From NCBI GenBank assembly GCA_021775955.1, contig JAJFGU010000004.1:248001-312000 (forward strand): a stretch of 64,000 bases of DNA, written 5' to 3'. Origin of the DNA: Alphaproteobacteria bacterium (GTDB lineage: Bacteria > Pseudomonadota > Alphaproteobacteria > Micavibrionales > Micavibrionaceae). Below, piece after piece: positions 1 to 64,000 of this stretch (the first letter of the stretch is position 1; each line of letters opens with the position of its first letter). Under the pieces are notes generated by a model. That model was not told the DNA's origin and did not search any database. It saw only the letters and a program-made list of their open reading frames with translations. Both the position numbers and the translations under genes were made by a program.

Positions 1-1
1 A

Positions 2-757
2 CCCAAAATAGCAATCATCATCTCTGATTACGGCCTGTCCGAGCGCGCGTCAAAGCTGACCTTGAACTCATTGCCTGCCGCCGTCACATTGCTTTTATCT
101 CCCTACAGCACCGCTCCGGAAGACTGGCAAAAAAAGGCCCGAAAATCCGGCCATGAGCTATGGATGGGAACGCCCTTTGAAACCGCCGATTACCCGTTCC
201 ATGATCCCGGCCCGCGCACGATGCTCAGCACCGCCAGCCTCAAATACAATCAGGACACCTTAAAATGGAATCTGGCGCGTACAACCGGCTATGCAGGCGT
301 TGCCGGCAAGACCGATTATCTCTTCGCCGGGGCGACGTCTTTGCTCCAGCCGATCATTAAATTCGTTTACGGACGCGGGCTTGGCTATCTTGAACTCAAC
401 CCCGGTAAAACCGCCGATGTCGAAACCATGGCGGTCACAGCCAATGCCGCCTATGCGAAAGTCGACGTCATCATCAATGAAAGCCTTGGTGCAAGTGAAG
501 GCAGCCCGCTGAAGAAAATTGAATTCATCGCCGAGCAAAAGGGCCACGCCATCGGCGTTTTAAATCCGCATATATCCAGCCTGCGCGATATCAAAACCTG
601 GCTGACAACGTTAGAGAGCAAAGGCTTTCAACTGGTGCCGGTTTCCGTGATCGCCGGACAAGGGATTAAAGATAAACCCTATACGCCGCCCAGCGTGACG
701 GAGACAACGCCCGCAGAAACACCACACGCAGCCCCGGCAAATGACAACCATCATTGA
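2..757 (+). CDS. divergent polysaccharide deacetylase family protein (YibQ/DUF610 type), 5' end missing
   Basis: The reading frame is open from base 2, so the start lies upstream of the window; a TTG at 62 is not needed as a start. The first visible residues (KIAIIISDYGLS) carry the Asp of the deacetylase-like NodB fold, followed by 'LPAAVTLLLSPYS', typical of the periplasmic YibQ/DUF610 family. The last residues are low complexity. In alphaproteobacteria this family commonly sits between a C-terminal processing protease and rppH; the rppH neighbour is present here and overlaps this gene by 17 nt, implying co-transcription. The precise substrate of the family is not established, so the role in envelope polysaccharide turnover is inferred. 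Confidence 0.85.
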   Translation, partial: PKIAIIISDYGLSERASKLTLNSLPAAVTLLLSPYSTAPEDWQKKARKSGHELWMGTPFETADYPFHDPGPRTMLSTASLKYNQDTLKWNLARTTGYAGVAGKTDYLFAGATSLLQPIIKFVYGRGLGYLELNPGKTADVETMAVTANAAYAKVDVIINESLGASEGSPLKKIEFIAEQKGHAIGVLNPHISSLRDIKTWLTTLESKGFQLVPVSVIAGQGIKDKPYTPPSVTETTPAETPHAAPANDNHH

Positions 758-1229
758 TAAAGACTCCCTACCCTACCGTCCCTGCGTCGGTATAGCGTTG
801 TTTAACAAAGACGGTCTGGTTTTTGTGGGGCAGCGCATCGACACACCCGGCGCGTGGCAAATGCCGCAGGGCGGGATTGATGAAGGCGAAGATATCGAGG
901 CCGCAGCCCTGCGCGAGCTCAAGGAAGAAATCGGCACCAACAAAGCGGAAATTATAAAAATTGCCGATGAAAAACTGACCTATGATTTACCCGATGAATT
1001 GCTAGGCAAGCTCTGGAACGGCCAATATCGCGGCCAGATACAAACATGGGTTGCCGCGCGCTTTACCGGTGAAGACAGCGATATCGACCTCACCGCCGAT
1101 GATCGCCCCGAATTCTCAAGCTGGCAATGGGTCCCGCTCGAAAAAACCATTGATCTGATTGTTCCATTTAAAACAGATGCTTACCGAAAAGTTATTGACA
1201 TGTTTAGAAGTGTTATGATAAATATATAG
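741..1229 (+). CDS. rppH: RNA 5'-pyrophosphohydrolase, Nudix family
   Basis: This 162-residue protein has a full Nudix box (GGIDEGEDIEAAALREL then KEEIG, about residues 43-65) in the G-X5-E-X7-REL-X-EE-X-G order. The start 'YRPCVGIALFNKDGLVFVGQR' and the downstream 'WQMPQGG' are characteristic of RppH (NudH), which removes pyrophosphate from triphosphorylated mRNA 5' ends and triggers RNase E decay. Length matches the family. The ATG lies inside the end of the deacetylase gene, so translation is probably coupled. The last residues (VMINI) are AT-rich, perhaps altered by the ORFan that follows. Confidence 0.93.
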   Translation: MTTIIDKDSLPYRPCVGIALFNKDGLVFVGQRIDTPGAWQMPQGGIDEGEDIEAAALRELKEEIGTNKAEIIKIADEKLTYDLPDELLGKLWNGQYRGQIQTWVAARFTGEDSDIDLTADDRPEFSSWQWVPLEKTIDLIVPFKTDAYRKVIDMFRSVMINI

Positions 1230-1250
1230 CTCTTTGATAAGGAAAAACTG

Positions 1251-1625
1251 ATGCCTATTGACCACGATCTAGATTTTTATAGACGACAAATACAGGATGC
1301 ATGTGACCTTAAACTAACTGACTATAAAGGAAATCCGGTTAGTATCAGAGCCCTGGCTGATGAGGAAAAACTGATGCCTTCTATTGACCACCACCTAGGT
1401 GTTTACGAAAAACTAATAGAGAATACATATCACGTTAAACTCAGTACCTATAAAGAAGATCCGGATAGTTGCAGAGCCAAGGTCATAAGCAATACTCTCG
1501 TTAATGGCTCTCGTTACTTCTACGTAGATGGCGCAACACCTATGTTGATGCTATATAATATGGATTTGGCTTTACAAAATAGCGCAATCCAACAAGTCCC
1601 CGCTCCCATACACGCACTCAACTAG
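1251..1625 (+). CDS. hypothetical protein with internal tandem duplication
   Basis: No family is recognised in this 124-residue, AT-rich gene. Residues 1-41 and 42-82 are an imperfect tandem repeat: 'MPIDHDLDFYRRQIQDACDL' aligns with 'MPSIDHHLGVYEKLIENTYH', and 'TDYKGNPVSIRA' with 'STYKEDPDSCRA'. The duplicated DNA unit is 123 bp and includes the ribosome-binding stretch GGAAAAACTG before the ATG. That stretch now encodes 'EEKL' before an internal Met at 1374, so a second start may still work. The gene ends 7 bp from the convergent tolB stop. It looks like a recently acquired or evolving ORFan. Confidence 0.6.
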   Translation: MPIDHDLDFYRRQIQDACDLKLTDYKGNPVSIRALADEEKLMPSIDHHLGVYEKLIENTYHVKLSTYKEDPDSCRAKVISNTLVNGSRYFYVDGATPMLMLYNMDLALQNSAIQQVPAPIHALN

Positions 1626-1632
1626 TAGACAT

Positions 1633-3030
1633 CTAAGGATTAAGCGGTGACCACGCCGGATCTGACCCATCCCGCGGCGTTTGCAACCATCTCTCATTAT
1701 ACCCCGTAATATCGATCGTATAGAGCTTGGCCTGGCGCATTTCACCGCGCGCACCAACCGGGCGTTCTTTAAAATACGTCAGCACGCGCCCATTGGGCGA
1801 CCAGCTCGGCCCCTCAACATGATAGGCATTGGTAATCAGGCGCTCGCCGCTGCCGTCTGGCCTTATCACGCCGATATAAAACTTCTTCTGATACATCCGG
1901 GTAAAGGCAATAAGATCGCCACGCGGCGACCACACCGGATTGGCGTAACGCCCCTTGCCAAAGGTAATGCGGTGCAACCCGCTGCCATCATTGTTCATCA
2001 CGTAAAGCTGCTGCGAGCCACCACGATCAGACTCAAACACAATCCGCTTGCCATCCGGCGCATAAGACGGCGCGGTATCAATCGCCGAGTTCTGTGTAAT
2101 ACGCCGCAGCTTGCGACTGGCCAGCTCCATCTCATAAACATCGCTATTGCCGTTTTTGGCGATACTCATCACCACTTTGCGGCCATCGGGCGAAAAGCGC
2201 GGAGAAAAGCTCATACCCGGGAAATCGCCGAGAACCTCATGACGTCCGGTATCGATATTGTAAAGATAAACCCGCGCCTTGTTGCGCTCATAGGACATAT
2301 AGGTGATTTGCTGCGTCACCGGTGAAAAGCGCGGCGTCAAAACAAGCGCCCGCCCATCGGTCAGATAGCGGTGATTTTCGCCGTCCTGATCCATAATCGC
2401 CAGCCGCTTGATCCGTCTTTGCGGCGGGCCATGCTCGGAAATATAAACAATCCGGGTATCGAAATAGCCCTGTTCCCCGGTCAGGCGTTTGTATATTTCA
2501 TCAGAAATAATATGGCCGATGCGCCGCCAGTTATCATCCGACGTCATATAGGCCATGCCGATAATCTGCTTTTGTGAAAACACATCCCAGAGGCGGAATT
2601 CGACCCGCGCGCGACCGTCAGAATTGCGGGTTACGCTACCGGTAACCATGGCCTGCGCGCCCGTGGCCCGCCACTCGCCAAAGCGCACGCCGTCTCTATT
2701 AATCGATTCAGTATCCTGAACGAACGCTTGCGGGTTCACCGGTTTAAACAACCCCGAGCCGTCAAGATTGCTGGAAATAATTTGCGGAAGCTTCACAGCC
2801 ATTTCCTGGTTCTGGCCACCGCTGGAATAAAACGGCGTCACCGCAATCGGCATCGGCTCGACCACGCCGCGATCCATCACTATCCGCAACTCGGCGCTGG
2901 CGACCTGTGGCGATGAAAACAAAACGATAAAAGCCAGCAGCCATACCGTCATCCTGAAGGGCTTTAGCCCTGAAGGATCTAAATTCTTCAACGCAGGCGT
3001 TTCAGAATGACAACCATAAATTTTCTTCAT
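1633..3030 (-). CDS. tolB: Tol-Pal system periplasmic protein TolB
   Basis: TolB is a periplasmic beta-propeller protein linking the Tol inner-membrane motor to Pal. The N-terminal domain ('[21 protein letters not shown]') is followed by WD40-like PD40 repeats ('[12 protein letters not shown]', '[15 protein letters not shown]', '[15 protein letters not shown]', '[14 protein letters not shown]'). The start at 3030 was chosen because TAGGAA lies 9 nt upstream and tolA ends 10 bp before it. With that start the first 28 residues include about 21 encoded by a dispersed palindrome (2948-3011) placed just before the hydrophobic signal core '[18 protein letters not shown]'. An alternative ATG at 2952, at the edge of the palindrome, would give a normal short signal peptide but has a poor ribosome site. 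Product is 465 residues; no pal gene follows. Confidence 0.95.
2948..3011. repeat. dispersed palindromic repeat (GTCATCCTGAAGG family), copy 1, inside tolB
   Basis: A 64-bp unit begins GTCATCCTGAAGG, continues through CTGAAGGATCTAAATTCTTC and ends TTTCAGAATGAC. It is nearly identical to the copy at 7910-7972. This copy is read through in frame as part of the N-terminal leader of TolB. In-frame palindromic elements are known from Rickettsia (RPEs); kinship with those is inferred only from behaviour. Confidence 0.85.
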
Positions 3031-3040
3031 ACTCAAATTC

Positions 3041-3922
3041 CTACAACATGTCGCTGGGATTAAACTCAATAATCGTGGTCTTCCATTCCTCATATTTATT
3101 TGGCGGGAATTGCAGCGGCGCACATCTTGGATTTCGGAGCGCCCGCAGCGCCGCATCCGCCGCCGCCTGGAAATAACTATCCTGAGTATAACGCCCCTGG
3201 TTCATAATTGTAGCCTGCTGCACCGTTCGATCGGGATTCATTAACAACCTTACTTCAACGATTTGCTTTTCCGCATCCTTGGTGCCGATGGGAATGTTCC
3301 AGCACGGCATCAGGCCGCGCTTGACCGCATCCATCTCGCTGATGGTCAGGCGATCCGCCAGCCGGGCAATCTGCGATATCTGGCTGGCTGTCACCTGATC
3401 GGGCTGCGCAGCTTGTTCTGCGGCTTCCGTATCCGGCGTTAAATTACGCAAAAGACTGGCAAAATCATTCTGCTTTGGCGCAGCCACCTTTTTTGCAGGG
3501 GGCTTCGGCTTTTTCGGCGGCGGTTTTTTAAGCTCCACCTTCTTCAAAGGTTTGGGCGGCGGCACAGCTTCACGCGGCTCGGCCACAGCATCTTTCACAT
3601 CAGGCGGTTTTGGCTTGGTTAAATCCGGCGGCGCTTCGGCTGTCATTTTCGGCGGAGACGGATTTTCCTGCGGTTTCGCCTCCATTTTTTCGGGATCGGC
3701 TTTTTTCGGCGGCGATGGTTTATTGCTCTGGGTCAGCTCATCAATATCGACAATTTCAACGCTGATGGGATTGCTGACAATAATGCGGTCCTTGGCCAAA
3801 AACGGCAGGCTCATACTGAGCAGAACAATCACAGCCACATGAAACAGCACAGACACAACAAGCGAGCCGCTCATCGCCGCATCAAATTCGAACAAACCGC
3901 CATTCATATGGGCTGCGCTCAT
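3041..3922 (-). CDS. tolA: cell envelope integrity protein TolA (TonB-like transducer)
   Basis: TolA spans the periplasm and transmits proton-motive-force energy from TolQR to TolB/Pal. The 293-residue protein has a single N-terminal membrane segment (about 20-42, '[21 protein letters not shown]'). A long Pro/Lys/Glu-rich spacer ('[12 protein letters not shown]') follows, then a C-terminal TonB/TolA domain with '[20 protein letters not shown]' and '[17 protein letters not shown]'. The spacer is proline-rich rather than the long Ala-helix of enterobacterial TolA, as usual in alphaproteobacteria. It is 15 bp downstream of tolR and 10 bp upstream of tolB. Confidence 0.93.
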
Positions 3923-3937
3923 TACTACCTGCTCTCT

Positions 3938-4384
3938 TTATTTTCCATGGGGCTCGGAAATCAGGGCCACCTTGTTAAACCCGGCCCCGTTCACAGCGCC
4001 GATCACCTCCATGATTTTGCCGTAGGAAATGCCCTGATCGCCTCTGATATAAATCCGCCGATCTGTCTGGCCTTCGGTCATGGCTGAGAGCAGCGGGATC
4101 AGCTTGCCTTTCTTCACTTCGGTTTCACCGATATAAATGCTGCCGTCATCAATAACGGTGATCTCAATCGGCTTGTTGTCTTCCTCGGCAATCGGCTTGG
4201 CTTCGGAATTGGGAAGATCAACCGGCACTCCGGACGTGAGCAAAGGCGCCGCGACCATAAACACAATCAGCAGCACCAGCATCACATCGACCATCGGCGT
4301 GACATTAATCTCCGCCATTGGCCGGAACGTGCCGCCGGTGCGGCGTCCTCGCGCTCTTGTCTTTGTGGTAAGAGAAGCAGACAT
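3938..4384 (-). CDS. tolR: Tol-Pal system protein TolR (ExbD/TolR family)
   Basis: This 148-residue ExbD/TolR protein has the typical 'MAEINVTPMVDVMLVLLIVFMVAAP' region (about 23-47), including the membrane Asp that conducts protons with TolQ. A periplasmic domain follows, ending 'YGKIMEVIGAVNGAGFNKVALI'. The start codon directly abuts the tolQ stop, so the two are very likely translationally coupled. It forms the stator of the Tol motor with TolQ. Confidence 0.95.
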   Translation of the reverse strand: MSASLTTKTRARGRRTGGTFRPMAEINVTPMVDVMLVLLIVFMVAAPLLTSGVPVDLPNSEAKPIAEEDNKPIEITVIDDGSIYIGETEVKKGKLIPLLSAMTEGQTDRRIYIRGDQGISYGKIMEVIGAVNGAGFNKVALISEPHGK

Positions 4385-5128
4385 TTATGCGGCCTTTCTG
4401 CTGTCAGGCTCCTGATTATCCAGATGGCGCGACAAGATCGCCGTAAACTCATCGGTAAAAGCCTCAAGCCGGTCGGCATAGCGGTTCAGTCCATTGGAAA
4501 AAACATTATACCCAATCACGGCTGGAATCGCTGCCACCAGCCCCAAAGCTGTGGCAAACAAAGCCTCTGCAATTCCCGGCGCGACAACCGCCAGCGACGT
4601 GTTATTGGTGCTGGCAATCGCGGAAAAGCTGTTCATAATTCCCCACACCGTGCCAAATAACCCTATGAATGGCCCGCTTGATCCGACACTGGCCAAAAAT
4701 GTCATCCCGCGCTCCAGCGCATTCATCTCGCGACCAATAGTCACGGACATCGCCCGCTCCACGCGTTGCTTAAGGCTCGCCTGCATGCTTTCTTTGGCCG
4801 GAACCCCACCGGCAACCCCGGCATGCCATTCATCCATCCCGGCGGAAAAAGTGCGCAGCATCGCATCGCCCTGGCTGTTTTTAACGCGCTCATAGATTTT
4901 ATCCAGCGGCTCGCCCGACCAGAAAGAATCCTCGAATTTATTGGCGCGGCGATTGAGACGCTTTAACGTGTTGCGCTTGGAAAAAATTATCGACCAGCTC
5001 CACAGCGAGGCAAAAATCAAAACCATCATCACCAGCTTCACAATCATATCCGCCTGGAGAAACAGCGCCCAGGCGCTCATATCATGGGCGTAACTGCCCA
5101 GATCTACCGTTTCAACTGCACTTGCCAT
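4385..5128 (-). CDS. tolQ: Tol-Pal system protein TolQ (MotA/TolQ/ExbB family)
   Basis: TolQ is the proton-channel motor subunit at the inner membrane. The 247-residue sequence shows the first membrane segment ('IVKLVMMVLIFASLWSWSII') and the cytoplasmic loop. The diagnostic core is 'LASVGSSGPFIGLFGTVWGIMNSF' and 'VAPGIAEALFATALGLVAAIPAVIGYN', which form TM2 and TM3. It lies 2 bp downstream of ybgC and directly abuts tolR, the standard ybgC-tolQ-tolR-tolA-tolB order. Confidence 0.96.
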   Translation of the reverse strand: MASAVETVDLGSYAHDMSAWALFLQADMIVKLVMMVLIFASLWSWSIIFSKRNTLKRLNRRANKFEDSFWSGEPLDKIYERVKNSQGDAMLRTFSAGMDEWHAGVAGGVPAKESMQASLKQRVERAMSVTIGREMNALERGMTFLASVGSSGPFIGLFGTVWGIMNSFSAIASTNNTSLAVVAPGIAEALFATALGLVAAIPAVIGYNVFSNGLNRYADRLEAFTDEFTAILSRHLDNQEPDSRKAA

Positions 5129-5130
5129 AT

Positions 5131-5553
5131 TTAACCTTCCAAAAATGTCTTAAATTCATTACGCAAAACCTCAGGAATTCGTACCGCTTTTTTTGTATCC
5201 GCATTTACACAAACCAATGTTACATCCATTTCAAACAATATGGCCTCTTCATCCTTGTCATTCAAATGGTAAATAGATTGCGCCATTACAAGAGAGCTGT
5301 TTTTAACGACCCTGACACCTGTTTTAATACGAAGGCGCTCTTCAAACAATGCAGGTTTTAAATAATCGGCCTCTATATGCCGAACAACGAATACAGTGCC
5401 ATATTCAGCCTTCAACGAGGTGTTCGTAAACCCCAAATCATGCAAAAATTCTGTCCGCCCACGCTCACAAAAACTCAGGAAATTCGGATGAAAAACGATT
5501 CCATCCGCATCGGTGTCTTCGTAATAAACGCGTATGTCGAGGGAATGGGTCAT
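5131..5553 (-). CDS. ybgC: tol-pal associated acyl-CoA thioesterase YbgC
   Basis: This 140-residue hotdog-fold thioesterase starts 'MTHSLDIRVYYEDTDADGIVFHPNFLSFCERGRTEF'. The Tyr-x-Asp-Thr-Asp motif and following His match the YbgC/4-hydroxybenzoyl-CoA thioesterase active site. It hydrolyses acyl-CoA esters in the cytoplasm; its link to the Tol system is by conserved operon position and is not mechanistically settled. It is the first gene of the tol operon, with a palindromic repeat directly upstream. Confidence 0.93.
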   Translation of the reverse strand: MTHSLDIRVYYEDTDADGIVFHPNFLSFCERGRTEFLHDLGFTNTSLKAEYGTVFVVRHIEADYLKPALFEERLRIKTGVRVVKNSSLVMAQSIYHLNDKDEEAILFEMDVTLVCVNADTKKAVRIPEVLRNEFKTFLEG

Positions 5554-5570
5554 TAATACATTTCTAAACC

Positions 5571-5651
5571 GTCATTGCGAGCGCAGCGAAGCAATCCAGT
5601 CTTACCGATATAATCTTTGGATTGCCGCGTCACTTCGTTCCTCGCAATGAC
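5571..5651. repeat. dispersed palindromic repeat (GTCATTGCGAGC family), copy 1
   Basis: The unit runs from GTCATTGCGAGCGCAGCGAA to CCTCGCAATGAC with an internal pair GCAATCCAG/GGATTGC. Related copies are at 23420-23586 and 44940-45017. It lies upstream of ybgC and downstream of the membrane ORFan. Confidence 0.85.
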
Positions 5652-5684
5652 AATCTGTGTTTATCCGTGTTCATCTGTGGTTTC

Positions 5685-6122
5685 TTATTCCTTCAAAGGA
5701 AAAACCAAATCTATCAAAAAAGCAAACGCAAACATAACGGGGGCTATTACTATAGTGGCTATAGGGCTAACAAATGAAGCGGATCCCCACATCATGCCTA
5801 TTGCCAATGGAACCGATATATAGAATTCATCAAACCATCTCACAGCCAAAAACAAACACGCCCAAGCAAAAGCTGTAACCCATATAATGTCTAGCAAGAA
5901 GGCCATTAAACCAAATGCTACAGCCCTTCCTTTTTGTGACCTTCCATCATAGTTATTCATGGCCCTCGCGATAGGCCAGATCAGAATATACAGGATAGTA
6001 AAAGCAAAAGGATTTTTGTTAGCCAGCATTGAGCGCTCATAAAAAGATACATTCAAAGCTTTCATCGCATGTGAAAACCCTAGAAATATATAAGCGATGC
6101 AAAAACTAATAATAATTTCCAT
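5685..6122 (-). CDS. hypothetical multi-pass membrane protein
   Basis: The family of this 145-residue AT-rich gene is not recognised. About four hydrophobic segments are visible: 'MEIIISFCIAYIFLGFSHA', 'FAFTILYILIWPIAR', 'AVAFGLMAFLLDIIWVTAFAWACLFL', and a C-terminal 'PIATIVIAPVMFAFAFLIDLVF'. The start is 4 bp after the ruvB stop on the same strand, so it may be co-transcribed with ruvAB. Its base composition differs from ruvB, which suggests insertion into the ruvB-ybgC interval. Confidence 0.65.
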   Translation of the reverse strand: MEIIISFCIAYIFLGFSHAMKALNVSFYERSMLANKNPFAFTILYILIWPIARAMNNYDGRSQKGRAVAFGLMAFLLDIIWVTAFAWACLFLAVRWFDEFYISVPLAIGMMWGSASFVSPIATIVIAPVMFAFAFLIDLVFPLKE

Positions 6123-6126
6123 TTTT

Positions 6127-7158
6127 CTAATCCAACATATCCATCTGCGCGGTGTTCTTCGGTTTCAACCCCAAATATTTAAACCCCTTACTCGACAGCG
6201 CCCGTCCGCGCGGGGTGCGCTGGACCAGGCCCTGCTGCATCAAATACGGCTCGATCACATCCTCGATCATGTCGCGTTGCTCGGATAGCACGGCGGCAAT
6301 GGTTTCAACTCCAACCGGGCCGCCGCCATAATTCTCGGCAATACACGATAAATACCGCCGGTCCATGGAATCCAGACCCGTGCCATCAACATCCAGCCGT
6401 TTTAGCGCCGCATCAACCGCTTTTTTGCCCACGGAAGATTCCCCTTGCGTAAAGTCCCGCACCCGCCGTGTTAAGCGCCCGGCAATCCGTGGCGTGCCGC
6501 GTGAGCGCTTTGCAATCTCCAGCGCACCGTCATCATCCATGTTCATATCAATCAGCTTTGCGGTGCGCGCGACAATCTGCTGCAGCTCCCCGGCCTCATA
6601 AAATTCCAGCCGCAACGGTATCCCAAACCGGTCCCTAAGCGGATTGGTCAGCAAACCAGAGCGCGTTGTCGCCCCGACCAGGGTAAACGGCACCAAATCA
6701 ATCTGCACCGAGCGCGCCGCCGGACCTTCACCGATAATCAGATCAAGCTTGCGATCTTCCATCGCCGGATACAAAATTTCCTCAATCACGTTATGCAGCC
6801 GGTGGATCTCGTCGATAAACAACACGTCGCCAGGCTGGAGATTGGTCAAAATCGCCGCCAGATCGCCCGATTTGGCAATCACCGGGCCCGAGGTCGCACG
6901 AAACCCAACGCCGAGCTCACGCGCGATAATCTGCGCCAGCGTCGTCTTGCCCAGCCCCGGCGGGCCAAACAGCAGCACATGATCCATGGAATCGCCGCGC
7001 GATTTCGCCGCCTCGACAAAGACCCGCAAATTGGCGCGCAAGCCCTCCTGGCCGATAAATTCATCCAGCGTGAGCGGCCGCAGCGGGTTCTCTGCCGTGC
7101 TCTCAAATGCCCGCTGCTCGCGCTCTAATTCGGGGTTTTTTTCTAATGGTTTTGTCAT
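6127..7158 (-). CDS. ruvB: Holliday junction branch migration helicase RuvB
   Basis: RuvB is the hexameric AAA+ motor of the RuvAB branch migration complex. The 343-residue protein shows Walker [10 protein letters not shown] (65-73), Walker B '[10 protein letters not shown]' (about 112-121), the sensor-1 region '[10 protein letters not shown]', and the C-terminal winged helix ('[15 protein letters not shown]'). Length is normal. A palindromic repeat separates it from ruvA, but all ruv genes run in one direction. Confidence 0.97.
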
Positions 7159-7178
7159 TATCTTTGCAAACCATAATT

Positions 7179-7253
7179 GTCATTTCGAGCAAATGCGAGA
7201 AATCTCATTTTTGTATCAGGAGATTCCTCCGCGCTACGCGCGTTCGGAATGAC
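7179..7253. repeat. dispersed palindromic repeat (GTCATTTCGAGC family), copy 1
   Basis: The unit starts GTCATTTCGAGCAAATGCG, contains GAGAAATCTCAT and ends TTCGGAATGAC. Its left half matches the copy at 21799-21877. It lies between ruvB and ruvA. Confidence 0.8.
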
Positions 7254-7264
7254 ATAAAAAATAT

Positions 7265-7879
7265 TCATGCGCTTAACTCCTTCAGAGCTTCGCGGATGAG
7301 CTCTTCCAGATTGTCATTCGCCTTGCCCTTCGCATTCATCACCGCGCTATAGGCGTCCGCGCGGCCATACCCCAGATTAATCAGTGCCGAGACGGCGTCT
7401 TTATCTAAACTATCACTTGAAGTATCATCTTTAATATCCTGATATTTCTGTGTTTTCTTCGCCTGTCCTAACTCAATATTCGCCGCCTTGTCTTTGAGCT
7501 CGGTCAATATCCGCGCCGCCAGTTTTGGCCCGACCCCGTCAGCCTGAGTCAGTGCCGCCTTGTCCTGCGCCGCAATCACCAGCGCCAGCTTATCTACCGG
7601 GCACGCCGCCAGAATAGAAAAAGCCGCCTTGGCACCGACGCCCTGCACGGAGTTTAACAATCTAAACCAGCTCTGCTCGCTGGCTTCCGCAAACCCGATC
7701 AACGTAATCGCGTCCTCGCGCACATGGGTATCGATCAGCAGCGAGGCCGGATCGCCCTTATTCCCGATAGCCGCCAATGTCCGCGCGCTGGCCTGCACCA
7801 GATAGCCAACGCCGCCGACATCAAGGATGACGCTGTTGCCTTCGATATTGTCAATGACGCCGGAAAGTTTTCCAATCAT
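7265..7879 (-). CDS. ruvA: Holliday junction branch migration protein RuvA
   Basis: RuvA binds the four-way junction as a tetramer and loads RuvB. The 204-residue sequence has the OB-fold N-terminus ('MIGKLSGVIDNIEGNSVILDVGGVGYLV'), helix-hairpin-helix motifs ('LLNSVQGVGAKAAFSIL' and 'QADGVGPKLAARILTEL') and the C-terminal RuvB-contact domain ('DAVSALINLGYGRADAYSAV'). Length and domain order are standard. Confidence 0.96.
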   Translation of the reverse strand: MIGKLSGVIDNIEGNSVILDVGGVGYLVQASARTLAAIGNKGDPASLLIDTHVREDAITLIGFAEASEQSWFRLLNSVQGVGAKAAFSILAACPVDKLALVIAAQDKAALTQADGVGPKLAARILTELKDKAANIELGQAKKTQKYQDIKDDTSSDSLDKDAVSALINLGYGRADAYSAVMNAKGKANDNLEELIREALKELSA

Positions 7880-7909
7880 CTTTTTATTCTGTCTTCCCTT
7901 AGTCGCAAT

Positions 7910-7972
7910 GTCATCCTGAAGGGCTTGTCCCTGAAGGATCTAGATTCTTCAACGCAAGCGTTTCAGAATGAC
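7910..7972. repeat. dispersed palindromic repeat (GTCATCCTGAAGG family), copy 2, at ruvC 3' end
   Basis: This is the second copy of the tolB repeat, differing at only a few positions (GGCTTGTCCCTGAAGG against GGCTTTAGCCCTGAAGG). The ruvC stop codon (7963-7965) lies within it. Confidence 0.85.
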
Positions 7973-8457
7973 ATTTGTTGTTTTACCATACTACTTCCAT
8001 GATGCGCGTGGGTAATCGCCACGGCAAGGGCGTCCGCTTCATCCTCGCCAATCGCTCCACAGGCGGGCAGCAGCGTACGTATCATCATTCCCATCTGGTT
8101 CTTATCGGCATGCCCCGCGCCAACAATCGATTTTTTGATCTTGTTGGCTGCGTATTCGGCGACCGGAATGCCGTAGAGCGCCGGAACGGTAAGGCAAACC
8201 CCGCGCGCCTGCCCCAATTTGAGCGCCGAAGCCGGGTTGCGGTTGACAAAGGTTTCCTCGACGGCTGCGCTATCGGGTGCGCTTTGCTCCATGATTTTGG
8301 CTAGCTCTTTATGAAGGTGAGAAAGCCGCTGCGCCAAGGAATCCGCCGGGTTGGTTTTAATCAACCCGCATCCAATGAATTGGAGCGCATGCCCTTCGCT
8401 TTGAATAATCCCCCAGCCTGTCTTCTGCAGACCCGGGTCAATGCCGAGAATAATCAT
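7963..8457 (-). CDS. ruvC: crossover junction endodeoxyribonuclease RuvC
   Basis: RuvC is the Holliday-junction resolvase. Catalytic acidic residues are visible: Asp7 in 'MIILGIDPG', Glu67/68 in 'AAVEETFVNRNP', and Asp139/Asp142 in 'EDEADALAVAITHAHH'. The 164-residue length is normal, but the last residues ('KQQMSF') and the TGA stop are supplied by a dispersed palindromic repeat, so the original C-terminus may have been replaced. The gene precedes ruvA and ruvB on the same strand. Confidence 0.96.
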   Translation of the reverse strand: MIILGIDPGLQKTGWGIIQSEGHALQFIGCGLIKTNPADSLAQRLSHLHKELAKIMEQSAPDSAAVEETFVNRNPASALKLGQARGVCLTVPALYGIPVAEYAANKIKKSIVGAGHADKNQMGMMIRTLLPACGAIGEDEADALAVAITHAHHGSSMVKQQMSF

Positions 8458-8500
8458 GAGGGAAGTGTAACTGAATCTTAGGAACGGAACAAGAACATAC

Positions 8501-8872
8501 TTACGCTTTTGTTAATTCTTGCCCTATACCCTGACTAATATGATTAATACGATGCTCAACCATTTCCTCGTTCCAAACCGGATTGCTTGGAGTAAAAATT
8601 GTTTGAACTGTTTCTGGAGCTGAAGCGTCTATGGAAGCCATTTCAATAGGGTTATGTTGCGCTAAGCCCATATTGTAATATATAGATGTTTTCTTCCATT
8701 CCCCGGCCATGCTAAGCACGTCTTCGACCCATATAGGGTAAGATTCTGTTGGAACCTGTGCCATGGATATTACATGGCGAGCATCCTCTCCGATGAGCCC
8801 TTGGCTACTACCAGGGCCTGCATTTTTTCTGCAATACTCTGCAATTCGATTGAAGTTCTCTAAAGTGGCCAT
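8501..8872 (-). CDS. hypothetical protein
   Basis: No family is recognised in this 123-residue soluble, AT-rich protein. It starts 'MATLENFNRIAEYCRKNAGP' after a GAGGA site and has its own promoter (8910-8938). There is no signal peptide or membrane segment. It sits between yebC and ruvC, genes often adjacent in this lineage, so it appears to be an inserted ORFan. Confidence 0.6.
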   Translation of the reverse strand: MATLENFNRIAEYCRKNAGPGSSQGLIGEDARHVISMAQVPTESYPIWVEDVLSMAGEWKKTSIYYNMGLAQHNPIEMASIDASAPETVQTIFTPSNPVWNEEMVEHRINHISQGIGQELTKA

Positions 8873-8909
8873 CTCTTCCTCACAATGATATTTTGCTTAT
8901 TGCTGACGT

Positions 8910-8938
8910 TATGTAACACACAATATGATTTATGTCAA
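8910..8938 (-). promoter_or_regulatory. sigma70-type promoter for the 8501-8872 gene
   Basis: On the minus strand a perfect TTGACA (8933-8938) is followed after 17 nt by TACATA (8910-8915). Transcription would begin about 30 nt upstream of the ATG at 8872. Confidence 0.6.
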
Positions 8939-8979
8939 TAGCCTTTCAGCTCTATACCACAGGAGCCATTGAAGTTGCC

Positions 8980-9735
8980 CTAACCCGCCGCAAGCAACTT
9001 CTCCATCACTTCATCGCTGACTTCGAAGTTCGGGGTGACATTTTGCACATCGTCGCTATCTTCCAGCGCATCGACCAGCTTGAGCACCGAGCCCGCCTGC
9101 GCTTCATCGACTTCGGCACTGACATTGGGCCGCCAGACCAGCCCCGCTCTTTCCGCCTCGCCAAACTTTTCCTCCAGCGCCTTTTGCACACTGGCAAAAT
9201 CATCCGGCGCGCAGCTAATCTCGTGCATTTCCTCATCGCTTTCAACATTGCTTGCCCCGGCCTCGAGCGCCGCTTCAAACATATCGTCGGCGCCGGCCTT
9301 ACCCGCCGGATAAATCACCTCACCCACCCGGTCGAACATAAACCCAACCGAGCCCGTCTCGCCTAAATTCCCGCCATGCTTGGTAAAAAGCGAGCGCACT
9401 TCGGAGGCCGTGCGGTTCTTATTGTCCGTCAGCGCCTCGACAATAATCGCCACCCCGCCGGGGCCATAACCCTCATAGCGGATTTCCTCGTAATTCTCGC
9501 CCTCGCCGGCGCCTGCTCCCTTTTGGATGGCGCGCTCAATGCCGTCTTTGGGCATGGACTGACCGCGCGCGGTAGAAACCGCCAGCCGCAGCCGCGGGTT
9601 CATATCCGGGTCCGGCCCGCCCAGCCTTACCGCCACGGTTATTTCCCGTCCCAGTTTGGAAAAAACTTTCGCGCGTTTTTTATCCTGCTTGCCCTTGCGG
9701 TGCTGGATATTCGCCCATTTGGAATGACCTGCCAT
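8980..9735 (-). CDS. yebC: YebC/PmpR family protein (TACO1 type)
   Basis: The 251-residue sequence begins with the family signature '[20 protein letters not shown]' and continues with '[20 protein letters not shown]', '[13 protein letters not shown]' and '[19 protein letters not shown]'. YebC proteins were described as transcription regulators; recent work supports a ribosome-associated role easing translation of proline-rich stretches. Position upstream of ruvC is the common order; here an ORFan intervenes. Confidence 0.96.
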
Positions 9736-9830
9736 AAAATGTTACCCTTATCATATGCCTACAACTATAGCGTTTTAAAACAGCCTCTTATAGTTTATAA
9801 GGGTCACAGAGAGGAAGTTACAACAATTTA

Positions 9831-10382
9831 ATGAGCTACGATTTTCACAAAACCAAAATTCTAATTGTCGAAGACAATTTGCCGATGCTGGAGCTGACGA
9901 AATCTCTGCTGCAAACCTTTGGTGTCGGCGAAGTGATACCCGCCAAGCATGGCGAGGGCGGCTTTAAGGAATTTTGTAATCACAACCCTGATATCGTCAT
10001 TGCCGACTGGATGATGGTGCCGATGGATGGCATATCCCTGACCCGGCGCATGCGCAACGATCCCAAAAGCCCGAACCAGTACACGCCGGTGATCCTGATG
10101 ACCGGCTTTAGCGAAAAACGCCGCGTGGTCCAGGCCCGCGATGCCGGAGTGACCGAATTCCTGGTCAAGCCCTTTAACGCCCGCGATTTGTACCGCCGCA
10201 TTGCGCAGGTGATCGAACGCCCGCGCCAGTTTGTGCGCTCGGAAGATTTCTTCGGCCCCGACCGCCGCCGCTCAACCAAAGACGAGCACCGGGGCCCGTA
10301 CAGACGGACGCAGGACAAATCCATCACCCCCGAGGTTGAGGACATCGCTTTTCAGGAAATTGTTAAAAGCGGGGACAACTAG
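9831..10382 (+). CDS. single-domain response regulator (CheY-like receiver with basic tail)
   Basis: The receiver domain covers about residues 9-127: acidic pair in 'ILIVEDN', phospho-acceptor Asp in 'DIVIADWMMVPMDG', Thr in 'VILMTGF' and Lys in 'FLVKPFNARDLYRRI'. A ~55-residue Arg/Asp-rich tail ('GPDRRRSTKDEHRGPYRR') has no recognised output domain. It probably acts by protein contact in a phosphorelay. No histidine kinase is adjacent. The stop codon overlaps the first bases of a 274-bp palindromic element, and the next gene begins directly after that element. Confidence 0.9.
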   Translation: MSYDFHKTKILIVEDNLPMLELTKSLLQTFGVGEVIPAKHGEGGFKEFCNHNPDIVIADWMMVPMDGISLTRRMRNDPKSPNQYTPVILMTGFSEKRRVVQARDAGVTEFLVKPFNARDLYRRIAQVIERPRQFVRSEDFFGPDRRRSTKDEHRGPYRRTQDKSITPEVEDIAFQEIVKSGDN

Positions 10383-10654
10383 GGCTAGAACCTATTCCTT
10401 TCGTAAAATTCTGTTAAGCATGAATAGTACAGATACAAGAAAAGCAAGCGTGAGCATAGCCAAAGCTACGGTAAGCTTGCTTGACGCTGTAGATGTGCTA
10501 TTCATGCTTAACCCCTTTGGGGCGCTGCAAATTTTTGTGTCTGTTTGCTCAAATCACTTGACCTTGGACAAACCAGGGCCATGCGCGATTTTCACAAACA
10601 TGCATCAAAAATTTGACTAGCGCAGAAATTACGAAAGGAATAGGTTCTAGCCCT
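10381..10654. repeat. 274-bp nested palindromic element with 26-bp perfect terminal inverted repeats
   Basis: The arms at 10381-10406 and 10629-10654 are exact reverse complements (AGGGCTAGAACC... outermost). Inside, 10413-10427 pairs exactly with 10498-10512 (GTTAAGCATGAATAG), and AAGCAAGC with GCTTGCTT nests within that. In the right half GCGCT/AGCGC, CAAATTTTTG/CAAAAATTTG and TGTTTG/CAAACA nest in turn. The folded form would be one long stem with two hairpin arms. A 66-codon frame inside (10420-10620) lacks a ribosome site and is probably not a gene. It could be a non-autonomous mobile element or a structured RNA; no target-site duplication is evident. Confidence 0.85.
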
Positions 10655-10655
10655 G

Positions 10656-11201
10656 ATGACCACGCATTACAACCAGACCCCAAGGCGCAAAGCCGAATTT
10701 ATCAGACCGCCCAACACATTGAAGGCCAAGGTTGGCTCGGGGGGCTTAAGCGAAGACATTCTCAACCGGGCCGAGGCGCTTTTAGAAAATAACACCGTTG
10801 ATTTTCAGCCTTTGGCCGATATGTATCTGGGCACTTTGATGAAAGGCATTGAAGCCGCCAAGGAAGCCGGGCCGAGCGCCGATCGTGAACAGGTGATCGC
10901 GGCCATGCTCTATCCGGGGATGCAGCTCAAAGCCAATGGCGGCATGTTCCATTATCCGCTAGTGACGCTGGCTGCCGACAAGCTGATCCAGTTTCTTGAG
11001 GTCATCCATGAACCGGACATTGAATCGATTGAGATTGTTTTGGGTTTTCACACCACCATCCGCGCGGTGGTGCTGGGCAAAATCAAAGGTGATGGCGGCG
11101 AGCACGGTGCATCGCTGCTCAAGGCGCTGGATGGTGCCTGCACCCGCTATTTTGATAAATATAAGGGCACGCTCGACAAACTCGAAGACGGCGAGTTTTA
11201 A
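10656..11201 (+). CDS. conserved hypothetical protein next to response regulator
   Basis: No family is recognised with certainty in this 181-residue protein. It is soluble and largely helical, with 'ILNRAEALLENNTVDFQPLA' and 'LAADKLIQFLEVIHEPDIES'. The C-terminal 'GGEHGASLLKALDGACTRYF' is helix-forming. The ATG follows the palindromic element by one base, and the only purine-rich site (GAAAGGAA) lies within the element's right arm, about 15 nt upstream. Same-strand pairing with the response regulator suggests a signalling partner; this is inference. Confidence 0.75.
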   Translation: MTTHYNQTPRRKAEFIRPPNTLKAKVGSGGLSEDILNRAEALLENNTVDFQPLADMYLGTLMKGIEAAKEAGPSADREQVIAAMLYPGMQLKANGGMFHYPLVTLAADKLIQFLEVIHEPDIESIEIVLGFHTTIRAVVLGKIKGDGGEHGASLLKALDGACTRYFDKYKGTLDKLEDGEF

Positions 11202-11220
11202 AGGGCTGAGGCGCAAAACC

Positions 11221-11258
11221 TTGACATAAGCGCTGTGGTTTCGTAAAGATCTTATATT
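11221..11258 (+). promoter_or_regulatory. possible promoter for the 11286-12047 gene
   Basis: A perfect TTGACA at 11221-11226 precedes TAAAGA at 17 nt and TATATT further on (11253-11258). The -35 is convincing; the -10 choice is not. Confidence 0.4.
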
Positions 11259-11285
11259 CTGAAAATTATGAGTATGAGGTTCCAA

Positions 11286-12047
11286 ATGTCACAAACAGCT
11301 TTAGCACCATCCGACACAGAATTATCCAAAAAAAATCTTATTACACAAAGAATTCTAGAACATATTGCCAACGGGCGCCACAAATACAAAGTAAGTTTTG
11401 CCACCAAGGATGAACGCAAGTGGGTTATTTTTTCAAAACAGCCTGATGACCCTGACCGTCAACCTCTATATGTAGACCAATTTAGAGATCCTCCTGATAT
11501 TGAGCTTATTCGTAGTGTGAGTAATGCAAGGCTTATCGACTTTAAGAAGACAAGAGGTCTGTATGACGACACGAAGGTTGCTATGAAGTCGGATGAAACA
11601 CATTCAGGATGGTGTTCCTCAACTGGAGGCATTGGCATTTCTCATGACCTGCCAGAATTAGAAAGGGATGTAACTTTTATAGATTACAGTATTGCTTTTG
11701 ATCGAAAATCAATTCAAGTAAACCCATTATGGCTTAACCCCATGGATAACCAAAACTTATCCAGATGGTTTCTAATAGCTGTGGCCAAACCACCGCAGAA
11801 AGGGGACTTAAGGGAAGCTTTTGAAAATATTAAGAATGCAGCATGGCAACTATCTCCGAAAACTCTGATAGAATACCCAAGCAGAGATGTGGTGGGCTCT
11901 AAGAATACACTCATTGAAAACCATGATAAATTGAAAAAAACAATTAATGAAACTGATCTTTCAGATATTTTAGGTGAAAAAGAAAGAGACGCTCTTGTCT
12001 CAAATGCTGTCGGTTACGATGTTTTCCCGGATAAATCCTATAATTAA
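11286..12047 (+). CDS. hypothetical protein
   Basis: This is an AT-rich gene of 253 residues from the ATG at 11286, chosen because GAGGT lies 6 nt upstream; an in-frame ATG at 11268 lacks a site. No known domain is recognised. It is hydrophilic with no signal peptide ('LITQRILEHIANGRHKYKVSF', 'WVIFSKQPDDPDRQPLYVDQF'). It overlaps the convergent phosphodiesterase gene by 4 bp. The base composition and isolated promoter mark it as an inserted ORFan. Confidence 0.65.
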   Translation: MSQTALAPSDTELSKKNLITQRILEHIANGRHKYKVSFATKDERKWVIFSKQPDDPDRQPLYVDQFRDPPDIELIRSVSNARLIDFKKTRGLYDDTKVAMKSDETHSGWCSSTGGIGISHDLPELERDVTFIDYSIAFDRKSIQVNPLWLNPMDNQNLSRWFLIAVAKPPQKGDLREAFENIKNAAWQLSPKTLIEYPSRDVVGSKNTLIENHDKLKKTINETDLSDILGEKERDALVSNAVGYDVFPDKSYN

Positions 12048-12862
12048 TTACTCCCCGGCACCGTTTCCGCCAGCCCGGTGCCAACGCGCACAGGCTCGAT
12101 GGACTGCGCCAGGCCTGTGCCGTCATCGGTGATAATAAACGCGCCGCAGAGCATGCCCTCCTCGGCTGCTGGAATAAATTTCTCACCCGGCATTTTTTTC
12201 ACAAATTTCTGTGTGGCAATTTCCTTGCGCACGCCGATGACGCTGTTGTAATCGCCGCTCATCCCGGCATCGCTCATATAGGCGGTGCCGTGCTCCAACA
12301 CATGCGCATCCGCCGTCGGCACATGGGTATGGGTGCCGATCACACCCGATACCCGCCCGTCAAAATGATGACCGAAGGACATTTTTTCCGATGTGGTTTC
12401 GGCATGAAAATCAACGAAGATCGCGCTGGATGATTTGCCCATAGGGTTGTCTTCTAAAAACACATCCACCACCCGGAACGGGTCGTCCAGCGGGTCCATG
12501 AACAACCGTCCCATCGCATTGATAATCGTAATGCTGCGCCCATCGGCCAGTTTATGCTCATACGCCCCCTGCCCCGGCGTGCCCGGCGGGAAGTTGATCG
12601 GGCGGAGTAATTGCTTGTCTTTGTCGATATAGGGAATAATCTCGCGCTGATCCCAGATATGATTGCCGGTGGTGATGCAATCCACGCCCAGCTCATAAAA
12701 CCCCTTACAGATTTTCGGGCTGATGCCTTTGCCATGGGCGGCGTTTTCACCGTTGACGATAATCACATCAGGCGAAAGCTTATCCTTTAGGTCAGGTAGG
12801 TGCGTCTCGAGCGCTTCACGCCCGGAGCGGCCCATAATATCGCCGATAAAAAGTATTCTCAT
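12044..12862 (-). CDS. YmdB-type metallophosphoesterase (TIGR00282 family)
   Basis: The 272-residue protein has the dimetal phosphoesterase motifs of the YmdB family: 'MRILFIGDIMGRSGREAL' (Asp8), 'DVIIVNGENAAHGKGI', 'DCITTGNHIWD', 'FVDFHAETTSEK' and 'VIGTHTHVPTADAHVL'. In Bacillus and Deinococcus such proteins hydrolyse 2',3'-cyclic nucleotides or cAMP; the substrate here is unknown. It is followed by a palindromic repeat and the FTHF cyclo-ligase gene upstream on the same strand. Confidence 0.9.
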   Translation of the reverse strand: MRILFIGDIMGRSGREALETHLPDLKDKLSPDVIIVNGENAAHGKGISPKICKGFYELGVDCITTGNHIWDQREIIPYIDKDKQLLRPINFPPGTPGQGAYEHKLADGRSITIINAMGRLFMDPLDDPFRVVDVFLEDNPMGKSSSAIFVDFHAETTSEKMSFGHHFDGRVSGVIGTHTHVPTADAHVLEHGTAYMSDAGMSGDYNSVIGVRKEIATQKFVKKMPGEKFIPAAEEGMLCGAFIITDDGTGLAQSIEPVRVGTGLAETVPGSN

Positions 12863-12880
12863 GTTGTTCCTTATCCTACT

Positions 12881-12952
12881 TCTGCTTTCCCCGCGAAAGC
12901 GGGGACCTTTCTGTGCACCTTCAAAGATTCCCGCTTACGCGGGAAAAGCAGA
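12881..12952. repeat. dispersed palindromic repeat (TTCCCCGCGAAAGCGGGGA family), copy 1
   Basis: Short hairpins CCCCGCGAAAGCGGGG and CCCGCTTACGCGGG are flanked by the outer arms TCTGCTTT/AAAAGCAGA. It is related to the unit nested at 23476-23543. It lies between the phosphodiesterase and cyclo-ligase genes. Confidence 0.8.
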
Positions 12953-12956
12953 AAGG

Positions 12957-13529
12957 TTAATCAAAACGCAACGCCTCATTCGGCGTAATCACCCAGTCGA
13001 GTTTTTCATCATGATCCTCGACCGGCAGATTAAATAAACAGGCCTGCTGCGCATAGGCAACACCAACGGCCGTAATTTCTTTCTTTTCCCGCAGCGCCCT
13101 TAACGTCGCATCATAATAGCCACCGCCATAGCCCAGACGATACCCCCGGCGATCAAAAGCCAGCAACGGCACAATGACGATATCGGGCTCAATCCATTGC
13201 GTCTGCTCGCTTATAAGGGGCTGCATCACGTCATACGGTCCGGTCTCAAGAGATTCTCCTTCGCTCCAGCGCGCAAATTTCAGCTCTATGCCGTCTTTTT
13301 GCACAACCGGCAGCCCACAGATATGGCCATTTTTCTGCAAACGCTCAAGGATCGCATAAGGGTCGAATTCCTTCTCTTTTGGCCAGTACGTGGCAACGAC
13401 CTGATCCGCCTTTGGCTTGATATGCTCAAAGAAAACGTCACAGGCCCCGTCCGGGTCTTCCTCCCGTGGGTCCATCATCACCCGGTGGCGCAGCGCTTCT
13501 GCTCTCAATACGTCTTTAGACTCTGACAT
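12957..13529 (-). CDS. 5-formyltetrahydrofolate cyclo-ligase
   Basis: This enzyme converts 5-formyl-THF to 5,10-methenyl-THF using ATP. The 190-residue protein shows the C-terminal family signature 'IVPLLAFDRRGYRLGYGGGYYDATL' and 'VGVAYAQQ', plus the N-terminal 'LRAEALRHRVMM' region. Length is normal. In proteobacteria this gene (ygfA/fau) typically lies downstream of zapA and the 6S RNA gene; zapA is present here, with a 440-bp gap in between. Confidence 0.93.
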   Translation of the reverse strand: MSESKDVLRAEALRHRVMMDPREEDPDGACDVFFEHIKPKADQVVATYWPKEKEFDPYAILERLQKNGHICGLPVVQKDGIELKFARWSEGESLETGPYDVMQPLISEQTQWIEPDIVIVPLLAFDRRGYRLGYGGGYYDATLRALREKKEITAVGVAYAQQACLFNLPVEDHDEKLDWVITPNEALRFD

Positions 13530-13557
13530 TTTTGTAGGGTTTAACCTTCCTAAAGTC

Positions 13558-13586
13558 GGTTAAGACGATTATGGGGAGTCTTAACC
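13558..13586. terminator. stem-loop GGTTAAGAC/GTCTTAACC
   Basis: A perfect 9-bp inverted repeat with an 11-nt loop lies between the cyclo-ligase start and the putative structured RNA. It lacks a U-run on the minus strand, so it may be an RNA processing or end structure rather than a classical terminator. Confidence 0.4.
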
Positions 13587-13587
13587 A

Positions 13588-13850
13588 AGCTTGCGCAGGT
13601 TAAACAAAACAAAACCGCTTTGCGAGGTCAAACGTGACAAATCCGCTGGTTTCCTGTACAACCACCTCCGCTGCGGGAGCATGTGATACGACTTAATCCC
13701 GGAGGCCGATACATTTTCGCAAGGGAGCTGTCCCTGTCCATTATTACGGGTTTGTCCTGGGGTTTTGGATATCATGGCACCCACCTGGTTTTCCAGGGCC
13801 CACGCGGATACGACCGTACACGGCTCCTGTGGCACTTTTCAGATTACCCC
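13588..13850 (-). ncRNA. candidate structured RNA at the 6S (ssrS) position
   Basis: This gap between zapA and the FTHF cyclo-ligase gene is where 6S RNA lies in many proteobacteria. Read on the minus strand, the 5' side (AGCCG, GGTCGT, ATCCGC) can pair with the 3' side (GCGGAT, GACC, CGGTT), giving a long rod. It contains internal hairpins such as CCTGGAAAACCAGG and CCTCCG/CGGAGG. A promoter-like TTGTAT, 16 nt, TATTTT lies just upstream on the minus strand. I cannot confirm 6S by sequence memory, and the rod looks longer than typical alphaproteobacterial 6S RNA. Ends are approximate. Confidence 0.45.
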
Positions 13851-13970
13851 AAAATAAAATTTAGCTAGAAAAATACAAGGAAAATCCGCCCGCAGAACCG
13901 GAATGTACATTTCCGTACATGAGGATTCGAGAACGGATTTGACGCCGTAGGTTTCAGATAAATTTGATTT

Positions 13971-14306
13971 TTAGGCTTTTTCGACGATGCGCTCGGCGAC
14001 CAGGTTAATCCGGTCCGCCAGATGATCGATGGTCTCGGCCACGATTTGCTCATCTTCGGAGGCTGTCGTTTCGGTGATTTCATCCCCCATCACAGAAATA
14101 TTATCACGCAGATCAAACGCCTCATCGGCCAGCATGATAGCGGTCAGGACCAGCAAATGGGATTCGTTATTGGCTGCGCCGATTTCGGAGATATCACGGA
14201 TTTTACTGTCGACATGATGGCTGAGGTCCATGACGCGTTGTTCCTGCCCGTCATCGCAGAAAATGCCGTAATTGCGCCCGTTGATTGTGATTGTGACCTC
14301 GCCCAT
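13971..14306 (-). CDS. zapA: cell division protein ZapA
   Basis: ZapA cross-links FtsZ protofilaments at the division site. The 111-residue protein begins 'MGEVTITINGRNYGIFCDDG' followed by 'VMDLSHHVDSKIRDIS' and 'HLLVLTAIMLADEAFDLRD', the standard ZapA globular head. The C-terminal half is a predicted coiled coil for dimerisation. It is 5 bp downstream of a small coiled-coil gene. Context with the downstream RNA candidate and the cyclo-ligase is conserved. Confidence 0.9.
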   Translation of the reverse strand: MGEVTITINGRNYGIFCDDGQEQRVMDLSHHVDSKIRDISEIGAANNESHLLVLTAIMLADEAFDLRDNISVMGDEITETTASEDEQIVAETIDHLADRINLVAERIVEKA

Positions 14307-14311
14307 TGACT

Positions 14312-14527
14312 CTAACCTCCCTGCAGTAACGCTTCTACTTTTTCGATCGCATGATCTATTTTCTTTGCCACCAGCTGCGCCTTAGGGTCAACTTTCGTCG
14401 TCGCCGCCTTCACGGCATTTTCATTCGATGGCGGTGTGAACATATCCGGCTGTTCGCCATGTAATACCTTCTCAAGCCCGCTAACCGAGCCTTCGAGTTT
14501 TTGCAAAGCTTGCCTGACAGGCGACAT
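14312..14527 (-). CDS. small coiled-coil protein upstream of zapA
   Basis: This 71-residue protein starts 'MSPVRQALQKLEGSVSGLEK' after a GAGGGG site; a TTG 21 nt further upstream is less likely. N- and C-terminal helices ('LQKLEGSVSGLEKVL', 'VAKKIDHAIEKVEALL') flank a Pro/Asn linker. Small coiled-coil genes (DUF4164-like) commonly precede zapA in alphaproteobacteria, suggesting a ZapB-like division accessory, but the match here is by position and shape only. Confidence 0.75.
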   Translation of the reverse strand: MSPVRQALQKLEGSVSGLEKVLHGEQPDMFTPPSNENAVKAATTKVDPKAQLVAKKIDHAIEKVEALLQGG

Positions 14528-14840
14528 GAACTTCCCCTCGCGGTACAAATTAAAATGTAGAAAACGCGCCTATTATCAACCTTGTGTCGGATTGGTCAAG
14601 TGCCGGTTTTTAATTTTCTTATTTAGAGCACAGAAATGTTGACCTGCCCTTGCTGCAAAGGCATTGTACAAACACTTATAATAAACACCTTCGTCATCCC
14701 GGCGGCGCACGAAGTGCGCTTATACAGCCGGGACCCAGTAAAGACAGCAGCTTTGCTGCTGACATATGGATCCCCGATGTTTAAGCCATGCTACGCATAG
14801 CCTCGGGGATGACGGATTAGAAAAGGGAAGCCTCGAATCC
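14528..14840 (+). promoter_or_regulatory. tkt upstream region with TATAAT box and palindromic leader
   Basis: This 313-bp gap separates the divergent zapA cluster and tkt. A consensus TATAAT (14677-14682) faces tkt, but its -35 (TGCAAA at 17 nt) is weak. If used, the mRNA leader would be about 150 nt and contain the whole palindromic repeat 14693-14813. Nothing else is recognised. Confidence 0.4.
14693..14813. repeat. dispersed palindromic repeat (GTCATCCCGGCG family), copy 1
   Basis: The unit runs from GTCATCCCGGCGGCGCACG to CCTCGGGGATGAC with inner hairpins GCAGC TTT GCTGC and GCCATGCTACGCATAGC. Related copies lie at 45875-46000, 51961-52050 and 57006-57134. Confidence 0.85.
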
Positions 14841-16787
14841 ATGACCTCTGCGCAAGCCACCACCGAATCAAAAGCCAATACAAACCCTGATCTTGATCTT
14901 AAACAAATGGCCAATGCCATAAGGGCCCTGGCGATGGATGCGGTGCAGGCCGCCAATTCCGGCCATCCCGGCATGCCGATGGGTATGGCCGATGTTGCCA
15001 CAGTGCTGTATACGAAGTTTTTGAAATTCGATCCGAAAAACCCCGAATGGCCGGACCGCGATAGATTTGTGCTTTCCGCAGGCCACGGCTCAATGCTGCT
15101 TTACGCGCTGAATTACCTCACGGGCTACGAGAAAATAACGCTCGATCAGATTAAGAATTTCCGTCAATTGGGTTACATCACTGCTGGCCACCCGGAAGTA
15201 GAGCTGGATGCAGGGATTGAAACCACCACCGGCCCGCTGGGCCAGGGTATTTCCACGGCTGTCGGTATGGCGCTGGCCGAGCGCGTTCTAAATGCCCGCC
15301 ACGGCGATAGCGTTAATCACTTCACCTATGTGATTGCCAGCGACGGCGACATGATGGAAGGCATCTCCCACGAAGCCTGCTCCCTTGCCGGGCATTTGAA
15401 CCTGCACAAGATGATTGTGCTCTATGACGATAACGGCATTTGTATTGACGGCTCGACGGATACATCTTTCAGCGACGATACGCCGAAGCGTTTTGAATCC
15501 TATGGCTGGGATGTGCAGACAATCGACGGTCACAATTTTGATGAGATCGAATCCGCGATTGCAAAAGCCCAAACCACAGACACCCCCAGCCTCATCTGCT
15601 GCAAAACTAAAATCGGCTTTGGCGCACCGACCAAGGAAAATTCTGCCGCCTCTCATGGGGCCCCGTTGGGCGAAGAGGAAATCGCAGGGGCGCGCAAAAA
15701 TCTCGGCTGGCCGCATGGCCCGTTTGAGGTTCCTGACGATATTCTTGCCCAGTGGCGCACAACCGGGCAGCAAGGCTCTTCCGACAATGCACCCGATGAC
15801 GATATCTCCAAGACCATCGCGCCGATCATAGCGCAGCTCAAAAAAGACTTCGCCTCCGAAAAACCGAAAATGGCCACGCGCCAGACCTCCGGCAAGGTGT
15901 TGGAAAGCCTCCTCCCTGCCGTAAAGAAAATGATTGGCGGCAGCGCCGACCTCACCGGTTCCAACAACACTATCGTCAAGGAATGTGGCATTCTCTCCAA
16001 AGACAATTATGACGCCCAATACATTCATTACGGCGTACGCGAGCACGGCATGGCCGCATGCATGAACGGCATGGCGCTGCATGGCGGCATCATTCCCTAT
16101 TCCGGTACGTTTTTGCAATTTGCCGATTACTCGCGCCCGGCCATTCGTCTTGGCGCATTAATGAAGCAACGCGTCATCCACGTCATGACGCATGACTCGA
16201 TTGGCCTGGGCGAAGATGGCCCAACCCATCAACCGGTTGAACATTTAGCCGCTTTGCGTGCGATCCCGAATTTGAATGTCTTCCGTCCTTGTGATGGGAT
16301 CGAAACTGCCGAGTGCTGGGAACTGGCGTTAAACGCAGCTGAAACCCCGAGCGTTATGGCCCTCACCCGTCAGGGCCTGCCAACATTGCGCGAAGATTCA
16401 AAAGAAAACCTATCCGCGCGTGGCGCTTATATCCTGAAAGATTCCGACGGTGATCCTGAAGTCACTCTCTTTGCCTCCGGCTCCGAAGTTTCAATTGCTG
16501 TTGAAGCAGCAGAGCAACTGGACACCAATACGCGCATTATATCTGTGCCCTGCATGGATCTGTTCTGGGAGCAGGACGGTGAATACATCCAAAGCCTGCT
16601 ATGCAATAAATCAGTGAAAGTCGGAATTGAAGCCGCCGTGCGCCAGAGCTGGGACCGCATCATCGGCGGGCATTCACCCTTTATCGGTATGGATGGTTTC
16701 GGTGCAAGCGCGCCCGCCAGCGATCTCTACAAACATTTTGGCATCACTGCCGAAGCTGTGGTTGAGGCTGTTAAGAAGAAACTCTAG
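14841..16787 (+). CDS. tkt: transketolase
   Basis: Transketolase transfers two-carbon ketol units in the pentose phosphate pathway using thiamine diphosphate. The start at 14841 ('MTSAQATTESKANTNPDLDL') excludes residues that would be encoded by the upstream palindrome; AAGGGA lies about 12 nt upstream. Recognisable are 'NSGHPGMPMGMADVATVLY', the ThDP region 'ASDGDMMEGISHEACSLAGH', 'GHNFDEIESAI' and the transketolase motif 'THDSIGLGEDGPTHQPVEHL'. Product is 648 residues, normal for the family. Its stop overlaps the convergent FTR1 stop by two bases. Confidence 0.97.
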   Translation: MTSAQATTESKANTNPDLDLKQMANAIRALAMDAVQAANSGHPGMPMGMADVATVLYTKFLKFDPKNPEWPDRDRFVLSAGHGSMLLYALNYLTGYEKITLDQIKNFRQLGYITAGHPEVELDAGIETTTGPLGQGISTAVGMALAERVLNARHGDSVNHFTYVIASDGDMMEGISHEACSLAGHLNLHKMIVLYDDNGICIDGSTDTSFSDDTPKRFESYGWDVQTIDGHNFDEIESAIAKAQTTDTPSLICCKTKIGFGAPTKENSAASHGAPLGEEEIAGARKNLGWPHGPFEVPDDILAQWRTTGQQGSSDNAPDDDISKTIAPIIAQLKKDFASEKPKMATRQTSGKVLESLLPAVKKMIGGSADLTGSNNTIVKECGILSKDNYDAQYIHYGVREHGMAACMNGMALHGGIIPYSGTFLQFADYSRPAIRLGALMKQRVIHVMTHDSIGLGEDGPTHQPVEHLAALRAIPNLNVFRPCDGIETAECWELALNAAETPSVMALTRQGLPTLREDSKENLSARGAYILKDSDGDPEVTLFASGSEVSIAVEAAEQLDTNTRIISVPCMDLFWEQDGEYIQSLLCNKSVKVGIEAAVRQSWDRIIGGHSPFIGMDGFGASAPASDLYKHFGITAEAVVEAVKKKL

Positions 16788-18328
16788 AAATACCACTCGT
16801 ACTCTAAAATCGCTTTTAACGTCGCATCCGGCGCAGCGTCAGATATCCCGAACAACACCCCTACATCATAGCCGATATGTCCGATATGCCCATACGCCAC
16901 GGGGCCGACCATATGTTTTTGCTCGTCATAAGACTCGCCATCGCTGATTGAACCAAAACTGCTATGCAGCTCCACGCCCGGCTCAAACTTTTCGCTATGG
17001 CGATATTTGCTACTCCAGGCAAAACCGGCTTCGGTATCATCACTGGCATCATCGCCGAATTCACGCTCAAGAACAAAGTTTGCAGCATGTGACGTCTTGT
17101 CGACATCCTTGGCCAACAGCAACTTCACCTCGCCCTTATCCGCTCCGCCGGAGGTGCTGTAGACAAGCTCGGTCAACACACCGACATCGGCCCAGTATTC
17201 CCCCGGGTTGGTCAGCATAAACTTGTTTTCCCACTCAATGCCATCCAGTTCGACATCAGATCCACTTTCACCGCTTTTTTCAAATTCCAGATAAAATTCG
17301 GTAAACCAGTGTTCCGTCACACCATAACCAATAGCTCCCTTTTGAACCCATTTGCCATCAACATCATTGTTATCGTCAATCTCGTAGCGACCCTTCCACT
17401 CCACTTCTAATTCGCCCTTTTCAACATAAGGGGTGTAAACCTGCTTGGTTGCCTGCGCCTGACCCGGCATCATCACGAACGCCGCCAGAATGATTGCCGC
17501 CGTGCCGGCTGCTTTTGTTGTATTGATGTTTTTTTGATCAGATAGCCTCATAAGCATTATTAAAGTCCCTAAAGTTAGAAGATAAACAATAAGCTGGATC
17601 GCGGTCGGCCTTGCGGTGTAACCCACAAGCGTACCGAGGCTTTGCCCAATAATACCGCCCTCTTCCAGCAACCATGAACTGTCCCACACAGTGTGTGACA
17701 ATCCCTCAAACGCGCCCGCCGCCACAAGGAAACCTGTACCCTGCAACATCATCCCGGCCACCAACAACACCAGCAACCAACTCGTGACAATAAAGAACCA
17801 GCGGATTGAAAGCTTAATCAGACCGAAATACAACGCTCCACCAACAGCCGCGCCACCGACAAGTCCAATCGCTGCGCCCCCCATGAGCTCTGCCCAGGAC
17901 ATACCAGATGCGAGCATCCCATAGGAAAACAGCACAATCTCAGAGCCCTCGCGCAACATCGCCAGGCCGATCACCATGGATAAAGAGAAATACGGAAGAT
18001 TGCCCTGCGCAACCTGCTGGCCGATATTCATGAAATGCTGCTTCATTTCGCGGGCATGGCGCTTCATCCATAAAACCGTCCAGCCGATAAACCCGGCAGC
18101 CACAAATAAAATCCCGGCATTGAAATATTCCTGCCCCATCCCTTCGGCGAAATCTGAAATGCTGCCCGTAAACAGAGCCACCAGAGCCGATCCAACCAGA
18201 CCGCCGCCAAAACCAAGCCCAATGGCTTTGCCACGCCCCGGAATGCCCCGCGTTGCCGCCAGCACAATGCCGACGATCAGCACGATCTCAAACACCTCAC
18301 GGAACACAACGATAGCGCTGGATAGCAT
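16784..18328 (-). CDS. FTR1-family iron permease fused to outer-membrane-barrel-like C-terminal domain
   Basis: The start at 18328 has a perfect AGGAG 7 nt upstream; the product is 514 residues. Residues 1-262 form a complete FTR1/EfeU-type seven-helix iron permease with REVFE (10-14) and REGSE (126-130) Fe-binding motifs. Directly after the last helix comes 'MRLSDQKNINTTKAAG', then a hydrophobic stretch ending GQAQA (about 293), which looks like a complete signal peptide with an Ala-x-Ala site. Residues 294-514 are rich in alternating beta-strand patterns and end 'EYEWYF', the C-terminal aromatic typical of outer-membrane barrels. Internal ATGs at 17557 (AGGGA 8 nt upstream) and 17551 could start the barrel separately. 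It is paired with a cupredoxin gene under a Fur-like box, arguing for iron uptake. Confidence 0.88.
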   Translation of the reverse strand: MLSSAIVVFREVFEIVLIVGIVLAATRGIPGRGKAIGLGFGGGLVGSALVALFTGSISDFAEGMGQEYFNAGILFVAAGFIGWTVLWMKRHAREMKQHFMNIGQQVAQGNLPYFSLSMVIGLAMLREGSEIVLFSYGMLASGMSWAELMGGAAIGLVGGAAVGGALYFGLIKLSIRWFFIVTSWLLVLLVAGMMLQGTGFLVAAGAFEGLSHTVWDSSWLLEEGGIIGQSLGTLVGYTARPTAIQLIVYLLTLGTLIMLMRLSDQKNINTTKAAGTAAIILAAFVMMPGQAQATKQVYTPYVEKGELEVEWKGRYEIDDNNDVDGKWVQKGAIGYGVTEHWFTEFYLEFEKSGESGSDVELDGIEWENKFMLTNPGEYWADVGVLTELVYSTSGGADKGEVKLLLAKDVDKTSHAANFVLEREFGDDASDDTEAGFAWSSKYRHSEKFEPGVELHSSFGSISDGESYDEQKHMVGPVAYGHIGHIGYDVGVLFGISDAAPDATLKAILEYEWYF

Positions 18329-18360
18329 TCCAGTTCTCCTCAATAGACAGTTAATAGAAT

Positions 18361-18693
18361 TTACTTAGCTATAACTTTACCTTGAGCGGTGGCCATATTG
18401 AACTCACCGAAAAATGGGTATTCACCCGGCTTGAGCGGCCCGATGAAAACGATCCCTTTACCACCACCACGAATAATTTTCTCCCGGTTCAATTCATAGC
18501 TCTCAAATTCTTCCGGTGTTTTGTCTTCATTCATTACGATCAGCTTGACCTTTTCACCAGCCGGGACTTCAATCGTTTCGGGAATAAACTTGTGATCTTT
18601 AATGCGAATAGTGAATTCTTCGGTCGCCTGAGCTGGCGCTGCAATCAACACAAAACCAAGAGCCAATACAGACAATAATTTAAGAGATTTCAT
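18361..18693 (-). CDS. periplasmic cupredoxin-domain protein of the iron-uptake pair
   Basis: This 110-residue protein begins 'MKSLKLLSVLALGFVLIAAP' with a cleavable signal ending 'APAQA'; AAGGAAA precedes the ATG. The mature part is a small cupredoxin-like fold: 'FTIRIKDHKFIPETIEVPAGEK', 'LIVMNEDKTPEEFES' and 'GIVFIGPLKPGEYPFFGEFN'. Similar domains occur in EfeO and FtrB, where they deliver or oxidise iron for FTR1 permeases. The canonical type-1 Cys ligand is not evident, so copper-dependent ferroxidase activity is uncertain. It lies 32 bp upstream of the permease gene on the same strand. Confidence 0.85.
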   Translation of the reverse strand: MKSLKLLSVLALGFVLIAAPAQATEEFTIRIKDHKFIPETIEVPAGEKVKLIVMNEDKTPEEFESYELNREKIIRGGGKGIVFIGPLKPGEYPFFGEFNMATAQGKVIAK

Positions 18694-18735
18694 TTTCTTA
18701 TTTCCTTTTGTAAGTGATAACCATTCGCAATTAAT

Positions 18736-18748
18736 AATGATTATCATT
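18736..18748 (-). promoter_or_regulatory. Fur-like operator upstream of the cupredoxin-FTR1 operon
   Basis: AATGATTATCATT is a perfect 6-1-6 palindrome matching the core of the Fur box and lies about 45 bp upstream of the cupredoxin start. Iron-responsive repression by Fur or a relative is inferred. Confidence 0.75.
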
Positions 18749-18871
18749 TACACCTGATTCGTCGGCTTCGTCAACAGGCAAACCAGACAAAATCCAAAAA
18801 ATCTTGATTCATCAGCCCCCCTCCTTTATTTAACTACCCAACGCCACACAACCAGCAATACAGGAGTAACA

Positions 18872-19903
18872 ATGACCGCAAAAGTAGCCATTAACGGATT
18901 TGGTCGTATCGGCCGCCTTGTTTTCCGCGCCCTGATTGAATCAGGCCGGGATGATATCGAAGTTGTCGCCATCAATGATCTGGCACCGATCGATACCAAC
19001 CGCATGCTGCTCCAATATGATTCCGTTCATGGTCCCGCGCCTTTTGATGTCAAAGCCGACGGTGACAGCCTTATCGTTGACGGTAAAAAAATCAAAGTCG
19101 TGCAGGAACGTGACCCGGCCGCCCTGCCCTGGGGTGATATGGGCGTTGATATTGCTTTTGAATGCACTGGCATTTTTACCAAACGCGATGCGGCTTCCAA
19201 GCATTTAGAGGCAGGCGCCAAAAAAGTCTTAATCTCCGCCCCGTCCACTGATGAAGACATCATGGTGGTCTATGGCGTGAACTCCGACAAGCTCGAGGCC
19301 GGGCATAAAATTGTTTCCAATGCGTCTTGTACCACCAATTGCCTGGCGCCTGTGGCTTTTGCTCTTCATCAGGCCATCGGCATTGAAAAAGGCTTCATGA
19401 CGACGATCCATAGCTATACTGGCGACCAGCGTATTGTTGACACCGCCCATAGCGATCCGCACCGCGCCCGCGCCGGTGCGCTCAACATGATCCCGACCTC
19501 GACCGGCGCCGCCAAAGCCGTGGGTAAAGTCCTGCCAGAGCTAAATGGCAAGCTCGATGGCGTTTCGATGCGCGTGCCGACGCCGAATGTCTCGGTTGTC
19601 GATTTGAAATTCATTCCGTCCAGAGACACCACAGTCGAAGAAGTTAACAAGGCCGTCAGTGGTTACGCTTCCGGTGATCTGGAGGGGGTTCTGGGTGTTT
19701 ACACCGATCCGCTGGTCTCCAGCGATTTCAATCATAACCCGCTATCGTCCATCTTTGCCCTTAATGAAACCAAGGTCATCGACGGGAATTTAGTGCGAAT
19801 CATGTCCTGGTATGACAATGAATGGGGCTTTTCCAACCGTATGCTCGACACCGCTGCCAAGATGCATTTTGTCGGTTATGACAAAAAATCTGAGGCCGCA
19901 TAA
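18872..19903 (+). CDS. gap: glyceraldehyde-3-phosphate dehydrogenase
   Basis: This is the glycolytic NAD-dependent enzyme of 343 residues. It shows the Rossmann start 'AKVAINGFGRIGRLVFRAL', the catalytic Cys region 'SNASCTTNCLAPVAFAL' (about 150-166), 'TAHSDPHRARAGALNMIPTSTGAAKAV' split by the phosphate-binding loop, and 'SWYDNEWGFSNRM' near the C-terminus. CAGGAG lies upstream of the ATG. The order tkt-gap-fba is conserved in alphaproteobacteria, but pgk, usual between gap and fba, is absent here. Confidence 0.97.
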   Translation: MTAKVAINGFGRIGRLVFRALIESGRDDIEVVAINDLAPIDTNRMLLQYDSVHGPAPFDVKADGDSLIVDGKKIKVVQERDPAALPWGDMGVDIAFECTGIFTKRDAASKHLEAGAKKVLISAPSTDEDIMVVYGVNSDKLEAGHKIVSNASCTTNCLAPVAFALHQAIGIEKGFMTTIHSYTGDQRIVDTAHSDPHRARAGALNMIPTSTGAAKAVGKVLPELNGKLDGVSMRVPTPNVSVVDLKFIPSRDTTVEEVNKAVSGYASGDLEGVLGVYTDPLVSSDFNHNPLSSIFALNETKVIDGNLVRIMSWYDNEWGFSNRMLDTAAKMHFVGYDKKSEAA

Positions 19904-19967
19904 GCGCAATAAAATCAATCCCTTAAGTCGCTTTTACCGACGCTAAATCCTGTTTTTATTGAAAGTT

Positions 19968-20555
19968 ATGCAGATTTTAGTGTATGATGAGGCCATGGTT
20001 ACAAATCTGGCTAAAAAAGCGATGACGACCAAAGGTCAAAAGGCATGCCTTGTGATCGACCATCTGGTCGAGGCTCTGGGCAATGATCCGTCCTCTTCGC
20101 TGCGCCGTGCACTGATTTTGGTGGATATCGATCAATATCCCGGCACCACGCAAACAGGCATTATGGAGCGCCTGCATATCCACAAATCAGCGTTAAACCG
20201 CGAGATTGACTGGATGTTCAATTATGGCTGCATCATGATGGCCGACGCCGAGCATGACGGCCGCGCCAAAAAGATTGAAATCTGCGGATATTCAAGAACC
20301 GGCCTCAAAGCCGCCCTCGATTATTTTGATGGTGAGCATGAGAATATTAAGATGTTTCTTCAAAGGTTTACCCAATATATAAAACAGGAAAAACCGACAT
20401 TACGCGATGCAAAAATCATCAGTTCACTTAACGAAAAAGGACGGGCCACAAAACAAGACGTTATCGATACTTTGTATGATGGACCATCATCAACAGATAA
20501 CAGAGCTTATAACAAGCTGGTTGAAGAAGGAGTAATTGGTGATGCAAGAGATTAG
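19968..20555 (+). CDS. MarR-like winged-helix protein
   Basis: The central part resembles a MarR/winged-helix DNA-binding domain: 'RRALILVDIDQYPGTTQTGI', 'MERLHIHKSALNREIDWMFN' and 'AKKIEICGYSRTGLKAALDYF'. About 50 residues follow with a second helical unit ('KIISSLNEKGRATKQDVIDT'). The start is uncertain: TTG 19959, ATG 19968 and ATG 19995 are in frame and none has a strong ribosome site. Its location between gap and fba hints at carbon-metabolism control, which is inference. The 3' end overlaps a small frame starting at 20542. Confidence 0.7.
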   Translation: MQILVYDEAMVTNLAKKAMTTKGQKACLVIDHLVEALGNDPSSSLRRALILVDIDQYPGTTQTGIMERLHIHKSALNREIDWMFNYGCIMMADAEHDGRAKKIEICGYSRTGLKAALDYFDGEHENIKMFLQRFTQYIKQEKPTLRDAKIISSLNEKGRATKQDVIDTLYDGPSSTDNRAYNKLVEEGVIGDARD

Positions 20556-20700
20556 TAGAAAAGGCTTCGGCAACGTTCTTAACTGCATCACAGGGGATTC
20601 TCTTTCTCATACCCCGGCTTGCTCATCCATATTTAGTCAGGCCGTTCATCCGACAGCCGGCGTGCAGCTTGAATATGACTTTGCCCCGACACAGAGATAG
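20542..20700 (+). CDS. possible small protein overlapping the MarR-like gene
   Basis: This 52-residue frame ('MQEISRKGFGNVLNCITGDS'...) starts with ATG after AAGGAG at 10 nt and overlaps the preceding gene by 14 nt, an arrangement that favours coupled translation. Two Cys residues are present and there is no membrane segment. No family is recognised; it could be a chance frame. Confidence 0.35.
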   Translation: MQEISRKGFGNVLNCITGDSLSHTPACSSIFSQAVHPTAGVQLEYDFAPTQR

Positions 20701-20759
20701 TTAACTTCCCCCTTGAACTCCGCTGTTTCCTTGGCTATATCTAGCCTGCAATCAACGTT

Positions 20760-20831
20760 GTCATCCCGAACGCAAAGCGGAGGGATCTCCCGGCTTCATG
20801 GCATGAGATTTCTCGCGGCGCTCGAAATGAC
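20760..20831. repeat. dispersed palindromic repeat (mixed GTCATCCCGAACGC...CTCGAAATGAC)
   Basis: The unit runs from GTCATCCCGAACGCAAAGCGG to GGCGCTCGAAATGAC with internal GAGGGATCTC and GAGATTTCTC boxes. It is a variant of the 7179 and 21799 repeats, placed directly upstream of fba and probably in its leader. Confidence 0.75.
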
Positions 20832-20858
20832 ACCAGTATATGTAAGAAGGAGAACCCC

Positions 20859-21773
20859 ATGCCCAATCAGGACCAGTTAACAAAAATTTCAAACGGCAAA
20901 GGTTTTATTGCTGCGCTCGACCAGAGCGGCGGCTCAACCCCCAAAGCACTCAAAAACTACGGCGTCAACGAGAGCGAATATTCCGGCGACGATGAAATGT
21001 TCGCCAAGGTCCATGAAATGCGCAGCCGCATCATCACCTCTCCGGCCTTTAATGGCGAAAAGATCCTCGGCGCGATCCTGTTTGAAAAAACCATGGATGA
21101 TGCCATTGAAGGCACGCCAACTGCGCAATATCTCTGGGACAAATTAAATGTCGTGCCTTTCTTAAAAATCGACAAGGGCCTGGCCGATGAACAAGACGGC
21201 GTGCAAATGATGAAACCGATGCCCGATCTTGATGCTCTGCTCACCCGCGCCAAAACCGCCGGCATTTTCGGCACCAAAATGCGTTCGGTAATCAACAGCG
21301 CTTCGCCGGAAGGTATTGCCGCCAATGTCGCCCAGCAATTTGAAATTGGAAATCAAATTCTTGCCCATAGCCTCGTACCCATCCTCGAGCCCGAGATTAA
21401 TATCAACGCTGGCGACAAAGCCGAATGCGAAGAAATCATGAAGGCTGAAATTCTTAAAAATTTGAATAGCGTGCCGGACGGCAAACAAATCATGCTTAAA
21501 TTAACCTTGCCGGAATCCGCCAATTTATACGCCGACATCATCGCCCATGATAAGGTCCTGCTCGTCGTCGCCCTGTCCGGCGGTTATGATCTGACCGAGG
21601 CCTGCACGCGCCTGGCACAAAATGACGGTATGGTCGCCAGCTTCTCCCGCGCCCTCAGCAACGATTTGAGCGCCCAGCAAAGCGATGAGGAATTCAACAC
21701 CGCCTTACAAAACGCCATCGATAAAATCTTTGCTGCATCCGTGGGCAGCAACGCCAATTCGCAAGCGGCTTAA
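20859..21773 (+). CDS. fba: fructose-bisphosphate aldolase class I
   Basis: This Schiff-base aldolase cleaves fructose 1,6-bisphosphate. The 304-residue sequence shows 'GFIAALDQSGGSTPKALKNYG', 'RSRIITSPAFNGEKILGAILFE', 'VPFLKIDKGL', 'LVPILEPEININ' and 'VLLVVALSGGYDLTEACTRL', all typical of the compact bacterial class I family. AAGAAGGAG precedes the ATG. Many alphaproteobacteria carry class II at this locus; class I occurs in several lineages. Confidence 0.95.
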   Translation: MPNQDQLTKISNGKGFIAALDQSGGSTPKALKNYGVNESEYSGDDEMFAKVHEMRSRIITSPAFNGEKILGAILFEKTMDDAIEGTPTAQYLWDKLNVVPFLKIDKGLADEQDGVQMMKPMPDLDALLTRAKTAGIFGTKMRSVINSASPEGIAANVAQQFEIGNQILAHSLVPILEPEININAGDKAECEEIMKAEILKNLNSVPDGKQIMLKLTLPESANLYADIIAHDKVLLVVALSGGYDLTEACTRLAQNDGMVASFSRALSNDLSAQQSDEEFNTALQNAIDKIFAASVGSNANSQAA

Positions 21774-21798
21774 AAGAAACCACAGATAAACACAAATT

Positions 21799-21877
21799 GT
21801 CATTTCGAGCGAATGCGAGAAATCTCATTTCCTTTAAGATATGAGATCTCTCAGTCGCTACGCTTCTTCGAGATGAC
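21799..21877. repeat. dispersed palindromic repeat (GTCATTTCGAGC family), copy 2
   Basis: The unit runs from GTCATTTCGAGCGAATGCG through GAGAAATCTCAT to CTTCTTCGAGATGAC. Its left half is almost identical to 7179-7206. It sits between the convergent fba and epmA genes. Confidence 0.82.
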
Positions 21878-21912
21878 AAAGAGTCTATTATTCGTATCTA
21901 TCCGCTTTAAGA

Positions 21913-22932
21913 CTAAACCCGACCCGTCCAAAGAACCTGCTCGATATCATCCGCCCCGCTCGCCAGCATCACCAACCGATCAACCCCCAGGGCATTGCCG
22001 CCGCTCTCAGGCAAACCATGTTCCAGCGCATCCAGAAAATCCTCATCAACCGGGTAGCGCTCGCCGTACAGACTTTCCTTCACATCCATTTCCTCTTTGA
22101 ACCGTGCCCGCTGCTCCTTTGCATCGGTCAGCTCACCAAAGGCATTACACAGCTCAACCCCGCAGACATACATTTCGAAGCGCTCGGCAAAGCGCGGATC
22201 ATCCGGCTTCCTGCGCGATAACGACGCCATCGAGGCCGGATAATCATACAAAATACACGGGTGCTCCATACCCAGATAAGGCTCGATTTTTTCCGCCATC
22301 ACGCTAAAGAACATATCGTCCCAGCGATCGCCCTCAACGACACGAATACCCTGCTCGTTAATCGCCGCGGCAAACCTACCCTCGTCTTCCAGATACTCCT
22401 CTAGCTTAATCCCGGCATAGCGCTCAAACGCCTCGGCCACACTTATCCTCTGCCAGTCCCCAAACGGATCACAGGCTTTTCCACCGCCTTCATAGGTCTT
22501 GATCTCCAACGCCGCCGCCACATACCGCAATAAATCCACACAATCATCCATGATATCGCCATAGCCCGCATTGGCCCGGTACCATTCCAGCAGCGTGAAT
22601 TCCGGGCTGTGCAGCCGTGATTCCTCGCCATTTCGGAACACATGGGCAATCTGGTAGATCTTCGGCGCCCCGGCCACCAGCAGCTTTTTCATCGCAAATT
22701 CCGGGCTGGTATGCAGATACATTTCGCGCTCAAAAGAAAAGTCATTGCCCTTCATTTTGGTGCTAAAGGCATGGATATGCGTGTCCATCACCGGACAGAC
22801 CTGCAGGATCGGCGTTTCGACCTCCCAAAACCCTTTTTCGTCGAAAAACGACCGGATAGCCTTCATCACCCGCATCCGGGTCTCCAGATACGGCTTTTGT
22901 GCCTCAAAACGCTCGGGATTCCACCATTTCAT
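21913..22932 (-). CDS. epmA: EF-P lysine lysyltransferase EpmA (GenX/PoxA)
   Basis: This 339-residue class II lysyl-tRNA-synthetase-like protein lacks the anticodon domain. Class II motifs are visible: 'FFDEKGFWEVETPILQVCP', 'HTSPEFAMKKLLVAGAPKIY', 'VFRNGEESRLHSPEFTLLEWY' and the C-terminal 'LPESGGNALGVDRLVML'. EpmA attaches (R)-beta-lysine to a conserved Lys of elongation factor P. The partner aminomutase EpmB and EF-P itself are not adjacent, though a KamA-type aminomutase is at 42238-43836. Confidence 0.93.
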   Translation of the reverse strand: MKWWNPERFEAQKPYLETRMRVMKAIRSFFDEKGFWEVETPILQVCPVMDTHIHAFSTKMKGNDFSFEREMYLHTSPEFAMKKLLVAGAPKIYQIAHVFRNGEESRLHSPEFTLLEWYRANAGYGDIMDDCVDLLRYVAAALEIKTYEGGGKACDPFGDWQRISVAEAFERYAGIKLEEYLEDEGRFAAAINEQGIRVVEGDRWDDMFFSVMAEKIEPYLGMEHPCILYDYPASMASLSRRKPDDPRFAERFEMYVCGVELCNAFGELTDAKEQRARFKEEMDVKESLYGERYPVDEDFLDALEHGLPESGGNALGVDRLVMLASGADDIEQVLWTGRV

Positions 22933-23015
22933 GGGTTGTGCCTTGTAAAGAAAATGCTTGCTTTTCCAGCCTATAAACGATAAATAACCCCCTCAATCAA
23001 GAGGAGTTTTAAGAC

Positions 23016-23405
23016 ATGAGAGCCGACATCCACCCCGAATACCATGAAATCACAGTCGTGATGACGGATGGAACGGAATACAAGACCCGCAGCACCTATG
23101 GCAAAGAGGGTGATATGCTCAAGCTTGATGTTGATCCGCTGACCCACCCGGCGTGGCAGGGCGGTACCGGCAAAGTGATTGAAAAAGGCCAGCTCGACAA
23201 GTTTGAAGGCAAATACGGCTCCTTCCTGTCTGGCGCTGCCGGCGAGAAAGCTCCTGCGAAAGAGGCGAATAAGCCTGACCTGTCCTCCGAAGCTTCAGCG
23301 CAGGAGGAAGAAACAGCAGAAGCAGCTCCTGCGGAGGCCCCTGTTGAGGATGCCGCCCCCGCTGCTGAAGAAACCGCCACTACTGAAGAAGAATCCAAAC
23401 AATAA
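23016..23405 (+). CDS. rpmE: 50S ribosomal protein bL31 with long acidic C-terminal tail
   Basis: Residues 1-75 match bL31: '[20 protein letters not shown]', '[20 protein letters not shown]' and '[21 protein letters not shown]'. The zinc-binding Cys residues are absent, so this is the C-minus form. The product is 129 residues because of a ~55-residue Ala/Glu/Pro tail ('[20 protein letters not shown]'). GAGGAG precedes the ATG, and a promoter-like TTGCTT, 17 nt, TAAATA lies at 22958-22986. A palindromic repeat follows the stop. Confidence 0.93.
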
Positions 23406-23419
23406 TCCCCACGTTGTCC

Positions 23420-23586
23420 GTCATTGCGACCCCGGTCCCCGAGCCGGGGGAAGCAATCCAGAATAATAAAAAACTGCCTTCCCCGCGTAAGCGGGGATCT
23501 TTGGTTATGGGATATTTAAGATCCCCGCTTACGCGGGGAAGGCAAAAGACTAGATTGCCGCGCTCCCTCTGGTCGCTCGCAATGAC
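23420..23586. repeat. dispersed palindromic repeat (GTCATTGCGAGC family), copy 2, interrupted by another repeat
   Basis: The outer unit starts GTCATTGCGACC, includes GCAATCCAG and ends GGTCGCTCGCAATGAC, but its centre holds a second palindrome (23476-23543). This is a repeat-within-repeat structure downstream of rpmE. Confidence 0.85.
23476..23543. repeat. nested palindrome with 25-bp perfect arms (CCCCGCGTAAGCGGGG family), copy 2
   Basis: The arms at 23476-23500 and 23519-23543 are exact reverse complements (GCCTTCCCCGCG... outermost), and each contains a small CCCCGC/GCGGGG hairpin. It is related to 12881-12952. It lies inside another repeat unit. Confidence 0.88.
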
Positions 23587-23645
23587 GATCCGTGTTTATC
23601 TGTGGTTAAAAACCTAAGCCACCTCAGAATAACCCAACAATTTTA

Positions 23646-23674
23646 TTGACATAAACATGTAAATCCCCTATGGT
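23646..23674 (+). promoter_or_regulatory. sigma70-type promoter for the 59-residue membrane protein
   Basis: TTGACA (23646-23651), 17 nt, TATGGT (23669-23674), about 25 nt upstream of the ATG at 23699. Confidence 0.65.
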
Positions 23675-23698
23675 CCCCAAAACACAGGGAGAACAAGC

Positions 23699-23878
23699 AT
23701 GCTTTCATACGCATTTCGTAAAAAGCTAAGAAAATGGGATGAAAAACATCCAAATCAGCTGACAATAGCAGGTCTATTTGTGTTTGCTGCTGGGCTGACA
23801 ACCTGGGCTATCAATAAGAATGCGCCTACCCCTGAAAATGATCGTGCCTCAAAAAACACCCCGACTTCAGTAATTTAA
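23699..23878 (+). CDS. small single-pass membrane protein
   Basis: This 59-residue protein starts 'MLSYAFRKKLRKWDEKHPNQ' after AGGGAGA. A basic N-terminus is followed by one hydrophobic segment ('LTIAGLFVFAAGLTTWAI', about 21-38) and a short polar tail. No family is recognised. A good promoter and ribosome site support real expression. It stands alone upstream of another ORFan. Confidence 0.6.
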   Translation: MLSYAFRKKLRKWDEKHPNQLTIAGLFVFAAGLTTWAINKNAPTPENDRASKNTPTSVI

Positions 23879-23940
23879 CATAAATTTAAGCCCCCTCCGC
23901 CATACTGAACCCCAAAGCTTTGTAATAAAGGGTGTTAAAA

Positions 23941-24348
23941 ATGGCGGGTGATCTCCCAAGCACGACATGCGGCTCGATAAACTGTGACGGCGTGGCAAAT
24001 GCCTATACAGCGCTTATCAACAAAGCCTATGAAATCAAACACATATCGCATGAGGCTGTGCAGGAATTCAACGAGAAACTCACGAATGAAGCAAACACAA
24101 GCAAGGATGTTATGGATTATTTGGGCGAAATGGACCAGGAACTGCTGAATACAGCCGGCCCTCTGACTGAAGAGGCTCTTGAGGAAACTGTTAAATTGCA
24201 CACCCCTGACAACCGGGAAGCACAGCTAGAGATGCTTATAGACATAACAATGCTAAAAATAGACCTGAATGACGAACAAGCAACCCTCACGGAAGCGGCA
24301 GGGGCGCTTGATCTGGAAATGAACGCCGAGCCAACCCCCCAACCTTAA
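23941..24348 (+). CDS. hypothetical protein
   Basis: This 135-residue acidic, helical soluble protein starts at ATG 23941 (AAAGGG 9 nt upstream; an in-frame GTG at 23932 is possible). It begins 'MAGDLPSTTCGSINCDGVAN', with two Cys near the N-terminus, and continues 'LINKAYEIKHISHEAVQEFN'. No family is recognised. A short copy of the valS 3' end (24351-24370) follows its stop directly. Confidence 0.6.
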   Translation: MAGDLPSTTCGSINCDGVANAYTALINKAYEIKHISHEAVQEFNEKLTNEANTSKDVMDYLGEMDQELLNTAGPLTEEALEETVKLHTPDNREAQLEMLIDITMLKIDLNDEQATLTEAAGALDLEMNAEPTPQP

Positions 24349-24350
24349 GT

Positions 24351-24370
24351 AGCCTCAAGCTGTTTTAAAG
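24351..24370. repeat. 20-bp copy of the valS 3' end (direct repeat of 24680-24699)
   Basis: The two 20-bp stretches differ at one base (AGCCTCAAGCTGTTTTAAAG against AGCCTCAAGCTGTTTCAAAG). The second codes for the valS C-terminal region. The copies flank the ORFan 24365-24613, whose stop codon lies in the first. Confidence 0.75.
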
Positions 24371-24613
24371 TTCAACTTTAGGCCACTTATCATTGCTGAC
24401 CTGCCAAACATCAATATTCCCTAAAGAGCGCCCCAGAGGTATTGCCTCAACAGGTATTCGCTCTCTGCTTACTTTCCTACAATCGTCAAAGGTTGTATCT
24501 ATGGACTCAGTTAACAGCACCTCTAGTGAACAATTGCTCTCTCTTACTTCACATGAAGGTACGGATTTAACTTCTTTATTTACATCGCTTACTGTTTTGA
24601 ATTGTCTATTCAT
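24365..24613 (-). CDS. hypothetical small protein
   Basis: This 82-residue soluble protein begins 'MNRQFKTVSDVNKEVKSVPS' after a perfect AAGGAGGA 9 nt upstream. Three Cys residues are visible and there is no signal peptide. No family is recognised. It lies between two direct repeats of the valS 3' end and is oriented like valS. Confidence 0.6.
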   Translation of the reverse strand: MNRQFKTVSDVNKEVKSVPSCEVRESNCSLEVLLTESIDTTFDDCRKVSRERIPVEAIPLGRSLGNIDVWQVSNDKWPKVEL

Positions 24614-24673
24614 AACGCAGTCCTCCTTGAAAAAACCCTTTTACAACAACATTTTCAATATGTCTAATAGTTT

Positions 24674-27316
<2,643 letters not shown>

Positions 27317-27368
27317 GGCTAACCCCTTCAAACGACGCGATCATAAGGGATTTGTGCTAGAAGGCAAG

Positions 27369-28235
27369 TCATTGCGGCGATAAAGGCTGTTCAATTTCCT
27401 GCCCTGCAACCGGCTCAAGACCCTGGGCAAGAAACCATTGTGTTATGTGGCTTTTGATAAGCCTAAGTGCATCGGGGTCAGGATGATCATTAACATTTTT
27501 AGACCGCAGCATATTATGATCCTTGCCAGGTAGAGCCTTCATATCATTTGTTGGATTAGGCAATTGCCGATAAAGCTCATCGACACCTGTTGCTATTACG
27601 TCTTCAGTTCCAACCATCAATAAAGCTGGCATTGTAATTCTATCAACAATTTCCAGCAAATTTGCTCTGGCATTCAGGCCGTAACTATCAAAGCAGGCCT
27701 TTGTATCAAGTCCTGAGGTATTATTACGCGTCATTACTTTTCCGACCCTCTTCCATATGCCACGGGTCGTTGAATCAAATGCTTCAGACAAAAGCTTTCT
27801 GGACACAGGCGGAGACAGAGCAACAACACGCTCTACGCTATCTGGACTGGATGCCGCATGCCAAAAGGCCGCGGTCCCCCCCAAGCTCCGGCCGTACAAA
27901 CTATAAACCCCATGCGCCCAGTCTTGCTGCTGGCCCCATTGGATAACATCATGAAGGTCATTGAAATGAGTAAACCATGTAAGATTATCTCCTAAGCCCT
28001 CACTAAAATTGCCGTGATGGGACGCATCAAAGAAAACGGTTGTATAGCCAAAGGCTTTTAATACGCTTAAGGCGGCTTGATTATGAGGGCCCAGAGCACC
28101 TTCATACATCCCGTGATGACCATAGACCACACCCTGGCTGTTCTCAACTTCATCAACCCAGACCGCCAGTTTTAAACCGTGCCTGTTGGTAATGTGCGTA
28201 GTCGGTTCACGATACTCAGCGACATACTTTTCCAA
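27369..28235 (-). CDS. alpha/beta hydrolase
   Basis: The 288-residue protein has an alpha/beta hydrolase core: oxyanion region 'GVVYGHHGMYEGALG', nucleophile elbow 'SLYGRSLGGTAAFWHA' (Ser in GRSLGG), a late Asp in 'MLVGTEDVIATG' and His in 'LPGKDHNMLRS'. There is no signal peptide. The substrate is unknown. AGGAG lies upstream. It interrupts the usual popZ-valS adjacency and is somewhat more AT-rich than its neighbours. Confidence 0.82.
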   Translation of the reverse strand: MEKYVAEYREPTTHITNRHGLKLAVWVDEVENSQGVVYGHHGMYEGALGPHNQAALSVLKAFGYTTVFFDASHHGNFSEGLGDNLTWFTHFNDLHDVIQWGQQQDWAHGVYSLYGRSLGGTAAFWHAASSPDSVERVVALSPPVSRKLLSEAFDSTTRGIWKRVGKVMTRNNTSGLDTKACFDSYGLNARANLLEIVDRITMPALLMVGTEDVIATGVDELYRQLPNPTNDMKALPGKDHNMLRSKNVNDHPDPDALRLIKSHITQWFLAQGLEPVAGQEIEQPLSPQ

Positions 28236-28304
28236 AGCAAAACTCCTGTCAGTAGACAGGTATTTCTATAATAATTATGCAGTTCTGTCAAATAAAAGGA
28301 GATG

Positions 28305-28913
28305 CTAGTCGTCGATAGCTTGTTTGGAAATGCGCTCCAGCTCCTGCTGCAACAGGCGCTCCACCATCGGCGGCAGGTTCTTATCGACCCATTCACGCAG
28401 CATCGGTCGGACCAGTTCGCGGACTATATGCTCCAGCGTGACCCCGCCCGGCTCGACAGCCGTTTTCGTCGCCAGCTCGGCAAACGCTTCAAGCGCCGCG
28501 TTTTCGGCATTATCGGTTAAAATGGAATCGAGTTCTTCTGTGATATCCGGCTCTTGCATATCAACAACCACCTCTTCTACAGGCTCAGGGACAGGTTCCG
28601 GCGCGGGTTCAGGTTCGGGAGCAGCCTCTACTACTTCCGGTTCAGGCTCCGGCGCGGGCTCTTCCTCAACCTTGTCGGTTAATTCAACAACATCTTCTGC
28701 GGGTGCCTCGGGTTCTGGTTTCGGTTCAGGCTCAGGAGCAGCTTCCGCCGGCGCGGCGGGCGGTTCTTCAGGCGCAGCCTCTGCAGGCGCTTCCGCAGCA
28801 GCTTCTTCACCACCCTCAGCCTCTTCATCGTCGTCGGATATGATCTGACGAATGGACGATAGAATCTCTTCAATCGAGGGTTCTTCCTGCTCTGCTTCGC
28901 CTTCTTCTGCCAT
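28305..28913 (-). CDS. popZ: polar organizing protein PopZ (DUF2497)
   Basis: PopZ forms a polar matrix that anchors the chromosome origin (via ParB) and recruits cell-cycle signalling proteins. The 202-residue protein has the N-terminal helix 'EEPSIEEILSSIRQIISDDD', a long Pro/Glu/Ala-rich disordered linker and the conserved C-terminal oligomerisation region 'LEHIVRELVRPMLREWVDKN' then 'LPPMVERLLQQELERIS'. This architecture is that of Caulobacter PopZ. It lies between tolC and valS, as in relatives. Confidence 0.92.
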   Translation of the reverse strand: MAEEGEAEQEEPSIEEILSSIRQIISDDDEEAEGGEEAAAEAPAEAAPEEPPAAPAEAAPEPEPKPEPEAPAEDVVELTDKVEEEPAPEPEPEVVEAAPEPEPAPEPVPEPVEEVVVDMQEPDITEELDSILTDNAENAALEAFAELATKTAVEPGGVTLEHIVRELVRPMLREWVDKNLPPMVERLLQQELERISKQAIDD

Positions 28914-29008
28914 GTATGAAAATTATTCCTTAATAGACTTAATAGAATCGTAACCGGAGTCCCAACTAAATCAGTTTCTTATATTGCCGCCACCTTGTCA
29001 AAGCCGGA

Positions 29009-30469
29009 TTACCTAGCTGGACCCACCCTATCCACACCCATATCAAAAACTTTCCAGGTGATTTCGTCCAAATGTTCATCCATATCGATGCCATCGCCCG
29101 CAAACCCTAGCCTTTCAGGTGTTAACAATCCCAAAGTCGTCGCCAGGGAAAAAAGGGCCACCACTTCATTACGCTGCGCACTCACCAGCGCTGCTTCGGC
29201 ATCCAAAAGCTCCTGATCGGCATCCAGCGCATCCAAAATTGTGCGCTGCCCCACTTCCGTTTCAGCCCGGACCCCTTCCTGGGCTACTTTTTGCGCCCGA
29301 ACCTGTGCTTCGCGTGAACGGATTTCCGCCCGGGCCACATCCAGCGACTCCCAGTTGCGAATGGCCTCCTGCCGCGCCTGACGGCGGGCTTCCAAAATCT
29401 GAATATAGCGCTGATTGGCGGTTTGCTTGGCCTGACGGACACGCGAGCGCACCGCGCCCGCCTGATACAGCGGAATAGAAGCTGACAGCCCAATTGTTTT
29501 GGCTGTTTGCTCCTCGATCAGGCCCGGCGTGGGGTCCAGCGTACGGTTCCACGAACCTGAAAGACTGATCTCCGGTAGCAATTCACCAAAAACATCGTCA
29601 ACATCCTCTTCCGAAGCTTTATGCGCATAGGTTGCCGCTAAGACATCCGGGTTGTGCTGCTCTGCCAGATCCAGAATTTCACTGTAATGATCCGGTAAAT
29701 CCAGCATCACTCCCGGCTCCTGCAAATCCCCGGCCGGCATACCGACCACCTGTTCGAACACCGCCTGAACGCTGCGCAAATCGCCGCGCGCCGTCACCGC
29801 ATCGGCATCGGCCTTGGCAAGCCGTGCTTCGGCCTGCGATACATCGGTGCGTGTTAACTCCCCAACCTCAAAGCGATTCTGCGTGGCTTCCAATTGCCGA
29901 GCAATCACTTCACGATTGTTCCAGCTGAGATCAAACAATGCCTGATCACGCAAAACATCCATAAACGCCGTCACCGCTTCGAGTAAAATATTTTGCTCTA
30001 TCGCCTTTAGAGCCTGGGTCCGCGCCCGGATGGTATAACGCGCCGCCGCCATTTCCGACACTGTTTGCCCGCCACGATATAATGGCTGGCTAACCGACAC
30101 GGCCACATCCTTGGCGGTCGAGCCATCCCCGCCGCCGCTGCCACTGCCGCCAAAATTGCTCCCCTCCAGATCGGAAGATGTAATGCTGGCATCCGCGCTC
30201 ACTGATGGCTTCCATCCGGCCATCGCCTGCGGCAATTGTTCATGTGTGGCCCTCAACTCCATACGCGCCGCGCGGATGGTTGGGTTGCCGAGATAAGCCT
30301 TGTGCAACACCGCTTCCAAAGTTTGTTTTGGTTTTTGATAGGCCTTGGGCTTTTCTTCTGCCTGCCCGTAAGAAATTGTGACCAACGCAAACCCAAGCAC
30401 CAAAACGCTCATAAGAGCGCCGAGTAGAATCGTGATTCCTCTTTGTCGCTCCGGTGTGGCGCGTGTCAT
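29009..30469 (-). CDS. tolC: TolC family outer membrane efflux protein
   Basis: This is a 486-residue outer-membrane channel for type I secretion or efflux. A membrane-targeting segment ('ITILLGALMSVLVLGFALV') is followed by two OEP repeats: 'TLEAVLHKAYLGNPTIRAARMELRA' split across the first helix, and 'QHNPDVLAATYAHKASEEDV' in the second. Between are 'SVSQPLYRGGQTVSEMAAAR' and 'SASIPLYQAGAVRSRVRQA', the paired barrel strands. The pcm gene lies immediately upstream. Confidence 0.93.
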   Translation of the reverse strand: MTRATPERQRGITILLGALMSVLVLGFALVTISYGQAEEKPKAYQKPKQTLEAVLHKAYLGNPTIRAARMELRATHEQLPQAMAGWKPSVSADASITSSDLEGSNFGGSGSGGGDGSTAKDVAVSVSQPLYRGGQTVSEMAAARYTIRARTQALKAIEQNILLEAVTAFMDVLRDQALFDLSWNNREVIARQLEATQNRFEVGELTRTDVSQAEARLAKADADAVTARGDLRSVQAVFEQVVGMPAGDLQEPGVMLDLPDHYSEILDLAEQHNPDVLAATYAHKASEEDVDDVFGELLPEISLSGSWNRTLDPTPGLIEEQTAKTIGLSASIPLYQAGAVRSRVRQAKQTANQRYIQILEARRQARQEAIRNWESLDVARAEIRSREAQVRAQKVAQEGVRAETEVGQRTILDALDADQELLDAEAALVSAQRNEVVALFSLATTLGLLTPERLGFAGDGIDMDEHLDEITWKVFDMGVDRVGPAR

Positions 30470-30503
30470 TTGTAATCCATTAATCGAAATTCGTTAGCGG
30501 TTG

Positions 30504-31166
30504 CTAAAAAGTAAAGGTGGGTTTGGGCGCAAAGCCCGGCAGGTAAGGAGAACCTGCACTAAACAGATTATACGACGAAAACTGTCCTTCGCCAAGGTTT
30601 TGCACAAGGGTGACCTGTCCCATCATCTCTCCTGGCTTTTTAACTATGGTAATTAAGCGCCCCTGCGGGGTTAATTGCTCCACAATATGCACTGGAATTT
30701 CACTCACGGCGCCATTCATAACAATCAGGCTGAACGGCTCGTTTTCGGGGTTTCCTTTGGCCAACTTATCCTTGATTGCCACGACATTACACACATCCAG
30801 TTCTTGCCATAAGGATGCCGCCTTATCGAGGTAAACCTTGCTTTCCTCCAGCGCCACCACCGTGGTCACCATGGACGATAAAATCGCCGCCGAATAGCCG
30901 GTTGCGCCGCCAATATCCAGCGCCACATCATCGGAAACAGGCCGTACAGCCTGAATCATCTTGGCATGGGTGATCGGCTCGAGCAGAAAACGCCCGCCAC
31001 CAATCGGTAGATCTTCGTCCGAATAGGCGACATTTTGCATGTTTTTGGGTACGAATTTTTCCCGTGGCACGCTCTGGAACGCATCGAGGATTTCCCCGAC
31101 ATTGACCCCGGCTGTGTGGATTTGCCCATCCACCATATTCGTTCGCGCTTGTGAAAAATCAACCAT
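30504..31166 (-). CDS. pcm: protein-L-isoaspartate O-methyltransferase family protein
   Basis: The 220-residue SAM-dependent methyltransferase shows 'REKFVPKNMQNVAYSDEDLP', the SAM-binding 'VALDIGGATGYSAAILSSM' and 'EPITHAKMIQAVRPV'. The canonical family repairs isoaspartyl residues in damaged proteins. The usual GSG glycine motif reads 'GGATGY', a variation seen in the alphaproteobacterial branch next to tolC, so activity on isoaspartate is probable but not certain. Confidence 0.85.
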   Translation of the reverse strand: MVDFSQARTNMVDGQIHTAGVNVGEILDAFQSVPREKFVPKNMQNVAYSDEDLPIGGGRFLLEPITHAKMIQAVRPVSDDVALDIGGATGYSAAILSSMVTTVVALEESKVYLDKAASLWQELDVCNVVAIKDKLAKGNPENEPFSLIVMNGAVSEIPVHIVEQLTPQGRLITIVKKPGEMMGQVTLVQNLGEGQFSSYNLFSAGSPYLPGFAPKPTFTF

Positions 31167-31266
31167 GAGAGCCCTTGGGGAAAATCGTTCCAGACCCCCT
31201 AAACTACCGAAATTTCAGGGAATTGGCTAGATATTTATAAACAGGCGCATACAGGGTCAAGATGAA

Positions 31267-31340
31267 TGGAGGCACGGGCCGGAGTCGAACCGGCGTACAC
31301 GGATTTGCAATCCGCTGCATAGCCACTCTGCCACCGCGCC
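31267..31340 (-). tRNA. tRNA-Cys (GCA)
   Basis: The minus strand folds as a cloverleaf: acceptor GGCGCGG/CCGTGCC, anticodon loop around GCA (ATTGCAAA), T-arm GCCGG TTCGACT CCGGC, and an encoded CCA end. Confidence 0.97.
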
Positions 31341-31395
31341 ATCCGCTACGATCAATAGAAGATAAGCGCTTTATAAGTCAACGCCTTAAATAAAC

Positions 31396-31425
31396 TTGAC
31401 ATAACCTTTTCAGCCCTGCTATAAC
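31396..31425 (+). promoter_or_regulatory. sigma70-type promoter, possibly giving a leaderless mRNA
   Basis: TTGACA (31396-31401), 18 nt, TATAAC (31420-31425). Transcription would start near 31432, only a few bases before the ATG at 31438. Confidence 0.65.
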
Positions 31426-31437
31426 TTTCCCTTTTAT

Positions 31438-32421
31438 ATGGTAACCATCGACATGAACCTCAAGTCAAAATTCAAAGAACACAGTATGGAGGTCCAGTTT
31501 TGGGCCTATGAGGGCGGTAATATCAATGCCTCGATCGCCGGCAGCGGCGGGTATAAAGAATTCTGGAATAATGTTACAGGCCAGGACATTGCCACGCTCG
31601 CTTCCAGTTACCCCGATGCCACAGCAGCAGTTCTGATCGGCACGGTTGTTGTTGCCGCACCTGTGCTGCGCGCCGCCACCAAAAACACGAATACACTAAA
31701 CGTGATTGATAGCGCCACGGCCCTTACCTCTGTCGGTATTCTCGGCTACACCCTGACCCAGGATGCTAGCTGGATTACGACCTCCGCCTCTTCTTTTGTT
31801 GTCGGTTCGTCCTTCCTGCGTTTTTCACAGGATAATCCATTTTTCCTGAAAGCGGGTGGACTGGCTCTGGCTGCTGGCGGCGTTTTTCTTACGGCCTTCG
31901 GCATTGAGTCCGGCGTACAGCACATCGCAACACAAGAAAATATCGACACTACAAAACTGGCACTTGATTTCCTAACCACAACAACCGGCGGTTATGTGAC
32001 CTCGGCCAGCCTGCTAACCTATGAAGGTGGTATTTATGAATCGCAGGCCTATGAAGACAAGAACAAAAGTGAGAACACCTGGTCGGAACAATTGACACAT
32101 CCGATCAATGGCAATTTGTCCAGGCTCTTTACAAAATACGTTGATGCACCGGTGCAGAAAATAAATGATATGGCCAAAAAAACAATGCTCAGCTACATCC
32201 CCGAACGCATCAGAAATACCCAACCCTTCGCCACCAGCATGTGGGGCCGTCTGCCTTGGCGCATTATGACAGGGATCACAGCCATTTATTCAGGGGATTA
32301 TGCCTTTGCACTATCCAATGCCGGATGGGGCGTCGGCGATACGGCGATAGGCTCTATAGACTGGGAAGGCACAAATAAAGATCAGAAAAGCACAACACAG
32401 CCAAATCAAACCCTCAGCTAG
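31438..32421 (+). CDS. hypothetical membrane protein
   Basis: No family is recognised in this 327-residue protein. Several hydrophobic segments are seen: 'AAVLIGTVVVAAPVLRAA', 'ALTSVGILGYTLTQDA', 'SFVVGSSFLRF', 'AGGLALAAGGVFLTAFGI' and 'GITAIYSGDYAFALSNAGWG'. The N-terminus reads 'MVTIDMNLKSKFKEHSMEVQ'. The first ATG has no ribosome site and lies at the predicted transcript start, so leaderless translation or use of ATG 31453 are both possible. It lies between tRNA-Cys and tRNA-Asn. Confidence 0.65.
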   Translation: MVTIDMNLKSKFKEHSMEVQFWAYEGGNINASIAGSGGYKEFWNNVTGQDIATLASSYPDATAAVLIGTVVVAAPVLRAATKNTNTLNVIDSATALTSVGILGYTLTQDASWITTSASSFVVGSSFLRFSQDNPFFLKAGGLALAAGGVFLTAFGIESGVQHIATQENIDTTKLALDFLTTTTGGYVTSASLLTYEGGIYESQAYEDKNKSENTWSEQLTHPINGNLSRLFTKYVDAPVQKINDMAKKTMLSYIPERIRNTQPFATSMWGRLPWRIMTGITAIYSGDYAFALSNAGWGVGDTAIGSIDWEGTNKDQKSTTQPNQTLS

Positions 32422-32479
32422 CATTCTTTGAAATTGACTTTGATTCCGCTTTCTGTTTTCTGTATTCTTCTTCTGGTGT

Positions 32480-32554
<75 letters not shown>

Positions 32555-32956
32555 CTTAGATTTTCTTACGCGAATGAAATGAGCTTAGAAAACCAAGTGC
32601 CGCGCCGTAGTGAGTGAAACGAACAAAGGCGGGTTGGTGTAAGTCGCACCGTAGCCCGAGGGCCCAGGAGAGCGGTTCGACAAGGGGTCAAAGCACCCAT
32701 GAATTTGACAATTTACCCTAAACCCTCTACTAATGCGGCAGAGTTTGGCAAAAGCCCTCTATTAAGACGATTTTTTTTGAAAAAAATGTCTGCCTGCTAC
32801 GGCAATGCGTGAGAGCATACAAGACCTCACCTCTTTCAGCGAAGTTTAACTTTATAGTTTTTGCGCCTATTCAGGCTTTGAAATGCGACCCTTGCATTGC
32901 GCGGGGTGCACGCATGAACGCATCTACATAAGCGTTTATATAAAAGAGGTGTAAAT
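32555..32956 (+). promoter_or_regulatory. 402-bp gap: repeat remnant, promoter and long leader of the Mur-ligase-like gene
   Basis: The first part (about 32600-32680) resembles the CCGCGCCGTAG...GGCGGGT end of the repeat at 45622-45726. A promoter TTGACA (32705-32710), 17 nt, TACTAA (32728-32733) faces the Mur-ligase-like gene and implies a leader of about 215 nt. The leader contains a T8/A7 inverted stretch near 32770-32790 and GAGGTG before the ATG. No small gene is evident. Confidence 0.45.
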
Positions 32957-34066
32957 ATGCCCGCCGTTACTTTTCCAAAGATAGAACCGAAAACACAATC
33001 TCACGTTAAAAAACACAGCCCTTTGAGACATCCATCTCTGGACTTATATGTTATTGGCCTTACGGGAACAAACGGGAAAACCACAACAGCATACTTAATT
33101 GGCGAAGTCCTGAAAGCCGCCGGACACGACCCCTTTGTTCTGGGGACATTCAATTCAGGAAACAAGGACCTCTCTACGCCCGAGCCACAAGATATTTTGC
33201 GGTTTATGGAGGAACATTTAGATCAAGGGGGAACACATTTTGTAATGGAGGTAACATCTGAAGGTATAGATCAGGATCGGCTCTTGGGTATAGATTTCGA
33301 TCTAAAACTCCTTACGAATATTACAGAAGATCATTTAGACTATCATAAAACATTCCAACACTATCAAAAAGCAAAGTTAGGTTTTATGAGTGAGGGACAC
33401 GCACATAAAATTTACCCCAAACACTTTAAAACAGAACCAATCAATTTTACGACTCAGCTTTTGGGTGATTTTAATCTTTTAAACATCAAAGCCGCAGCGA
33501 CCGCACTCCGGTATATGGGTATTTCCGAATACCATATTCAAAAAACATTATCTTTATGTCCGTCACCAAGAGGACGTCTGGAAAGCGTTGATGAAGAGCA
33601 ACCGTATCTGGTGCTGATCGACTATGCCCATACGGCAGATGGCCTCCTGAATGTGTTAAATACTGTTAAAAAAGTTGCCGTAAACAGAAAAGGACGTCTT
33701 TTGGTTCTCTTTGGATGCGGCGGCGACCGGGACCCTGGGAAACGTCCAAAAATGGGAAAGATAGCCAGCGATATTGCTGATTTTCTGGTCGTCACAGACG
33801 ACAATCCCCGATCAGAAGATAGCCAGGACATTATAACCGAAATACTTGAGGGCACAGACTCCGATTTTTCTCAATATGTTGTGATCCCAAACAGGAAAGA
33901 AGCCATTAAATTCATTGTGAATAAAGCTCAGAAAAATGATGTCGTAATTCTGGCTGGAAAAGGACACGAAACATACCAGGTTCTGAAGTCAGAAACGATT
34001 CATTTTGATGACTGTGAAGAAGCAGAAAGCGCTATATTAGCGCGACAAAAAACAAGCCTTCATTAA
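32957..34066 (+). CDS. shortened MurE-like Mur ligase lacking the N-terminal domain
   Basis: This 369-residue protein has the MurE central and C-terminal motifs: P-loop GTNGKTTT (37-44), 'EVTSEGI', 'TNITEDHLDYH', 'YQKAK', 'LLGDFNLLNIKAAA', 'GRLESV', 'DYAHTADGL', 'FGCGGDRDPGKRPKMG', 'DNPRSEDSQDI' and 'GKGHETYQ'. DNPR is the meso-diaminopimelate signature of MurE. The ~90-residue N-terminal UDP-binding domain is missing, and the middle domain is cut between YQKAK and LLGDFN (about 30 residues instead of about 80), removing the usual N-x-D-D motif. The gene is AT-rich and isolated. It could be a ligase for a non-UDP acceptor, or a degenerate paralogue; the frame is intact and motifs are well preserved. 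Confidence 0.82.
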   Translation: MPAVTFPKIEPKTQSHVKKHSPLRHPSLDLYVIGLTGTNGKTTTAYLIGEVLKAAGHDPFVLGTFNSGNKDLSTPEPQDILRFMEEHLDQGGTHFVMEVTSEGIDQDRLLGIDFDLKLLTNITEDHLDYHKTFQHYQKAKLGFMSEGHAHKIYPKHFKTEPINFTTQLLGDFNLLNIKAAATALRYMGISEYHIQKTLSLCPSPRGRLESVDEEQPYLVLIDYAHTADGLLNVLNTVKKVAVNRKGRLLVLFGCGGDRDPGKRPKMGKIASDIADFLVVTDDNPRSEDSQDIITEILEGTDSDFSQYVVIPNRKEAIKFIVNKAQKNDVVILAGKGHETYQVLKSETIHFDDCEEAESAILARQKTSLH

Positions 34067-34169
34067 TGGCAATGACACATTTAGAGTAAGAATGTTTGTT
34101 ACTTACCAAAGCCCACAAATCTGATGCACAGGACTGATACATAAATTTAAAAACACAGGAAACGCTTCC

Positions 34170-34637
34170 CTAACCCCTGCCGCGATAAGGCGGCACATCC
34201 TGCTCCGGTATCCACACGTCCTCCGGCTGTTTACCGGTCTGGTAAAACACATCAATCGGCATGCCGCCGCGCGGATACCAATAGCCGCCGATACGCAGCC
34301 ATTGCGGCTCGATTTCAGCTACCAGACAATTAGCGATCGTGAGCGTACAATCTTCATGAAACGCGCCATGGTTTCGGAATGATCCTAAAAATAATTTCAG
34401 CGATTTGCTTTCCACCAGCCACTCCCCCGGCACATAATCAATCATCAGATGCGCAAAATCAGGCGCCCCGGTAATCGGACAAAGCGAGGTAAATTCCGGC
34501 GTGGTAAAACGCACATTATACAGCTTGCCCTTTTGCGGATTGGGCACGCGCTCAATCACCGCCTCATCCGGGTTTTGTGGCAATTCGCTTTTCCCGCCGA
34601 GCTGACTTAAACCCTCATATATATTTTCGCCACTCAT
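34170..34637 (-). CDS. queF: 7-cyano-7-deazaguanine reductase QueF (short type)
   Basis: QueF reduces preQ0 to preQ1 with NADPH. The 155-residue protein (start '[20 protein letters not shown]' after AAGGGGG) has the catalytic Cys in '[18 protein letters not shown]' and the substrate Glu/His segment '[12 protein letters not shown]'. This is the single-domain type. Its ATG overlaps the stop of the acetyltransferase gene (ATGA), placing it last in the que operon. Confidence 0.95.
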
Positions 34638-35101
34638 TTTGCGCCCCCTTTGATATCTCTTACAAAAGGAATGAAACCACTTTTTTGCCAACCACACTCC
34701 ACATAACAGGATTGAGCGGTCAAATTATTAGAGTCAGTCTCAAGCTTTAAACGAGCAATATTTTGCTTTGCCGCTTCCTTTTCAACAGCCGCAATAAGAC
34801 CTTTGGTTATACCCATACGGCGAAACTCTGGATCAACATACAGATCATTCAAAATCCATATAGGCTCAGCCAAAAAAGAACTAAAGCTATGATATATATT
34901 GGCAAAACCGACTGAATCTCCTTCGTTTCCTTCTGCAAGAAATGTAATCACTTCGTCATTTTCAAGGCGCTCCTTTATAAAAGCGCGTGAAGCTTCCAGA
35001 TCACTATCCCGTTCATAAAAAACCCGGTAAGCATCAAAAAGTGCAGCCACTTTATCGATTTCAGAAACATCGATTATTCTTATTGCTACACCTTCTTCCA
35101 T
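34634..35101 (-). CDS. GNAT family N-acetyltransferase inside the que operon
   Basis: The 155-residue protein has the GNAT fold: '[20 protein letters not shown]', '[20 protein letters not shown]' (the acetyl-CoA loop, with R-x-x-G-I-x-K in place of the usual Q/R-x-x-G-x-G/A) and '[20 protein letters not shown]'. It starts at an ATG sharing one base with the queE stop and ends with an ATGA overlap into queF, so it is translationally embedded in the queuosine operon. It is not a known queuosine enzyme; its substrate is unknown. Confidence 0.85.
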
Positions 35102-35808
35102 CAAACGCCCCTTTCATTTCCCCACAGCATCACGTGGAGCTGCGGCAAAACACTGACATCAAACCACTGATCGCTATGCACTTTTTCGATCAGCCATTTC
35201 ATGCGCGCATTCAAACCACTCATATCAACATCGCGTGACGACGCCGTGTGATTGCCCGGCTGTAAATACATCGGCAATTGCGGATAAAGCCGGCCTGCTT
35301 CTTTCGCATAGGCGTAATCCTTTTCATCAAAGACGATAATCTTCATCGATATCGCCGGCCCCTGCCCGGCTGCCGCAAGACATTCATCAAACGCGACCCA
35401 ATCGGTTTTCATCCCGCTTGATGGCGGCTTGGGCGAAAGCGTCAGCACATCAAGATCAGCAAACCAGTCTTGCGCAATGGACCCTTGCGTCTCCAGCGCA
35501 AAGCGGTAACCGCTCTTCTTTCCAAGAGCGATCAACGGCCCCAACGGCTGGATCGCCGGATTGCCGCCGGTCAGCGTCACCATCAGCGGCTTATCTGACA
35601 GCGCCCTTACCTTCGCAAAAACATCTTCCGCGCTCATGGGCCGCCAGTCCTTGCGGAACTCGCTATCCACCGCAAACGGCGTGTCGCACCATGTGCAGCG
35701 GTAATCACAGCCACCCGTGCGCACAAAAACACTCGGCTGACCGATCACAGCGCCCTCGCCCTGAATGGTCGGCCCAAAAATTTCACTGATGCGGATATCT
35801 TTTTTCAT
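35101..35808 (-). CDS. queE: 7-carboxy-7-deazaguanine synthase QueE
   Basis: This radical SAM enzyme converts carboxytetrahydropterin to carboxydeazaguanine. The 235-residue protein shows '[20 protein letters not shown]', the cluster motif '[16 protein letters not shown]' (C-x3-C-x2-C) and '[18 protein letters not shown]'. It overlaps queD by 4 bp (35805-35808) and abuts the acetyltransferase gene, all on one strand. Confidence 0.95.
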
Positions 35809-36164
35809 CCTCGATACTCCGCCCAGGTCTTCGGTGTTTCGCTAATCCGAACCGCCGATACTTCCGGCCACTTGCCCTTACACCAGTCGTAAAAATGCCG
35901 CGCTATGTGTTCCGCCGTCGTAGCGTCATCACCCAGCACATCATTCAGATGCCGGTGATCAATTTTTTCATCGATATAGGCTTTCAAATCATCCAGCTCG
36001 CGGTAATCGCGCACGAACCCGGCCGCGTTTAAACTCTCGCCGCGCAGCTCAACCTCAACAATATAATTATGCCCGTGCAAGCGCGCGCAAGGGTGATCGG
36101 CGGCAAGACCTTTCAACTCATGCGAAGCGGAGAAATGATATTGCTTGGAAATCGTATACATCAC
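35805..36164 (-). CDS. queD: 6-carboxytetrahydropterin synthase QueD
   Basis: The 119-residue protein carries the zinc-binding and catalytic His/Cys set of QueD: '[11 protein letters not shown]', '[17 protein letters not shown]' and the late '[10 protein letters not shown]' with '[13 protein letters not shown]'. It produces carboxytetrahydropterin from dihydroneopterin triphosphate. It overlaps queC and queE by 4 bp each. Confidence 0.95.
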
Positions 36165-36868
36165 GCCGCCCTCTCTATAACGCCGCGCCAGTAATCGGGA
36201 TCATCATACTCCGTCGGGTCTTCCACCCCGGCCAGATCAAATGCCTCGCGCCGCTCAACACAGGTGCCGCAGCGCCCGCAATGCGTATCACCGCCTTTGT
36301 AACAAGACCATGTCTGATCAAACGGCACATTCAGAGCCGCGCCTTCGGCAGCAATATCGGCCTTGGTAAGATTCAAATACGGCGTATAAAGTTTAATCTC
36401 GCCCAGCCCCTCCAGTGCATGGCTCTGCATTTCCTCAAAGCTTTTTACAAAACCGGGCCGGCAATCGGGATATATAAAGTGATCGCCACCGTGAAATGCC
36501 GCCGCGACCGCATCCGCTTCTTGCGCGCTGGCAATCCCATACGCAATCGAGAGCATAATCGCGTTGCGATTGGGCACGACGGTGATTTTCATGGTGTCTT
36601 CGGCGTAATGCCCGTCCGGCACAGCGATATCATCGGTCAGCGCCGAGCCGCTTAAGCTCGCCCCGACATCGGAAATATCAATCACCGTATGCGGCACATT
36701 TAGATGCTCCGCACATAAAGCGGCGAATACCAGCTCCTTTTTATGGCGCTGGCCGTAATCAAATGAAATGAGTCCTGTGAGAGTCTGCTCTTCTGTATAA
36801 GAGGCGGCCACTTTATGGGCCAGAATGACGGAATCCAGTCCGCCGGAACATATTACGAGTGTTTTCAC
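36161..36868 (-). CDS. queC: 7-cyano-7-deazaguanine synthase QueC
   Basis: QueC makes preQ0 in an ATP-dependent step. The 235-residue protein begins with GTG ('MKTLVICSGGLDSVILAH') containing the SGGLDS PP-loop, and near the C-terminus has the zinc site 'CYKGGDTHCGRCGTCVERRE'. AAGGA precedes the GTG and is part of a preQ1 riboswitch. It is the first gene of queC-queD-queE-GNAT-queF. Confidence 0.95.
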   Translation of the reverse strand: MKTLVICSGGLDSVILAHKVAASYTEEQTLTGLISFDYGQRHKKELVFAALCAEHLNVPHTVIDISDVGASLSGSALTDDIAVPDGHYAEDTMKITVVPNRNAIMLSIAYGIASAQEADAVAAAFHGGDHFIYPDCRPGFVKSFEEMQSHALEGLGEIKLYTPYLNLTKADIAAEGAALNVPFDQTWSCYKGGDTHCGRCGTCVERREAFDLAGVEDPTEYDDPDYWRGVIERAA

Positions 36869-36876
36869 GTCTGGTG

Positions 36877-36915
36877 TCCTTGTTTTCGTTATAACCGGGT
36901 AGGTCCGCGACCGGT
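36877..36915 (-). promoter_or_regulatory. preQ1-I riboswitch controlling the que operon
   Basis: On the minus strand the RNA is ACCGG (P1), loop UCGCGGACCUAC, CCGGU (P1 partner), then UAUAACGAAAACAAGGA. This closely parallels the Thermoanaerobacter preQ1-I aptamer (loop UCGCAGUAACC, tail AACAAAACAAGGG). Loop CCU can pair with AGG of the tail to form the H-type pseudoknot. The tail's AAGGA is also the queC ribosome-binding site, so preQ1 binding should block translation of the operon. Confidence 0.87.
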
Positions 36916-36937
36916 GTCGTGCGCCGTATTTAACACC

Positions 36938-36943
36938 ATTATA
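36938..36943 (-). promoter_or_regulatory. -10 box of the que operon promoter
   Basis: A consensus TATAAT on the minus strand lies about 23 nt upstream of the riboswitch. No convincing -35 hexamer is seen at 16-18 nt. Confidence 0.5.
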
Positions 36944-36985
36944 AGAAAAAGAAAAGACTTATAGCTATAGAGCAGGAGTGATATT

Positions 36986-37006
36986 ATGAAGGCCACGAGT
37001 ACATAA
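36986..37006 (+). CDS. six-codon upstream ORF preceding the cyclase gene
   Basis: ATG at 36986 follows AGGAG at 7 nt and encodes MKATST before a TAA, 5 nt upstream of the cyclase ATG. The strong ribosome site belongs to this mini-frame rather than to the cyclase, suggesting re-initiation or coupled translation. Confidence 0.45.
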   Translation: MKATST

Positions 37007-37011
37007 AAACC

Positions 37012-38163
37012 ATGCCTGAACGTAACAATATTATAAATACCCTCTATCTTTGCGGCTTGTTGCTGGTCAACATAGCGCCGCTGGCGGTTGTGCAGTTCAC
37101 GCCCGTATCCTGGCATGACGTCTATTATTTTTACTGGGCGGAATGCGCGATGTTTGGCGTTCTCATCTTTTTTGCCTATGCCAAGCATCTTTTTGTTTTC
37201 TTCTTTTTGCTAACCTTTGTTGCCCTGATCGTCAGTCTGCTCGAAGAGCATCTTTGGGGCGACATGCGCATACCCGCCACCTTCTGGTGCCTGTATTCGC
37301 TCTATTGGCTGGCTTATTTTGAGCTTAAAAACACACGTGTTGGCACACGCATTCACCGCCTGCACCCGATCCAGCAATTCTTTATTTATCTCTGTGCCCT
37401 GACCATTGGCATTGCATCCTGCTTTGCTCTGACAGCCACAATCTTCAATGGATGGTCCCTGGTGCCGGAAATTCCAGCCCATGCTTATCATGTCTTCCTG
37501 ATGATGGCGGTGGCGGTGCCGACGTTAACCATCGGCATGCTGAAAATCATCCATATGATCGGCGCGCGCCATTTCCTGCATTTTCTGTTCGGCACCTATC
37601 ACCGACCGGTCGAAAAAAGCCGCGTTGTTTTGTTCATGGATATGGTCGACTCATCCAAAATTGCTGAAAAGCTCGAGCCCAAAGAAAGCATGCTTTTGAT
37701 CTCGCGTTTTATTTTTGATGCCAGCGCGATGATCCGCAAACATGGCGGCGATATTTTGAATTACACCGGCGACGGGCTGGTTGTTGTCTGGCCGCTATCC
37801 AAGGCTGACAGGGCATTAGGGGCCGTATTTGCCATGCGGAGGCGTTTCGAAAAAATCCGTCCGCTCTACCAAAAAGAATTCGGCATCAAGCCCTATTTCC
37901 GCATGGGACTGCATGCGGGCAAGGTCGTGATCGCCCAGATCGGCGAGGAAAAATTATTCATTGGCCTTTATGGTGACACAGTGAATACGTCGTCACGGCT
38001 TGAGGAAATGAACAAGAAACTCGACACCAATGTTCTGATCTCCGGCACGGTCAAACAATGGCTGAGCAAAAAATGGATTGACCGGCTCGAGCCTATGGGA
38101 TCAAAAAGCATCCGTGGCCGCGAAGGCAAGATAGATGTTTACACCCTGCGCATCACGGATTAA
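37012..38163 (+). CDS. membrane-anchored class III adenylate/guanylate cyclase
   Basis: The N-terminal half of this 383-residue protein has about six hydrophobic helices ('TLYLCGLLLVNIAPLAVVQF', 'HLFVFFFLLTFVALIVSLL', 'FFIYLCALTIGIASCFALT', 'HVFLMMAVAVPTLTIGML'). The catalytic domain (about 200-383) shows the first metal Asp in 'VVLFMDMVDSSKIAEKL', 'GGDILNYTGDGLVVVW' with the second metal Asp, and 'GLHAGKVVIAQIG' with 'GDTVNTSSRLEEM'. It probably makes cAMP in response to a membrane signal. It has no ribosome site of its own apart from the preceding mini-frame. Confidence 0.9.
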   Translation: MPERNNIINTLYLCGLLLVNIAPLAVVQFTPVSWHDVYYFYWAECAMFGVLIFFAYAKHLFVFFFLLTFVALIVSLLEEHLWGDMRIPATFWCLYSLYWLAYFELKNTRVGTRIHRLHPIQQFFIYLCALTIGIASCFALTATIFNGWSLVPEIPAHAYHVFLMMAVAVPTLTIGMLKIIHMIGARHFLHFLFGTYHRPVEKSRVVLFMDMVDSSKIAEKLEPKESMLLISRFIFDASAMIRKHGGDILNYTGDGLVVVWPLSKADRALGAVFAMRRRFEKIRPLYQKEFGIKPYFRMGLHAGKVVIAQIGEEKLFIGLYGDTVNTSSRLEEMNKKLDTNVLISGTVKQWLSKKWIDRLEPMGSKSIRGREGKIDVYTLRITD

Positions 38164-38172
38164 ATAACCGCT

Positions 38173-39030
38173 ATGGCCAAAGATTTCATCCGCAAGGGAA
38201 TTATCGAACCTGAAGAACTCCACGCCCTTATCGGTGAGGTCAAAATCATCGACAGCACATTCGTCATGCCCGGCTCTGCCGAAAACCCGCAGGAAAACTG
38301 GCAGCAAAATCGCATTGGCAACGCCATCTTCTTCGATATTGATGGAATCGCCGATCACACCACCGATTTGCCACATATGCTTCCCACCCCGCAAGAATTC
38401 GAAAGCGCCGTCTCCGCGCTCGGAATCAGCAATGATGATTTGATCGTTGTTTACGGCCAATCGGGCATAGTGATGGGCCCGGCGCGAGTATGGTGGACCT
38501 TCCGCACTTTCGGTCATGACAATATATGTGTGCTCAATGGCGGCCTGCCGACGTGGAGCGCTGCTGGGTATGAGCTCAATACCGCCGCACCCGAAACGCC
38601 TGACTCCGGAACCTTCAAAGCCAGTTTCCGGCCCGAATTAGTGCGCCATATCGATGATGTCAAAAAGGCCACCGAAGACCAAAGCGCGCAAATCTTTGAC
38701 GCCCGTCCGGGGCCGCGCTTTCACGGCCAGGTGCCCGAGCCACGCGAATCCTTACGCTCCGGCCATATGAAAGGCGCGCAAAGCATTCCCTGCGGCGATC
38801 TGGTCGATGCCGGGACCGGCAAGCTCAAATCCGCCGAAGACCTGCAGGCGATTCTTGACGGCGCAGGCTACCAACAAGACCAAAACACCATTACCACCTG
38901 CGGCAGCGGCGTTACCGCCTGCATGATTGCCCTCGCCCTGTTCCATCAGGGGAATCGAGGCGCCGCAGTTTATGATGGATCATGGAGCGAATGGGGAATG
39001 GAGAGCCCCGACACTGAAGTAGTTATATAG
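38173..39030 (+). CDS. sseA: sulfurtransferase (3-mercaptopyruvate sulfurtransferase type)
   Basis: This 285-residue protein has two rhodanese domains. The N-terminal inactive one includes 'DLIVVYGQSGIVMGPARVWW'. The C-terminal one holds the active-site loop 'TTCGSGVTACMIALAL', where Cys begins CGSGVT, the SseA-type loop. 'IFDARPGPRFHGQVPEPRES' and 'SGHMKGAQSIPCGDLV' are also typical. It begins 9 bp after the cyclase gene, so co-transcription is likely without obvious functional linkage. Confidence 0.92.
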   Translation: MAKDFIRKGIIEPEELHALIGEVKIIDSTFVMPGSAENPQENWQQNRIGNAIFFDIDGIADHTTDLPHMLPTPQEFESAVSALGISNDDLIVVYGQSGIVMGPARVWWTFRTFGHDNICVLNGGLPTWSAAGYELNTAAPETPDSGTFKASFRPELVRHIDDVKKATEDQSAQIFDARPGPRFHGQVPEPRESLRSGHMKGAQSIPCGDLVDAGTGKLKSAEDLQAILDGAGYQQDQNTITTCGSGVTACMIALALFHQGNRGAAVYDGSWSEWGMESPDTEVVI

Positions 39031-39224
39031 TAAAAACAAAGAAACAAAAGTAATTATATTTAAATAGTAGTCATTATATATTGAATAGAAGTAATCTGTT
39101 AAAATCTATGTAAATAAAAACAAACTATATATATTTTTTTACTTAGAGACTCCTTCAAAAAGCCTAAAAATACTGACTTTGTTCCGGTTTTGATAAAATT
39201 TTACAAAAATTGTTCGCTTTTTTC
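39031..39224. other. AT-rich gene-free stretch
   Basis: This stretch downstream of the sulfurtransferase is strongly AT-rich (runs such as ATATATATTTTTTTAC) and has no frame with a ribosome site. It may act as an upstream element for the sRNA promoter at 39225. The AT-rich gap 39323-39606 between the two sRNA genes is similar, and also empty of recognisable genes. Confidence 0.5.
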
Positions 39225-39322
39225 TTGCAATCGTTCCGGATGTGACGTATAAACATAATTACACACCCTCTATTACCGCCGTTTGTCCGGAGCACCCCAT
39301 AAAGGTCTCCGGACCTTTTTTT
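39225..39322 (+). ncRNA. small RNA gene A with own promoter and intrinsic terminator (twin copy 1)
   Basis: The promoter is TTGCAA (39225-39230), 17 nt, TATAAA (39248-39253), predicting a start near 39260. The ~60-nt transcript ends in a perfect intrinsic terminator AAAGGTC TCCG GACCTTT plus T-run (39301-39322). A second hairpin GTCCGGAG (39284-39291) with CTCCGGAC (39307-39314) is mutually exclusive with the terminator stem. The whole unit, promoter included, is repeated about 382 bp downstream. Confidence 0.72.
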
Positions 39323-39606
39323 GTGCAAATGAAACTACAGGGGATTAGGTAGTGTTCAGGATGACGAATCTGTATTAATCTCCGTGTGCTCCGTGTTTCA
39401 AAAACAAAGTAAAAAACAAGAATACAAATAAAAGAATTAAAGCATAAAATAAAAAATTCCCTATATATACTTAAATAATTATTAAAAATCCCTTAACTAT
39501 AAGACCTCATGTACTGTTTTATTACTTAACCATACTTCATATATTAACGATTATTACAGATAGCACCGCTTTTGGCATATTTTTTTAAAAAAGAGTCGTT
39601 TTTTTC

Positions 39607-39702
39607 TTGCACTCATTCCGGATATGGCATATAAAAGAGTCTACACACCCTCTATTACCGCCGTTTGTCCGGAGCACCCCAAAGGTCTCCGGACCTTTTT
39701 TT
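39607..39702 (+). ncRNA. small RNA gene B with own promoter and intrinsic terminator (twin copy 2)
   Basis: The promoter is TTGCAC (39607-39612), 17 nt, TATAAA (39630-39635). The predicted transcript from about 39642 contains the same stretch as copy A (ACACACCCTCTATTACCG onward). It differs from A by loss of two bases (AT) in the loop after CACCCC and ends with the same terminator. Both alternative hairpins are preserved. No coding frame is likely. Confidence 0.72.
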
Positions 39703-39923
39703 GCCCAAAGCTAAGCAAAACACCTAAAAGTAGAAACACCACGAATCCGCCCCGGCCCTTTAAACATTGCCATCCCGTTAACCGTCATTCTCCGAATTTT
39801 CGCCCACGAAAATTCTAGGGGAATCCATTTGCCTATGTCTGGATCGCCCTAGAATCCGTTACACGAATTCAGGCGATGACGCTTCGAGGCGATTTCAACC
39901 CCAACCCCCGAAAGGAAACCCAA

Positions 39924-40274
39924 ATGACCGACAAAAAGAAAACCACCAAAGCAGAGCTGCGCAAGAATATCCCGGCCACGCTCAAAATGCTGGAACTCGC
40001 CATTGACGATGCGATGAAAAACCCCGTTGATACGCTCGACACCGATGTCTATCTCAGACGCCAGGCCAGGATGCTTGATACCGTCTCGCGCATTCTGCTT
40101 GCCCAGAGCATGGAAGATCCGGCCAAAGCCTCGGCCGTGATGGTAAACGCCGCGCTGGATGCCTCGCGGCTATGCGGAAAAACGATTTCCCGCCTCCACG
40201 ACATACACATACGCCAACAAATGTACGACGAGGAATATGGCCACAGAAGCAAAAACCCCTGCACAACAGACTAA
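39924..40274 (+). CDS. hypothetical helical protein
   Basis: This 116-residue soluble helical protein starts 'MTDKKKTTKAELRKNIPATL' after AAAGGAAA. It contains 'MLELAIDDAMKNPVDTLDTD' and 'MLDTVSRILLAQSMED'. Shape and the next gene's composition recall small phage-related or terminase-small-like proteins, but I recognise no family. It is the first of two closely spaced genes. Confidence 0.6.
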   Translation: MTDKKKTTKAELRKNIPATLKMLELAIDDAMKNPVDTLDTDVYLRRQARMLDTVSRILLAQSMEDPAKASAVMVNAALDASRLCGKTISRLHDIHIRQQMYDEEYGHRSKNPCTTD

Positions 40275-40286
40275 AGGATATTGATT

Positions 40287-40505
40287 ATGGCTGAAATAAC
40301 AAGAGGTTGGCCGCCAAAACGACGCAAAGACCAGGCAAAAAACATAAGAAAATCAAAGGCTTGGGAAAGCTCCACCGGCCCAAAAACGGCCGAAGGAAAG
40401 CGAATCTGCGCGCAAAACGCCCTCAAGCACGGGCTGTTCACCGAGCAGGGCCAATCCCTCCTCCGCAGCCTGAAGGCGTATGAGGAAATTTTGAATAGGC
40501 TTTAA
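40287..40505 (+). CDS. small protein with STGPKTAEGK...NALKHG motif
   Basis: This 72-residue basic protein starts 'MAEITRGWPPKRRKDQAKNI' after AAGGA. The segment 'SSTGPKTAEGKRICAQNALK' plus 'HGLFTEQGQ' is a motif seen in many short proteins of proteobacterial accessory regions and phages, of unknown role. It lies 12 bp downstream of the preceding gene and is probably co-expressed. Confidence 0.65.
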   Translation: MAEITRGWPPKRRKDQAKNIRKSKAWESSTGPKTAEGKRICAQNALKHGLFTEQGQSLLRSLKAYEEILNRL

Positions 40506-40574
40506 ATTGTCTTGACATATTACACACTTATGGACGAGACTGCGCCCCTGAACACGCAAGGAAAACAGAGTATT

Positions 40575-41414
40575 ATGAGCGCAAAGCCAAGACAGAATCC
40601 TGATAATTGGGACGAAAAAGGACAGCTAAATGTTGAACAGGCTTTTTCTCTAGCTTTACGCCTTGTTTATAACTGTGCTTCAAAGCTAAATGCAGACGGA
40701 AACCTAAACAAGAATAACGCGCACGAGTTCGCGCAAGCCCTGTCGTCCTGTTTTTCACTAAAAAGTGGCATTGTCCTTGAAAGTAAATCCGTAGCTTCAA
40801 TTGCCACAGATTCATTAGCCCGTCCTATTTCATTTCCTGTACTTGAGGAGCATCAATATACTTCCTTCGGGGCTTTTGTCTTTGCAAATAAAACAGAGCA
40901 CCAGATTGCGCTATATAAAGAACTTCTCCCGTTTATTAATAAAATGAAAAAAGCTAGCGAGCAATTCTTTAGATCGTCAGTTTTTACTTTAGGCATAGCC
41001 AAAAATATTTCTAGCCAAGCTTCTCTTAAGGAACAGGAACAAAAGATATTCAGCGCACTTTCCAATCTTTTTCGTAAGGAAAGCGGTATAAGCACCATAA
41101 GTATATGCTTCCCCGAGGACGAGCTATTTCAGAACGCAAAAGACAATTCCGAAGTCATTCTGACCAGTCTCATGGCAACATCTGCCAACCACCTCGTCAA
41201 AGAAATCAGGGATGCTGTACAAGGCCTAAAACCCGGCGGGTTAACGGAACTGGGTTCCAGAATTGACGAACTTACAGAGCTACATCCATACATAATACAG
41301 CCCACCGCATCTTCTGAGAAGAAACTATACTGGGAAGAATTAAAAGCGACAGCAGAACTGCAGAGAGCAAAAGAAGAATTTCTACATCATCTTGGGCATC
41401 CTCCCCCATCCTAA
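40575..41414 (+). CDS. hypothetical protein
   Basis: This 279-residue AT-rich soluble protein starts 'MSAKPRQNPDNWDEKGQLNV', with AAGGAAA about 12 nt upstream. In-frame ATG 40530 and TTG 40512 lack sites. It is mostly helical ('QIALYKELLPFINKMKKASE', 'ELKATAELQRAKEEFLHHLG'). No known domain, signal peptide or membrane segment is recognised. A TTGACA at 40512-40517 may belong to its promoter, but no good -10 is present. Confidence 0.6.
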   Translation: MSAKPRQNPDNWDEKGQLNVEQAFSLALRLVYNCASKLNADGNLNKNNAHEFAQALSSCFSLKSGIVLESKSVASIATDSLARPISFPVLEEHQYTSFGAFVFANKTEHQIALYKELLPFINKMKKASEQFFRSSVFTLGIAKNISSQASLKEQEQKIFSALSNLFRKESGISTISICFPEDELFQNAKDNSEVILTSLMATSANHLVKEIRDAVQGLKPGGLTELGSRIDELTELHPYIIQPTASSEKKLYWEELKATAELQRAKEEFLHHLGHPPPS

Positions 41415-41543
41415 ATAATCATTCAAAAAGAAATGAGCCGAAAATCGTGTGTTTCGAGAACCGGCGCGGAACGTAGTCTTCCTACGTGAGCACTGGAAGC
41501 GCAGAAGCATACGATTTGCAGGCCATTTATCGCAGAATGAAGG

Positions 41544-41620
<77 letters not shown>

Positions 41621-41669
41621 GTTAGATAATCTTAACGCAACCCTTAATGCACCATATATAAAGAAAATA

Positions 41670-41978
41670 TCAAGCGCTTTCCTGATCCTCGGGTGGGCGG
41701 TATCTGAAATTATCGCCGTAATTGCGCGGTTTGACCTTGCGGCCCTGCGCCGCCATGACGGTATAATCCCAGCCCTTTTTCTCGGCAAAGGCGATCGCCC
41801 CGTCCGCATCGTCGAATTTGAGCTTTACCTGGTTGAGCGTATCACCCGACTCGGTCCAGCCCATGAGGTTTTCCGGCCTGCGCGCAGTGGTGGTCTCATA
41901 CTCAAGCAACCAGCCTCCCGTTTTGGCGCGTCCCGATTGCATCGCTGTTTTACCCGGTTTGTAAATTTTAACGTCCAT
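41670..41978 (-). CDS. NDUFS4-type complex I accessory subunit
   Basis: This 102-residue protein starts 'MDVKIYKPGKTAMQSGRAKT' after AAGGGGG. It contains 'WLLEYETTTARRPENLMGWT', 'LNQVKLKFDDADGAIAFAEK' and 'YTVMAAQGRKVKPRNYGDNF', the conserved core of the 18-kDa/NDUFS4 accessory subunit of respiratory complex I. The family occurs in alphaproteobacteria and mitochondria. Confidence 0.92.
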   Translation of the reverse strand: MDVKIYKPGKTAMQSGRAKTGGWLLEYETTTARRPENLMGWTESGDTLNQVKLKFDDADGAIAFAEKKGWDYTVMAAQGRKVKPRNYGDNFRYRPPEDQESA

Positions 41979-42058
41979 GATCGGCCCCCTTGTTAACCCG
42001 GCTATATTACCTGAAAAACCGCAGCACAACACCCCTTAAATAACGCAGCAAATACTCG

Positions 42059-42092
42059 CTTCGCACATGCAGCAATTTGTGCAGTTGCGAAG
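42059..42092. repeat. hairpin between NDUFS4-like and kamA genes
   Basis: CTTCGCA (42059-42065) pairs with TGCGAAG (42086-42092), with an inner GCACA/TGTGC pair; imperfect outer arms GCAGCAAAT/ATTTGTTGC extend it. It could be a terminator-like or regulatory structure for the divergent genes. Confidence 0.4.
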
Positions 42093-42143
42093 AGAATTAC
42101 TTTGCGATTTGTTGCAGTGAACAACAAAAACCCGAGTAAAAGT

Positions 42144-42171
42144 TTGACATTTACCTACAATAAAACATAAT
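42144..42171 (+). promoter_or_regulatory. sigma70-type promoter for kamA
   Basis: TTGACA (42144-42149), 16 nt, CATAAT (42166-42171), about 65 nt upstream of the kamA ATG. Confidence 0.6.
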
Positions 42172-42237
42172 CATAACCGTTGTGGGGGCGCGTAACTTTT
42201 TTTACTGAATAGAAAAACAGTACAGGGATTCACGGCA

Positions 42238-43836
42238 ATGCCGATAGGCGACAATTCACGCATAAGAACAGACGAGCGCGTACCCAAATCGGACATGAAA
42301 CCGGTGCGGCCTTTGCGCGGACGTTTTACGCATAGCCGCGTATCCGAATTGCTCACCGCCATTCACGGCGAAGAAGAATACGAAAAGATGAAAGACTCGG
42401 GTGTCGACAAACGCATGATGTTCGGCACCAACCCGCATTACCAGGCACTGGCGATGGGCGAGGAACTGCTGGATGCCGAAGGCAATGTCATGGTACCGAA
42501 AATGCCGGCCAGCAAAGCCATCGGCGCGCTGATCCTGCCACGGCTTGAAGAAACCTTTTCGCTCGAAGGTGCCAAGGACCCGTCCAATCAAATGAATTAT
42601 ACGCCGAGCGACGATCAGGTCTTTGGCAAGATACTGCACAAATATGATGAAATTGTTTTGGCCTATGCCTCACCAGTCTGCTCGGCCCATTGCCGTTATT
42701 GCTACCGTCTTGATCTGTTTAACAAGGACACCGGCAAGATGGGCTGCCGCCCGGAAGAGCTGCGCGATTATGTGGTTTCTTACAACGAATCCCTCGAGAG
42801 AAACGGCGGTGTTGATCCCGAAACCGGCGATACACGCTTCCCGATCAGCGAGGTGTTACTCTCTGGCGGCGACCCGATGGTTTTAACCAATGCCATGCTC
42901 TATCGTTTTCTTGCTGCGGCCGGTCAGGCCGGTGTTAGCATCCTGCGCATCGGCTCGAAGGAATGGGCGTTCCGGCCCGAGCGCTTTGACGAAAAATTCG
43001 CGGAAACGCTCCAGATTATCCACGAGCAATACCCGCATATGCATATCAATTTTGTTGCGCATCTTTCGCACCCGGATGAATTTTTGGTCCGCGATGAAAA
43101 TGGCGATTACATCAAAAACAAAGGCGGCCCCGGTTATCAATGGATGGATTTGAACCGCGATGCTGTGCAAAGAATGCTGCGCCTTGGTTTTGTTTCGATC
43201 GAAAACCAGACGCCGATTATTTCCAAGGTCAATGACGATGCACGTGCATTGCATATCCTGCATGAAGAAATTCGTCGCCTGGGCATCAAGCCTAAATATC
43301 TGTTCCAGGGCCGCGACATCGAAGGCCACAAGGCGTTCTCTGTGCCGGTTGAAACCAGCTGGAAAATTCACAACGAAGCGATGAAAGGCCTGTCCGATAC
43401 CTGCCGCTCACGTTTTGCCATGTCGACCGAATGGGGCAAAATGGAAGTGGTCAGTATTCTCGACCCGATGACCCTGCCCGCAGATCGCAGCGCCCTGCCC
43501 GGCCGTTTGCATCACGTGCTGGATGAACTGTTGACCGATGGGCTGATCGTATTTAAATCGCACCGCTCGCCGCATGAAGCGGAAAGCCAGGGCGATCTGA
43601 TCATTGCCAAAAGAAACCCCGAAGCACTTTGGATTTCCGGCTATGAAGACCGCATTATTTACGACAGCCGCGAAAGCAAGGACAGCAAATATGACGGCCT
43701 TGTTGAAATGCTTTTGATGGCCATGAGCTCGAACGTGTTTGAAAAATTCATGGTTGGCCGCGATGGCGAACATATCGGCCTCGGCGCAGCCAATGATCCT
43801 AAGCAAGAAAAACGCAAAGAAAAAGCCAGCGCTTAA
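42238..43836 (+). CDS. kamA: lysine 2,3-aminomutase family radical SAM protein
   Basis: The 532-residue protein has the radical SAM motif CSAHCRYC (Cys 148, 152, 155) followed by 'SEVLLSGGDPMVLTN', and KamA-type segments 'HMHINFVAHLSHPDEFLV', 'ENQTPIISKVNDDARALHIL' and 'IKPKYLFQGRDIEGHKAF'. Known members convert L-lysine to beta-lysine using PLP and a 4Fe-4S cluster. It is longer than typical KamA and much longer than EpmB. No beta-lysine degradation genes are nearby. It might supply beta-lysine to EpmA or serve in osmolyte synthesis; both are inference. Confidence 0.88.
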   Translation: MPIGDNSRIRTDERVPKSDMKPVRPLRGRFTHSRVSELLTAIHGEEEYEKMKDSGVDKRMMFGTNPHYQALAMGEELLDAEGNVMVPKMPASKAIGALILPRLEETFSLEGAKDPSNQMNYTPSDDQVFGKILHKYDEIVLAYASPVCSAHCRYCYRLDLFNKDTGKMGCRPEELRDYVVSYNESLERNGGVDPETGDTRFPISEVLLSGGDPMVLTNAMLYRFLAAAGQAGVSILRIGSKEWAFRPERFDEKFAETLQIIHEQYPHMHINFVAHLSHPDEFLVRDENGDYIKNKGGPGYQWMDLNRDAVQRMLRLGFVSIENQTPIISKVNDDARALHILHEEIRRLGIKPKYLFQGRDIEGHKAFSVPVETSWKIHNEAMKGLSDTCRSRFAMSTEWGKMEVVSILDPMTLPADRSALPGRLHHVLDELLTDGLIVFKSHRSPHEAESQGDLIIAKRNPEALWISGYEDRIIYDSRESKDSKYDGLVEMLLMAMSSNVFEKFMVGRDGEHIGLGAANDPKQEKRKEKASA

Positions 43837-43865
43837 TTATTATACATAGCAATTAAAATTTGCCC

Positions 43866-43894
43866 TTGACATTTTCATAAGCTCCATCTAATTT
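43866..43894 (+). promoter_or_regulatory. sigma70-type promoter for the 43933-44280 gene
   Basis: TTGACA (43866-43871), 17 nt, TAATTT (43889-43894), with the predicted start about 30 nt before the ATG. Confidence 0.65.
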
Positions 43895-43932
43895 CTTCTG
43901 GTTTGAGTAAACCAAAAGAAGGGACCAGAGAA

Positions 43933-44280
43933 ATGAACCAACCTACCCCAACAGAAATTCGCCGACCTACTCTACTTGAAAATCAATTTTTTGCTGCTAT
44001 TCATGCCGACATGAAAGCAGGGGAATTTGTTAATACTATAGACCTATCTCAACTAGAACCCGACGTTAAAGAGAGAGGTGCATTAGTTGCCGCACGTATT
44101 GGAAGTTCAGATCTTTTTAACCTGCTTACAGATAATGGTAGTGTAGACCTCGTACGATTAAGTGAAGACGGGCAGACATGTCGTCAACTGGCAGAGCACG
44201 GAAACCGTGAAATGAAAGAAGTACGTGGATACGGTGAAATCCTTAAAAAAATTGATAGTGTTTTAGGGCAGCCGGCCTAG
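43933..44280 (+). CDS. hypothetical protein
   Basis: This 115-residue soluble, AT-rich protein starts 'MNQPTPTEIRRPTLLENQFF' after AAGGGA. It contains 'VAARIGSSDLFNLLTDNGSV' and 'GNREMKEVRGYGEILKKIDS'. No family is recognised. It has its own promoter and ends 6 bp from the convergent NrsF-like gene. Confidence 0.6.
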   Translation: MNQPTPTEIRRPTLLENQFFAAIHADMKAGEFVNTIDLSQLEPDVKERGALVAARIGSSDLFNLLTDNGSVDLVRLSEDGQTCRQLAEHGNREMKEVRGYGEILKKIDSVLGQPA

Positions 44281-44286
44281 TAACCA

Positions 44287-44919
44287 TCACCACCGATACA
44301 CAAACCGTGCAGCGGCACCCAGAAGTGCACCGAACACCACAAACGGTAGAAGGTGATACATCCCGGCATGACCAATCGTATCCATCATGCAGGTAAAACG
44401 TAAGCCCACATAACCAAGCCCGGCCACGCTTAAGACGCTCATCAGTGACATCGTAAGCGGCTTTGTTGTCGCGCCGCGCAGCGTCAAAAACATGATCGCC
44501 GCCGCCGGAAGAAAACCCATCATCATCGCATCGTTAAAACAATGGTCCCAGTGCATATCGGGCATAGAAAATCCATCAACATGGCTGACGATCGCGCACC
44601 AGGCAAAAAAGGTGGCAAGCAGCGTAAACGGAACAGCCACGAGCCATTTCACCCCGCGCATATCCGGCACGCACAGCCACGCCGCCGACAACGCCGCGCT
44701 GATCGACACAGCCGCCATCAAACCGGTATCCATGAGAAAGATGCTGTCTTGAAGCATGGCCGCGAAATCGGGGCGAACACCAAGATAATTCACAATGCCT
44801 GCCACATAAGCCATCGCCACCATCATCCAGGGCAATGCACGCGCCAACGGATGGGCGAGCTTTTTGCGCGGCTTCAGCTCCTCCGTCAAATTATCGATTA
44901 ATGTTTCTGTGGTGTTCAT
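44287..44919 (-). CDS. NrsF-like (DUF1109) anti-sigma factor
   Basis: This 210-residue inner-membrane protein has about six helices ('LPWMMVAMAYVAGIVNYLG', 'LMAAVSISAALSAAWLCV', 'WLVAVPFTLLATFFAWCAIV', 'MGFLPAAAIMFLTLRG', 'SLMSVLSVAGLGYVGLRF', 'LPFVVFGALLGAAARFVY'). The N-terminal 'TETLIDNLTEELKPRKKLAH' is typical of DUF1109/NrsF, the negative regulator of SigF-type ECF sigma factors. Paired Cys (Cys in 'DHCFNDA' and 'RFTCMMDT') may sense oxidative or metal stress as in Caulobacter NrsF. The sigma gene lies upstream on the same strand. Confidence 0.88.
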   Translation of the reverse strand: MNTTETLIDNLTEELKPRKKLAHPLARALPWMMVAMAYVAGIVNYLGVRPDFAAMLQDSIFLMDTGLMAAVSISAALSAAWLCVPDMRGVKWLVAVPFTLLATFFAWCAIVSHVDGFSMPDMHWDHCFNDAMMMGFLPAAAIMFLTLRGATTKPLTMSLMSVLSVAGLGYVGLRFTCMMDTIGHAGMYHLLPFVVFGALLGAAARFVYRW

Positions 44920-44939
44920 AATTAACTATTCCCATTAAC

Positions 44940-45017
44940 GTCATTGCGAGCGACCAACGGGAGCGCGGCAATCCAGCATTCTGGATTGCTTCGTCGGCTT
45001 CGCCTTCTCGCAATGAC
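44940..45017. repeat. dispersed palindromic repeat (GTCATTGCGAGC family), copy 3
   Basis: The unit runs from GTCATTGCGAGCGACCAACG through GCAATCCAGCATTCTGGATTGC to CTTCTCGCAATGAC. It lies between the anti-sigma and sigma genes. Confidence 0.87.
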
Positions 45018-45028
45018 GGGTCTTTTTT

Positions 45029-45592
45029 TCATCCCAATGTCTCTTTCAACTTGTTCATCGTGCGATGCGCCGAAACCTTCACCGCCGAAACGCTCATCCC
45101 CATTTCATTGGCGACTTCCTTGGCGCTAAAGCCCTGTATCTTCATCATTTCAAACACCTTGCGCTGCTTTGCGGGCAAACCGCCCAATGCGCGCTCTACA
45201 TCTTTTAATTCGCCGCTATGGGTAGGATTGGTTACATGAGACTTAAGAAAATCTGCATTATCCAGTGATGTTTTTTTATCGCCTCTGGAGTTGTAATGCT
45301 TACGCAAAAAATCGGTGCGGCGGAAATTAACAATCGCCATCAGCCAGGGCTTGAACGGCCGGTCCGGGCTATAGGTATGAAGGGATTTATGAACCGAGAT
45401 GAGGGCTTCCTGGACAATATCATCGGCCCAGTCGGGATTGGCCAGACCACCGATAATCGCGCCCTTGATGAACGGGCTGACTTCCTTCAGCAGCGAGGCA
45501 TAGGCGCGCTTGTCACCGCCCTGCGCCTGGGTGGCCCAGTCCTGCCAGATTTCAGCCTGCGTGGCCGGTGTATTGGTATTAGAGGGTTTCAT
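45029..45592 (-). CDS. ECF-type RNA polymerase sigma factor (SigF-like)
   Basis: This 187-residue sigma factor starts 'MKPSNTNTPATQAEIWQDWA' after AAGGG. Region 2 reads 'PDWADDIVQEALISVHKSLH' and 'PFKPWLMAIVNFRRTDFLRK'. Region 4 reads 'ALGGLPAKQRKVFEMMKIQG' and 'FSAKEVANEMGMSVSAVKVS'. With the adjacent NrsF-like gene it forms a sigma/anti-sigma module, probably a stress regulon. A palindromic repeat separates the two. Confidence 0.92.
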   Translation of the reverse strand: MKPSNTNTPATQAEIWQDWATQAQGGDKRAYASLLKEVSPFIKGAIIGGLANPDWADDIVQEALISVHKSLHTYSPDRPFKPWLMAIVNFRRTDFLRKHYNSRGDKKTSLDNADFLKSHVTNPTHSGELKDVERALGGLPAKQRKVFEMMKIQGFSAKEVANEMGMSVSAVKVSAHRTMNKLKETLG

Positions 45593-45621
45593 GGAGCCCT
45601 TTCCTACAATGGCCTGCCAGT

Positions 45622-45726
45622 CCGCCTTCGTCCGTCTCCGCTGCGCTTCGACGAGACTATGGCGCGACACTCCGCTTCTCTAACACTCCGCCGCGGTAAA
45701 CCGCGCCGTAGCGTAAGCGAAGGCGG
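45622..45726. repeat. palindromic repeat upstream of the sigma gene
   Basis: The outer arms CCGCCTTCG (45622-45630) and CGAAGGCGG (45718-45726) enclose GC-rich material with an inner hairpin GCGGTAAACCGC. A degenerate relative of its right part is seen near 32600-32640. Confidence 0.5.
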
Positions 45727-45727
45727 G

Positions 45728-45804
45728 TGGTCGGAGTGGAGGGATTCGAACCCCCGACATCCTGCTCCCAAAGCAGGCGCGCTACCAGGCTGCGCTACAC
45801 TCCG
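45728..45804 (-). tRNA. tRNA-Pro (TGG)
   Basis: The minus strand gives acceptor CGGAGTG/CACTCCG, D-arm GCGCAGCCTGGTAGCGC, anticodon loop TTTGGGA with TGG, T-arm GGGGG TTCGAAT CCCTC and encoded ACCA. Confidence 0.97.
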
Positions 45805-45874
45805 TTTCCGGTAATCTGGCAATGTAGTGGTTTAGTGATTTGAAATCAAAATAAAAATTACACCCCTCAACGCC

Positions 45875-46000
45875 GTCATCCCGGCGCAAAGCAAACCGTA
45901 GGTTTGTTTGCTCTAACAAGTGTGAACAACGCTTTGCGTTGCTTCGCGGCCGGGATCTTCCGGCTCTGAAGAACAAGATCCCGTTCTACAACGGGATGAC
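45875..46000. repeat. dispersed palindromic repeat (GTCATCCCGGCG family), copy 2
   Basis: The unit begins GTCATCCCGGCGCAAAGC and ends CAACGGGATGAC, with inner pairs CAAACC/GGTTTG and GATCTT/AAGATC. It is one of the longer copies and lies between tRNA-Pro and the DUF192 gene. Confidence 0.83.
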
Positions 46001-46006
46001 GAGTGA

Positions 46007-46465
46007 TTAATGATTTAAATCGGGGTGCCGGGCCTTATCTCCCGGCGCGATTCCCAGCGCCGCTGCGGTGCCGCCATTAATCTCCAAAACGGCCGCAGCC
46101 GGGCCTTGTGAAGGAATTCCGGTTTCATCCAGCGGAATGGCCATTTCATGGATATGGCCGATGCTCCCGCCCTTCTTGATAAAGATAATATCGAGCGGGA
46201 TCAGCGTGTTTTTCATCCAGAAGGACCTCTCGCGCTCATCCGGAAAAACAAACAACATCCCCTTATCCGACTCCATTTCCAGCCGATTCATCAGCCCCGT
46301 CGCCATTTCGTCGGTCGTGCGCGCTATTTCCACCTCAAAGCGGTGGATCTGACCATTGGCCGTTTCAATCGTCACCTGGTCCTGCGCGTTTGAAACAGAA
46401 ACAGCCCAGAGAAAGAGCGGAATGGCGATTAAGAAAGCCAGAGTAATTTGGCGTTTGCTGGCCAT
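46007..46465 (-). CDS. DUF192 family exported protein
   Basis: From the ATG at 46465 the 152-residue product has a signal peptide ('LAFLIAIPLFLWAVSVSNAQ') and a DUF192 domain: 'EIARTTDEMATGLMNRLEME', 'KGMLFVFPDERERSFWMKNT' and 'IPLDIIFIKKGGSIGHIHEM'. An in-frame ATG at 46486 would add seven residues and overlap the CBS-domain gene stop. The function of DUF192 is not established. It is last in a CBS-protein/hydrolase cluster on the minus strand. Confidence 0.85.
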   Translation of the reverse strand: MASKRQITLAFLIAIPLFLWAVSVSNAQDQVTIETANGQIHRFEVEIARTTDEMATGLMNRLEMESDKGMLFVFPDERERSFWMKNTLIPLDIIFIKKGGSIGHIHEMAIPLDETGIPSQGPAAAVLEINGGTAAALGIAPGDKARHPDLNH

Positions 46466-46469
46466 TAAT

Positions 46470-46937
46470 CTAGCTTTCAGGTTCATCCTGCACCCGTTCC
46501 ATCTCATCAATAATCGATCGCTGGTCAATCATACCGAGCAATTTTCCGCTCTCCTTGTCGACCACCAGCACCGGCGCGCCGTGATGCACCAGCAAATTAA
46601 CGCCCTCCCATAGCGGGGTTTCCGGGCCAACAACATGCACCTTGCGATCCATCAGATCGCTAACTTTAAGCGGTTTCACCCTCTTCAGGCGCTTGGCCAC
46701 ACCGGGCGCAGCGGCAACCGTGATATCCATATGCAGCGCATCGCTTGTGGTCACGGATACGGGCAGCAGGCTCTTAAGCAAAACCTGCATACTGAAAACG
46801 CCCTCCAGCCGGCCGCCCTCGTCCACCACCGGCACAGCGTCAATCTGGTGCTTGCGCAGCACCTCAATCGCCTCACCGACCTCCTGGTCGGCGCTGACGG
46901 TGATCAGCTGTTCTATCATCGATGAATGGCAGGGCAT
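46470..46937 (-). CDS. CBS-domain protein
   Basis: The 155-residue protein consists essentially of a CBS pair: 'VSADQEVGEAIEVLRKHQID' with 'AVPVVDEGGRLEGVFSMQVL', and 'VVGPETPLWEGVNLLVHHGA' with 'PVLVVDKESGKLLGMIDQRS'. Such pairs bind adenine nucleotides and act as energy sensors for partners; the partner here is unknown. Its ATG overlaps the last base of the hydrolase gene's stop. Confidence 0.87.
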   Translation of the reverse strand: MPCHSSMIEQLITVSADQEVGEAIEVLRKHQIDAVPVVDEGGRLEGVFSMQVLLKSLLPVSVTTSDALHMDITVAAAPGVAKRLKRVKPLKVSDLMDRKVHVVGPETPLWEGVNLLVHHGAPVLVVDKESGKLLGMIDQRSIIDEMERVQDEPES

Positions 46938-47773
46938 TATTCGTTGTCCTCCTGGGTATAATAAAGCGCATCCAGGAATTCATGGATATGCGCTTGCGCA
47001 CCATGATCATAAATATCATTATGCGCGGCGCTGGCAAGGGGAATAAAGGTTTTCGGCTCATTTGCCTGCTCAAAAAGCATACGACCAAAGGCAATAGGGA
47101 TCATTCTATCCAGCGCGCCATGAACGATTAAAACCGGCGCTGTGACCTGTCCGATCTTATCGACGCTGCGATATTGGTCTTTCATCAATAACTTCACCGG
47201 CATAAAGAAATAAACGCTCTGCGCCACATCGGAGGTCGCACTATAAGGCGCTTCCAGCACCAGCGCGCCAATTTCGCGCTCCGTCGCCATCTGCACCGCC
47301 ACCCCAGTGCCCAGCGATTCCCCGTAGAGCACGATTTGCGAGCCCGGAATGCCTTTAGCCTCCAGCCAGTCCAGATAGGCCCGTGCATCGGCGTACAGCC
47401 CCTGCTCGCTCGGCTTTCCTGGATTGCCGCCATAGCCGCGATACCCGGCCAGCAGCAAACCGTAACCATTAAATGCAAATCCTGCCATTTTATCCAATCG
47501 GTCACCGTAATGCCCCGCATTGCCATGAAATACGACGATGACGGGTTTGTCCTTATCTCTGGGCGGAATATACCAACCCTTGAGAGATAGATTGTCTTTG
47601 GTGGTTACTTCAGCAGTCTCAAAAGAAGTTTCAAGCCCTTCCGGACCAATCTGATTGGGAGGTGAGGTATCGGGGAAATACATCATATTCCGCTGGTTGA
47701 AATACAAATACGCCAGCAGCGCCGCATAAACCAAAACCGCTATAACAAGGATATTGCTCACTTTTCGGACCAT
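46937..47773 (-). CDS. membrane-anchored alpha/beta hydrolase (BEM46/ABHD13 type)
   Basis: The 278-residue protein has an N-terminal membrane anchor ('ILVIAVLVYAALLAYLYFNQ'), then 'MMYFPDTSP', a hydrolase core with oxyanion 'VIVVFHGNAGHYGDRL', nucleophile 'VLYGESLGTGVAVQMA', Asp in 'VLIVHGALDRMIPI' and a late His in 'ASAAHNDIYDHG'. The family's physiological substrate is not known. The CBS gene overlaps its stop codon by one base, suggesting coupling. Confidence 0.87.
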   Translation of the reverse strand: MVRKVSNILVIAVLVYAALLAYLYFNQRNMMYFPDTSPPNQIGPEGLETSFETAEVTTKDNLSLKGWYIPPRDKDKPVIVVFHGNAGHYGDRLDKMAGFAFNGYGLLLAGYRGYGGNPGKPSEQGLYADARAYLDWLEAKGIPGSQIVLYGESLGTGVAVQMATEREIGALVLEAPYSATSDVAQSVYFFMPVKLLMKDQYRSVDKIGQVTAPVLIVHGALDRMIPIAFGRMLFEQANEPKTFIPLASAAHNDIYDHGAQAHIHEFLDALYYTQEDNE

Positions 47774-47808
47774 TTGATCAATCTAAACCAAGTCTTTTCA
47801 TAAATACA

Positions 47809-47838
47809 TTGACAAACCAACACCCTATTGCCTAAAAA
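47809..47838 (+). promoter_or_regulatory. promoter of duplicated unit 1
   Basis: TTGACA (47809-47814), 18 nt, TAAAAA (47833-47838). The surrounding ~85 bp is duplicated upstream of the next gene (about 48290-48375). Confidence 0.5.
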
Positions 47839-47871
47839 ACATACCATCAACTTGCGTAAAGGAAATGAACA

Positions 47872-48243
47872 ATGGAGCCTGATAATACGGAGCCTCGTAA
47901 AATAGGCCTTGGTGAAAGAATACGCAACTGGACACTGCCTCTAGGGATAGGTCTCGCAATAGTAACCTTCACTAGTTTTGGAAAGCCACATGATGCAACT
48001 ACTCCGAAACTAACCAAGTGCTTTAATATCAATGGAGAGGCAGTTGGAACCATAAAGACACCCAAAGAGAAAAACGCTCCTGCCACGTTTACACCATCGC
48101 CCAATACACAACTCTCCGATGTAATATCTACAGGAGTAACCACATGCTTTAATAGTAATGGCGATCCAATTGGAACACTCACATTGTCGGGAAACACCGC
48201 CATTTTTACGCCAGCACCGGAACTAGCCACCCCAGCCCACTAA
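47872..48243 (+). CDS. hypothetical protein with N-terminal membrane segment and internal repeat
   Basis: This 123-residue AT-rich protein starts after AAAGGAAA. A hydrophobic stretch ('WTLPLGIGLAIVTFTSFG', about 20-37) suggests an anchor or uncleaved signal. Two related modules follow: 'LTKCFNINGEAVGTIKTPKE' and 'VTTCFNSNGDPIGTLTLSGN', each ending near 'TFTPSP' or 'IFTPAP' and each with one Cys. No family is recognised. Its promoter region and the DNA after its stop are duplicated around the next gene. Confidence 0.6.
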   Translation: MEPDNTEPRKIGLGERIRNWTLPLGIGLAIVTFTSFGKPHDATTPKLTKCFNINGEAVGTIKTPKEKNAPATFTPSPNTQLSDVISTGVTTCFNSNGDPIGTLTLSGNTAIFTPAPELATPAH

Positions 48244-48247
48244 CTAA

Positions 48248-48272
48248 CCCATCAATCCCGTAGGCCCCGCCT
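48248..48272. repeat. copy of the msbA 3' end after the 47872-48243 gene
   Basis: CCCATCAATCCCGTAG followed by GCCCCGCCT at 48248-48272 repeats 48734-48757, which codes for the last residues and stop of MsbA, with one inserted G. The copy is non-coding. Confidence 0.75.
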
Positions 48273-48307
48273 TGAGCGCCGTCACCCCAAATCTTTTCAT
48301 AAATCCA

Positions 48308-48337
48308 TTGACAAGACAGCACCATATTTCCTAGAAA
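48308..48337 (+). promoter_or_regulatory. promoter of duplicated unit 2
   Basis: TTGACA (48308-48313), 18 nt, TAGAAA (48332-48337). It lies in a diverged copy of the 47790-47876 region. Confidence 0.5.
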
Positions 48338-48370
48338 AGAAACCATGAACTCGCGTAACGGGAATGAGTA

Positions 48371-48733
48371 ATGAATAGATCAACAACAAATATACTATTG
48401 GCTTCTGCCCTATCAGGCCTCTTTTACATTGCAGGCTGCGGCGAAAGCAAACAATCACCACCCATTGATCTAACAACTATACCCGCCAACGAATTACACC
48501 TGAAGTCTTTTAAAGACGAAGATCCACTAATTACCACCAAGGGCATTCGCACGGCTGCTGACTGTGCTAGAACAGCAAGATTAGAGTTCAATCTTCGGCG
48601 CAGTATGATTGGCACTTGCTTTCATAAAAATGATCCCGTATGGGAAGTAAACGCTGGTGCAGGTGGTAGCCATAGTAGCGGCTATTACAGAACAAGGGTT
48701 CTTGTAGATGTACCAACCAAAGAAGGCCAATAG
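48371..48733 (+). CDS. hypothetical lipoprotein
   Basis: This 120-residue protein starts 'MNRSTTNILLASALSGLFYI' and continues AGCGES, a lipobox with Cys at position 23. The mature part is short and polar with two further Cys ('GIRTAADCARTARLEFNL', 'RRSMIGTCFHKNDPVWEV'). No family is recognised. GGGA lies upstream. The stop is 4 bp from the convergent msbA stop. Although its flanks copy those of the preceding gene, the coding sequence is unrelated. Confidence 0.62.
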   Translation: MNRSTTNILLASALSGLFYIAGCGESKQSPPIDLTTIPANELHLKSFKDEDPLITTKGIRTAADCARTARLEFNLRRSMIGTCFHKNDPVWEVNAGAGGSHSSGYYRTRVLVDVPTKEGQ

Positions 48734-48737
48734 CCCA

Positions 48738-50513
48738 TCAATCCCGTAGCCCCGCCTCATACATCTTCGCGTAAAGGCCCTTACCCTTCAGCAGGCTACT
48801 ATGCGTGCCGGTTTCGACGATTTTTCCGGCATCAAGCACAATGATCTGGTCTGCGGACTGAACGGTGGATAACCTGTGGGCAATCACAATTGTCGTGCGG
48901 CCTTTTTCCAGCGCTTCCAGCGCCGTTTGCACCGCCTTTTCGGATTCATTATCCAGCGCGGACGTCGCCTCATCCAGCAGCAAAATCGGCGCATCACGCA
49001 AAATCGCCCTGGCAATAGCAATCCTTTGCCGCTGGCCGCCCGAAAGCTTGACCCCGTCTTCGCCGACTTGCGTCTCGTACCCACCCGGGAAGTCCTTGAT
49101 AAACTCATGCGCGGCGGCCGCGATAGCCGCTTTTTCAATCTCGGCCTGTGATGCCCCTTCGCGGCCATAGGCGATATTGGCGGCAACGCTATCGTCAAAA
49201 ATCGTGATATCCTGCGATACCAGCGCAATATGGGCGCGCAGGCTTTCCAGCGTAAGATCGGCCACATTATGACCGTCAATCGTAACGCTCCCGCCCATCA
49301 CATCATAAAAACGCGGGATCAAATTCATCACCGTGGTTTTGCCACCGCCCGATGGCCCGACCAGCGCCGTAACCTTGCCCGTCTTGGCGCTAAAACTTAT
49401 TGTATCTAAGGCCTTTAGATCACTTTGTTCATATTGAAACTCAACATCTTTAAAGGCGATTTCGGGCTTTGAGACATCCAGCTTTTTGGCCTTTTTCTTC
49501 TCCTTAACGGCCGAAACCGTATCGAGCATATCAAACACCCGCTCGGTCGCGCCAAGACCCATTTGCAGGGTGTTGTTGAGTTTGGCCAGCTTTTTCATCG
49601 GCTCATAGGCCAGCGTAAACGCGGCGATAAAGCTCCCCAGCTGTCCTGGACTCATATGGCCCTTCGCCACCTGATAACCGCCATAGACAATCACCCCGGC
49701 AAAGGCCACGCCGATAACGATTTCATTGACCGGGGTCGATAAATTACGCACGCGTACGGATTTAATATTAAGGCCCTTAACGTTATCAATCGCCCGCCCG
49801 GCTTTTTTGGTTTCATGACCTTCCATGCCATAGGCCTGTACCTGGCGAATTCCCTGGAATATCTGTGATAAAATCCCCGATAGACCCGCAAGTTCCTGCT
49901 GTATATCGCGTGATATCTGCCGCAGCCGCCGCCCTATATAAGCAACAAACCCGCCGATAAACGGCCCGATGGTAAATGCCGCCAAAGTCAGCTTCCAGTC
50001 CTGATAAAACATCAAAGCGATCAGGAACAATAACGTTAGCGCATTCTTACCCACGCCGGTCAGCGTATCGCTGACGGAATCGCGCATGACGCTGACATCG
50101 TTAATCACCCGCGAGATAAGCTGGCCGCTGGGATTGGCATGAAAGAACGTCAGATCCAGCCCCATAAAATGCCCGAACAGATCACGCTGTACATCGGCAA
50201 TGATCGAATGGCTGATCTTGCCCATGATAATGGTATGAAAATAGGTCGACACCCCACGCACCAGGAATGTCAGAAAGGCCGCAATCGCTACCGGCACGAT
50301 TAACCCGGTATTTTTGGCAAACAGCACATCATCCAGAACCGGCTGCATCAGCTTGGCAATAGCCGCCGTCATCGCCGCCGCAATCGCCATGAAGAACACA
50401 GCCACCATCAGCTGCCTGAAATAAGGTTTCAGATAGGTGGAAACCAGCCTTTTAACGAGCGCTGATGTTGATTTTTCTGGCACTGCAGCAGCCATATTCA
50501 TGTCCCTAGGCAT
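48738..50513 (-). CDS. msbA: lipid A export ABC transporter MsbA-type (ATP-binding/permease)
   Basis: This 591-residue half-transporter has six N-terminal helices ('LMVAVFFMAIAAAMTAAIA', 'GLIVPVAIAAFLTFLVRGV', 'ALTLLFLIALMFYQDWKLT' among them) and a C-terminal ATPase with Walker A GPSGGGKTT, signature 'LSGGQRQRIAIARAILRDAP' and Walker B 'ILLLDEATSALD'. It is expected to flip lipid A-core across the inner membrane; other ABC-B lipid exporters cannot be excluded. It is monocistronic, divergent from the patatin gene. Confidence 0.9.
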   Translation of the reverse strand: MPRDMNMAAAVPEKSTSALVKRLVSTYLKPYFRQLMVAVFFMAIAAAMTAAIAKLMQPVLDDVLFAKNTGLIVPVAIAAFLTFLVRGVSTYFHTIIMGKISHSIIADVQRDLFGHFMGLDLTFFHANPSGQLISRVINDVSVMRDSVSDTLTGVGKNALTLLFLIALMFYQDWKLTLAAFTIGPFIGGFVAYIGRRLRQISRDIQQELAGLSGILSQIFQGIRQVQAYGMEGHETKKAGRAIDNVKGLNIKSVRVRNLSTPVNEIVIGVAFAGVIVYGGYQVAKGHMSPGQLGSFIAAFTLAYEPMKKLAKLNNTLQMGLGATERVFDMLDTVSAVKEKKKAKKLDVSKPEIAFKDVEFQYEQSDLKALDTISFSAKTGKVTALVGPSGGGKTTVMNLIPRFYDVMGGSVTIDGHNVADLTLESLRAHIALVSQDITIFDDSVAANIAYGREGASQAEIEKAAIAAAAHEFIKDFPGGYETQVGEDGVKLSGGQRQRIAIARAILRDAPILLLDEATSALDNESEKAVQTALEALEKGRTTIVIAHRLSTVQSADQIIVLDAGKIVETGTHSSLLKGKGLYAKMYEAGLRD

Positions 50514-50553
50514 AGGTCCCGTGTTATACTAGAAATAGGGGAAACTGCAAGCT

Positions 50554-51540
50554 ATGAGCGATCAAAACGACGGTGAAGAGGGCGAAAAGCCCAAATATTC
50601 AGTCGAAAACGGCCAGCCGGGTATCGGCCTGGTTCTGGGCGGCGGGCTGGCCCGCGGTTTTGCTCATATCGGCGTGATCCGTACCCTGCGCCGTCACGGC
50701 ATCTATCCCAGCATTGTTACTGGTACATCTATTGGCGCGGTTGTCGGCGCCGCCTATCTTTCGGGGCAGCTGAATGAGCTTGAGGACTGGTCCCTATCGC
50801 TCAATCGCTTTCGTGTGCTTTCATATCTGGATTTCAAAGTACGCAGCGCCGGCCTTATTGGCGGGCAAAAGCTGAAAGCCATCCTTGAGGAACATTTCGA
50901 GGATATGCAGATCGAGGATTTACCTCATCCTTTCATAGCGATAGCTGCTGATCTTGTGACAGGACATGAAGTCTGGCTGCGCAAAGGCTCGCTGGTTGAG
51001 GCGATTACCGCTTCTTTTGCCCTGCCCGGTGTTTTCCCACCGGTGGAACGCAATCACCGTTTTCTGGTTGATGGCGCGCTGGTTAATCCCTGCCCGGTGT
51101 CTCCGTGTCAGGCGATGGGCGCGCGCATGACCATTGCCGTCGATCTAAACGCCGATTTGATCGGTAAAGCCGTGAAACCGGGCGATAATTTCCAGACCGT
51201 TGCCGGATTTGATCTGTTCAATGATGACGACGTGCCACCGGAAAAACAAAAGCCGTTTAAGAACTTTTCCCTGACCCGCAGGCTGTTTCGCCGCGAAAGC
51301 GATCACCCGTCGCTGTTTGGCGCGATGGTTTCAGCGCTGGGTATTATTCAGGACCGCCTGACCCGCTCGCGCCTGGCCGGTGACCCGCCCGATGTGCATA
51401 TCAAGCCGCATATCGGCCATATCGGCCTGCTGGAGTTTGAAAAAGCCAAGGAAATCATTATTCTCGGCGAAGAAGCGGCAGAGCGCGCCATGCCCGAGAT
51501 CAGGGCCGCGATGAAGGTGCTGTTACCGCCGGATTCATAG
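50554..51540 (+). CDS. patatin-like phospholipase (RssA/NTE type)
   Basis: The 328-residue protein has the Ser-Asp dyad fold: 'GIGLVLGGGLARGFAHIGVI' (oxyanion GGGLARG), the nucleophile GTSIG in 'PSIVTGTSIGAVVGAAYLSG', and the Asp in 'FLVDGALVNPCPVSPCQAMG'. Bacterial members hydrolyse phospholipids or lysophospholipids at the membrane. It is divergent from msbA with 40 bp between, which may imply shared lipid-envelope regulation. The 3' end overlaps the convergent regulator gene by 6 bp. Confidence 0.92.
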   Translation: MSDQNDGEEGEKPKYSVENGQPGIGLVLGGGLARGFAHIGVIRTLRRHGIYPSIVTGTSIGAVVGAAYLSGQLNELEDWSLSLNRFRVLSYLDFKVRSAGLIGGQKLKAILEEHFEDMQIEDLPHPFIAIAADLVTGHEVWLRKGSLVEAITASFALPGVFPPVERNHRFLVDGALVNPCPVSPCQAMGARMTIAVDLNADLIGKAVKPGDNFQTVAGFDLFNDDDVPPEKQKPFKNFSLTRRLFRRESDHPSLFGAMVSALGIIQDRLTRSRLAGDPPDVHIKPHIGHIGLLEFEKAKEIIILGEEAAERAMPEIRAAMKVLLPPDS

Positions 51541-51876
51541 GGCAACGCCCCCATTAAGAATAGGAAGAACTTTCTTTCTTGCTTTGTCTAAATCATATTG
51601 TTTCTGCATCTCCATAAGCTGATCATCTGAACATCCATTAAAATACCAGGACAACCTGACCGCCATATCAGCAGAAAGGTCAGATTTCCCCCTAACTAGA
51701 TAAGTAATTGTATTAGGGTGAACATCTATTTGTTCTGCAATAAATTTTTGTGTTTGCCCTGAAGGCTCAATCATTTCTCGCTTAATAAAGGGGCCCGGTT
51801 GTTCCCTCCTATCAATAGCTTCCTGTATTTTTTTAGCTAACGTTTTTCTGCATTTTTCTTTGGTGCTGTTTGACAC
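51535..51876 (-). CDS. HigA-like XRE-family DNA-binding protein (orphan)
   Basis: This 113-residue protein has a helix-turn-helix, 'QTQKFIAEQIDVHPNTITYL', then 'VRGKSDLSADMAVRLSWYFN', typical of HigA/VapI antitoxins. The N-terminus carries a ~40-residue basic extension. No higB-like toxin gene is adjacent: the neighbours are a patatin gene and a palindromic repeat. It is AT-rich relative to its neighbours. It may act as a solitary regulator or a remnant of a toxin-antitoxin pair. Confidence 0.8.
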   Translation of the reverse strand: MSNSTKEKCRKTLAKKIQEAIDRREQPGPFIKREMIEPSGQTQKFIAEQIDVHPNTITYLVRGKSDLSADMAVRLSWYFNGCSDDQLMEMQKQYDLDKARKKVLPILNGGVAL

Positions 51877-51960
51877 GCCGTTACTCCTTCTTGAACCTTA
51901 AACCAAAGGCACAGAAAGATACCATAACTTTCCAAAAAGTCAATATATGAAAACACCAAC

Positions 51961-52050
51961 GTCATCCCGGCGAAGGCCGGGATCTTGTAAACACAAGCAA
52001 GAAGATCCCGTTCGTGCGAGCGCCGCTTTGCGGCGCGCCAACGGGATGAC
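51961..52050. repeat. dispersed palindromic repeat (GTCATCCCGGCG family), copy 3
   Basis: The unit begins GTCATCCCGGCGAAGGCCGG, contains GATCTTG/AAGATC and GCGCCGCTTTGCGGCGCGCC, and ends CAACGGGATGAC. The right end closely matches 57096-57134. Confidence 0.87.
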
Positions 52051-52088
52051 AGCTTGGCTAAATTCGCGAGCGCTCATTAAGCAAGCTG

Positions 52089-53036
52089 TTACTTACTCAC
52101 CGCACGTTTCTTATGCTTACGATCCGGCAATGCTTTACCCCAACTAAGCCTATGCACCATATATTTCGGCCTGACGCCGTGATATTGCGCAATCAGGATA
52201 TTCAGAGCCTTGTTGACCTCTGCCGGGGTAGAAATGCTCTTAAACGCCGGGGCGTGAATGCCGCCGCGCACCAGACAGGTATCGATATGTGCCAGATGCC
52301 CGCCCAGCATGTCATGGGCCATGGTATCGCCAACCACAATCGTCTGGCCGGGGTAAATTTCCTTTTCCTGCAGCATCTTAATGCAATGAGCAAAAATCGG
52401 CTGATGCGGCTTGCCAATATAATAGACCACGCCGCCAAAATCCTGATAACGCCGCGCCAGCGTGCCTGGCCCCATAATACTGTCTGCCCCCATCACACCG
52501 AGGCTGTCGGGATTGGCGCATATGGCTTTAAGACGCCTGCGCGCGGCCTCCTTCAAAATGGGGTGGTAATCCTCCACTGTCTGGCCCGGCGAATCCGCCC
52601 CGCTGATCAGCAGGAAATCAGCCTTTTGGATATCATCAACCACCTCGATACCGCTTTCGGCAACGATCGAACGGTCGCCGCCACGGCTGATCAGATAGCA
52701 TTTGGTGCCAATACCTTCAAAATAGCCCTCATCCTGGTTTTTGATCCCCTGCCAGGTCAGCTCGCCCGAGGTGACAATCGCATCATAAAGGCTCGGCCCA
52801 ATGCCGATTTTCTTCAGACGCTCCTTGTTCACATCGGCCCGTTTGCCGGAATTAGACAGGATAATGATGTATTTATGGCGGTTTTTCAGCTCTTTCAGGC
52901 AATCAACAACGCCTTCATAGGGCTTTTCCCCATCATGGAGAACCCCCCACTGATCGATAATAAAACCCATGTAACTATCTGAAATATCAGATATTCCCTG
53001 ACAAAACTTGGTGGTTGTAAGTGATTGAACGCTCAT
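52089..53036 (-). CDS. HAD superfamily class IIA hydrolase (TIGR01459 type)
   Basis: The 315-residue protein has HAD motif I 'MGFIIDQWGVLHDGEKPYEG', motif II Ser in 'YIIILSNSGKRADVN', 'VVYYIGKPHQPIFAHCIKML' with the motif III Lys, and motif IV 'TIVVGDTMAHDMLGGHLAHI'. It resembles the alphaproteobacterial NagD/PLP-phosphatase-like branch. The motif I second Asp is replaced (D-Q-W-G), as in that subfamily. The substrate is probably a sugar or nucleotide phosphate but is unassigned. Confidence 0.88.
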   Translation of the reverse strand: MSVQSLTTTKFCQGISDISDSYMGFIIDQWGVLHDGEKPYEGVVDCLKELKNRHKYIIILSNSGKRADVNKERLKKIGIGPSLYDAIVTSGELTWQGIKNQDEGYFEGIGTKCYLISRGGDRSIVAESGIEVVDDIQKADFLLISGADSPGQTVEDYHPILKEAARRRLKAICANPDSLGVMGADSIMGPGTLARRYQDFGGVVYYIGKPHQPIFAHCIKMLQEKEIYPGQTIVVGDTMAHDMLGGHLAHIDTCLVRGGIHAPAFKSISTPAEVNKALNILIAQYHGVRPKYMVHRLSWGKALPDRKHKKRAVSK

Positions 53037-53101
53037 GGATGGATGACCCCACTGTTAAACAGATGAAATAGTATCATTATTCTGTTTTAACAGGAAGATG
53101 G

Positions 53102-56100
53102 TTAAGCGACCTTTAACGTCGATTTTTCGAGCCTGGAATCTTTGCCTGCAACCTGACACAGGAAGGCATAAAGCTTGCCTACCTCGCTGGAGCCGAAGGT
53201 CGAGCTGAGCAGCGCGCCATGGTCGTTTTCGCCAGCCTGGATGTAAAGCTCCTCAAACTGGCGAATATAGCGCTGCACATAGGTTCTGAACTCGGTGTCT
53301 TTGGCGAATTTAGCGCGCGCCTTGTCCAGCGGCACTTTATCGCCCAGCTCTACCAGACGTCTTGTAAAGGCGGAAATATCACCCTTCTGGAATGCCTTCC
53401 AGGTTTTCTCCGAGATTTCCCCTTCCATCATCCGCGTCAAATCCACCGACAGTGAATGCAGGCTTTCGACGATAAATTTGGCCGAAGATAAAAATGCCTC
53501 GCGCTGGCTACGAATTTCAGTTTTCTGAATTTCCTCGGCGTTATGGGCTGCATCTTGTGAGGCTTTGAACAGCGAGTCCGATTGTTTGCTGAAATTGCTT
53601 GTCGCTTGTTTGGTTGCCTCAAGTGCGGCGGTCGAAACATTGAGCAAGCGCTCGGATTCCTGTGACAGGCTCTTGCGAGTTTTCTCAACCTTGCCGGTGA
53701 CGTCATTGGCGGCATCACCGATATCATCAACATGCGATATCAGAACCGACACCGATTTGCTCAGGTGATCGGCGGTTTTGCTTGATGCGTCTGCAACACT
53801 GGAAGCCTGGGATTTCAATTCCTTGCCGTAACTTGCCGATGTCGCCAGCGAGTTTTTCATTTGCTCAGCCACTTCGCGTGCGCGGATACCAAAGGTATCG
53901 CTGGCTTTCTTCAGTTCAACCAAAGTCTTGCTTGCGCTCTTGAGCAGGTTTTCACCTTCGCTTTGAACGGCTTTGACCATGGCCTGTGTATGCTGGGTGG
54001 TTTCTTCGGCAGCAAGGTTGAGACGCTCGCTTTCTTCTCTGGCCTTGGTGCCCGCTTTTTCAAAGCCGCTGGTGGCTGTTTCCGTAGACACCTCAACCGA
54101 TTGCGCCTGCTTGACAAAGCCGTCTCCAGCATCTTCAAGCTGGGCGATGGCCTGGCCAACAGAGGCCGATAATTCATGGAACTGTTCGTTAATTGCTTTT
54201 TGAATAGACTCAATTTTGAGCAAAGACTGATCCGTCACCAGATGAATATCGGAAGACTGGTCATCGAGCGAAGAGGCAATTTCACGCATTTTCTTTTCTG
54301 CCGAACGGGATGCACTTTCAATCTCTTCGACGCGGCCTTTGAGATGGTCGCTGGAAGAGCGCAAAATATCAGCGGCATCGTCAGAGCCTTCTTTGAGGTT
54401 TTGCAAACGCTCATCAAAGATAACGCCGATTTGTTGCAGGCGCGCCAGATTGCTTTCCGTCGTAATCTCAAAACCGCTTTTGAGCTGCGCAAATTTCTCC
54501 TGCGCTTCGCTGGCCTGCTCTATGGCTTTGGTATAGACAGGCTCTATTTCCGTTGCTGTCATTTCGAGCGCTTCTTTGACCGAGGTCACCGAACCCAGCG
54601 CCGTATCGGCATGGTCTTTGAGCAAGGTGATCTTGCCATCCAAACTCGTATCCAGCGTTTCAAGCTCATTAAAAGCCTTCGTCGTGAATTCCGTGATTTC
54701 TTCGCAGCGTCCTGCGATTTTTCCCTGCAACGACGCCACATCCTTGACCGCGCCTTTCGAAAGCGTGCCAAGTGTCTTTGATTGCCCGTCAAGCGCTTCA
54801 CCGACCTCAAGTACAGCCTCCAGGGATTCCTTGACCTGTGATGACAAAGTATCTTTTTGCTGAGCCATCTGTTCGTTGATGCTGCGTGCCTGCCCGGCAA
54901 TCTGGCCCGAGAGCGTCGATATCTCCTGTGCCTGACCGCGCAGAATGTTGCGGATCGTCTCGGCACTTTCCGTGGCCTTTTCGCTGGCTTCGTTCAGATC
55001 GCCGACGCGGCGACGCAAGACCTCTTCGATCTGTTCGTGACGACCACCGGCCTCGGCCACAGCAGCACTAATGTCACGCAAGGGGTGCTCTAAGGCCTCG
55101 CGCACATCGTCAACCCGCTCGGCCAGAGTGCGCGTGGTCAGATTGATTTTTTCATTTTGCTCGTCCACGGCGTCAGAAAGCTCACCAATATGCTCACGCG
55201 CAACACTGGATATGTTTTTCACCTGCGCCAGCGAGCCTTCAAGCATATCGACGATGGATTTGATGTAATCCATGTTGCCCTCGCCAGCCTCGTTGATATC
55301 CTGAATGTGCTGCTGGGTGTTGTGAATAAGCGCATCGGCCTGTTCTTTTGCCCCTTGTGTTGATTTTTCGAGAGAGTCAACGGCTTTGCGCACGGCAGAG
55401 CTGATGGTATCGGCGCCCGATACGGCAACAGACAAAGCCTCACTGAGTTTATTGGCGGCATACGTTCCGGCCTCTTCGATCTTGTCGGCTTCTTTGGAAA
55501 TACCGCTGACCGTTTCATGCAGGGCACTGGTTTTCTCGGCAATGCGGCTCTCAAGTTCCTCGCCTTTAAGCGAAACGTGATCCGCCGCGCCATGCAGCTT
55601 ATCAACGCTGGAAACAATTGTTTCGGCGATCTTATCAGCCTGATCAGCCACGGATTGCGCCCCGCTTTCCAGCGCTTCGCGGTGCTCCTGAATGGTGTCG
55701 GTCGATTTGGTCATCGCCTCAACCGTGCGCTCTGTCACGCCTTCCAGGCCTTCGACCTGACTTTCGATCATATCACCAAGGCGGTTGGTTTCGGCTGTAA
55801 CATGGTCGGCCGCTTCGGCAAGACCTTCGGTGTGGCCGTCAAAGCGGGTGATCAGATCCTCCAAACGCGCGGCGGTATCATCAATCGATACGCTTAACGA
55901 GTCATAGCTTTGCTCCAGATGCCCCTGAATTTCCTCACTTTTGTCTTTGGCCTTATCAGCCGCCGAGAGGATTTTATCCGCCCCCTGCCCCATCGCCGAT
56001 TCAATTTCCCCGGCGCGTTCAAGGATACTTAAAGTCGCCTGATCCCAGGCTTCGGCCCCGGCTTGCGTCTTCTCATCGATATTGGCGGTCCGCTGCTCTA

Positions 56101-56869
56101 TTTCTTCCGTGAGAGCCGTAAGCTTTCCGGCGCGCTCATTCAGCCCTTCGGCCAGACGGTCAATGTGAAACTCGGCTTTTTTCGATACACCGGAAAAATC
56201 ACGAATTTCGGTGCGCAAGCCCTGCCGCGCGCGTTGCAGGGATTTTAGTACCGCCTTGGACGCCGCCGAAACCTCCGCCGCCTGACGGCATAGCCGTTCA
56301 ATGTCTTTATTGATGATCCGCCCGCTTTCATCCGAAGGAAACAGCATGGTCTGCAGCTCATCACGCAAAGCCGAGGCATATAGCTCCACATCGCTGCGCC
56401 GGTTGACGGTGGTGATAATCAGCCATAGCAGGGCCGGCGGTGCAAACACACCGGCGATAAACGCACCCAGCCTGTCCGGCGCAAGAGAAAACCCGTCCGC
56501 ATTCGATATTGCATAAGACACACAAAACGCCACCCACAGCGCTGTCAGGAAGGCTCCCAGCGCATAAACGACTTTATAGCGCAAATCATTATGCACCAGC
56601 GGCGCTGTCAGAGGGGCGGGCTGTTGCAAAAGAACAGGCTCTTCCTCATGTTCGCTGGCAATTTCATTATAGGCTTGGCGCTGGCTATCTATTTTTGGCT
56701 TGGCGGAAATCTTTAATGAGCCAAGCGAAGAAACTTTCTCGCGCATTTCTTCCAGACGTTCAGCTCGTATATCAGGATTGCTCTTTACAGCTTTGTTATC
56801 GCTTTTCTTTTTGGCTTTGATTTGACCTGCTGATTTTTTGTCTTGTTTGAGCGCAGAGCGGTCCGTCAT
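53102..56869 (-). CDS. 1255-residue membrane-anchored coiled-coil protein (TipN-like architecture)
   Basis: The start has AAAAGGAG upstream. The layout is: a basic cytoplasmic N-terminus (1-97), two membrane helices (about 100-121 and 133-155), about 970 residues of nearly uninterrupted coiled coil rich in Ala/Glu/Ser/Lys, and a conserved C-terminal helical domain (about 1140-1245: 'MEGEISEKTWKAFQKGDISA', 'YVQRYIRQFEELYIQAGEND', 'LLSSTFGSSEVGKLYAFLCQ'). Two N-terminal helices plus a giant coiled coil is the architecture of Caulobacter TipN, a polarity landmark; 'SSTFGSSEVGKLY' is shared by large alphaproteobacterial coiled-coil proteins. With PopZ in this window, a polarity or chromosome-segregation role is plausible but inferred. 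Confidence 0.8.
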   Translation of the reverse strand: MTDRSALKQDKKSAGQIKAKKKSDNKAVKSNPDIRAERLEEMREKVSSLGSLKISAKPKIDSQRQAYNEIASEHEEEPVLLQQPAPLTAPLVHNDLRYKVVYALGAFLTALWVAFCVSYAISNADGFSLAPDRLGAFIAGVFAPPALLWLIITTVNRRSDVELYASALRDELQTMLFPSDESGRIINKDIERLCRQAAEVSAASKAVLKSLQRARQGLRTEIRDFSGVSKKAEFHIDRLAEGLNERAGKLTALTEEIEQRTANIDEKTQAGAEAWDQATLSILERAGEIESAMGQGADKILSAADKAKDKSEEIQGHLEQSYDSLSVSIDDTAARLEDLITRFDGHTEGLAEAADHVTAETNRLGDMIESQVEGLEGVTERTVEAMTKSTDTIQEHREALESGAQSVADQADKIAETIVSSVDKLHGAADHVSLKGEELESRIAEKTSALHETVSGISKEADKIEEAGTYAANKLSEALSVAVSGADTISSAVRKAVDSLEKSTQGAKEQADALIHNTQQHIQDINEAGEGNMDYIKSIVDMLEGSLAQVKNISSVAREHIGELSDAVDEQNEKINLTTRTLAERVDDVREALEHPLRDISAAVAEAGGRHEQIEEVLRRRVGDLNEASEKATESAETIRNILRGQAQEISTLSGQIAGQARSINEQMAQQKDTLSSQVKESLEAVLEVGEALDGQSKTLGTLSKGAVKDVASLQGKIAGRCEEITEFTTKAFNELETLDTSLDGKITLLKDHADTALGSVTSVKEALEMTATEIEPVYTKAIEQASEAQEKFAQLKSGFEITTESNLARLQQIGVIFDERLQNLKEGSDDAADILRSSSDHLKGRVEEIESASRSAEKKMREIASSLDDQSSDIHLVTDQSLLKIESIQKAINEQFHELSASVGQAIAQLEDAGDGFVKQAQSVEVSTETATSGFEKAGTKAREESERLNLAAEETTQHTQAMVKAVQSEGENLLKSASKTLVELKKASDTFGIRAREVAEQMKNSLATSASYGKELKSQASSVADASSKTADHLSKSVSVLISHVDDIGDAANDVTGKVEKTRKSLSQESERLLNVSTAALEATKQATSNFSKQSDSLFKASQDAAHNAEEIQKTEIRSQREAFLSSAKFIVESLHSLSVDLTRMMEGEISEKTWKAFQKGDISAFTRRLVELGDKVPLDKARAKFAKDTEFRTYVQRYIRQFEELYIQAGENDHGALLSSTFGSSEVGKLYAFLCQVAGKDSRLEKSTLKVA

Positions 56870-57005
56870 TTCGAGGACTCCTTTTCCTGATCGTGAGCTA
56901 ATATTTTTGCGTGAGATTGCTATGAATTAGCCATGTTTCTTAAGTCCTTGCAAGAAAGATTCAGCGAGGCTTATACACAGCTGTGGATAAATTAACACCA
57001 CCTCT

Positions 57006-57134
57006 GTCATCCCCGCGGCGATGCGAATGCATCGCTTAAACGGCGGGGATCCATAAGGTGTGCAGCTTTGCTGCACGCTTTTCCCAGATCCCGTTCGTGC
57101 GAACGCCGCTTACGCGCCGTGCCAACGGGATGAC
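57006..57134. repeat. dispersed palindromic repeat (GTCATCCCCGCGG family), copy 4
   Basis: The unit begins GTCATCCCCGCGGCGATGCG, includes the hairpins GCGATGCGAATGCATCGC and GTGCAGCTTTGCTGCAC, and ends CAACGGGATGAC. It is composite: the left half resembles 14693-14813 and the right half 51961-52050. Confidence 0.85.
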
Positions 57135-57140
57135 AATGAT

Positions 57141-58574
57141 TTAGGACTTTATCTTGGCAATATATTCCTTCACATCGCGCTTAATCTCCGGCGCGAGTAA
57201 ATACAGCCCGATGATGTTGGGAATGGTCATGGCGAACACCCCGGCATCGGTGAACAGGATCACGTTATCCAGGCTGGAAGACGCGCCAACCACGATAAAA
57301 GCCAAGAAAATAACCTTAAAGATATTCCCAACCCATTCATGCTCGCCGAACAAAAACGTAAAGCTTTTCACACCATAATACGACCAGGCAATTATCGTCG
57401 AATAGGCAAACAGAAACACCGTGAGGCACAGCACCAGCGGAAACCACGATATACCGGCTTCAAAGGCACGCGAGGTCAGGGCAACGCCTTCCATGCCATT
57501 GCCGCTTTCATAGACCCCGGTCACGGTAATCACCAGCGCGGTCACGCTGCAAATAATCACTGTATCGATAAACGGCCCAAGCATGCCGACAAAGCCTTGC
57601 GAAACCGGCTCGTTGGTTTTCACGGCCGAGTGGGCAATTGCCGCCGTCCCAAAGCCGGACTCGTTGGAAAAAGTTGCCCGCTGTACGCCCATCAGCAAAG
57701 CACCCATCAAGCCGCCAATTCCGGCCTGAACGCCAAAAGCACTTTCAAAAATGGTAACGAAAGCCCCGGGAATCTGCCCGGCATGAAAACCTATAACCAC
57801 CAGCCCAGCCGCCAGATAAATCAGACCCATAATCGGCACAATTTTACTGGCCACAGCCGCAATCGATTTAATGCCGCCAATAATCACCAGCCCTACCAGA
57901 ACCGCCATACCCAACCCGAACAGCCAGCCTTTATCGGCCAGAAAGCTTTCCGCGCCGCCGGTGACATTAACAACCTGCTGATAGGCCTGATTGGTCTGGA
58001 ACACACTCGCCGCCCCCAGCGTGCCAAGAACACAACAGGCGGCAAAAAACCCGCCCATAATCTGACCCAGATACGGAATGTTGTAGTTATCGAAAGCGCC
58101 CTTTATATAATACATCGGCCCACCGGATATTTTGTCCGGATTATCAGGGTCAAGATTCTGACGATATTTAATCCCCATCATCACTTCTGCAAATTTGGTC
58201 GACATACCAAAAAAGCCCATTACTACCATCCAGAAAGCGGCACCGGGACCGCCCACAGAGACAGCAACCGCCACACCGGCGATATTGCCAAGCCCTACTG
58301 TGCCGGAAAGAGATGTGGTTAAGGCCTGAAAACGGCTGATCTGCCCCTCTTCACCGGGCTTATCGTATTTACCCCGCACCAGATCAATGGCGTGCATGAA
58401 ATAACGAATATTGATAAAGCCAAGATAAAAAGTGAAAAACAGAGATACGAACACGAGCCAGATCAATATGACTTTAACGTCCTGCCCGCCTATCGACGCC
58501 GAATAAAACACGACGGAGGCAATGGCCTCGGAAAGTGGTTGAATCAATCCATCAATCTTGGTGTCAATACTCAT
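57141..58574 (-). CDS. alanine/glycine:cation symporter (AGCS family)
   Basis: The 477-residue membrane transporter shows 'FQALTTSLSGTVGLGNIAGV' and 'SVGGPGAAFWMVVMGFFGMS', characteristic of AGCS Na+/alanine symporters, then 'KISGGPMYYIKGAFDNYNIP' and 'MGVQRATFSNESGFGTAAIA'. Eleven or so helices are visible. It imports alanine or glycine with Na+. AGGAG precedes the ATG. It is monocistronic. Confidence 0.94.
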   Translation of the reverse strand: MSIDTKIDGLIQPLSEAIASVVFYSASIGGQDVKVILIWLVFVSLFFTFYLGFINIRYFMHAIDLVRGKYDKPGEEGQISRFQALTTSLSGTVGLGNIAGVAVAVSVGGPGAAFWMVVMGFFGMSTKFAEVMMGIKYRQNLDPDNPDKISGGPMYYIKGAFDNYNIPYLGQIMGGFFAACCVLGTLGAASVFQTNQAYQQVVNVTGGAESFLADKGWLFGLGMAVLVGLVIIGGIKSIAAVASKIVPIMGLIYLAAGLVVIGFHAGQIPGAFVTIFESAFGVQAGIGGLMGALLMGVQRATFSNESGFGTAAIAHSAVKTNEPVSQGFVGMLGPFIDTVIICSVTALVITVTGVYESGNGMEGVALTSRAFEAGISWFPLVLCLTVFLFAYSTIIAWSYYGVKSFTFLFGEHEWVGNIFKVIFLAFIVVGASSSLDNVILFTDAGVFAMTIPNIIGLYLLAPEIKRDVKEYIAKIKS

Positions 58575-58648
58575 GGCAAAGCTCTCCTATGTACGGTTGT
58601 GTGCATGAGAATAACGGTAAACATAAATTTTAAAAGGAAAAATCGCTT

Positions 58649-59134
58649 CTAGGAGCTACAAAGCGGCCTGGACACAGGATGAGAGGGGAAAATCGTTGCC
58701 GCCCAGCGGCGCAGATCCGTGTAGTTCAGGACCGAGGCCTTTTGTATGCGCGGCGCATAACGGGCGCAAAACATATCCGGGCGCATGGTCGCCGCATCAT
58801 TGGAGATTTTATTGGCAAAATCTGTCCGCAACGTATTCAGTTTTGCTTCCGGATCAGAAACGCCGCTATTCTTAAAATAGGTCAGCAAAATACCCTCATA
58901 AGCAGCGAAAAGATTGGTATAGCGACCCGTAAAATCCCGATAGGCCAGATAAAGATTTTTGCCATTGGCTGAGCTCATATGCTGGCAATTGAGGCCAATT
59001 ACCATCAGCTCGCTATGGATACGAATACCCTGCTCCGCTTCAGCTTCTTTGGGGCGATAGCATTGCGAAGCCGCTACCGGACTTACCTGCAGGGCCAAAA
59101 ACACAACCAGAGGTGTCAATATTGCTAAACGCAT
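58649..59134 (-). CDS. hypothetical exported protein
   Basis: This 161-residue protein has a signal peptide ('MRLAILTPLVVFLALQVSPV' then AAS). AAGG lies 7 nt before the chosen ATG at 59134. The mature part contains four or so Cys ('QCYRPKEAEAEQGIRIHSEL', 'GLNCQHMSS', 'DMFCARYAP', 'RPLCSS') suggesting disulfides, and 'LRTDFANKISNDAATMRPDM'. I recognise no named family, but similar helical periplasmic proteins occur in alphaproteobacteria. Confidence 0.75.
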   Translation of the reverse strand: MRLAILTPLVVFLALQVSPVAASQCYRPKEAEAEQGIRIHSELMVIGLNCQHMSSANGKNLYLAYRDFTGRYTNLFAAYEGILLTYFKNSGVSDPEAKLNTLRTDFANKISNDAATMRPDMFCARYAPRIQKASVLNYTDLRRWAATIFPSHPVSRPLCSS

Positions 59135-59156
59135 ACCCAACCTTACAATTAAAGTT

Positions 59157-60092
59157 TTAAACAGCGGTTAAAAGTGGCTCTCCGTTAAAATGGGCCTGTA
59201 TATTTTCTAATACCAGCCTGCCCATTTCCGTGCGCGTCTCGTAAGTCGCTGAGCCCAAATGCGGCAAAACCACGACGTTATCCATGGTCAATAACGGAGA
59301 CGGCACATAAGGCTCATTTGTATAGACATCAAGTCCCGCCCCGGCAATCTTTTTATTGCTGAGCGCCATGAGCAAATCCTCCTCATTGACGACAGAGCCA
59401 CGCGCGATATTAACAAGAAACCCATCAGGCCCTAAAGCCTCGAGCACTTCATAAGTCACAAGGTTTTCGGTTGCCGGCCCGCCCGCACAACACAGGATCA
59501 AAAAATCGACATCGCCCGCCATTTTCTCCAGATCATCATAGTATTCATAGGGCTGATCTTCCTTACGATTTGGCCCGTGATAAACAACGTCCATTTCAAA
59601 CGCCGCCAGCCGTTTTGCCACCGCCAGTCCGATACGGCCCAGCCCGACAATGCCCGCCTTCTTTCCAGTCAGCGTCACGCCCAACGGCAAAGGCCCGTTT
59701 TGCCATTTGCCGACCCGGACATACATATCGCCTTCAACGATTCTCCGCGCCAGCGCCAGAACCAGCGACAAGCCGATATCCGCCGTATCATTGGTTAAAA
59801 CCGCCGGCGTGTTGGTGACGACTATGCTCCGCTCCCTGGCCGCCTCAAGATCAACATTATCAACGCCCACCGCCATATTGGCGATGATCTCCAGATTGGG
59901 CAAAGCCTCAATCAGGCTACGCCGAACGGGCAGCAAAGAAGATATAACGACAACGATATTGTCTTTATTCTCCTGAATGGTTGTCTCCGGGTCGCGTTCC
60001 TTCCAGATACGGATAACCCGGAAGTCCTTTTCCAGCACTGCCATTTCGTCCGGTAAAAGGAAATGTTGAATGATAAGGGCCGTTTTTTTCAT
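59157..60092 (-). CDS. D-isomer specific 2-hydroxyacid dehydrogenase
   Basis: The 311-residue protein shows the NAD-binding 'GKKAGIVGLGRIGLAVAKRL' and catalytic segments: 'ANMAVGVDNVDLEAARERSI', 'LVNIARGSVVNEEDLLMALS' (Arg), 'GAGLDVYTNEPYVPSPLLTM' (Glu) and 'NVVVLPHLGSATYETRTEMG' (His). It resembles glyoxylate/hydroxypyruvate reductases, but the exact 2-oxoacid cannot be fixed. It is divergent from miaB. Confidence 0.92.
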   Translation of the reverse strand: MKKTALIIQHFLLPDEMAVLEKDFRVIRIWKERDPETTIQENKDNIVVVISSLLPVRRSLIEALPNLEIIANMAVGVDNVDLEAARERSIVVTNTPAVLTNDTADIGLSLVLALARRIVEGDMYVRVGKWQNGPLPLGVTLTGKKAGIVGLGRIGLAVAKRLAAFEMDVVYHGPNRKEDQPYEYYDDLEKMAGDVDFLILCCAGGPATENLVTYEVLEALGPDGFLVNIARGSVVNEEDLLMALSNKKIAGAGLDVYTNEPYVPSPLLTMDNVVVLPHLGSATYETRTEMGRLVLENIQAHFNGEPLLTAV

Positions 60093-60136
60093 GAAAGCTT
60101 GATTTTCCGCCGTTAAATGTGGTCTTTACTCTACCC

Positions 60137-61501
60137 ATGAGCAAAGCAGCAAACAAGAAACTTTATATCAAGACCTGGGGCTGTCAGATGAACAGCTATG
60201 ATAGTGGTCGCATGGCCGATATCCTCTCACCCTTTGGGTATAAATGTGTGGATAGCCCTGTGGATGCCGATATGGTCATTCTCAATACCTGCCATATCCG
60301 AGAAAAAGCGACCGATAAGGTCTTCTCCGATTTGGGCCGGATCAAACCGCATAAAAAAGCAATGGAAGACCAGGGCAAAAAGATGCTGATTGCCGTCGCC
60401 GGCTGCGTCGCGCAGGCCGAAGGCGATTTCATTCTCGAGCGCGCCCCGTACGTGGATATGGTGTTTGGCCCGCAAACCTATCATGAGCTGCCGGAAATGA
60501 TGGCCAAAGTCACCGGCGCGTACGGCGAAAACCGCATTGTAAACACCGAGTTTCCGGCGGAATCCAAATTCGACTCCCTGCCCGAGGAGCATCTTTCGCA
60601 AGGGCCGTCCGCTTTTCTCTCCATTCAGGAGGGCTGTGACAAGTTCTGTACGTTTTGCGTTGTACCCTATACGCGTGGCAGCGAATTTTCACGTTCTGTC
60701 AGTGAGATAATAGATGAAGCTAAGAAATTAGTTGATGGCGGAGCCAAAGAAATCACCCTACTCGGTCAGAACGTCAATGCCTTCCATGGTGAAGGCCCGG
60801 ACGGACATACATGGGGTCTGGGGCAGCTGATCGAAAAAACATCTGAAATCAATGGTCTGGAGCGCATTCGTTACACAACATCTCATCCGCGTGACATGGA
60901 TGATGAGCTGATAGACGTACATGGCCGCATTGATAAGCTCATGCCTTTCCTCCATCTGCCGGTGCAAAGCGGCTCCGACCGTATTCTCGAGGCCATGAAC
61001 CGCAAACATACGGGTGATCATTACCGCGATATTATCGCCAAATTACGCAAAGCCCGCCCCGATCTGGCACTCTCATCCGACTTTATTGTCGGCTTCCCGG
61101 GTGAAACGGATGAGGACTTTGAAGATACCTTGCAATTGGTGCGCGATATCGGCTTTGCCTCAGCCTATTCCTTCAAATACAGCGCCCGCCCCGGCACCCC
61201 GGCGGCCAATATGCAGGGCCTGATCCGTGATGACGTGGCGTCTGAGCGTCTAAGCCGTTTGCAGGCCCTGATCAATGAGCAACAGCTTGATTTCAACCGC
61301 AAAACCGCCGGGCTCACCTTGCCCGTATTATTCGACCGCAAAGGCAAAAAACCCGGCCAGATTCTGGGCCAAAGCCCCTGGAACCAGTCTGTCTACGTAC
61401 AGGGAAATGAGCGCCTTTTGGGCCAGATTATCAACGTTGAAATCACCGAAGGTTTCGACAATTCCCTGACCGGCAGCATAGAAACCACCATTGCCGCCTA
61501 G
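60137..61501 (+). CDS. miaB: tRNA-2-methylthio-N6-dimethylallyladenosine synthase MiaB
   Basis: MiaB is a radical SAM methylthiotransferase acting on i6A37 of tRNA. The start 'MSKAANKKLYIKTWGCQMNS' was chosen over a GTG six codons upstream; neither has a good ribosome site. It has UPF0004 Cys residues ('WGCQMN', 'LNTCHIREKA', 'VAGCVAQAEG'), the radical SAM site 'EGCDKFCTFCVVPYTRGSEF' and a C-terminal TRAM domain ('LPVLFDRKGKKPGQILGQSP'). It is the first gene of the conserved miaB-phoH-ybeY-corC set. Confidence 0.96.
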   Translation: MSKAANKKLYIKTWGCQMNSYDSGRMADILSPFGYKCVDSPVDADMVILNTCHIREKATDKVFSDLGRIKPHKKAMEDQGKKMLIAVAGCVAQAEGDFILERAPYVDMVFGPQTYHELPEMMAKVTGAYGENRIVNTEFPAESKFDSLPEEHLSQGPSAFLSIQEGCDKFCTFCVVPYTRGSEFSRSVSEIIDEAKKLVDGGAKEITLLGQNVNAFHGEGPDGHTWGLGQLIEKTSEINGLERIRYTTSHPRDMDDELIDVHGRIDKLMPFLHLPVQSGSDRILEAMNRKHTGDHYRDIIAKLRKARPDLALSSDFIVGFPGETDEDFEDTLQLVRDIGFASAYSFKYSARPGTPAANMQGLIRDDVASERLSRLQALINEQQLDFNRKTAGLTLPVLFDRKGKKPGQILGQSPWNQSVYVQGNERLLGQIINVEITEGFDNSLTGSIETTIAA

Positions 61502-61590
61502 ACCTCAAAAAATATTGCCTCAATTATACCTTTCTTTAATAAACTCGCGTAAAATCGGCCCTATCGGATGGATATAAAAGGACCTTATTT

Positions 61591-62559
61591 TTGGCTGAAA
61601 AACGAACTTTAGAATTTGAAAACAACGACTTACTGCCGCTTCTCTTTGGCGAGCACAACGCGCATCTTGCCTATCTTGAAAACAAGCTGGATATCACCAT
61701 TGCCGATCGCGGCAATATTTTGACCCTTTCCGGGCGAAAACGCGCCATAAAGGCGGCGGAACATGTGCTACAATCGCTGTGGAAAAAGCTTGATAACAGC
61801 GAAGATGTCGGGCTTCCCGAGATTGACGCTGCCATCCGCTTTCTTGATGATAAAAAGCAAAATGGCGATAAAAGCAGCAATGGAAAAGGCAAAATGAACG
61901 GCAGCGATACCATTATCAAAACCAAAAAGAAGAGCATTGCCCCGCGCTCGCCCAATCAGGCCGCCTATATGGACGCCATCGAAAATAACGAGCTGGTGTT
62001 CGGCCTCGGTCCGGCCGGAACCGGGAAAACCTATCTCGCGGTCGCCGTGGGTGTTTCGCTTTATCTGCAGGGCAAGGTCGAGCGCCTGATTTTCTGCCGC
62101 CCCGCGTTAGAGGCAGGCGAGCGTCTGGGCTTTCTGCCCGGCGATATGCAGGAAAAGGTCGATCCGTATTTGCGTCCGATCTATGACGCGCTGCATGACA
62201 TGATGCCCTGGGATGAAATTATGAAGAAAATTGAAACCGGCGATATCGAGATCGCGCCGCTGGCCTTTATGCGCGGGCGCACATTATCAAACGCCTTTGT
62301 CATTCTCGATGAAGCGCAAAACACCACAGCGACCCAGATGAAAATGATTTTAACCCGTATGGGAGAATCCTCGCGCATGGTGGTGACCGGCGATATCACC
62401 CAGACCGATTTGCCTAACGGTGTAAAGTCCGGCCTGCGCGATGCCACAGAAATCCTGAGTGACGAGGACAGCATTAAATTTATTACTTTCGAAAACAGCG
62501 ATGTCGTTCGTCATCCCCTTGTCAGCAAAATCATCAACGCCTATGACCGCGCCAAATAA
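61591..62559 (+). CDS. phoH: PhoH family ATPase (YbeZ type)
   Basis: The start is a TTG at 61591 with AAAAGGA about 10 nt upstream ('MAEKRTLEFENNDLLPLLFG'). A KH-like N-terminal part is followed by an Asn/Lys-rich linker and the PhoH ATPase: 'GLGPAGTGKTYLAVAVGVSL' (Walker A), 'RPALEAGERLGFLPGDMQEK', 'AFVILDEAQNTTATQMKMIL' (Walker B) and 'RMVVTGDITQTDLPNGVKSG'. It acts with YbeY in rRNA/ribosome metabolism. Product is 322 residues. Confidence 0.95.
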   Translation: MAEKRTLEFENNDLLPLLFGEHNAHLAYLENKLDITIADRGNILTLSGRKRAIKAAEHVLQSLWKKLDNSEDVGLPEIDAAIRFLDDKKQNGDKSSNGKGKMNGSDTIIKTKKKSIAPRSPNQAAYMDAIENNELVFGLGPAGTGKTYLAVAVGVSLYLQGKVERLIFCRPALEAGERLGFLPGDMQEKVDPYLRPIYDALHDMMPWDEIMKKIETGDIEIAPLAFMRGRTLSNAFVILDEAQNTTATQMKMILTRMGESSRMVVTGDITQTDLPNGVKSGLRDATEILSDEDSIKFITFENSDVVRHPLVSKIINAYDRAK

Positions 62560-63025
62560 TTTCCAAATTGATATTACCGTTCCTGAACAGGAATGGGAAA
62601 CACGGCTCTCCGGTATTCGGGAACTGGCAGAATCTTGTGTGCAGAGCGTGATAAACAAGGCTCCAGACAATTTACAGGCAAATGAAATCAGTATCGTCTT
62701 TGCAAATAACTCGTTTATCCAGGATTTAAACCTGCGCTATCGCGAACAGGACAAGCCGACCAATGTGTTGTCTTTTCCGCAAAACGAGGGCGAGAACCTC
62801 GGCGATATCATCCTGGCACTGGAAACCATTACCCAAGAAGCGCAGGATCAAAACAAATCGCTGGAGCACCATGTCAGCCATCTGATCGTCCACGGCACGC
62901 TGCATTTACTCGGCCATGACCATGAAAATGAGGACGAGGCCGATGATATGGAGGCGCTGGAAATCAGCGTATTAGAAACGCTTGGTATAAAAAACCCTTA
63001 TGAAACTGAGGATTCTGTGTCATAA
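62543..63025 (+). CDS. ybeY: endoribonuclease YbeY
   Basis: The start at ATG 62543 overlaps the end of phoH by 17 nt ('MTAPNNFQIDITVPEQEWET'). The 160-residue protein has 'RYREQDKPTNVLSFPQNEGE', 'LGDIILALETI' and the zinc motif HGTLHLLGHDHE (H-x4-H-x4-H variant) that defines the family. YbeY takes part in 16S rRNA 3' maturation and ribosome quality control. Confidence 0.95.
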   Translation: MTAPNNFQIDITVPEQEWETRLSGIRELAESCVQSVINKAPDNLQANEISIVFANNSFIQDLNLRYREQDKPTNVLSFPQNEGENLGDIILALETITQEAQDQNKSLEHHVSHLIVHGTLHLLGHDHENEDEADDMEALEISVLETLGIKNPYETEDSVS

Positions 63026-63039
63026 TCAAGACATATAAC

Positions 63040-63969
63040 ATGCTAAAAATGCCCGAAGAAAACGAAGAACCGTCCAGTATAGCTCCACAACCTGCTAAAC
63101 AAGCCGGTCAACAGCATGATGCTGTAAACGGACATAAATCCTTATTTTCCAAGCTTAAATCCGTTATTAAAGGCAAGCCTGACCCGACTTTGCGCGAGGC
63201 TCTGGAAGAATATATTGAGGAACCGGACGAGCATGCCAATCAGGATGCCATTGCCGCGCATGAAAAGGCTCTGATCGCCAATGTTTTAAAGCTGCATGAT
63301 TTAACCGTCGTTGATGTCATGGTGCCGCGCGCCGATATTGTCGCCATTGATGTCGATACCTCTCAGAAAGAGCTGCTTGAGCTTTTGTCCGAAAAGCAGC
63401 ACAGCCGCATTCCGGTTTACAAGGAAACGCTGGATGAGGTGCTGGGCAGTATTCATATCAAGGATATTCTCGCCACTCTGGCCAAAGGTGAAAAAATCAA
63501 GATCAAAAAACTGGTGCGTGAAATTCCCGTTGTTTCACCTTCGATGCATGTTCTCGATCTTTTGTTGCAAATGCGCGAAAGCCGCAAACACATGGCGCTG
63601 GTGATTGACGAGTTCGGCGGCATTGACGGCCTTGTCACCATTGGTGATGTGATCGAATCCATTGTCGGCGAAATCGATGATGAATATGACCCCGATGACA
63701 CACCGGAGCTGACAGATGAAGAAGGCGGCACCGTTCTGGCCGATGCACGCGTTGATATTGACGAATTCGAGGAGCGCTACGGCCAAATTTTATCCGAAGA
63801 AGAACGTGAGGAAAGCGATACATTAGGAGGCCTTGTTTTTGCATTGGCCGGACGTGTTCCGGCGCGCGGTGAAGTGCTGACACATGATAACGGCATGGTG
63901 TTTGAAGTTCTTGATGCCGGACCTCGTCGCGTCAACAAAATCCGCATTCGTAATATACCAGCCGCCTAA
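63040..63969 (+). CDS. corC: CorC/HlyC family protein with CBS pair
   Basis: The 309-residue cytoplasmic protein has two CBS domains ('LTVVDVMVPRADIVAIDVDT', 'RIPVYKETLDEVLGSIHIKD', 'MRESRKHMALVIDEFGGIDG') and a C-terminal CorC/HlyC transporter-associated domain ('VLADARVDIDEFEERYGQIL', 'AGRVPARGEVLTHDNGMVFE'). It lacks a membrane DUF21 domain. It is thought to modulate Mg2+/Co2+ efflux. It normally precedes lnt, which would begin at the very end of this window. Confidence 0.93.
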   Translation: MLKMPEENEEPSSIAPQPAKQAGQQHDAVNGHKSLFSKLKSVIKGKPDPTLREALEEYIEEPDEHANQDAIAAHEKALIANVLKLHDLTVVDVMVPRADIVAIDVDTSQKELLELLSEKQHSRIPVYKETLDEVLGSIHIKDILATLAKGEKIKIKKLVREIPVVSPSMHVLDLLLQMRESRKHMALVIDEFGGIDGLVTIGDVIESIVGEIDDEYDPDDTPELTDEEGGTVLADARVDIDEFEERYGQILSEEEREESDTLGGLVFALAGRVPARGEVLTHDNGMVFEVLDAGPRRVNKIRIRNIPAA

Positions 63970-64000
63970 ACCATGCTTATAATGCCGGCATGAACAAGAA

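Follow-up and report, generated by a model that had tools for sequence, protein, structure and literature searches.

The window, that is, the whole stretch of 64,000 nucleotides of Micavibrionaceae DNA that was analysed, contains a fused gene (16784..18328, minus strand) composed of an FTR1 permease, an internal signal peptide and a predicted 12-strand outer-membrane barrel, all within a single uninterrupted reading frame of 514 codons plus stop. We consider, with a probability of about 0.8, that this gene codes for a polyprotein to be cleaved by signal peptidase I, with a probable extra start in the window's family, and that it is part of an iron-repressed unit. The seven-helix FTR1 part would enter the inner membrane, leaving its C-terminus on the cytoplasmic side. 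The next 30-odd residues would act as an internal signal peptide sending the barrel through Sec, and signal peptidase I would cut after Ala293, giving rise to a free inner-membrane permease and a mature barrel for the BAM machinery to insert in the outer membrane. In Micavibrionaceae, initiation at a second start within helix 7 (codon 258; 17557) would probably yield additional barrel with its own complete signal peptide, so that the barrel could exceed the permease. The outcome would be an iron-repressed two-gene unit made of an outer-membrane channel, a periplasmic copper protein and an inner-membrane permease.

The fused frame and its distribution

An earlier note on this DNA, made from the letters, had described a permease that reads without a stop into a signal peptide and a barrel, and its description agrees with the translated frame, both in the limits of the gene and in the REVFE and REGSE motifs of the permease (residues 10-14 and 126-130), the hydrophobic signal-peptide-like stretch ending in GQAQA at residue 293 and the C-terminal EYEWYF. 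The permease domain (residues 1-261; 17546..18328, minus strand) has seven predicted helices and matches the Pfam family PF03239 over residues 1-272 with 105.6 bits (curated cut-off 25.3). Residues R10, E11, E14, R126, E127 and E130, belonging to what we take to be two REXXE-type motifs, are unchanged in 8 aligned fusions. In family searches these fused genes show up as plain FTR1 permeases. A model of the full-length protein was unusable (pLDDT 50.8).

Counting the window's own genome in each set, the fusion was found in 12 of the 142 genomes of the order, and in 6/385 and 13/398 genomes of the class and the phylum, these two figures coming from samples that are incomplete sets. Altogether 28 distinct fused ORFs were gathered, one of them (L109) shortened by a contig end, and they are partly related, since 11 come from family f194 and 8 from family f1. 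A locus with a stop codon at the junction, listed over the whole query (G805), was excluded from the count. Two other candidates (L113 and L118) were rejected because their long frames are due to N-terminal extensions and both end at helix 7. A further locus truncated by a contig end (L114) was counted as unfused in the ORF tally and in the rare-codon and unfused-relative comparisons, and as fused in the FTR1-tree and Fur counts.

The earlier note had left room for an assembly error, to be recognized by a stop or frameshift at the junction, and a decaying gene could be considered too, given that the relatives include fused as well as unfused forms. However, the 28 distinct ORFs, those from the 12 genomes of the order included, are stop-free, which rules out an error at the junction, and dN/dS is 0.04-0.09 in both FTR1 and barrel within the genus (10 of the 12 comparisons were computable), so that the chance of error or decay is negligible. 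In several pairs the dS of the linker, which has just 31 codons, lies below that of the neighbouring parts. A run of seven A in the linker was rejected as a frameshift or slippage site: runs of six to eight A are present in 6/8 window-family fusions, with no tidy stop downstream.

Fused and unfused genes interleave in the FTR1 tree, with 10 changes of state of which at least 6 are forced, and the barrel tree holds 8 such changes, just 3 of them forced by well-supported branches. An AU test on the FTR1 tree rejected a single ancestral fusion (p 0.0005), gains being indistinguishable from losses. Among the unfused relatives, L080 (with an ATGA overlap) and L083 are neighbouring genes in the same order whose frames overlap, and L111 carries a stop codon at the junction. 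Two genomes carry an FTR1 that continues, by way of a signal peptide, into an exported domain other than this barrel.

The junction: predicted cut site and candidate internal start

Positive charges follow the arrangement expected of the permease, with a mean K+R in the 28 fusions of 2.4, 4.8 and 2.1 in the inside loops versus 0.1, 0 and 0.6 in the outside loops. Yeast Ftr1 is N-out and C-in (PMC11817551). After helix 7 there is a Lys/Arg-rich linker (residues ~262-273; 17510..17545, minus strand) that would form the n-region of the signal peptide, and its charge (mean K+R 3.5 at residues 261-272 in the 28 fusions) places it in the cytoplasm. Next comes the h- and c-region (residues ~274-293; 17450..17509, minus strand), which ends in A-Q-A, and signal peptidase I is predicted to cut directly behind it, at the 293/294 bond. 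Position -1 of this cut is Ala in 28/28 fusions and position -3 is Ala in 26, Ser in one and Thr in one; otherwise, in none of columns 256-292 does the top residue occur in more than 19 of the 28. The mean pairwise identity is 20% in linker plus signal peptide, 48% in FTR1 and 44% in the barrel. All 28 fusions therefore combine, in one frame, small residues at -3 and -1 with an internal signal peptide located behind a membrane protein. From the poorly conserved linker, the kept cut site and the cytoplasmic position of the linker, we conclude that the product is a polyprotein of the kind signal peptidase I would cut, the computed features pointing to Ala293 as the residue after which cleavage would occur.

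Since the h-region comes close to helix 7 in hydrophobicity (2.27 vs 2.35), this property alone would not tell it from an uncut eighth helix tethering the barrel to the permease in a trans-envelope protein. This arrangement is very improbable, because the small-x-Ala pattern is kept in 28/28 fusions while other linker columns vary, and because about a dozen residues separate the cut from strand 1 (which starts at barrel residue 13), a length too short to cross the periplasm.

The alternative source of barrel proposed in the earlier note, initiation at internal ATGs, is also supported by start-like features in the window's family. The ATG at 17557 (codon 258) lies, with AGGGA ending 8 nt upstream, in an A+T-rich, little-folded stretch with rare codons (candidate start at 17555..17570, minus strand), and the second one (codon 260; 17549..17551, minus strand, beginning at 17551) is a weaker candidate on Shine-Dalgarno and openness scoring. 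Among 362 internal ATGs lying in frame within window ORFs of at least 150 aa, a set to which 17557 itself belongs, just one is as good as 17557 on both Shine-Dalgarno energy and openness; the presumed real starts used for comparison were the best-scoring start within the first 40 codons of each ORF, a choice that flatters them. In the family comparisons, from which the first 12-15 codons with the gene's own start were excluded, the share of other gene stretches scoring as well as the internal-start site is 0.00 (to two decimals) in 8/8 window-family fusions, whereas it is 0.02 or less in 0/20 fusions from other families; the signal was found in 2/18 unfused relatives of the window's family. 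A cluster of rare codons at codons 243-262 is strong in 6/8 window-family fusions (3-5 of 20) and weak in L052 (1) and L007 (2). Over the same stretch, synonymous-codon conservation did not reach significance (p 0.055 within the genus, p 0.33 with six genes).

A test for exact words revealed no conserved Shine-Dalgarno sequence in front of the internal start: a match of at least 4 bases precedes it in 5/17 fusions and none of this length precedes that of the window gene. The energy score of binding plus openness gave the family-specific result, and the two methods thus disagree.

Judging from these start-like features, 17557 resembles a genuine start within the window's family, though not clearly so outside it, and extra barrel is probably made from it. 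Since the fusions of other families do not show the signal and the exact-word test was negative, the internal start would be a local addition at most. It could also be imagined that codon 258 provides all the working barrel, the fused precursor being a useless or degraded by-product; the rank of 17557 among internal ATGs and the start signal in all 8 window-family fusions speak for it. We find this improbable, because FTR1 is not terminated before the barrel, so every ribosome that finishes FTR1 makes fused precursor, because the 20 fusions from other families do not have the signal, and because three of the 17 fusions scanned (L072, L074 and L096) have GTG but no ATG in the stretch examined from helix 7 to the signal peptide. 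A kept cut site indicates a working signal peptide, and initiation at the internal start alone would need one too. The earlier note had opposed cleavage after residue ~293 to internal initiation; both routes find support, the first in 28/28 cut sites and the second in 8/8 family members, and it is the choice between them that does not hold.

The predicted barrel and its probably iron-regulated operon

The putative mature barrel (residues 294-514; 16787..17449, minus strand) had been proposed from its beta-strand pattern, and the structure prediction suggested at that time gives a confident model: AlphaFold2, with a 13-sequence alignment, places 12 strands with a mean pLDDT of 91.5 and a pTM of 0.85. 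The even number of strands and the structural matches of the model to solved barrels support a barrel of outer-membrane type, real as a prediction. These matches include FapF (Z 22.1 over 213 residues) and a COG4313 (Phenol_MetA_deg-like) channel (Z 21.5 over 216 residues), which have the barrel fold in common with the window protein but only 12% and 10% sequence identity, respectively. No sequence profile matches the window barrel significantly, OMP_b-brl falling short of the cut-off (E 0.029) and PF13557 (Phenol_MetA_deg) giving no match; among 14 members of the barrel family, OMP_b-brl matches 4 (best E 6.2e-6) and PF13557 matches 2 (best E 1.6e-4). A search of PDB sequences with the barrel returned nothing credible, PHROGs gave no match and a viral fold library gave general barrels only. 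An aromatic C-terminal residue is a BAM signal, and this residue is Phe in the window gene and F or Y in 25/28 fusions, the 28 including the truncated L109. The search for homologues, also proposed previously, uncovered the same fusion in related genomes as well as stand-alone barrel genes with signal-peptide-like N-termini of their own, 28 of 29 with small-x-Ala near the mature start.

The operon contains only the fusion and, directly upstream, a gene for a secreted cupredoxin of 110 aa (18361..18693, minus strand; PF13473, E 1.4e-31), its neighbours being, by eye, transketolase and GAPDH; in most of the relatives seen, FTR1 is likewise preceded by a cupredoxin gene. The Fur box that the earlier note had assigned to the cupredoxin gene is indeed at the head of the operon (GTAAATGATAATCATTATT; 18733..18751, minus strand), with 3 mismatches to the 19-base consensus, a quality of match for which 0.01 is expected by chance in the window, and the genome carries a Fur-family gene. 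A Fur-like box precedes the cupredoxin in 27/36 loci with a barrel vs 2/30 without, a count that drops 7 of 73 FTR1 rows with no cupredoxin match in the locus. On phylogenetically independent pairs this association was not significant (6 pairs, median p 0.625).

The two-gene iron-uptake unit that had been postulated is in keeping with the Fur box and with the operon, the passage of iron through the barrel being its conjectural part. We infer that the barrel passes iron, or copper needed by the cupredoxin. Separately from the alternatives discussed above, it could serve for copper (cupredoxin supply) or another solute and not for iron at all, as might be suggested by a locus (L049 of genome G055) where a barrel sits beside a cytochrome-b561-like gene (by eye) and a cupredoxin without FTR1, by a weak match to the CopB profile in 1/14 family members (E 0.0055), and by the occurrence of PcoB (Z 12.7) as a structural match. 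Both the Fur box and the partnership with FTR1 argue against it, and we regard it as rather unlikely.

Comparison with known systems

The FtrABCD importer of Brucella and Bordetella comprises, according to PMC11966278, an FTR1-type permease (FtrC) and a periplasmic cupredoxin (FtrB), a pairing also present in the window operon. It differs in that the window gene includes an outer-membrane barrel and that, by eye, no FtrA- or FtrD-like gene adjoins it. EfeUOB also has an FTR1-type permease and is iron-regulated, according to PMC3577903; no M75 or DyP gene was seen by eye adjoining the window gene, whose permease scores 114.8 bits against the EfeU equivalog NF041756, under the 255-bit cut-off. 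No outer-membrane partner is named for FtrABCD in the passages of PMC11966278 consulted, and the barrel is a possible one for FTR1-cupredoxin importers. In the library searched, no paper joined Micavibrio and FTR1 and none brought together FTR1, an outer membrane, a fusion protein and a cupredoxin; among the matches listed no title pointed to an FTR1 fusion of this kind, which does not disprove its existence elsewhere.

If true, this would be a natural case of one chain supplying inner and outer membrane alike, released by ordinary signal peptidase. Slightly better than even, in our estimation, are the odds of a recurrent Pseudomonadota architecture in which iron-importer components for both membranes come from one frame, split by signal peptidase I, with a nested start that sets a surplus of barrel in Micavibrionaceae. 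The repeated changes between fused and split genes, and the two genomes in which a different exported domain takes the place of the barrel, suggest that bacteria have a general means of building polyproteins, namely to put an internal signal peptide after a membrane protein. A close parallel is FbcH, reportedly described by Thony-Meyer et al. in 1991, a polyprotein of Bradyrhizobium whose single gene is said to code for cytochrome b and cytochrome c1 and whose product is cut in two. Like the window gene, it reportedly joins an inner-membrane protein in frame to an internal signal peptide with an exported protein behind it. They differ in that both FbcH products are, reportedly, found in an inner-membrane complex, whereas the second product of the window gene is a predicted outer-membrane barrel, likely with a nested start of its own.

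A permease and a barrel in one frame

The fused gene (16784-18328, minus strand) is a stop-free frame of 514 codons, so that permease and barrel share a single frame as the earlier note had read it. Residues 1-272 match the FTR1 family of Pfam (105.6 bits, cut-off 25.3); beyond them no Pfam family scores above its cut-off, OMP_b-brl reaching an E-value of 0.029 and 15 bits against the 28.7 needed. Structure prediction of residues 294-514, based on an alignment of 13 sequences (the window and 12 named loci), gave a confident 12-strand barrel (pLDDT 91.5, pTM 0.85), which bears out the barrel-like C-terminal part that had been proposed. Its top match among solved structures is FapF (Z 22.1, rmsd 2.6, 213 residues), and a COG4313 channel is also among the best (Z 21.5, rmsd 2.7, 216 residues), both being outer-membrane channels. 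Behind the fused gene, a converging gene that is transketolase-like by eye ends on the same CTAG (16784-16787), so that the two stop codons overlap.

Two proposed routes to separate products

The earlier note offered two solutions for this chain: cleavage after residue ~293, or separate synthesis of the barrel from internal ATGs at 17557 or 17551. As the frame runs from permease to barrel without a stop, ordinary translation never yields the permease without the barrel behind it, and cleavage would therefore be the route to release the permease. We think that the chain is cut at the predicted signal peptidase I site. Such sites are marked by small residues at positions -3 and -1 (the -3,-1 rule). 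In the alignment of 28 fusions, column 293 (-1) is Ala in every row while at column 291 (-3) 26 rows have Ala, one has Ser and one Thr, the residue between being free; in the other columns from 256 to 292 no single residue occurs in more than 19 of the 28 rows, and the region from helix 7 to the barrel has a mean pairwise identity of 20%, versus 48% in FTR1 and 44% in the barrel. Mean Lys plus Arg content is 2.4, 4.8 and 2.1 in the inside loops, 0.1, 0 and 0.6 in the outside ones and 3.5 in the linker, a pattern that places the linker in the cytoplasm, as an n-region requires. The topology of yeast Ftr1 has been mapped as N-out, C-in (PMC11817551). On the other side, the hydrophobicity of the h-region is close to that of helix 7 (2.27 vs 2.35), and an internal start alone would likewise preserve the cut site.

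For such a start, the ATG at 17557 is the candidate. No other 60 bases of the gene are as rich in A+T as those that contain it (28% G+C), and rare Leu/Ile codons cluster there (5 of 20 vs 0.32 expected; five or more rare codons occur in 11 of 15,720 overlapping 20-codon stretches of the window's ORFs). Its predicted anti-Shine-Dalgarno binding is -5.5 kcal/mol, compared with means of -5.2 for 51 presumed real starts and -2.1 for 362 internal ATGs, and its folding energy is -2.8, against -8.7 and -14.0, respectively. Among these internal ATGs, 37 reach its binding and 3 its openness; 17557 itself is the only one that combines the two. In all eight fusions of the window's family (f1, called Micavibrionaceae) the site has no equal elsewhere in its gene, the fraction of rival stretches with as good a score being 0.00 to two decimals, compared with 0.10-0.98 in the 20 fusions outside f1. 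With a narrower stretch, values of 0.02 or less were found in 8/8 family fusions vs 2/18 unfused FTR1 genes of f1 (Fisher 2.9e-5, the rows being related), and outside f1 in 2/20 fusions and 6/27 unfused genes; of these six, L083, L111, L015 and L016 adjoin a barrel gene. Three results speak against such a start: L007 has a signal of low absolute strength, exact Shine-Dalgarno words turned up in no more than 5/17 fusions, the window's gene not among them, and synonymous conservation around the internal start was not significant. Of the two routes, cleavage is backed by a site conserved in 28/28 fusions, and judging from these sequence signals it is fairly probable that the internal start is used in f1, a proposal without support in the fusions of other families.

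Runs of 6-8 A occur in the linker of 6/8 family fusions; that of the window (17529-17535) reads A AAA AAC in frame, a shape familiar from slippery sites, and no tidy stop lies behind it in the other frames.

Operon and presumed function

Ahead of the fusion lies the gene of a secreted cupredoxin (PF13473, E 1.4e-31), which, in agreement with the earlier note, has a Fur box 40-58 bases ahead of its start. The window's genome contains one Fur-family match and only one match to a TonB-dependent receptor (PF00593), and its other outer-membrane iron routes may be few. Fur-like boxes (at most 5 mismatches, no further than 150 bases from the cupredoxin start) were counted in the 66 loci where both genes are readable, and lie ahead of the operon in 21/28 fused, 6/8 adjacent-unfused and 2/30 barrel-free cases (Fisher 1e-8); a test on independent pairs, with 6 well-supported pairs only, gave no significant association with the barrel. 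By analogy with the FtrABCD model (PMC11966278), the operon likely encodes an iron-repressed importer, in which FTR1 would serve as the permease, the cupredoxin would carry metal or oxidise copper, and the barrel would be a putative outer-membrane pore.

Distribution, origin and precedent

With the whole fused protein as query, and counting full-length, stop-free matches (the window's genome included each time), the fusion was found in 12/142 genomes of the order, 6/385 of the class sample and 13/398 of the phylum sample, one of the last (G753) being cut by a contig end; L096, from named contigs, adds one more. The searches suggested by the earlier note, for the same fusion and for stand-alone homologues of its C-terminal part, returned 28 distinct fused ORFs and 29 barrel-only ORFs, beside 45 FTR1-only ones (including L114 of G721, truncated by its contig end), in collected loci that represent the better-scoring matches and no full census. 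Two fused loci of the window's genus, L089 (DHS20C02) and L090 (UBA5703), belong to Micavibrio bins, which makes the source of the window a Micavibrio-like alphaproteobacterium and is the reason for calling f1 Micavibrionaceae. G805, which matches across the query but is interrupted by a stop codon at the junction, was left out of the fusion count.

The stand-alone barrels begin with signal-peptide-like N-termini. Unfused orders include cupredoxin-FTR1-barrel (L080, L083), cupredoxin-barrel-FTR1 (L014-L016) and FTR1-cupredoxin-barrel (L098); L049 (G055) has a cytochrome-b561-like gene, cupredoxin and barrel, with no FTR1 within the stretch, and adjoins what by eye appears to be a two-component pair. 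One genome carries two unfused FTR1-barrel pairs of equal score about 20 kb apart (G537:C2; L116, L117). Stand-alone barrel relatives from bins of other phyla, one of Omnitrophota (L095, 52% identical) and one of Planctomycetales (L099, 41%), may reflect horizontal transfer or mis-binning.

The end of the FTR1 frame and the beginning of the barrel frame overlap in L080 as ATGA, stop and start being read in different frames, and in L083, whose sequence has ambiguous bases, the frames overlap by a few codons. A single small indel could fuse such frames and leave the barrel's own signal peptide whole, and the intact signal peptide of the fusions is the outcome expected from such joining. The fused/unfused label changes 10 times on the FTR1 tree, at least 6 of them forced by well-supported branches, and 8 times on the barrel tree, 3 forced, counts that give no direction between fusing and splitting; a single fused clade on the FTR1 tree was rejected (AU p 0.0005). 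In G346 (L123:2846-3973) and G238 (L124:3475-4602) the FTR1 frame continues instead into a signal peptide and an exported, cysteine-containing domain of 78 residues that is unrelated to the barrel, a domain with no Pfam or NCBIfam match above cut-off and a relative (37% identity) standing alone in G195 (L130) behind a signal-peptide-like start. G512, of the same genus as G346 and G238, carries the barrel fusion.

The FTR1-barrel fusion, its repeated fused/split change and the nested second start are absent from the titles among the literature matches listed. The principle already has a precedent in fbcH, the cytochrome b/c1 gene, in which a membrane protein, an internal signal peptide and an exported protein are encoded by one gene.
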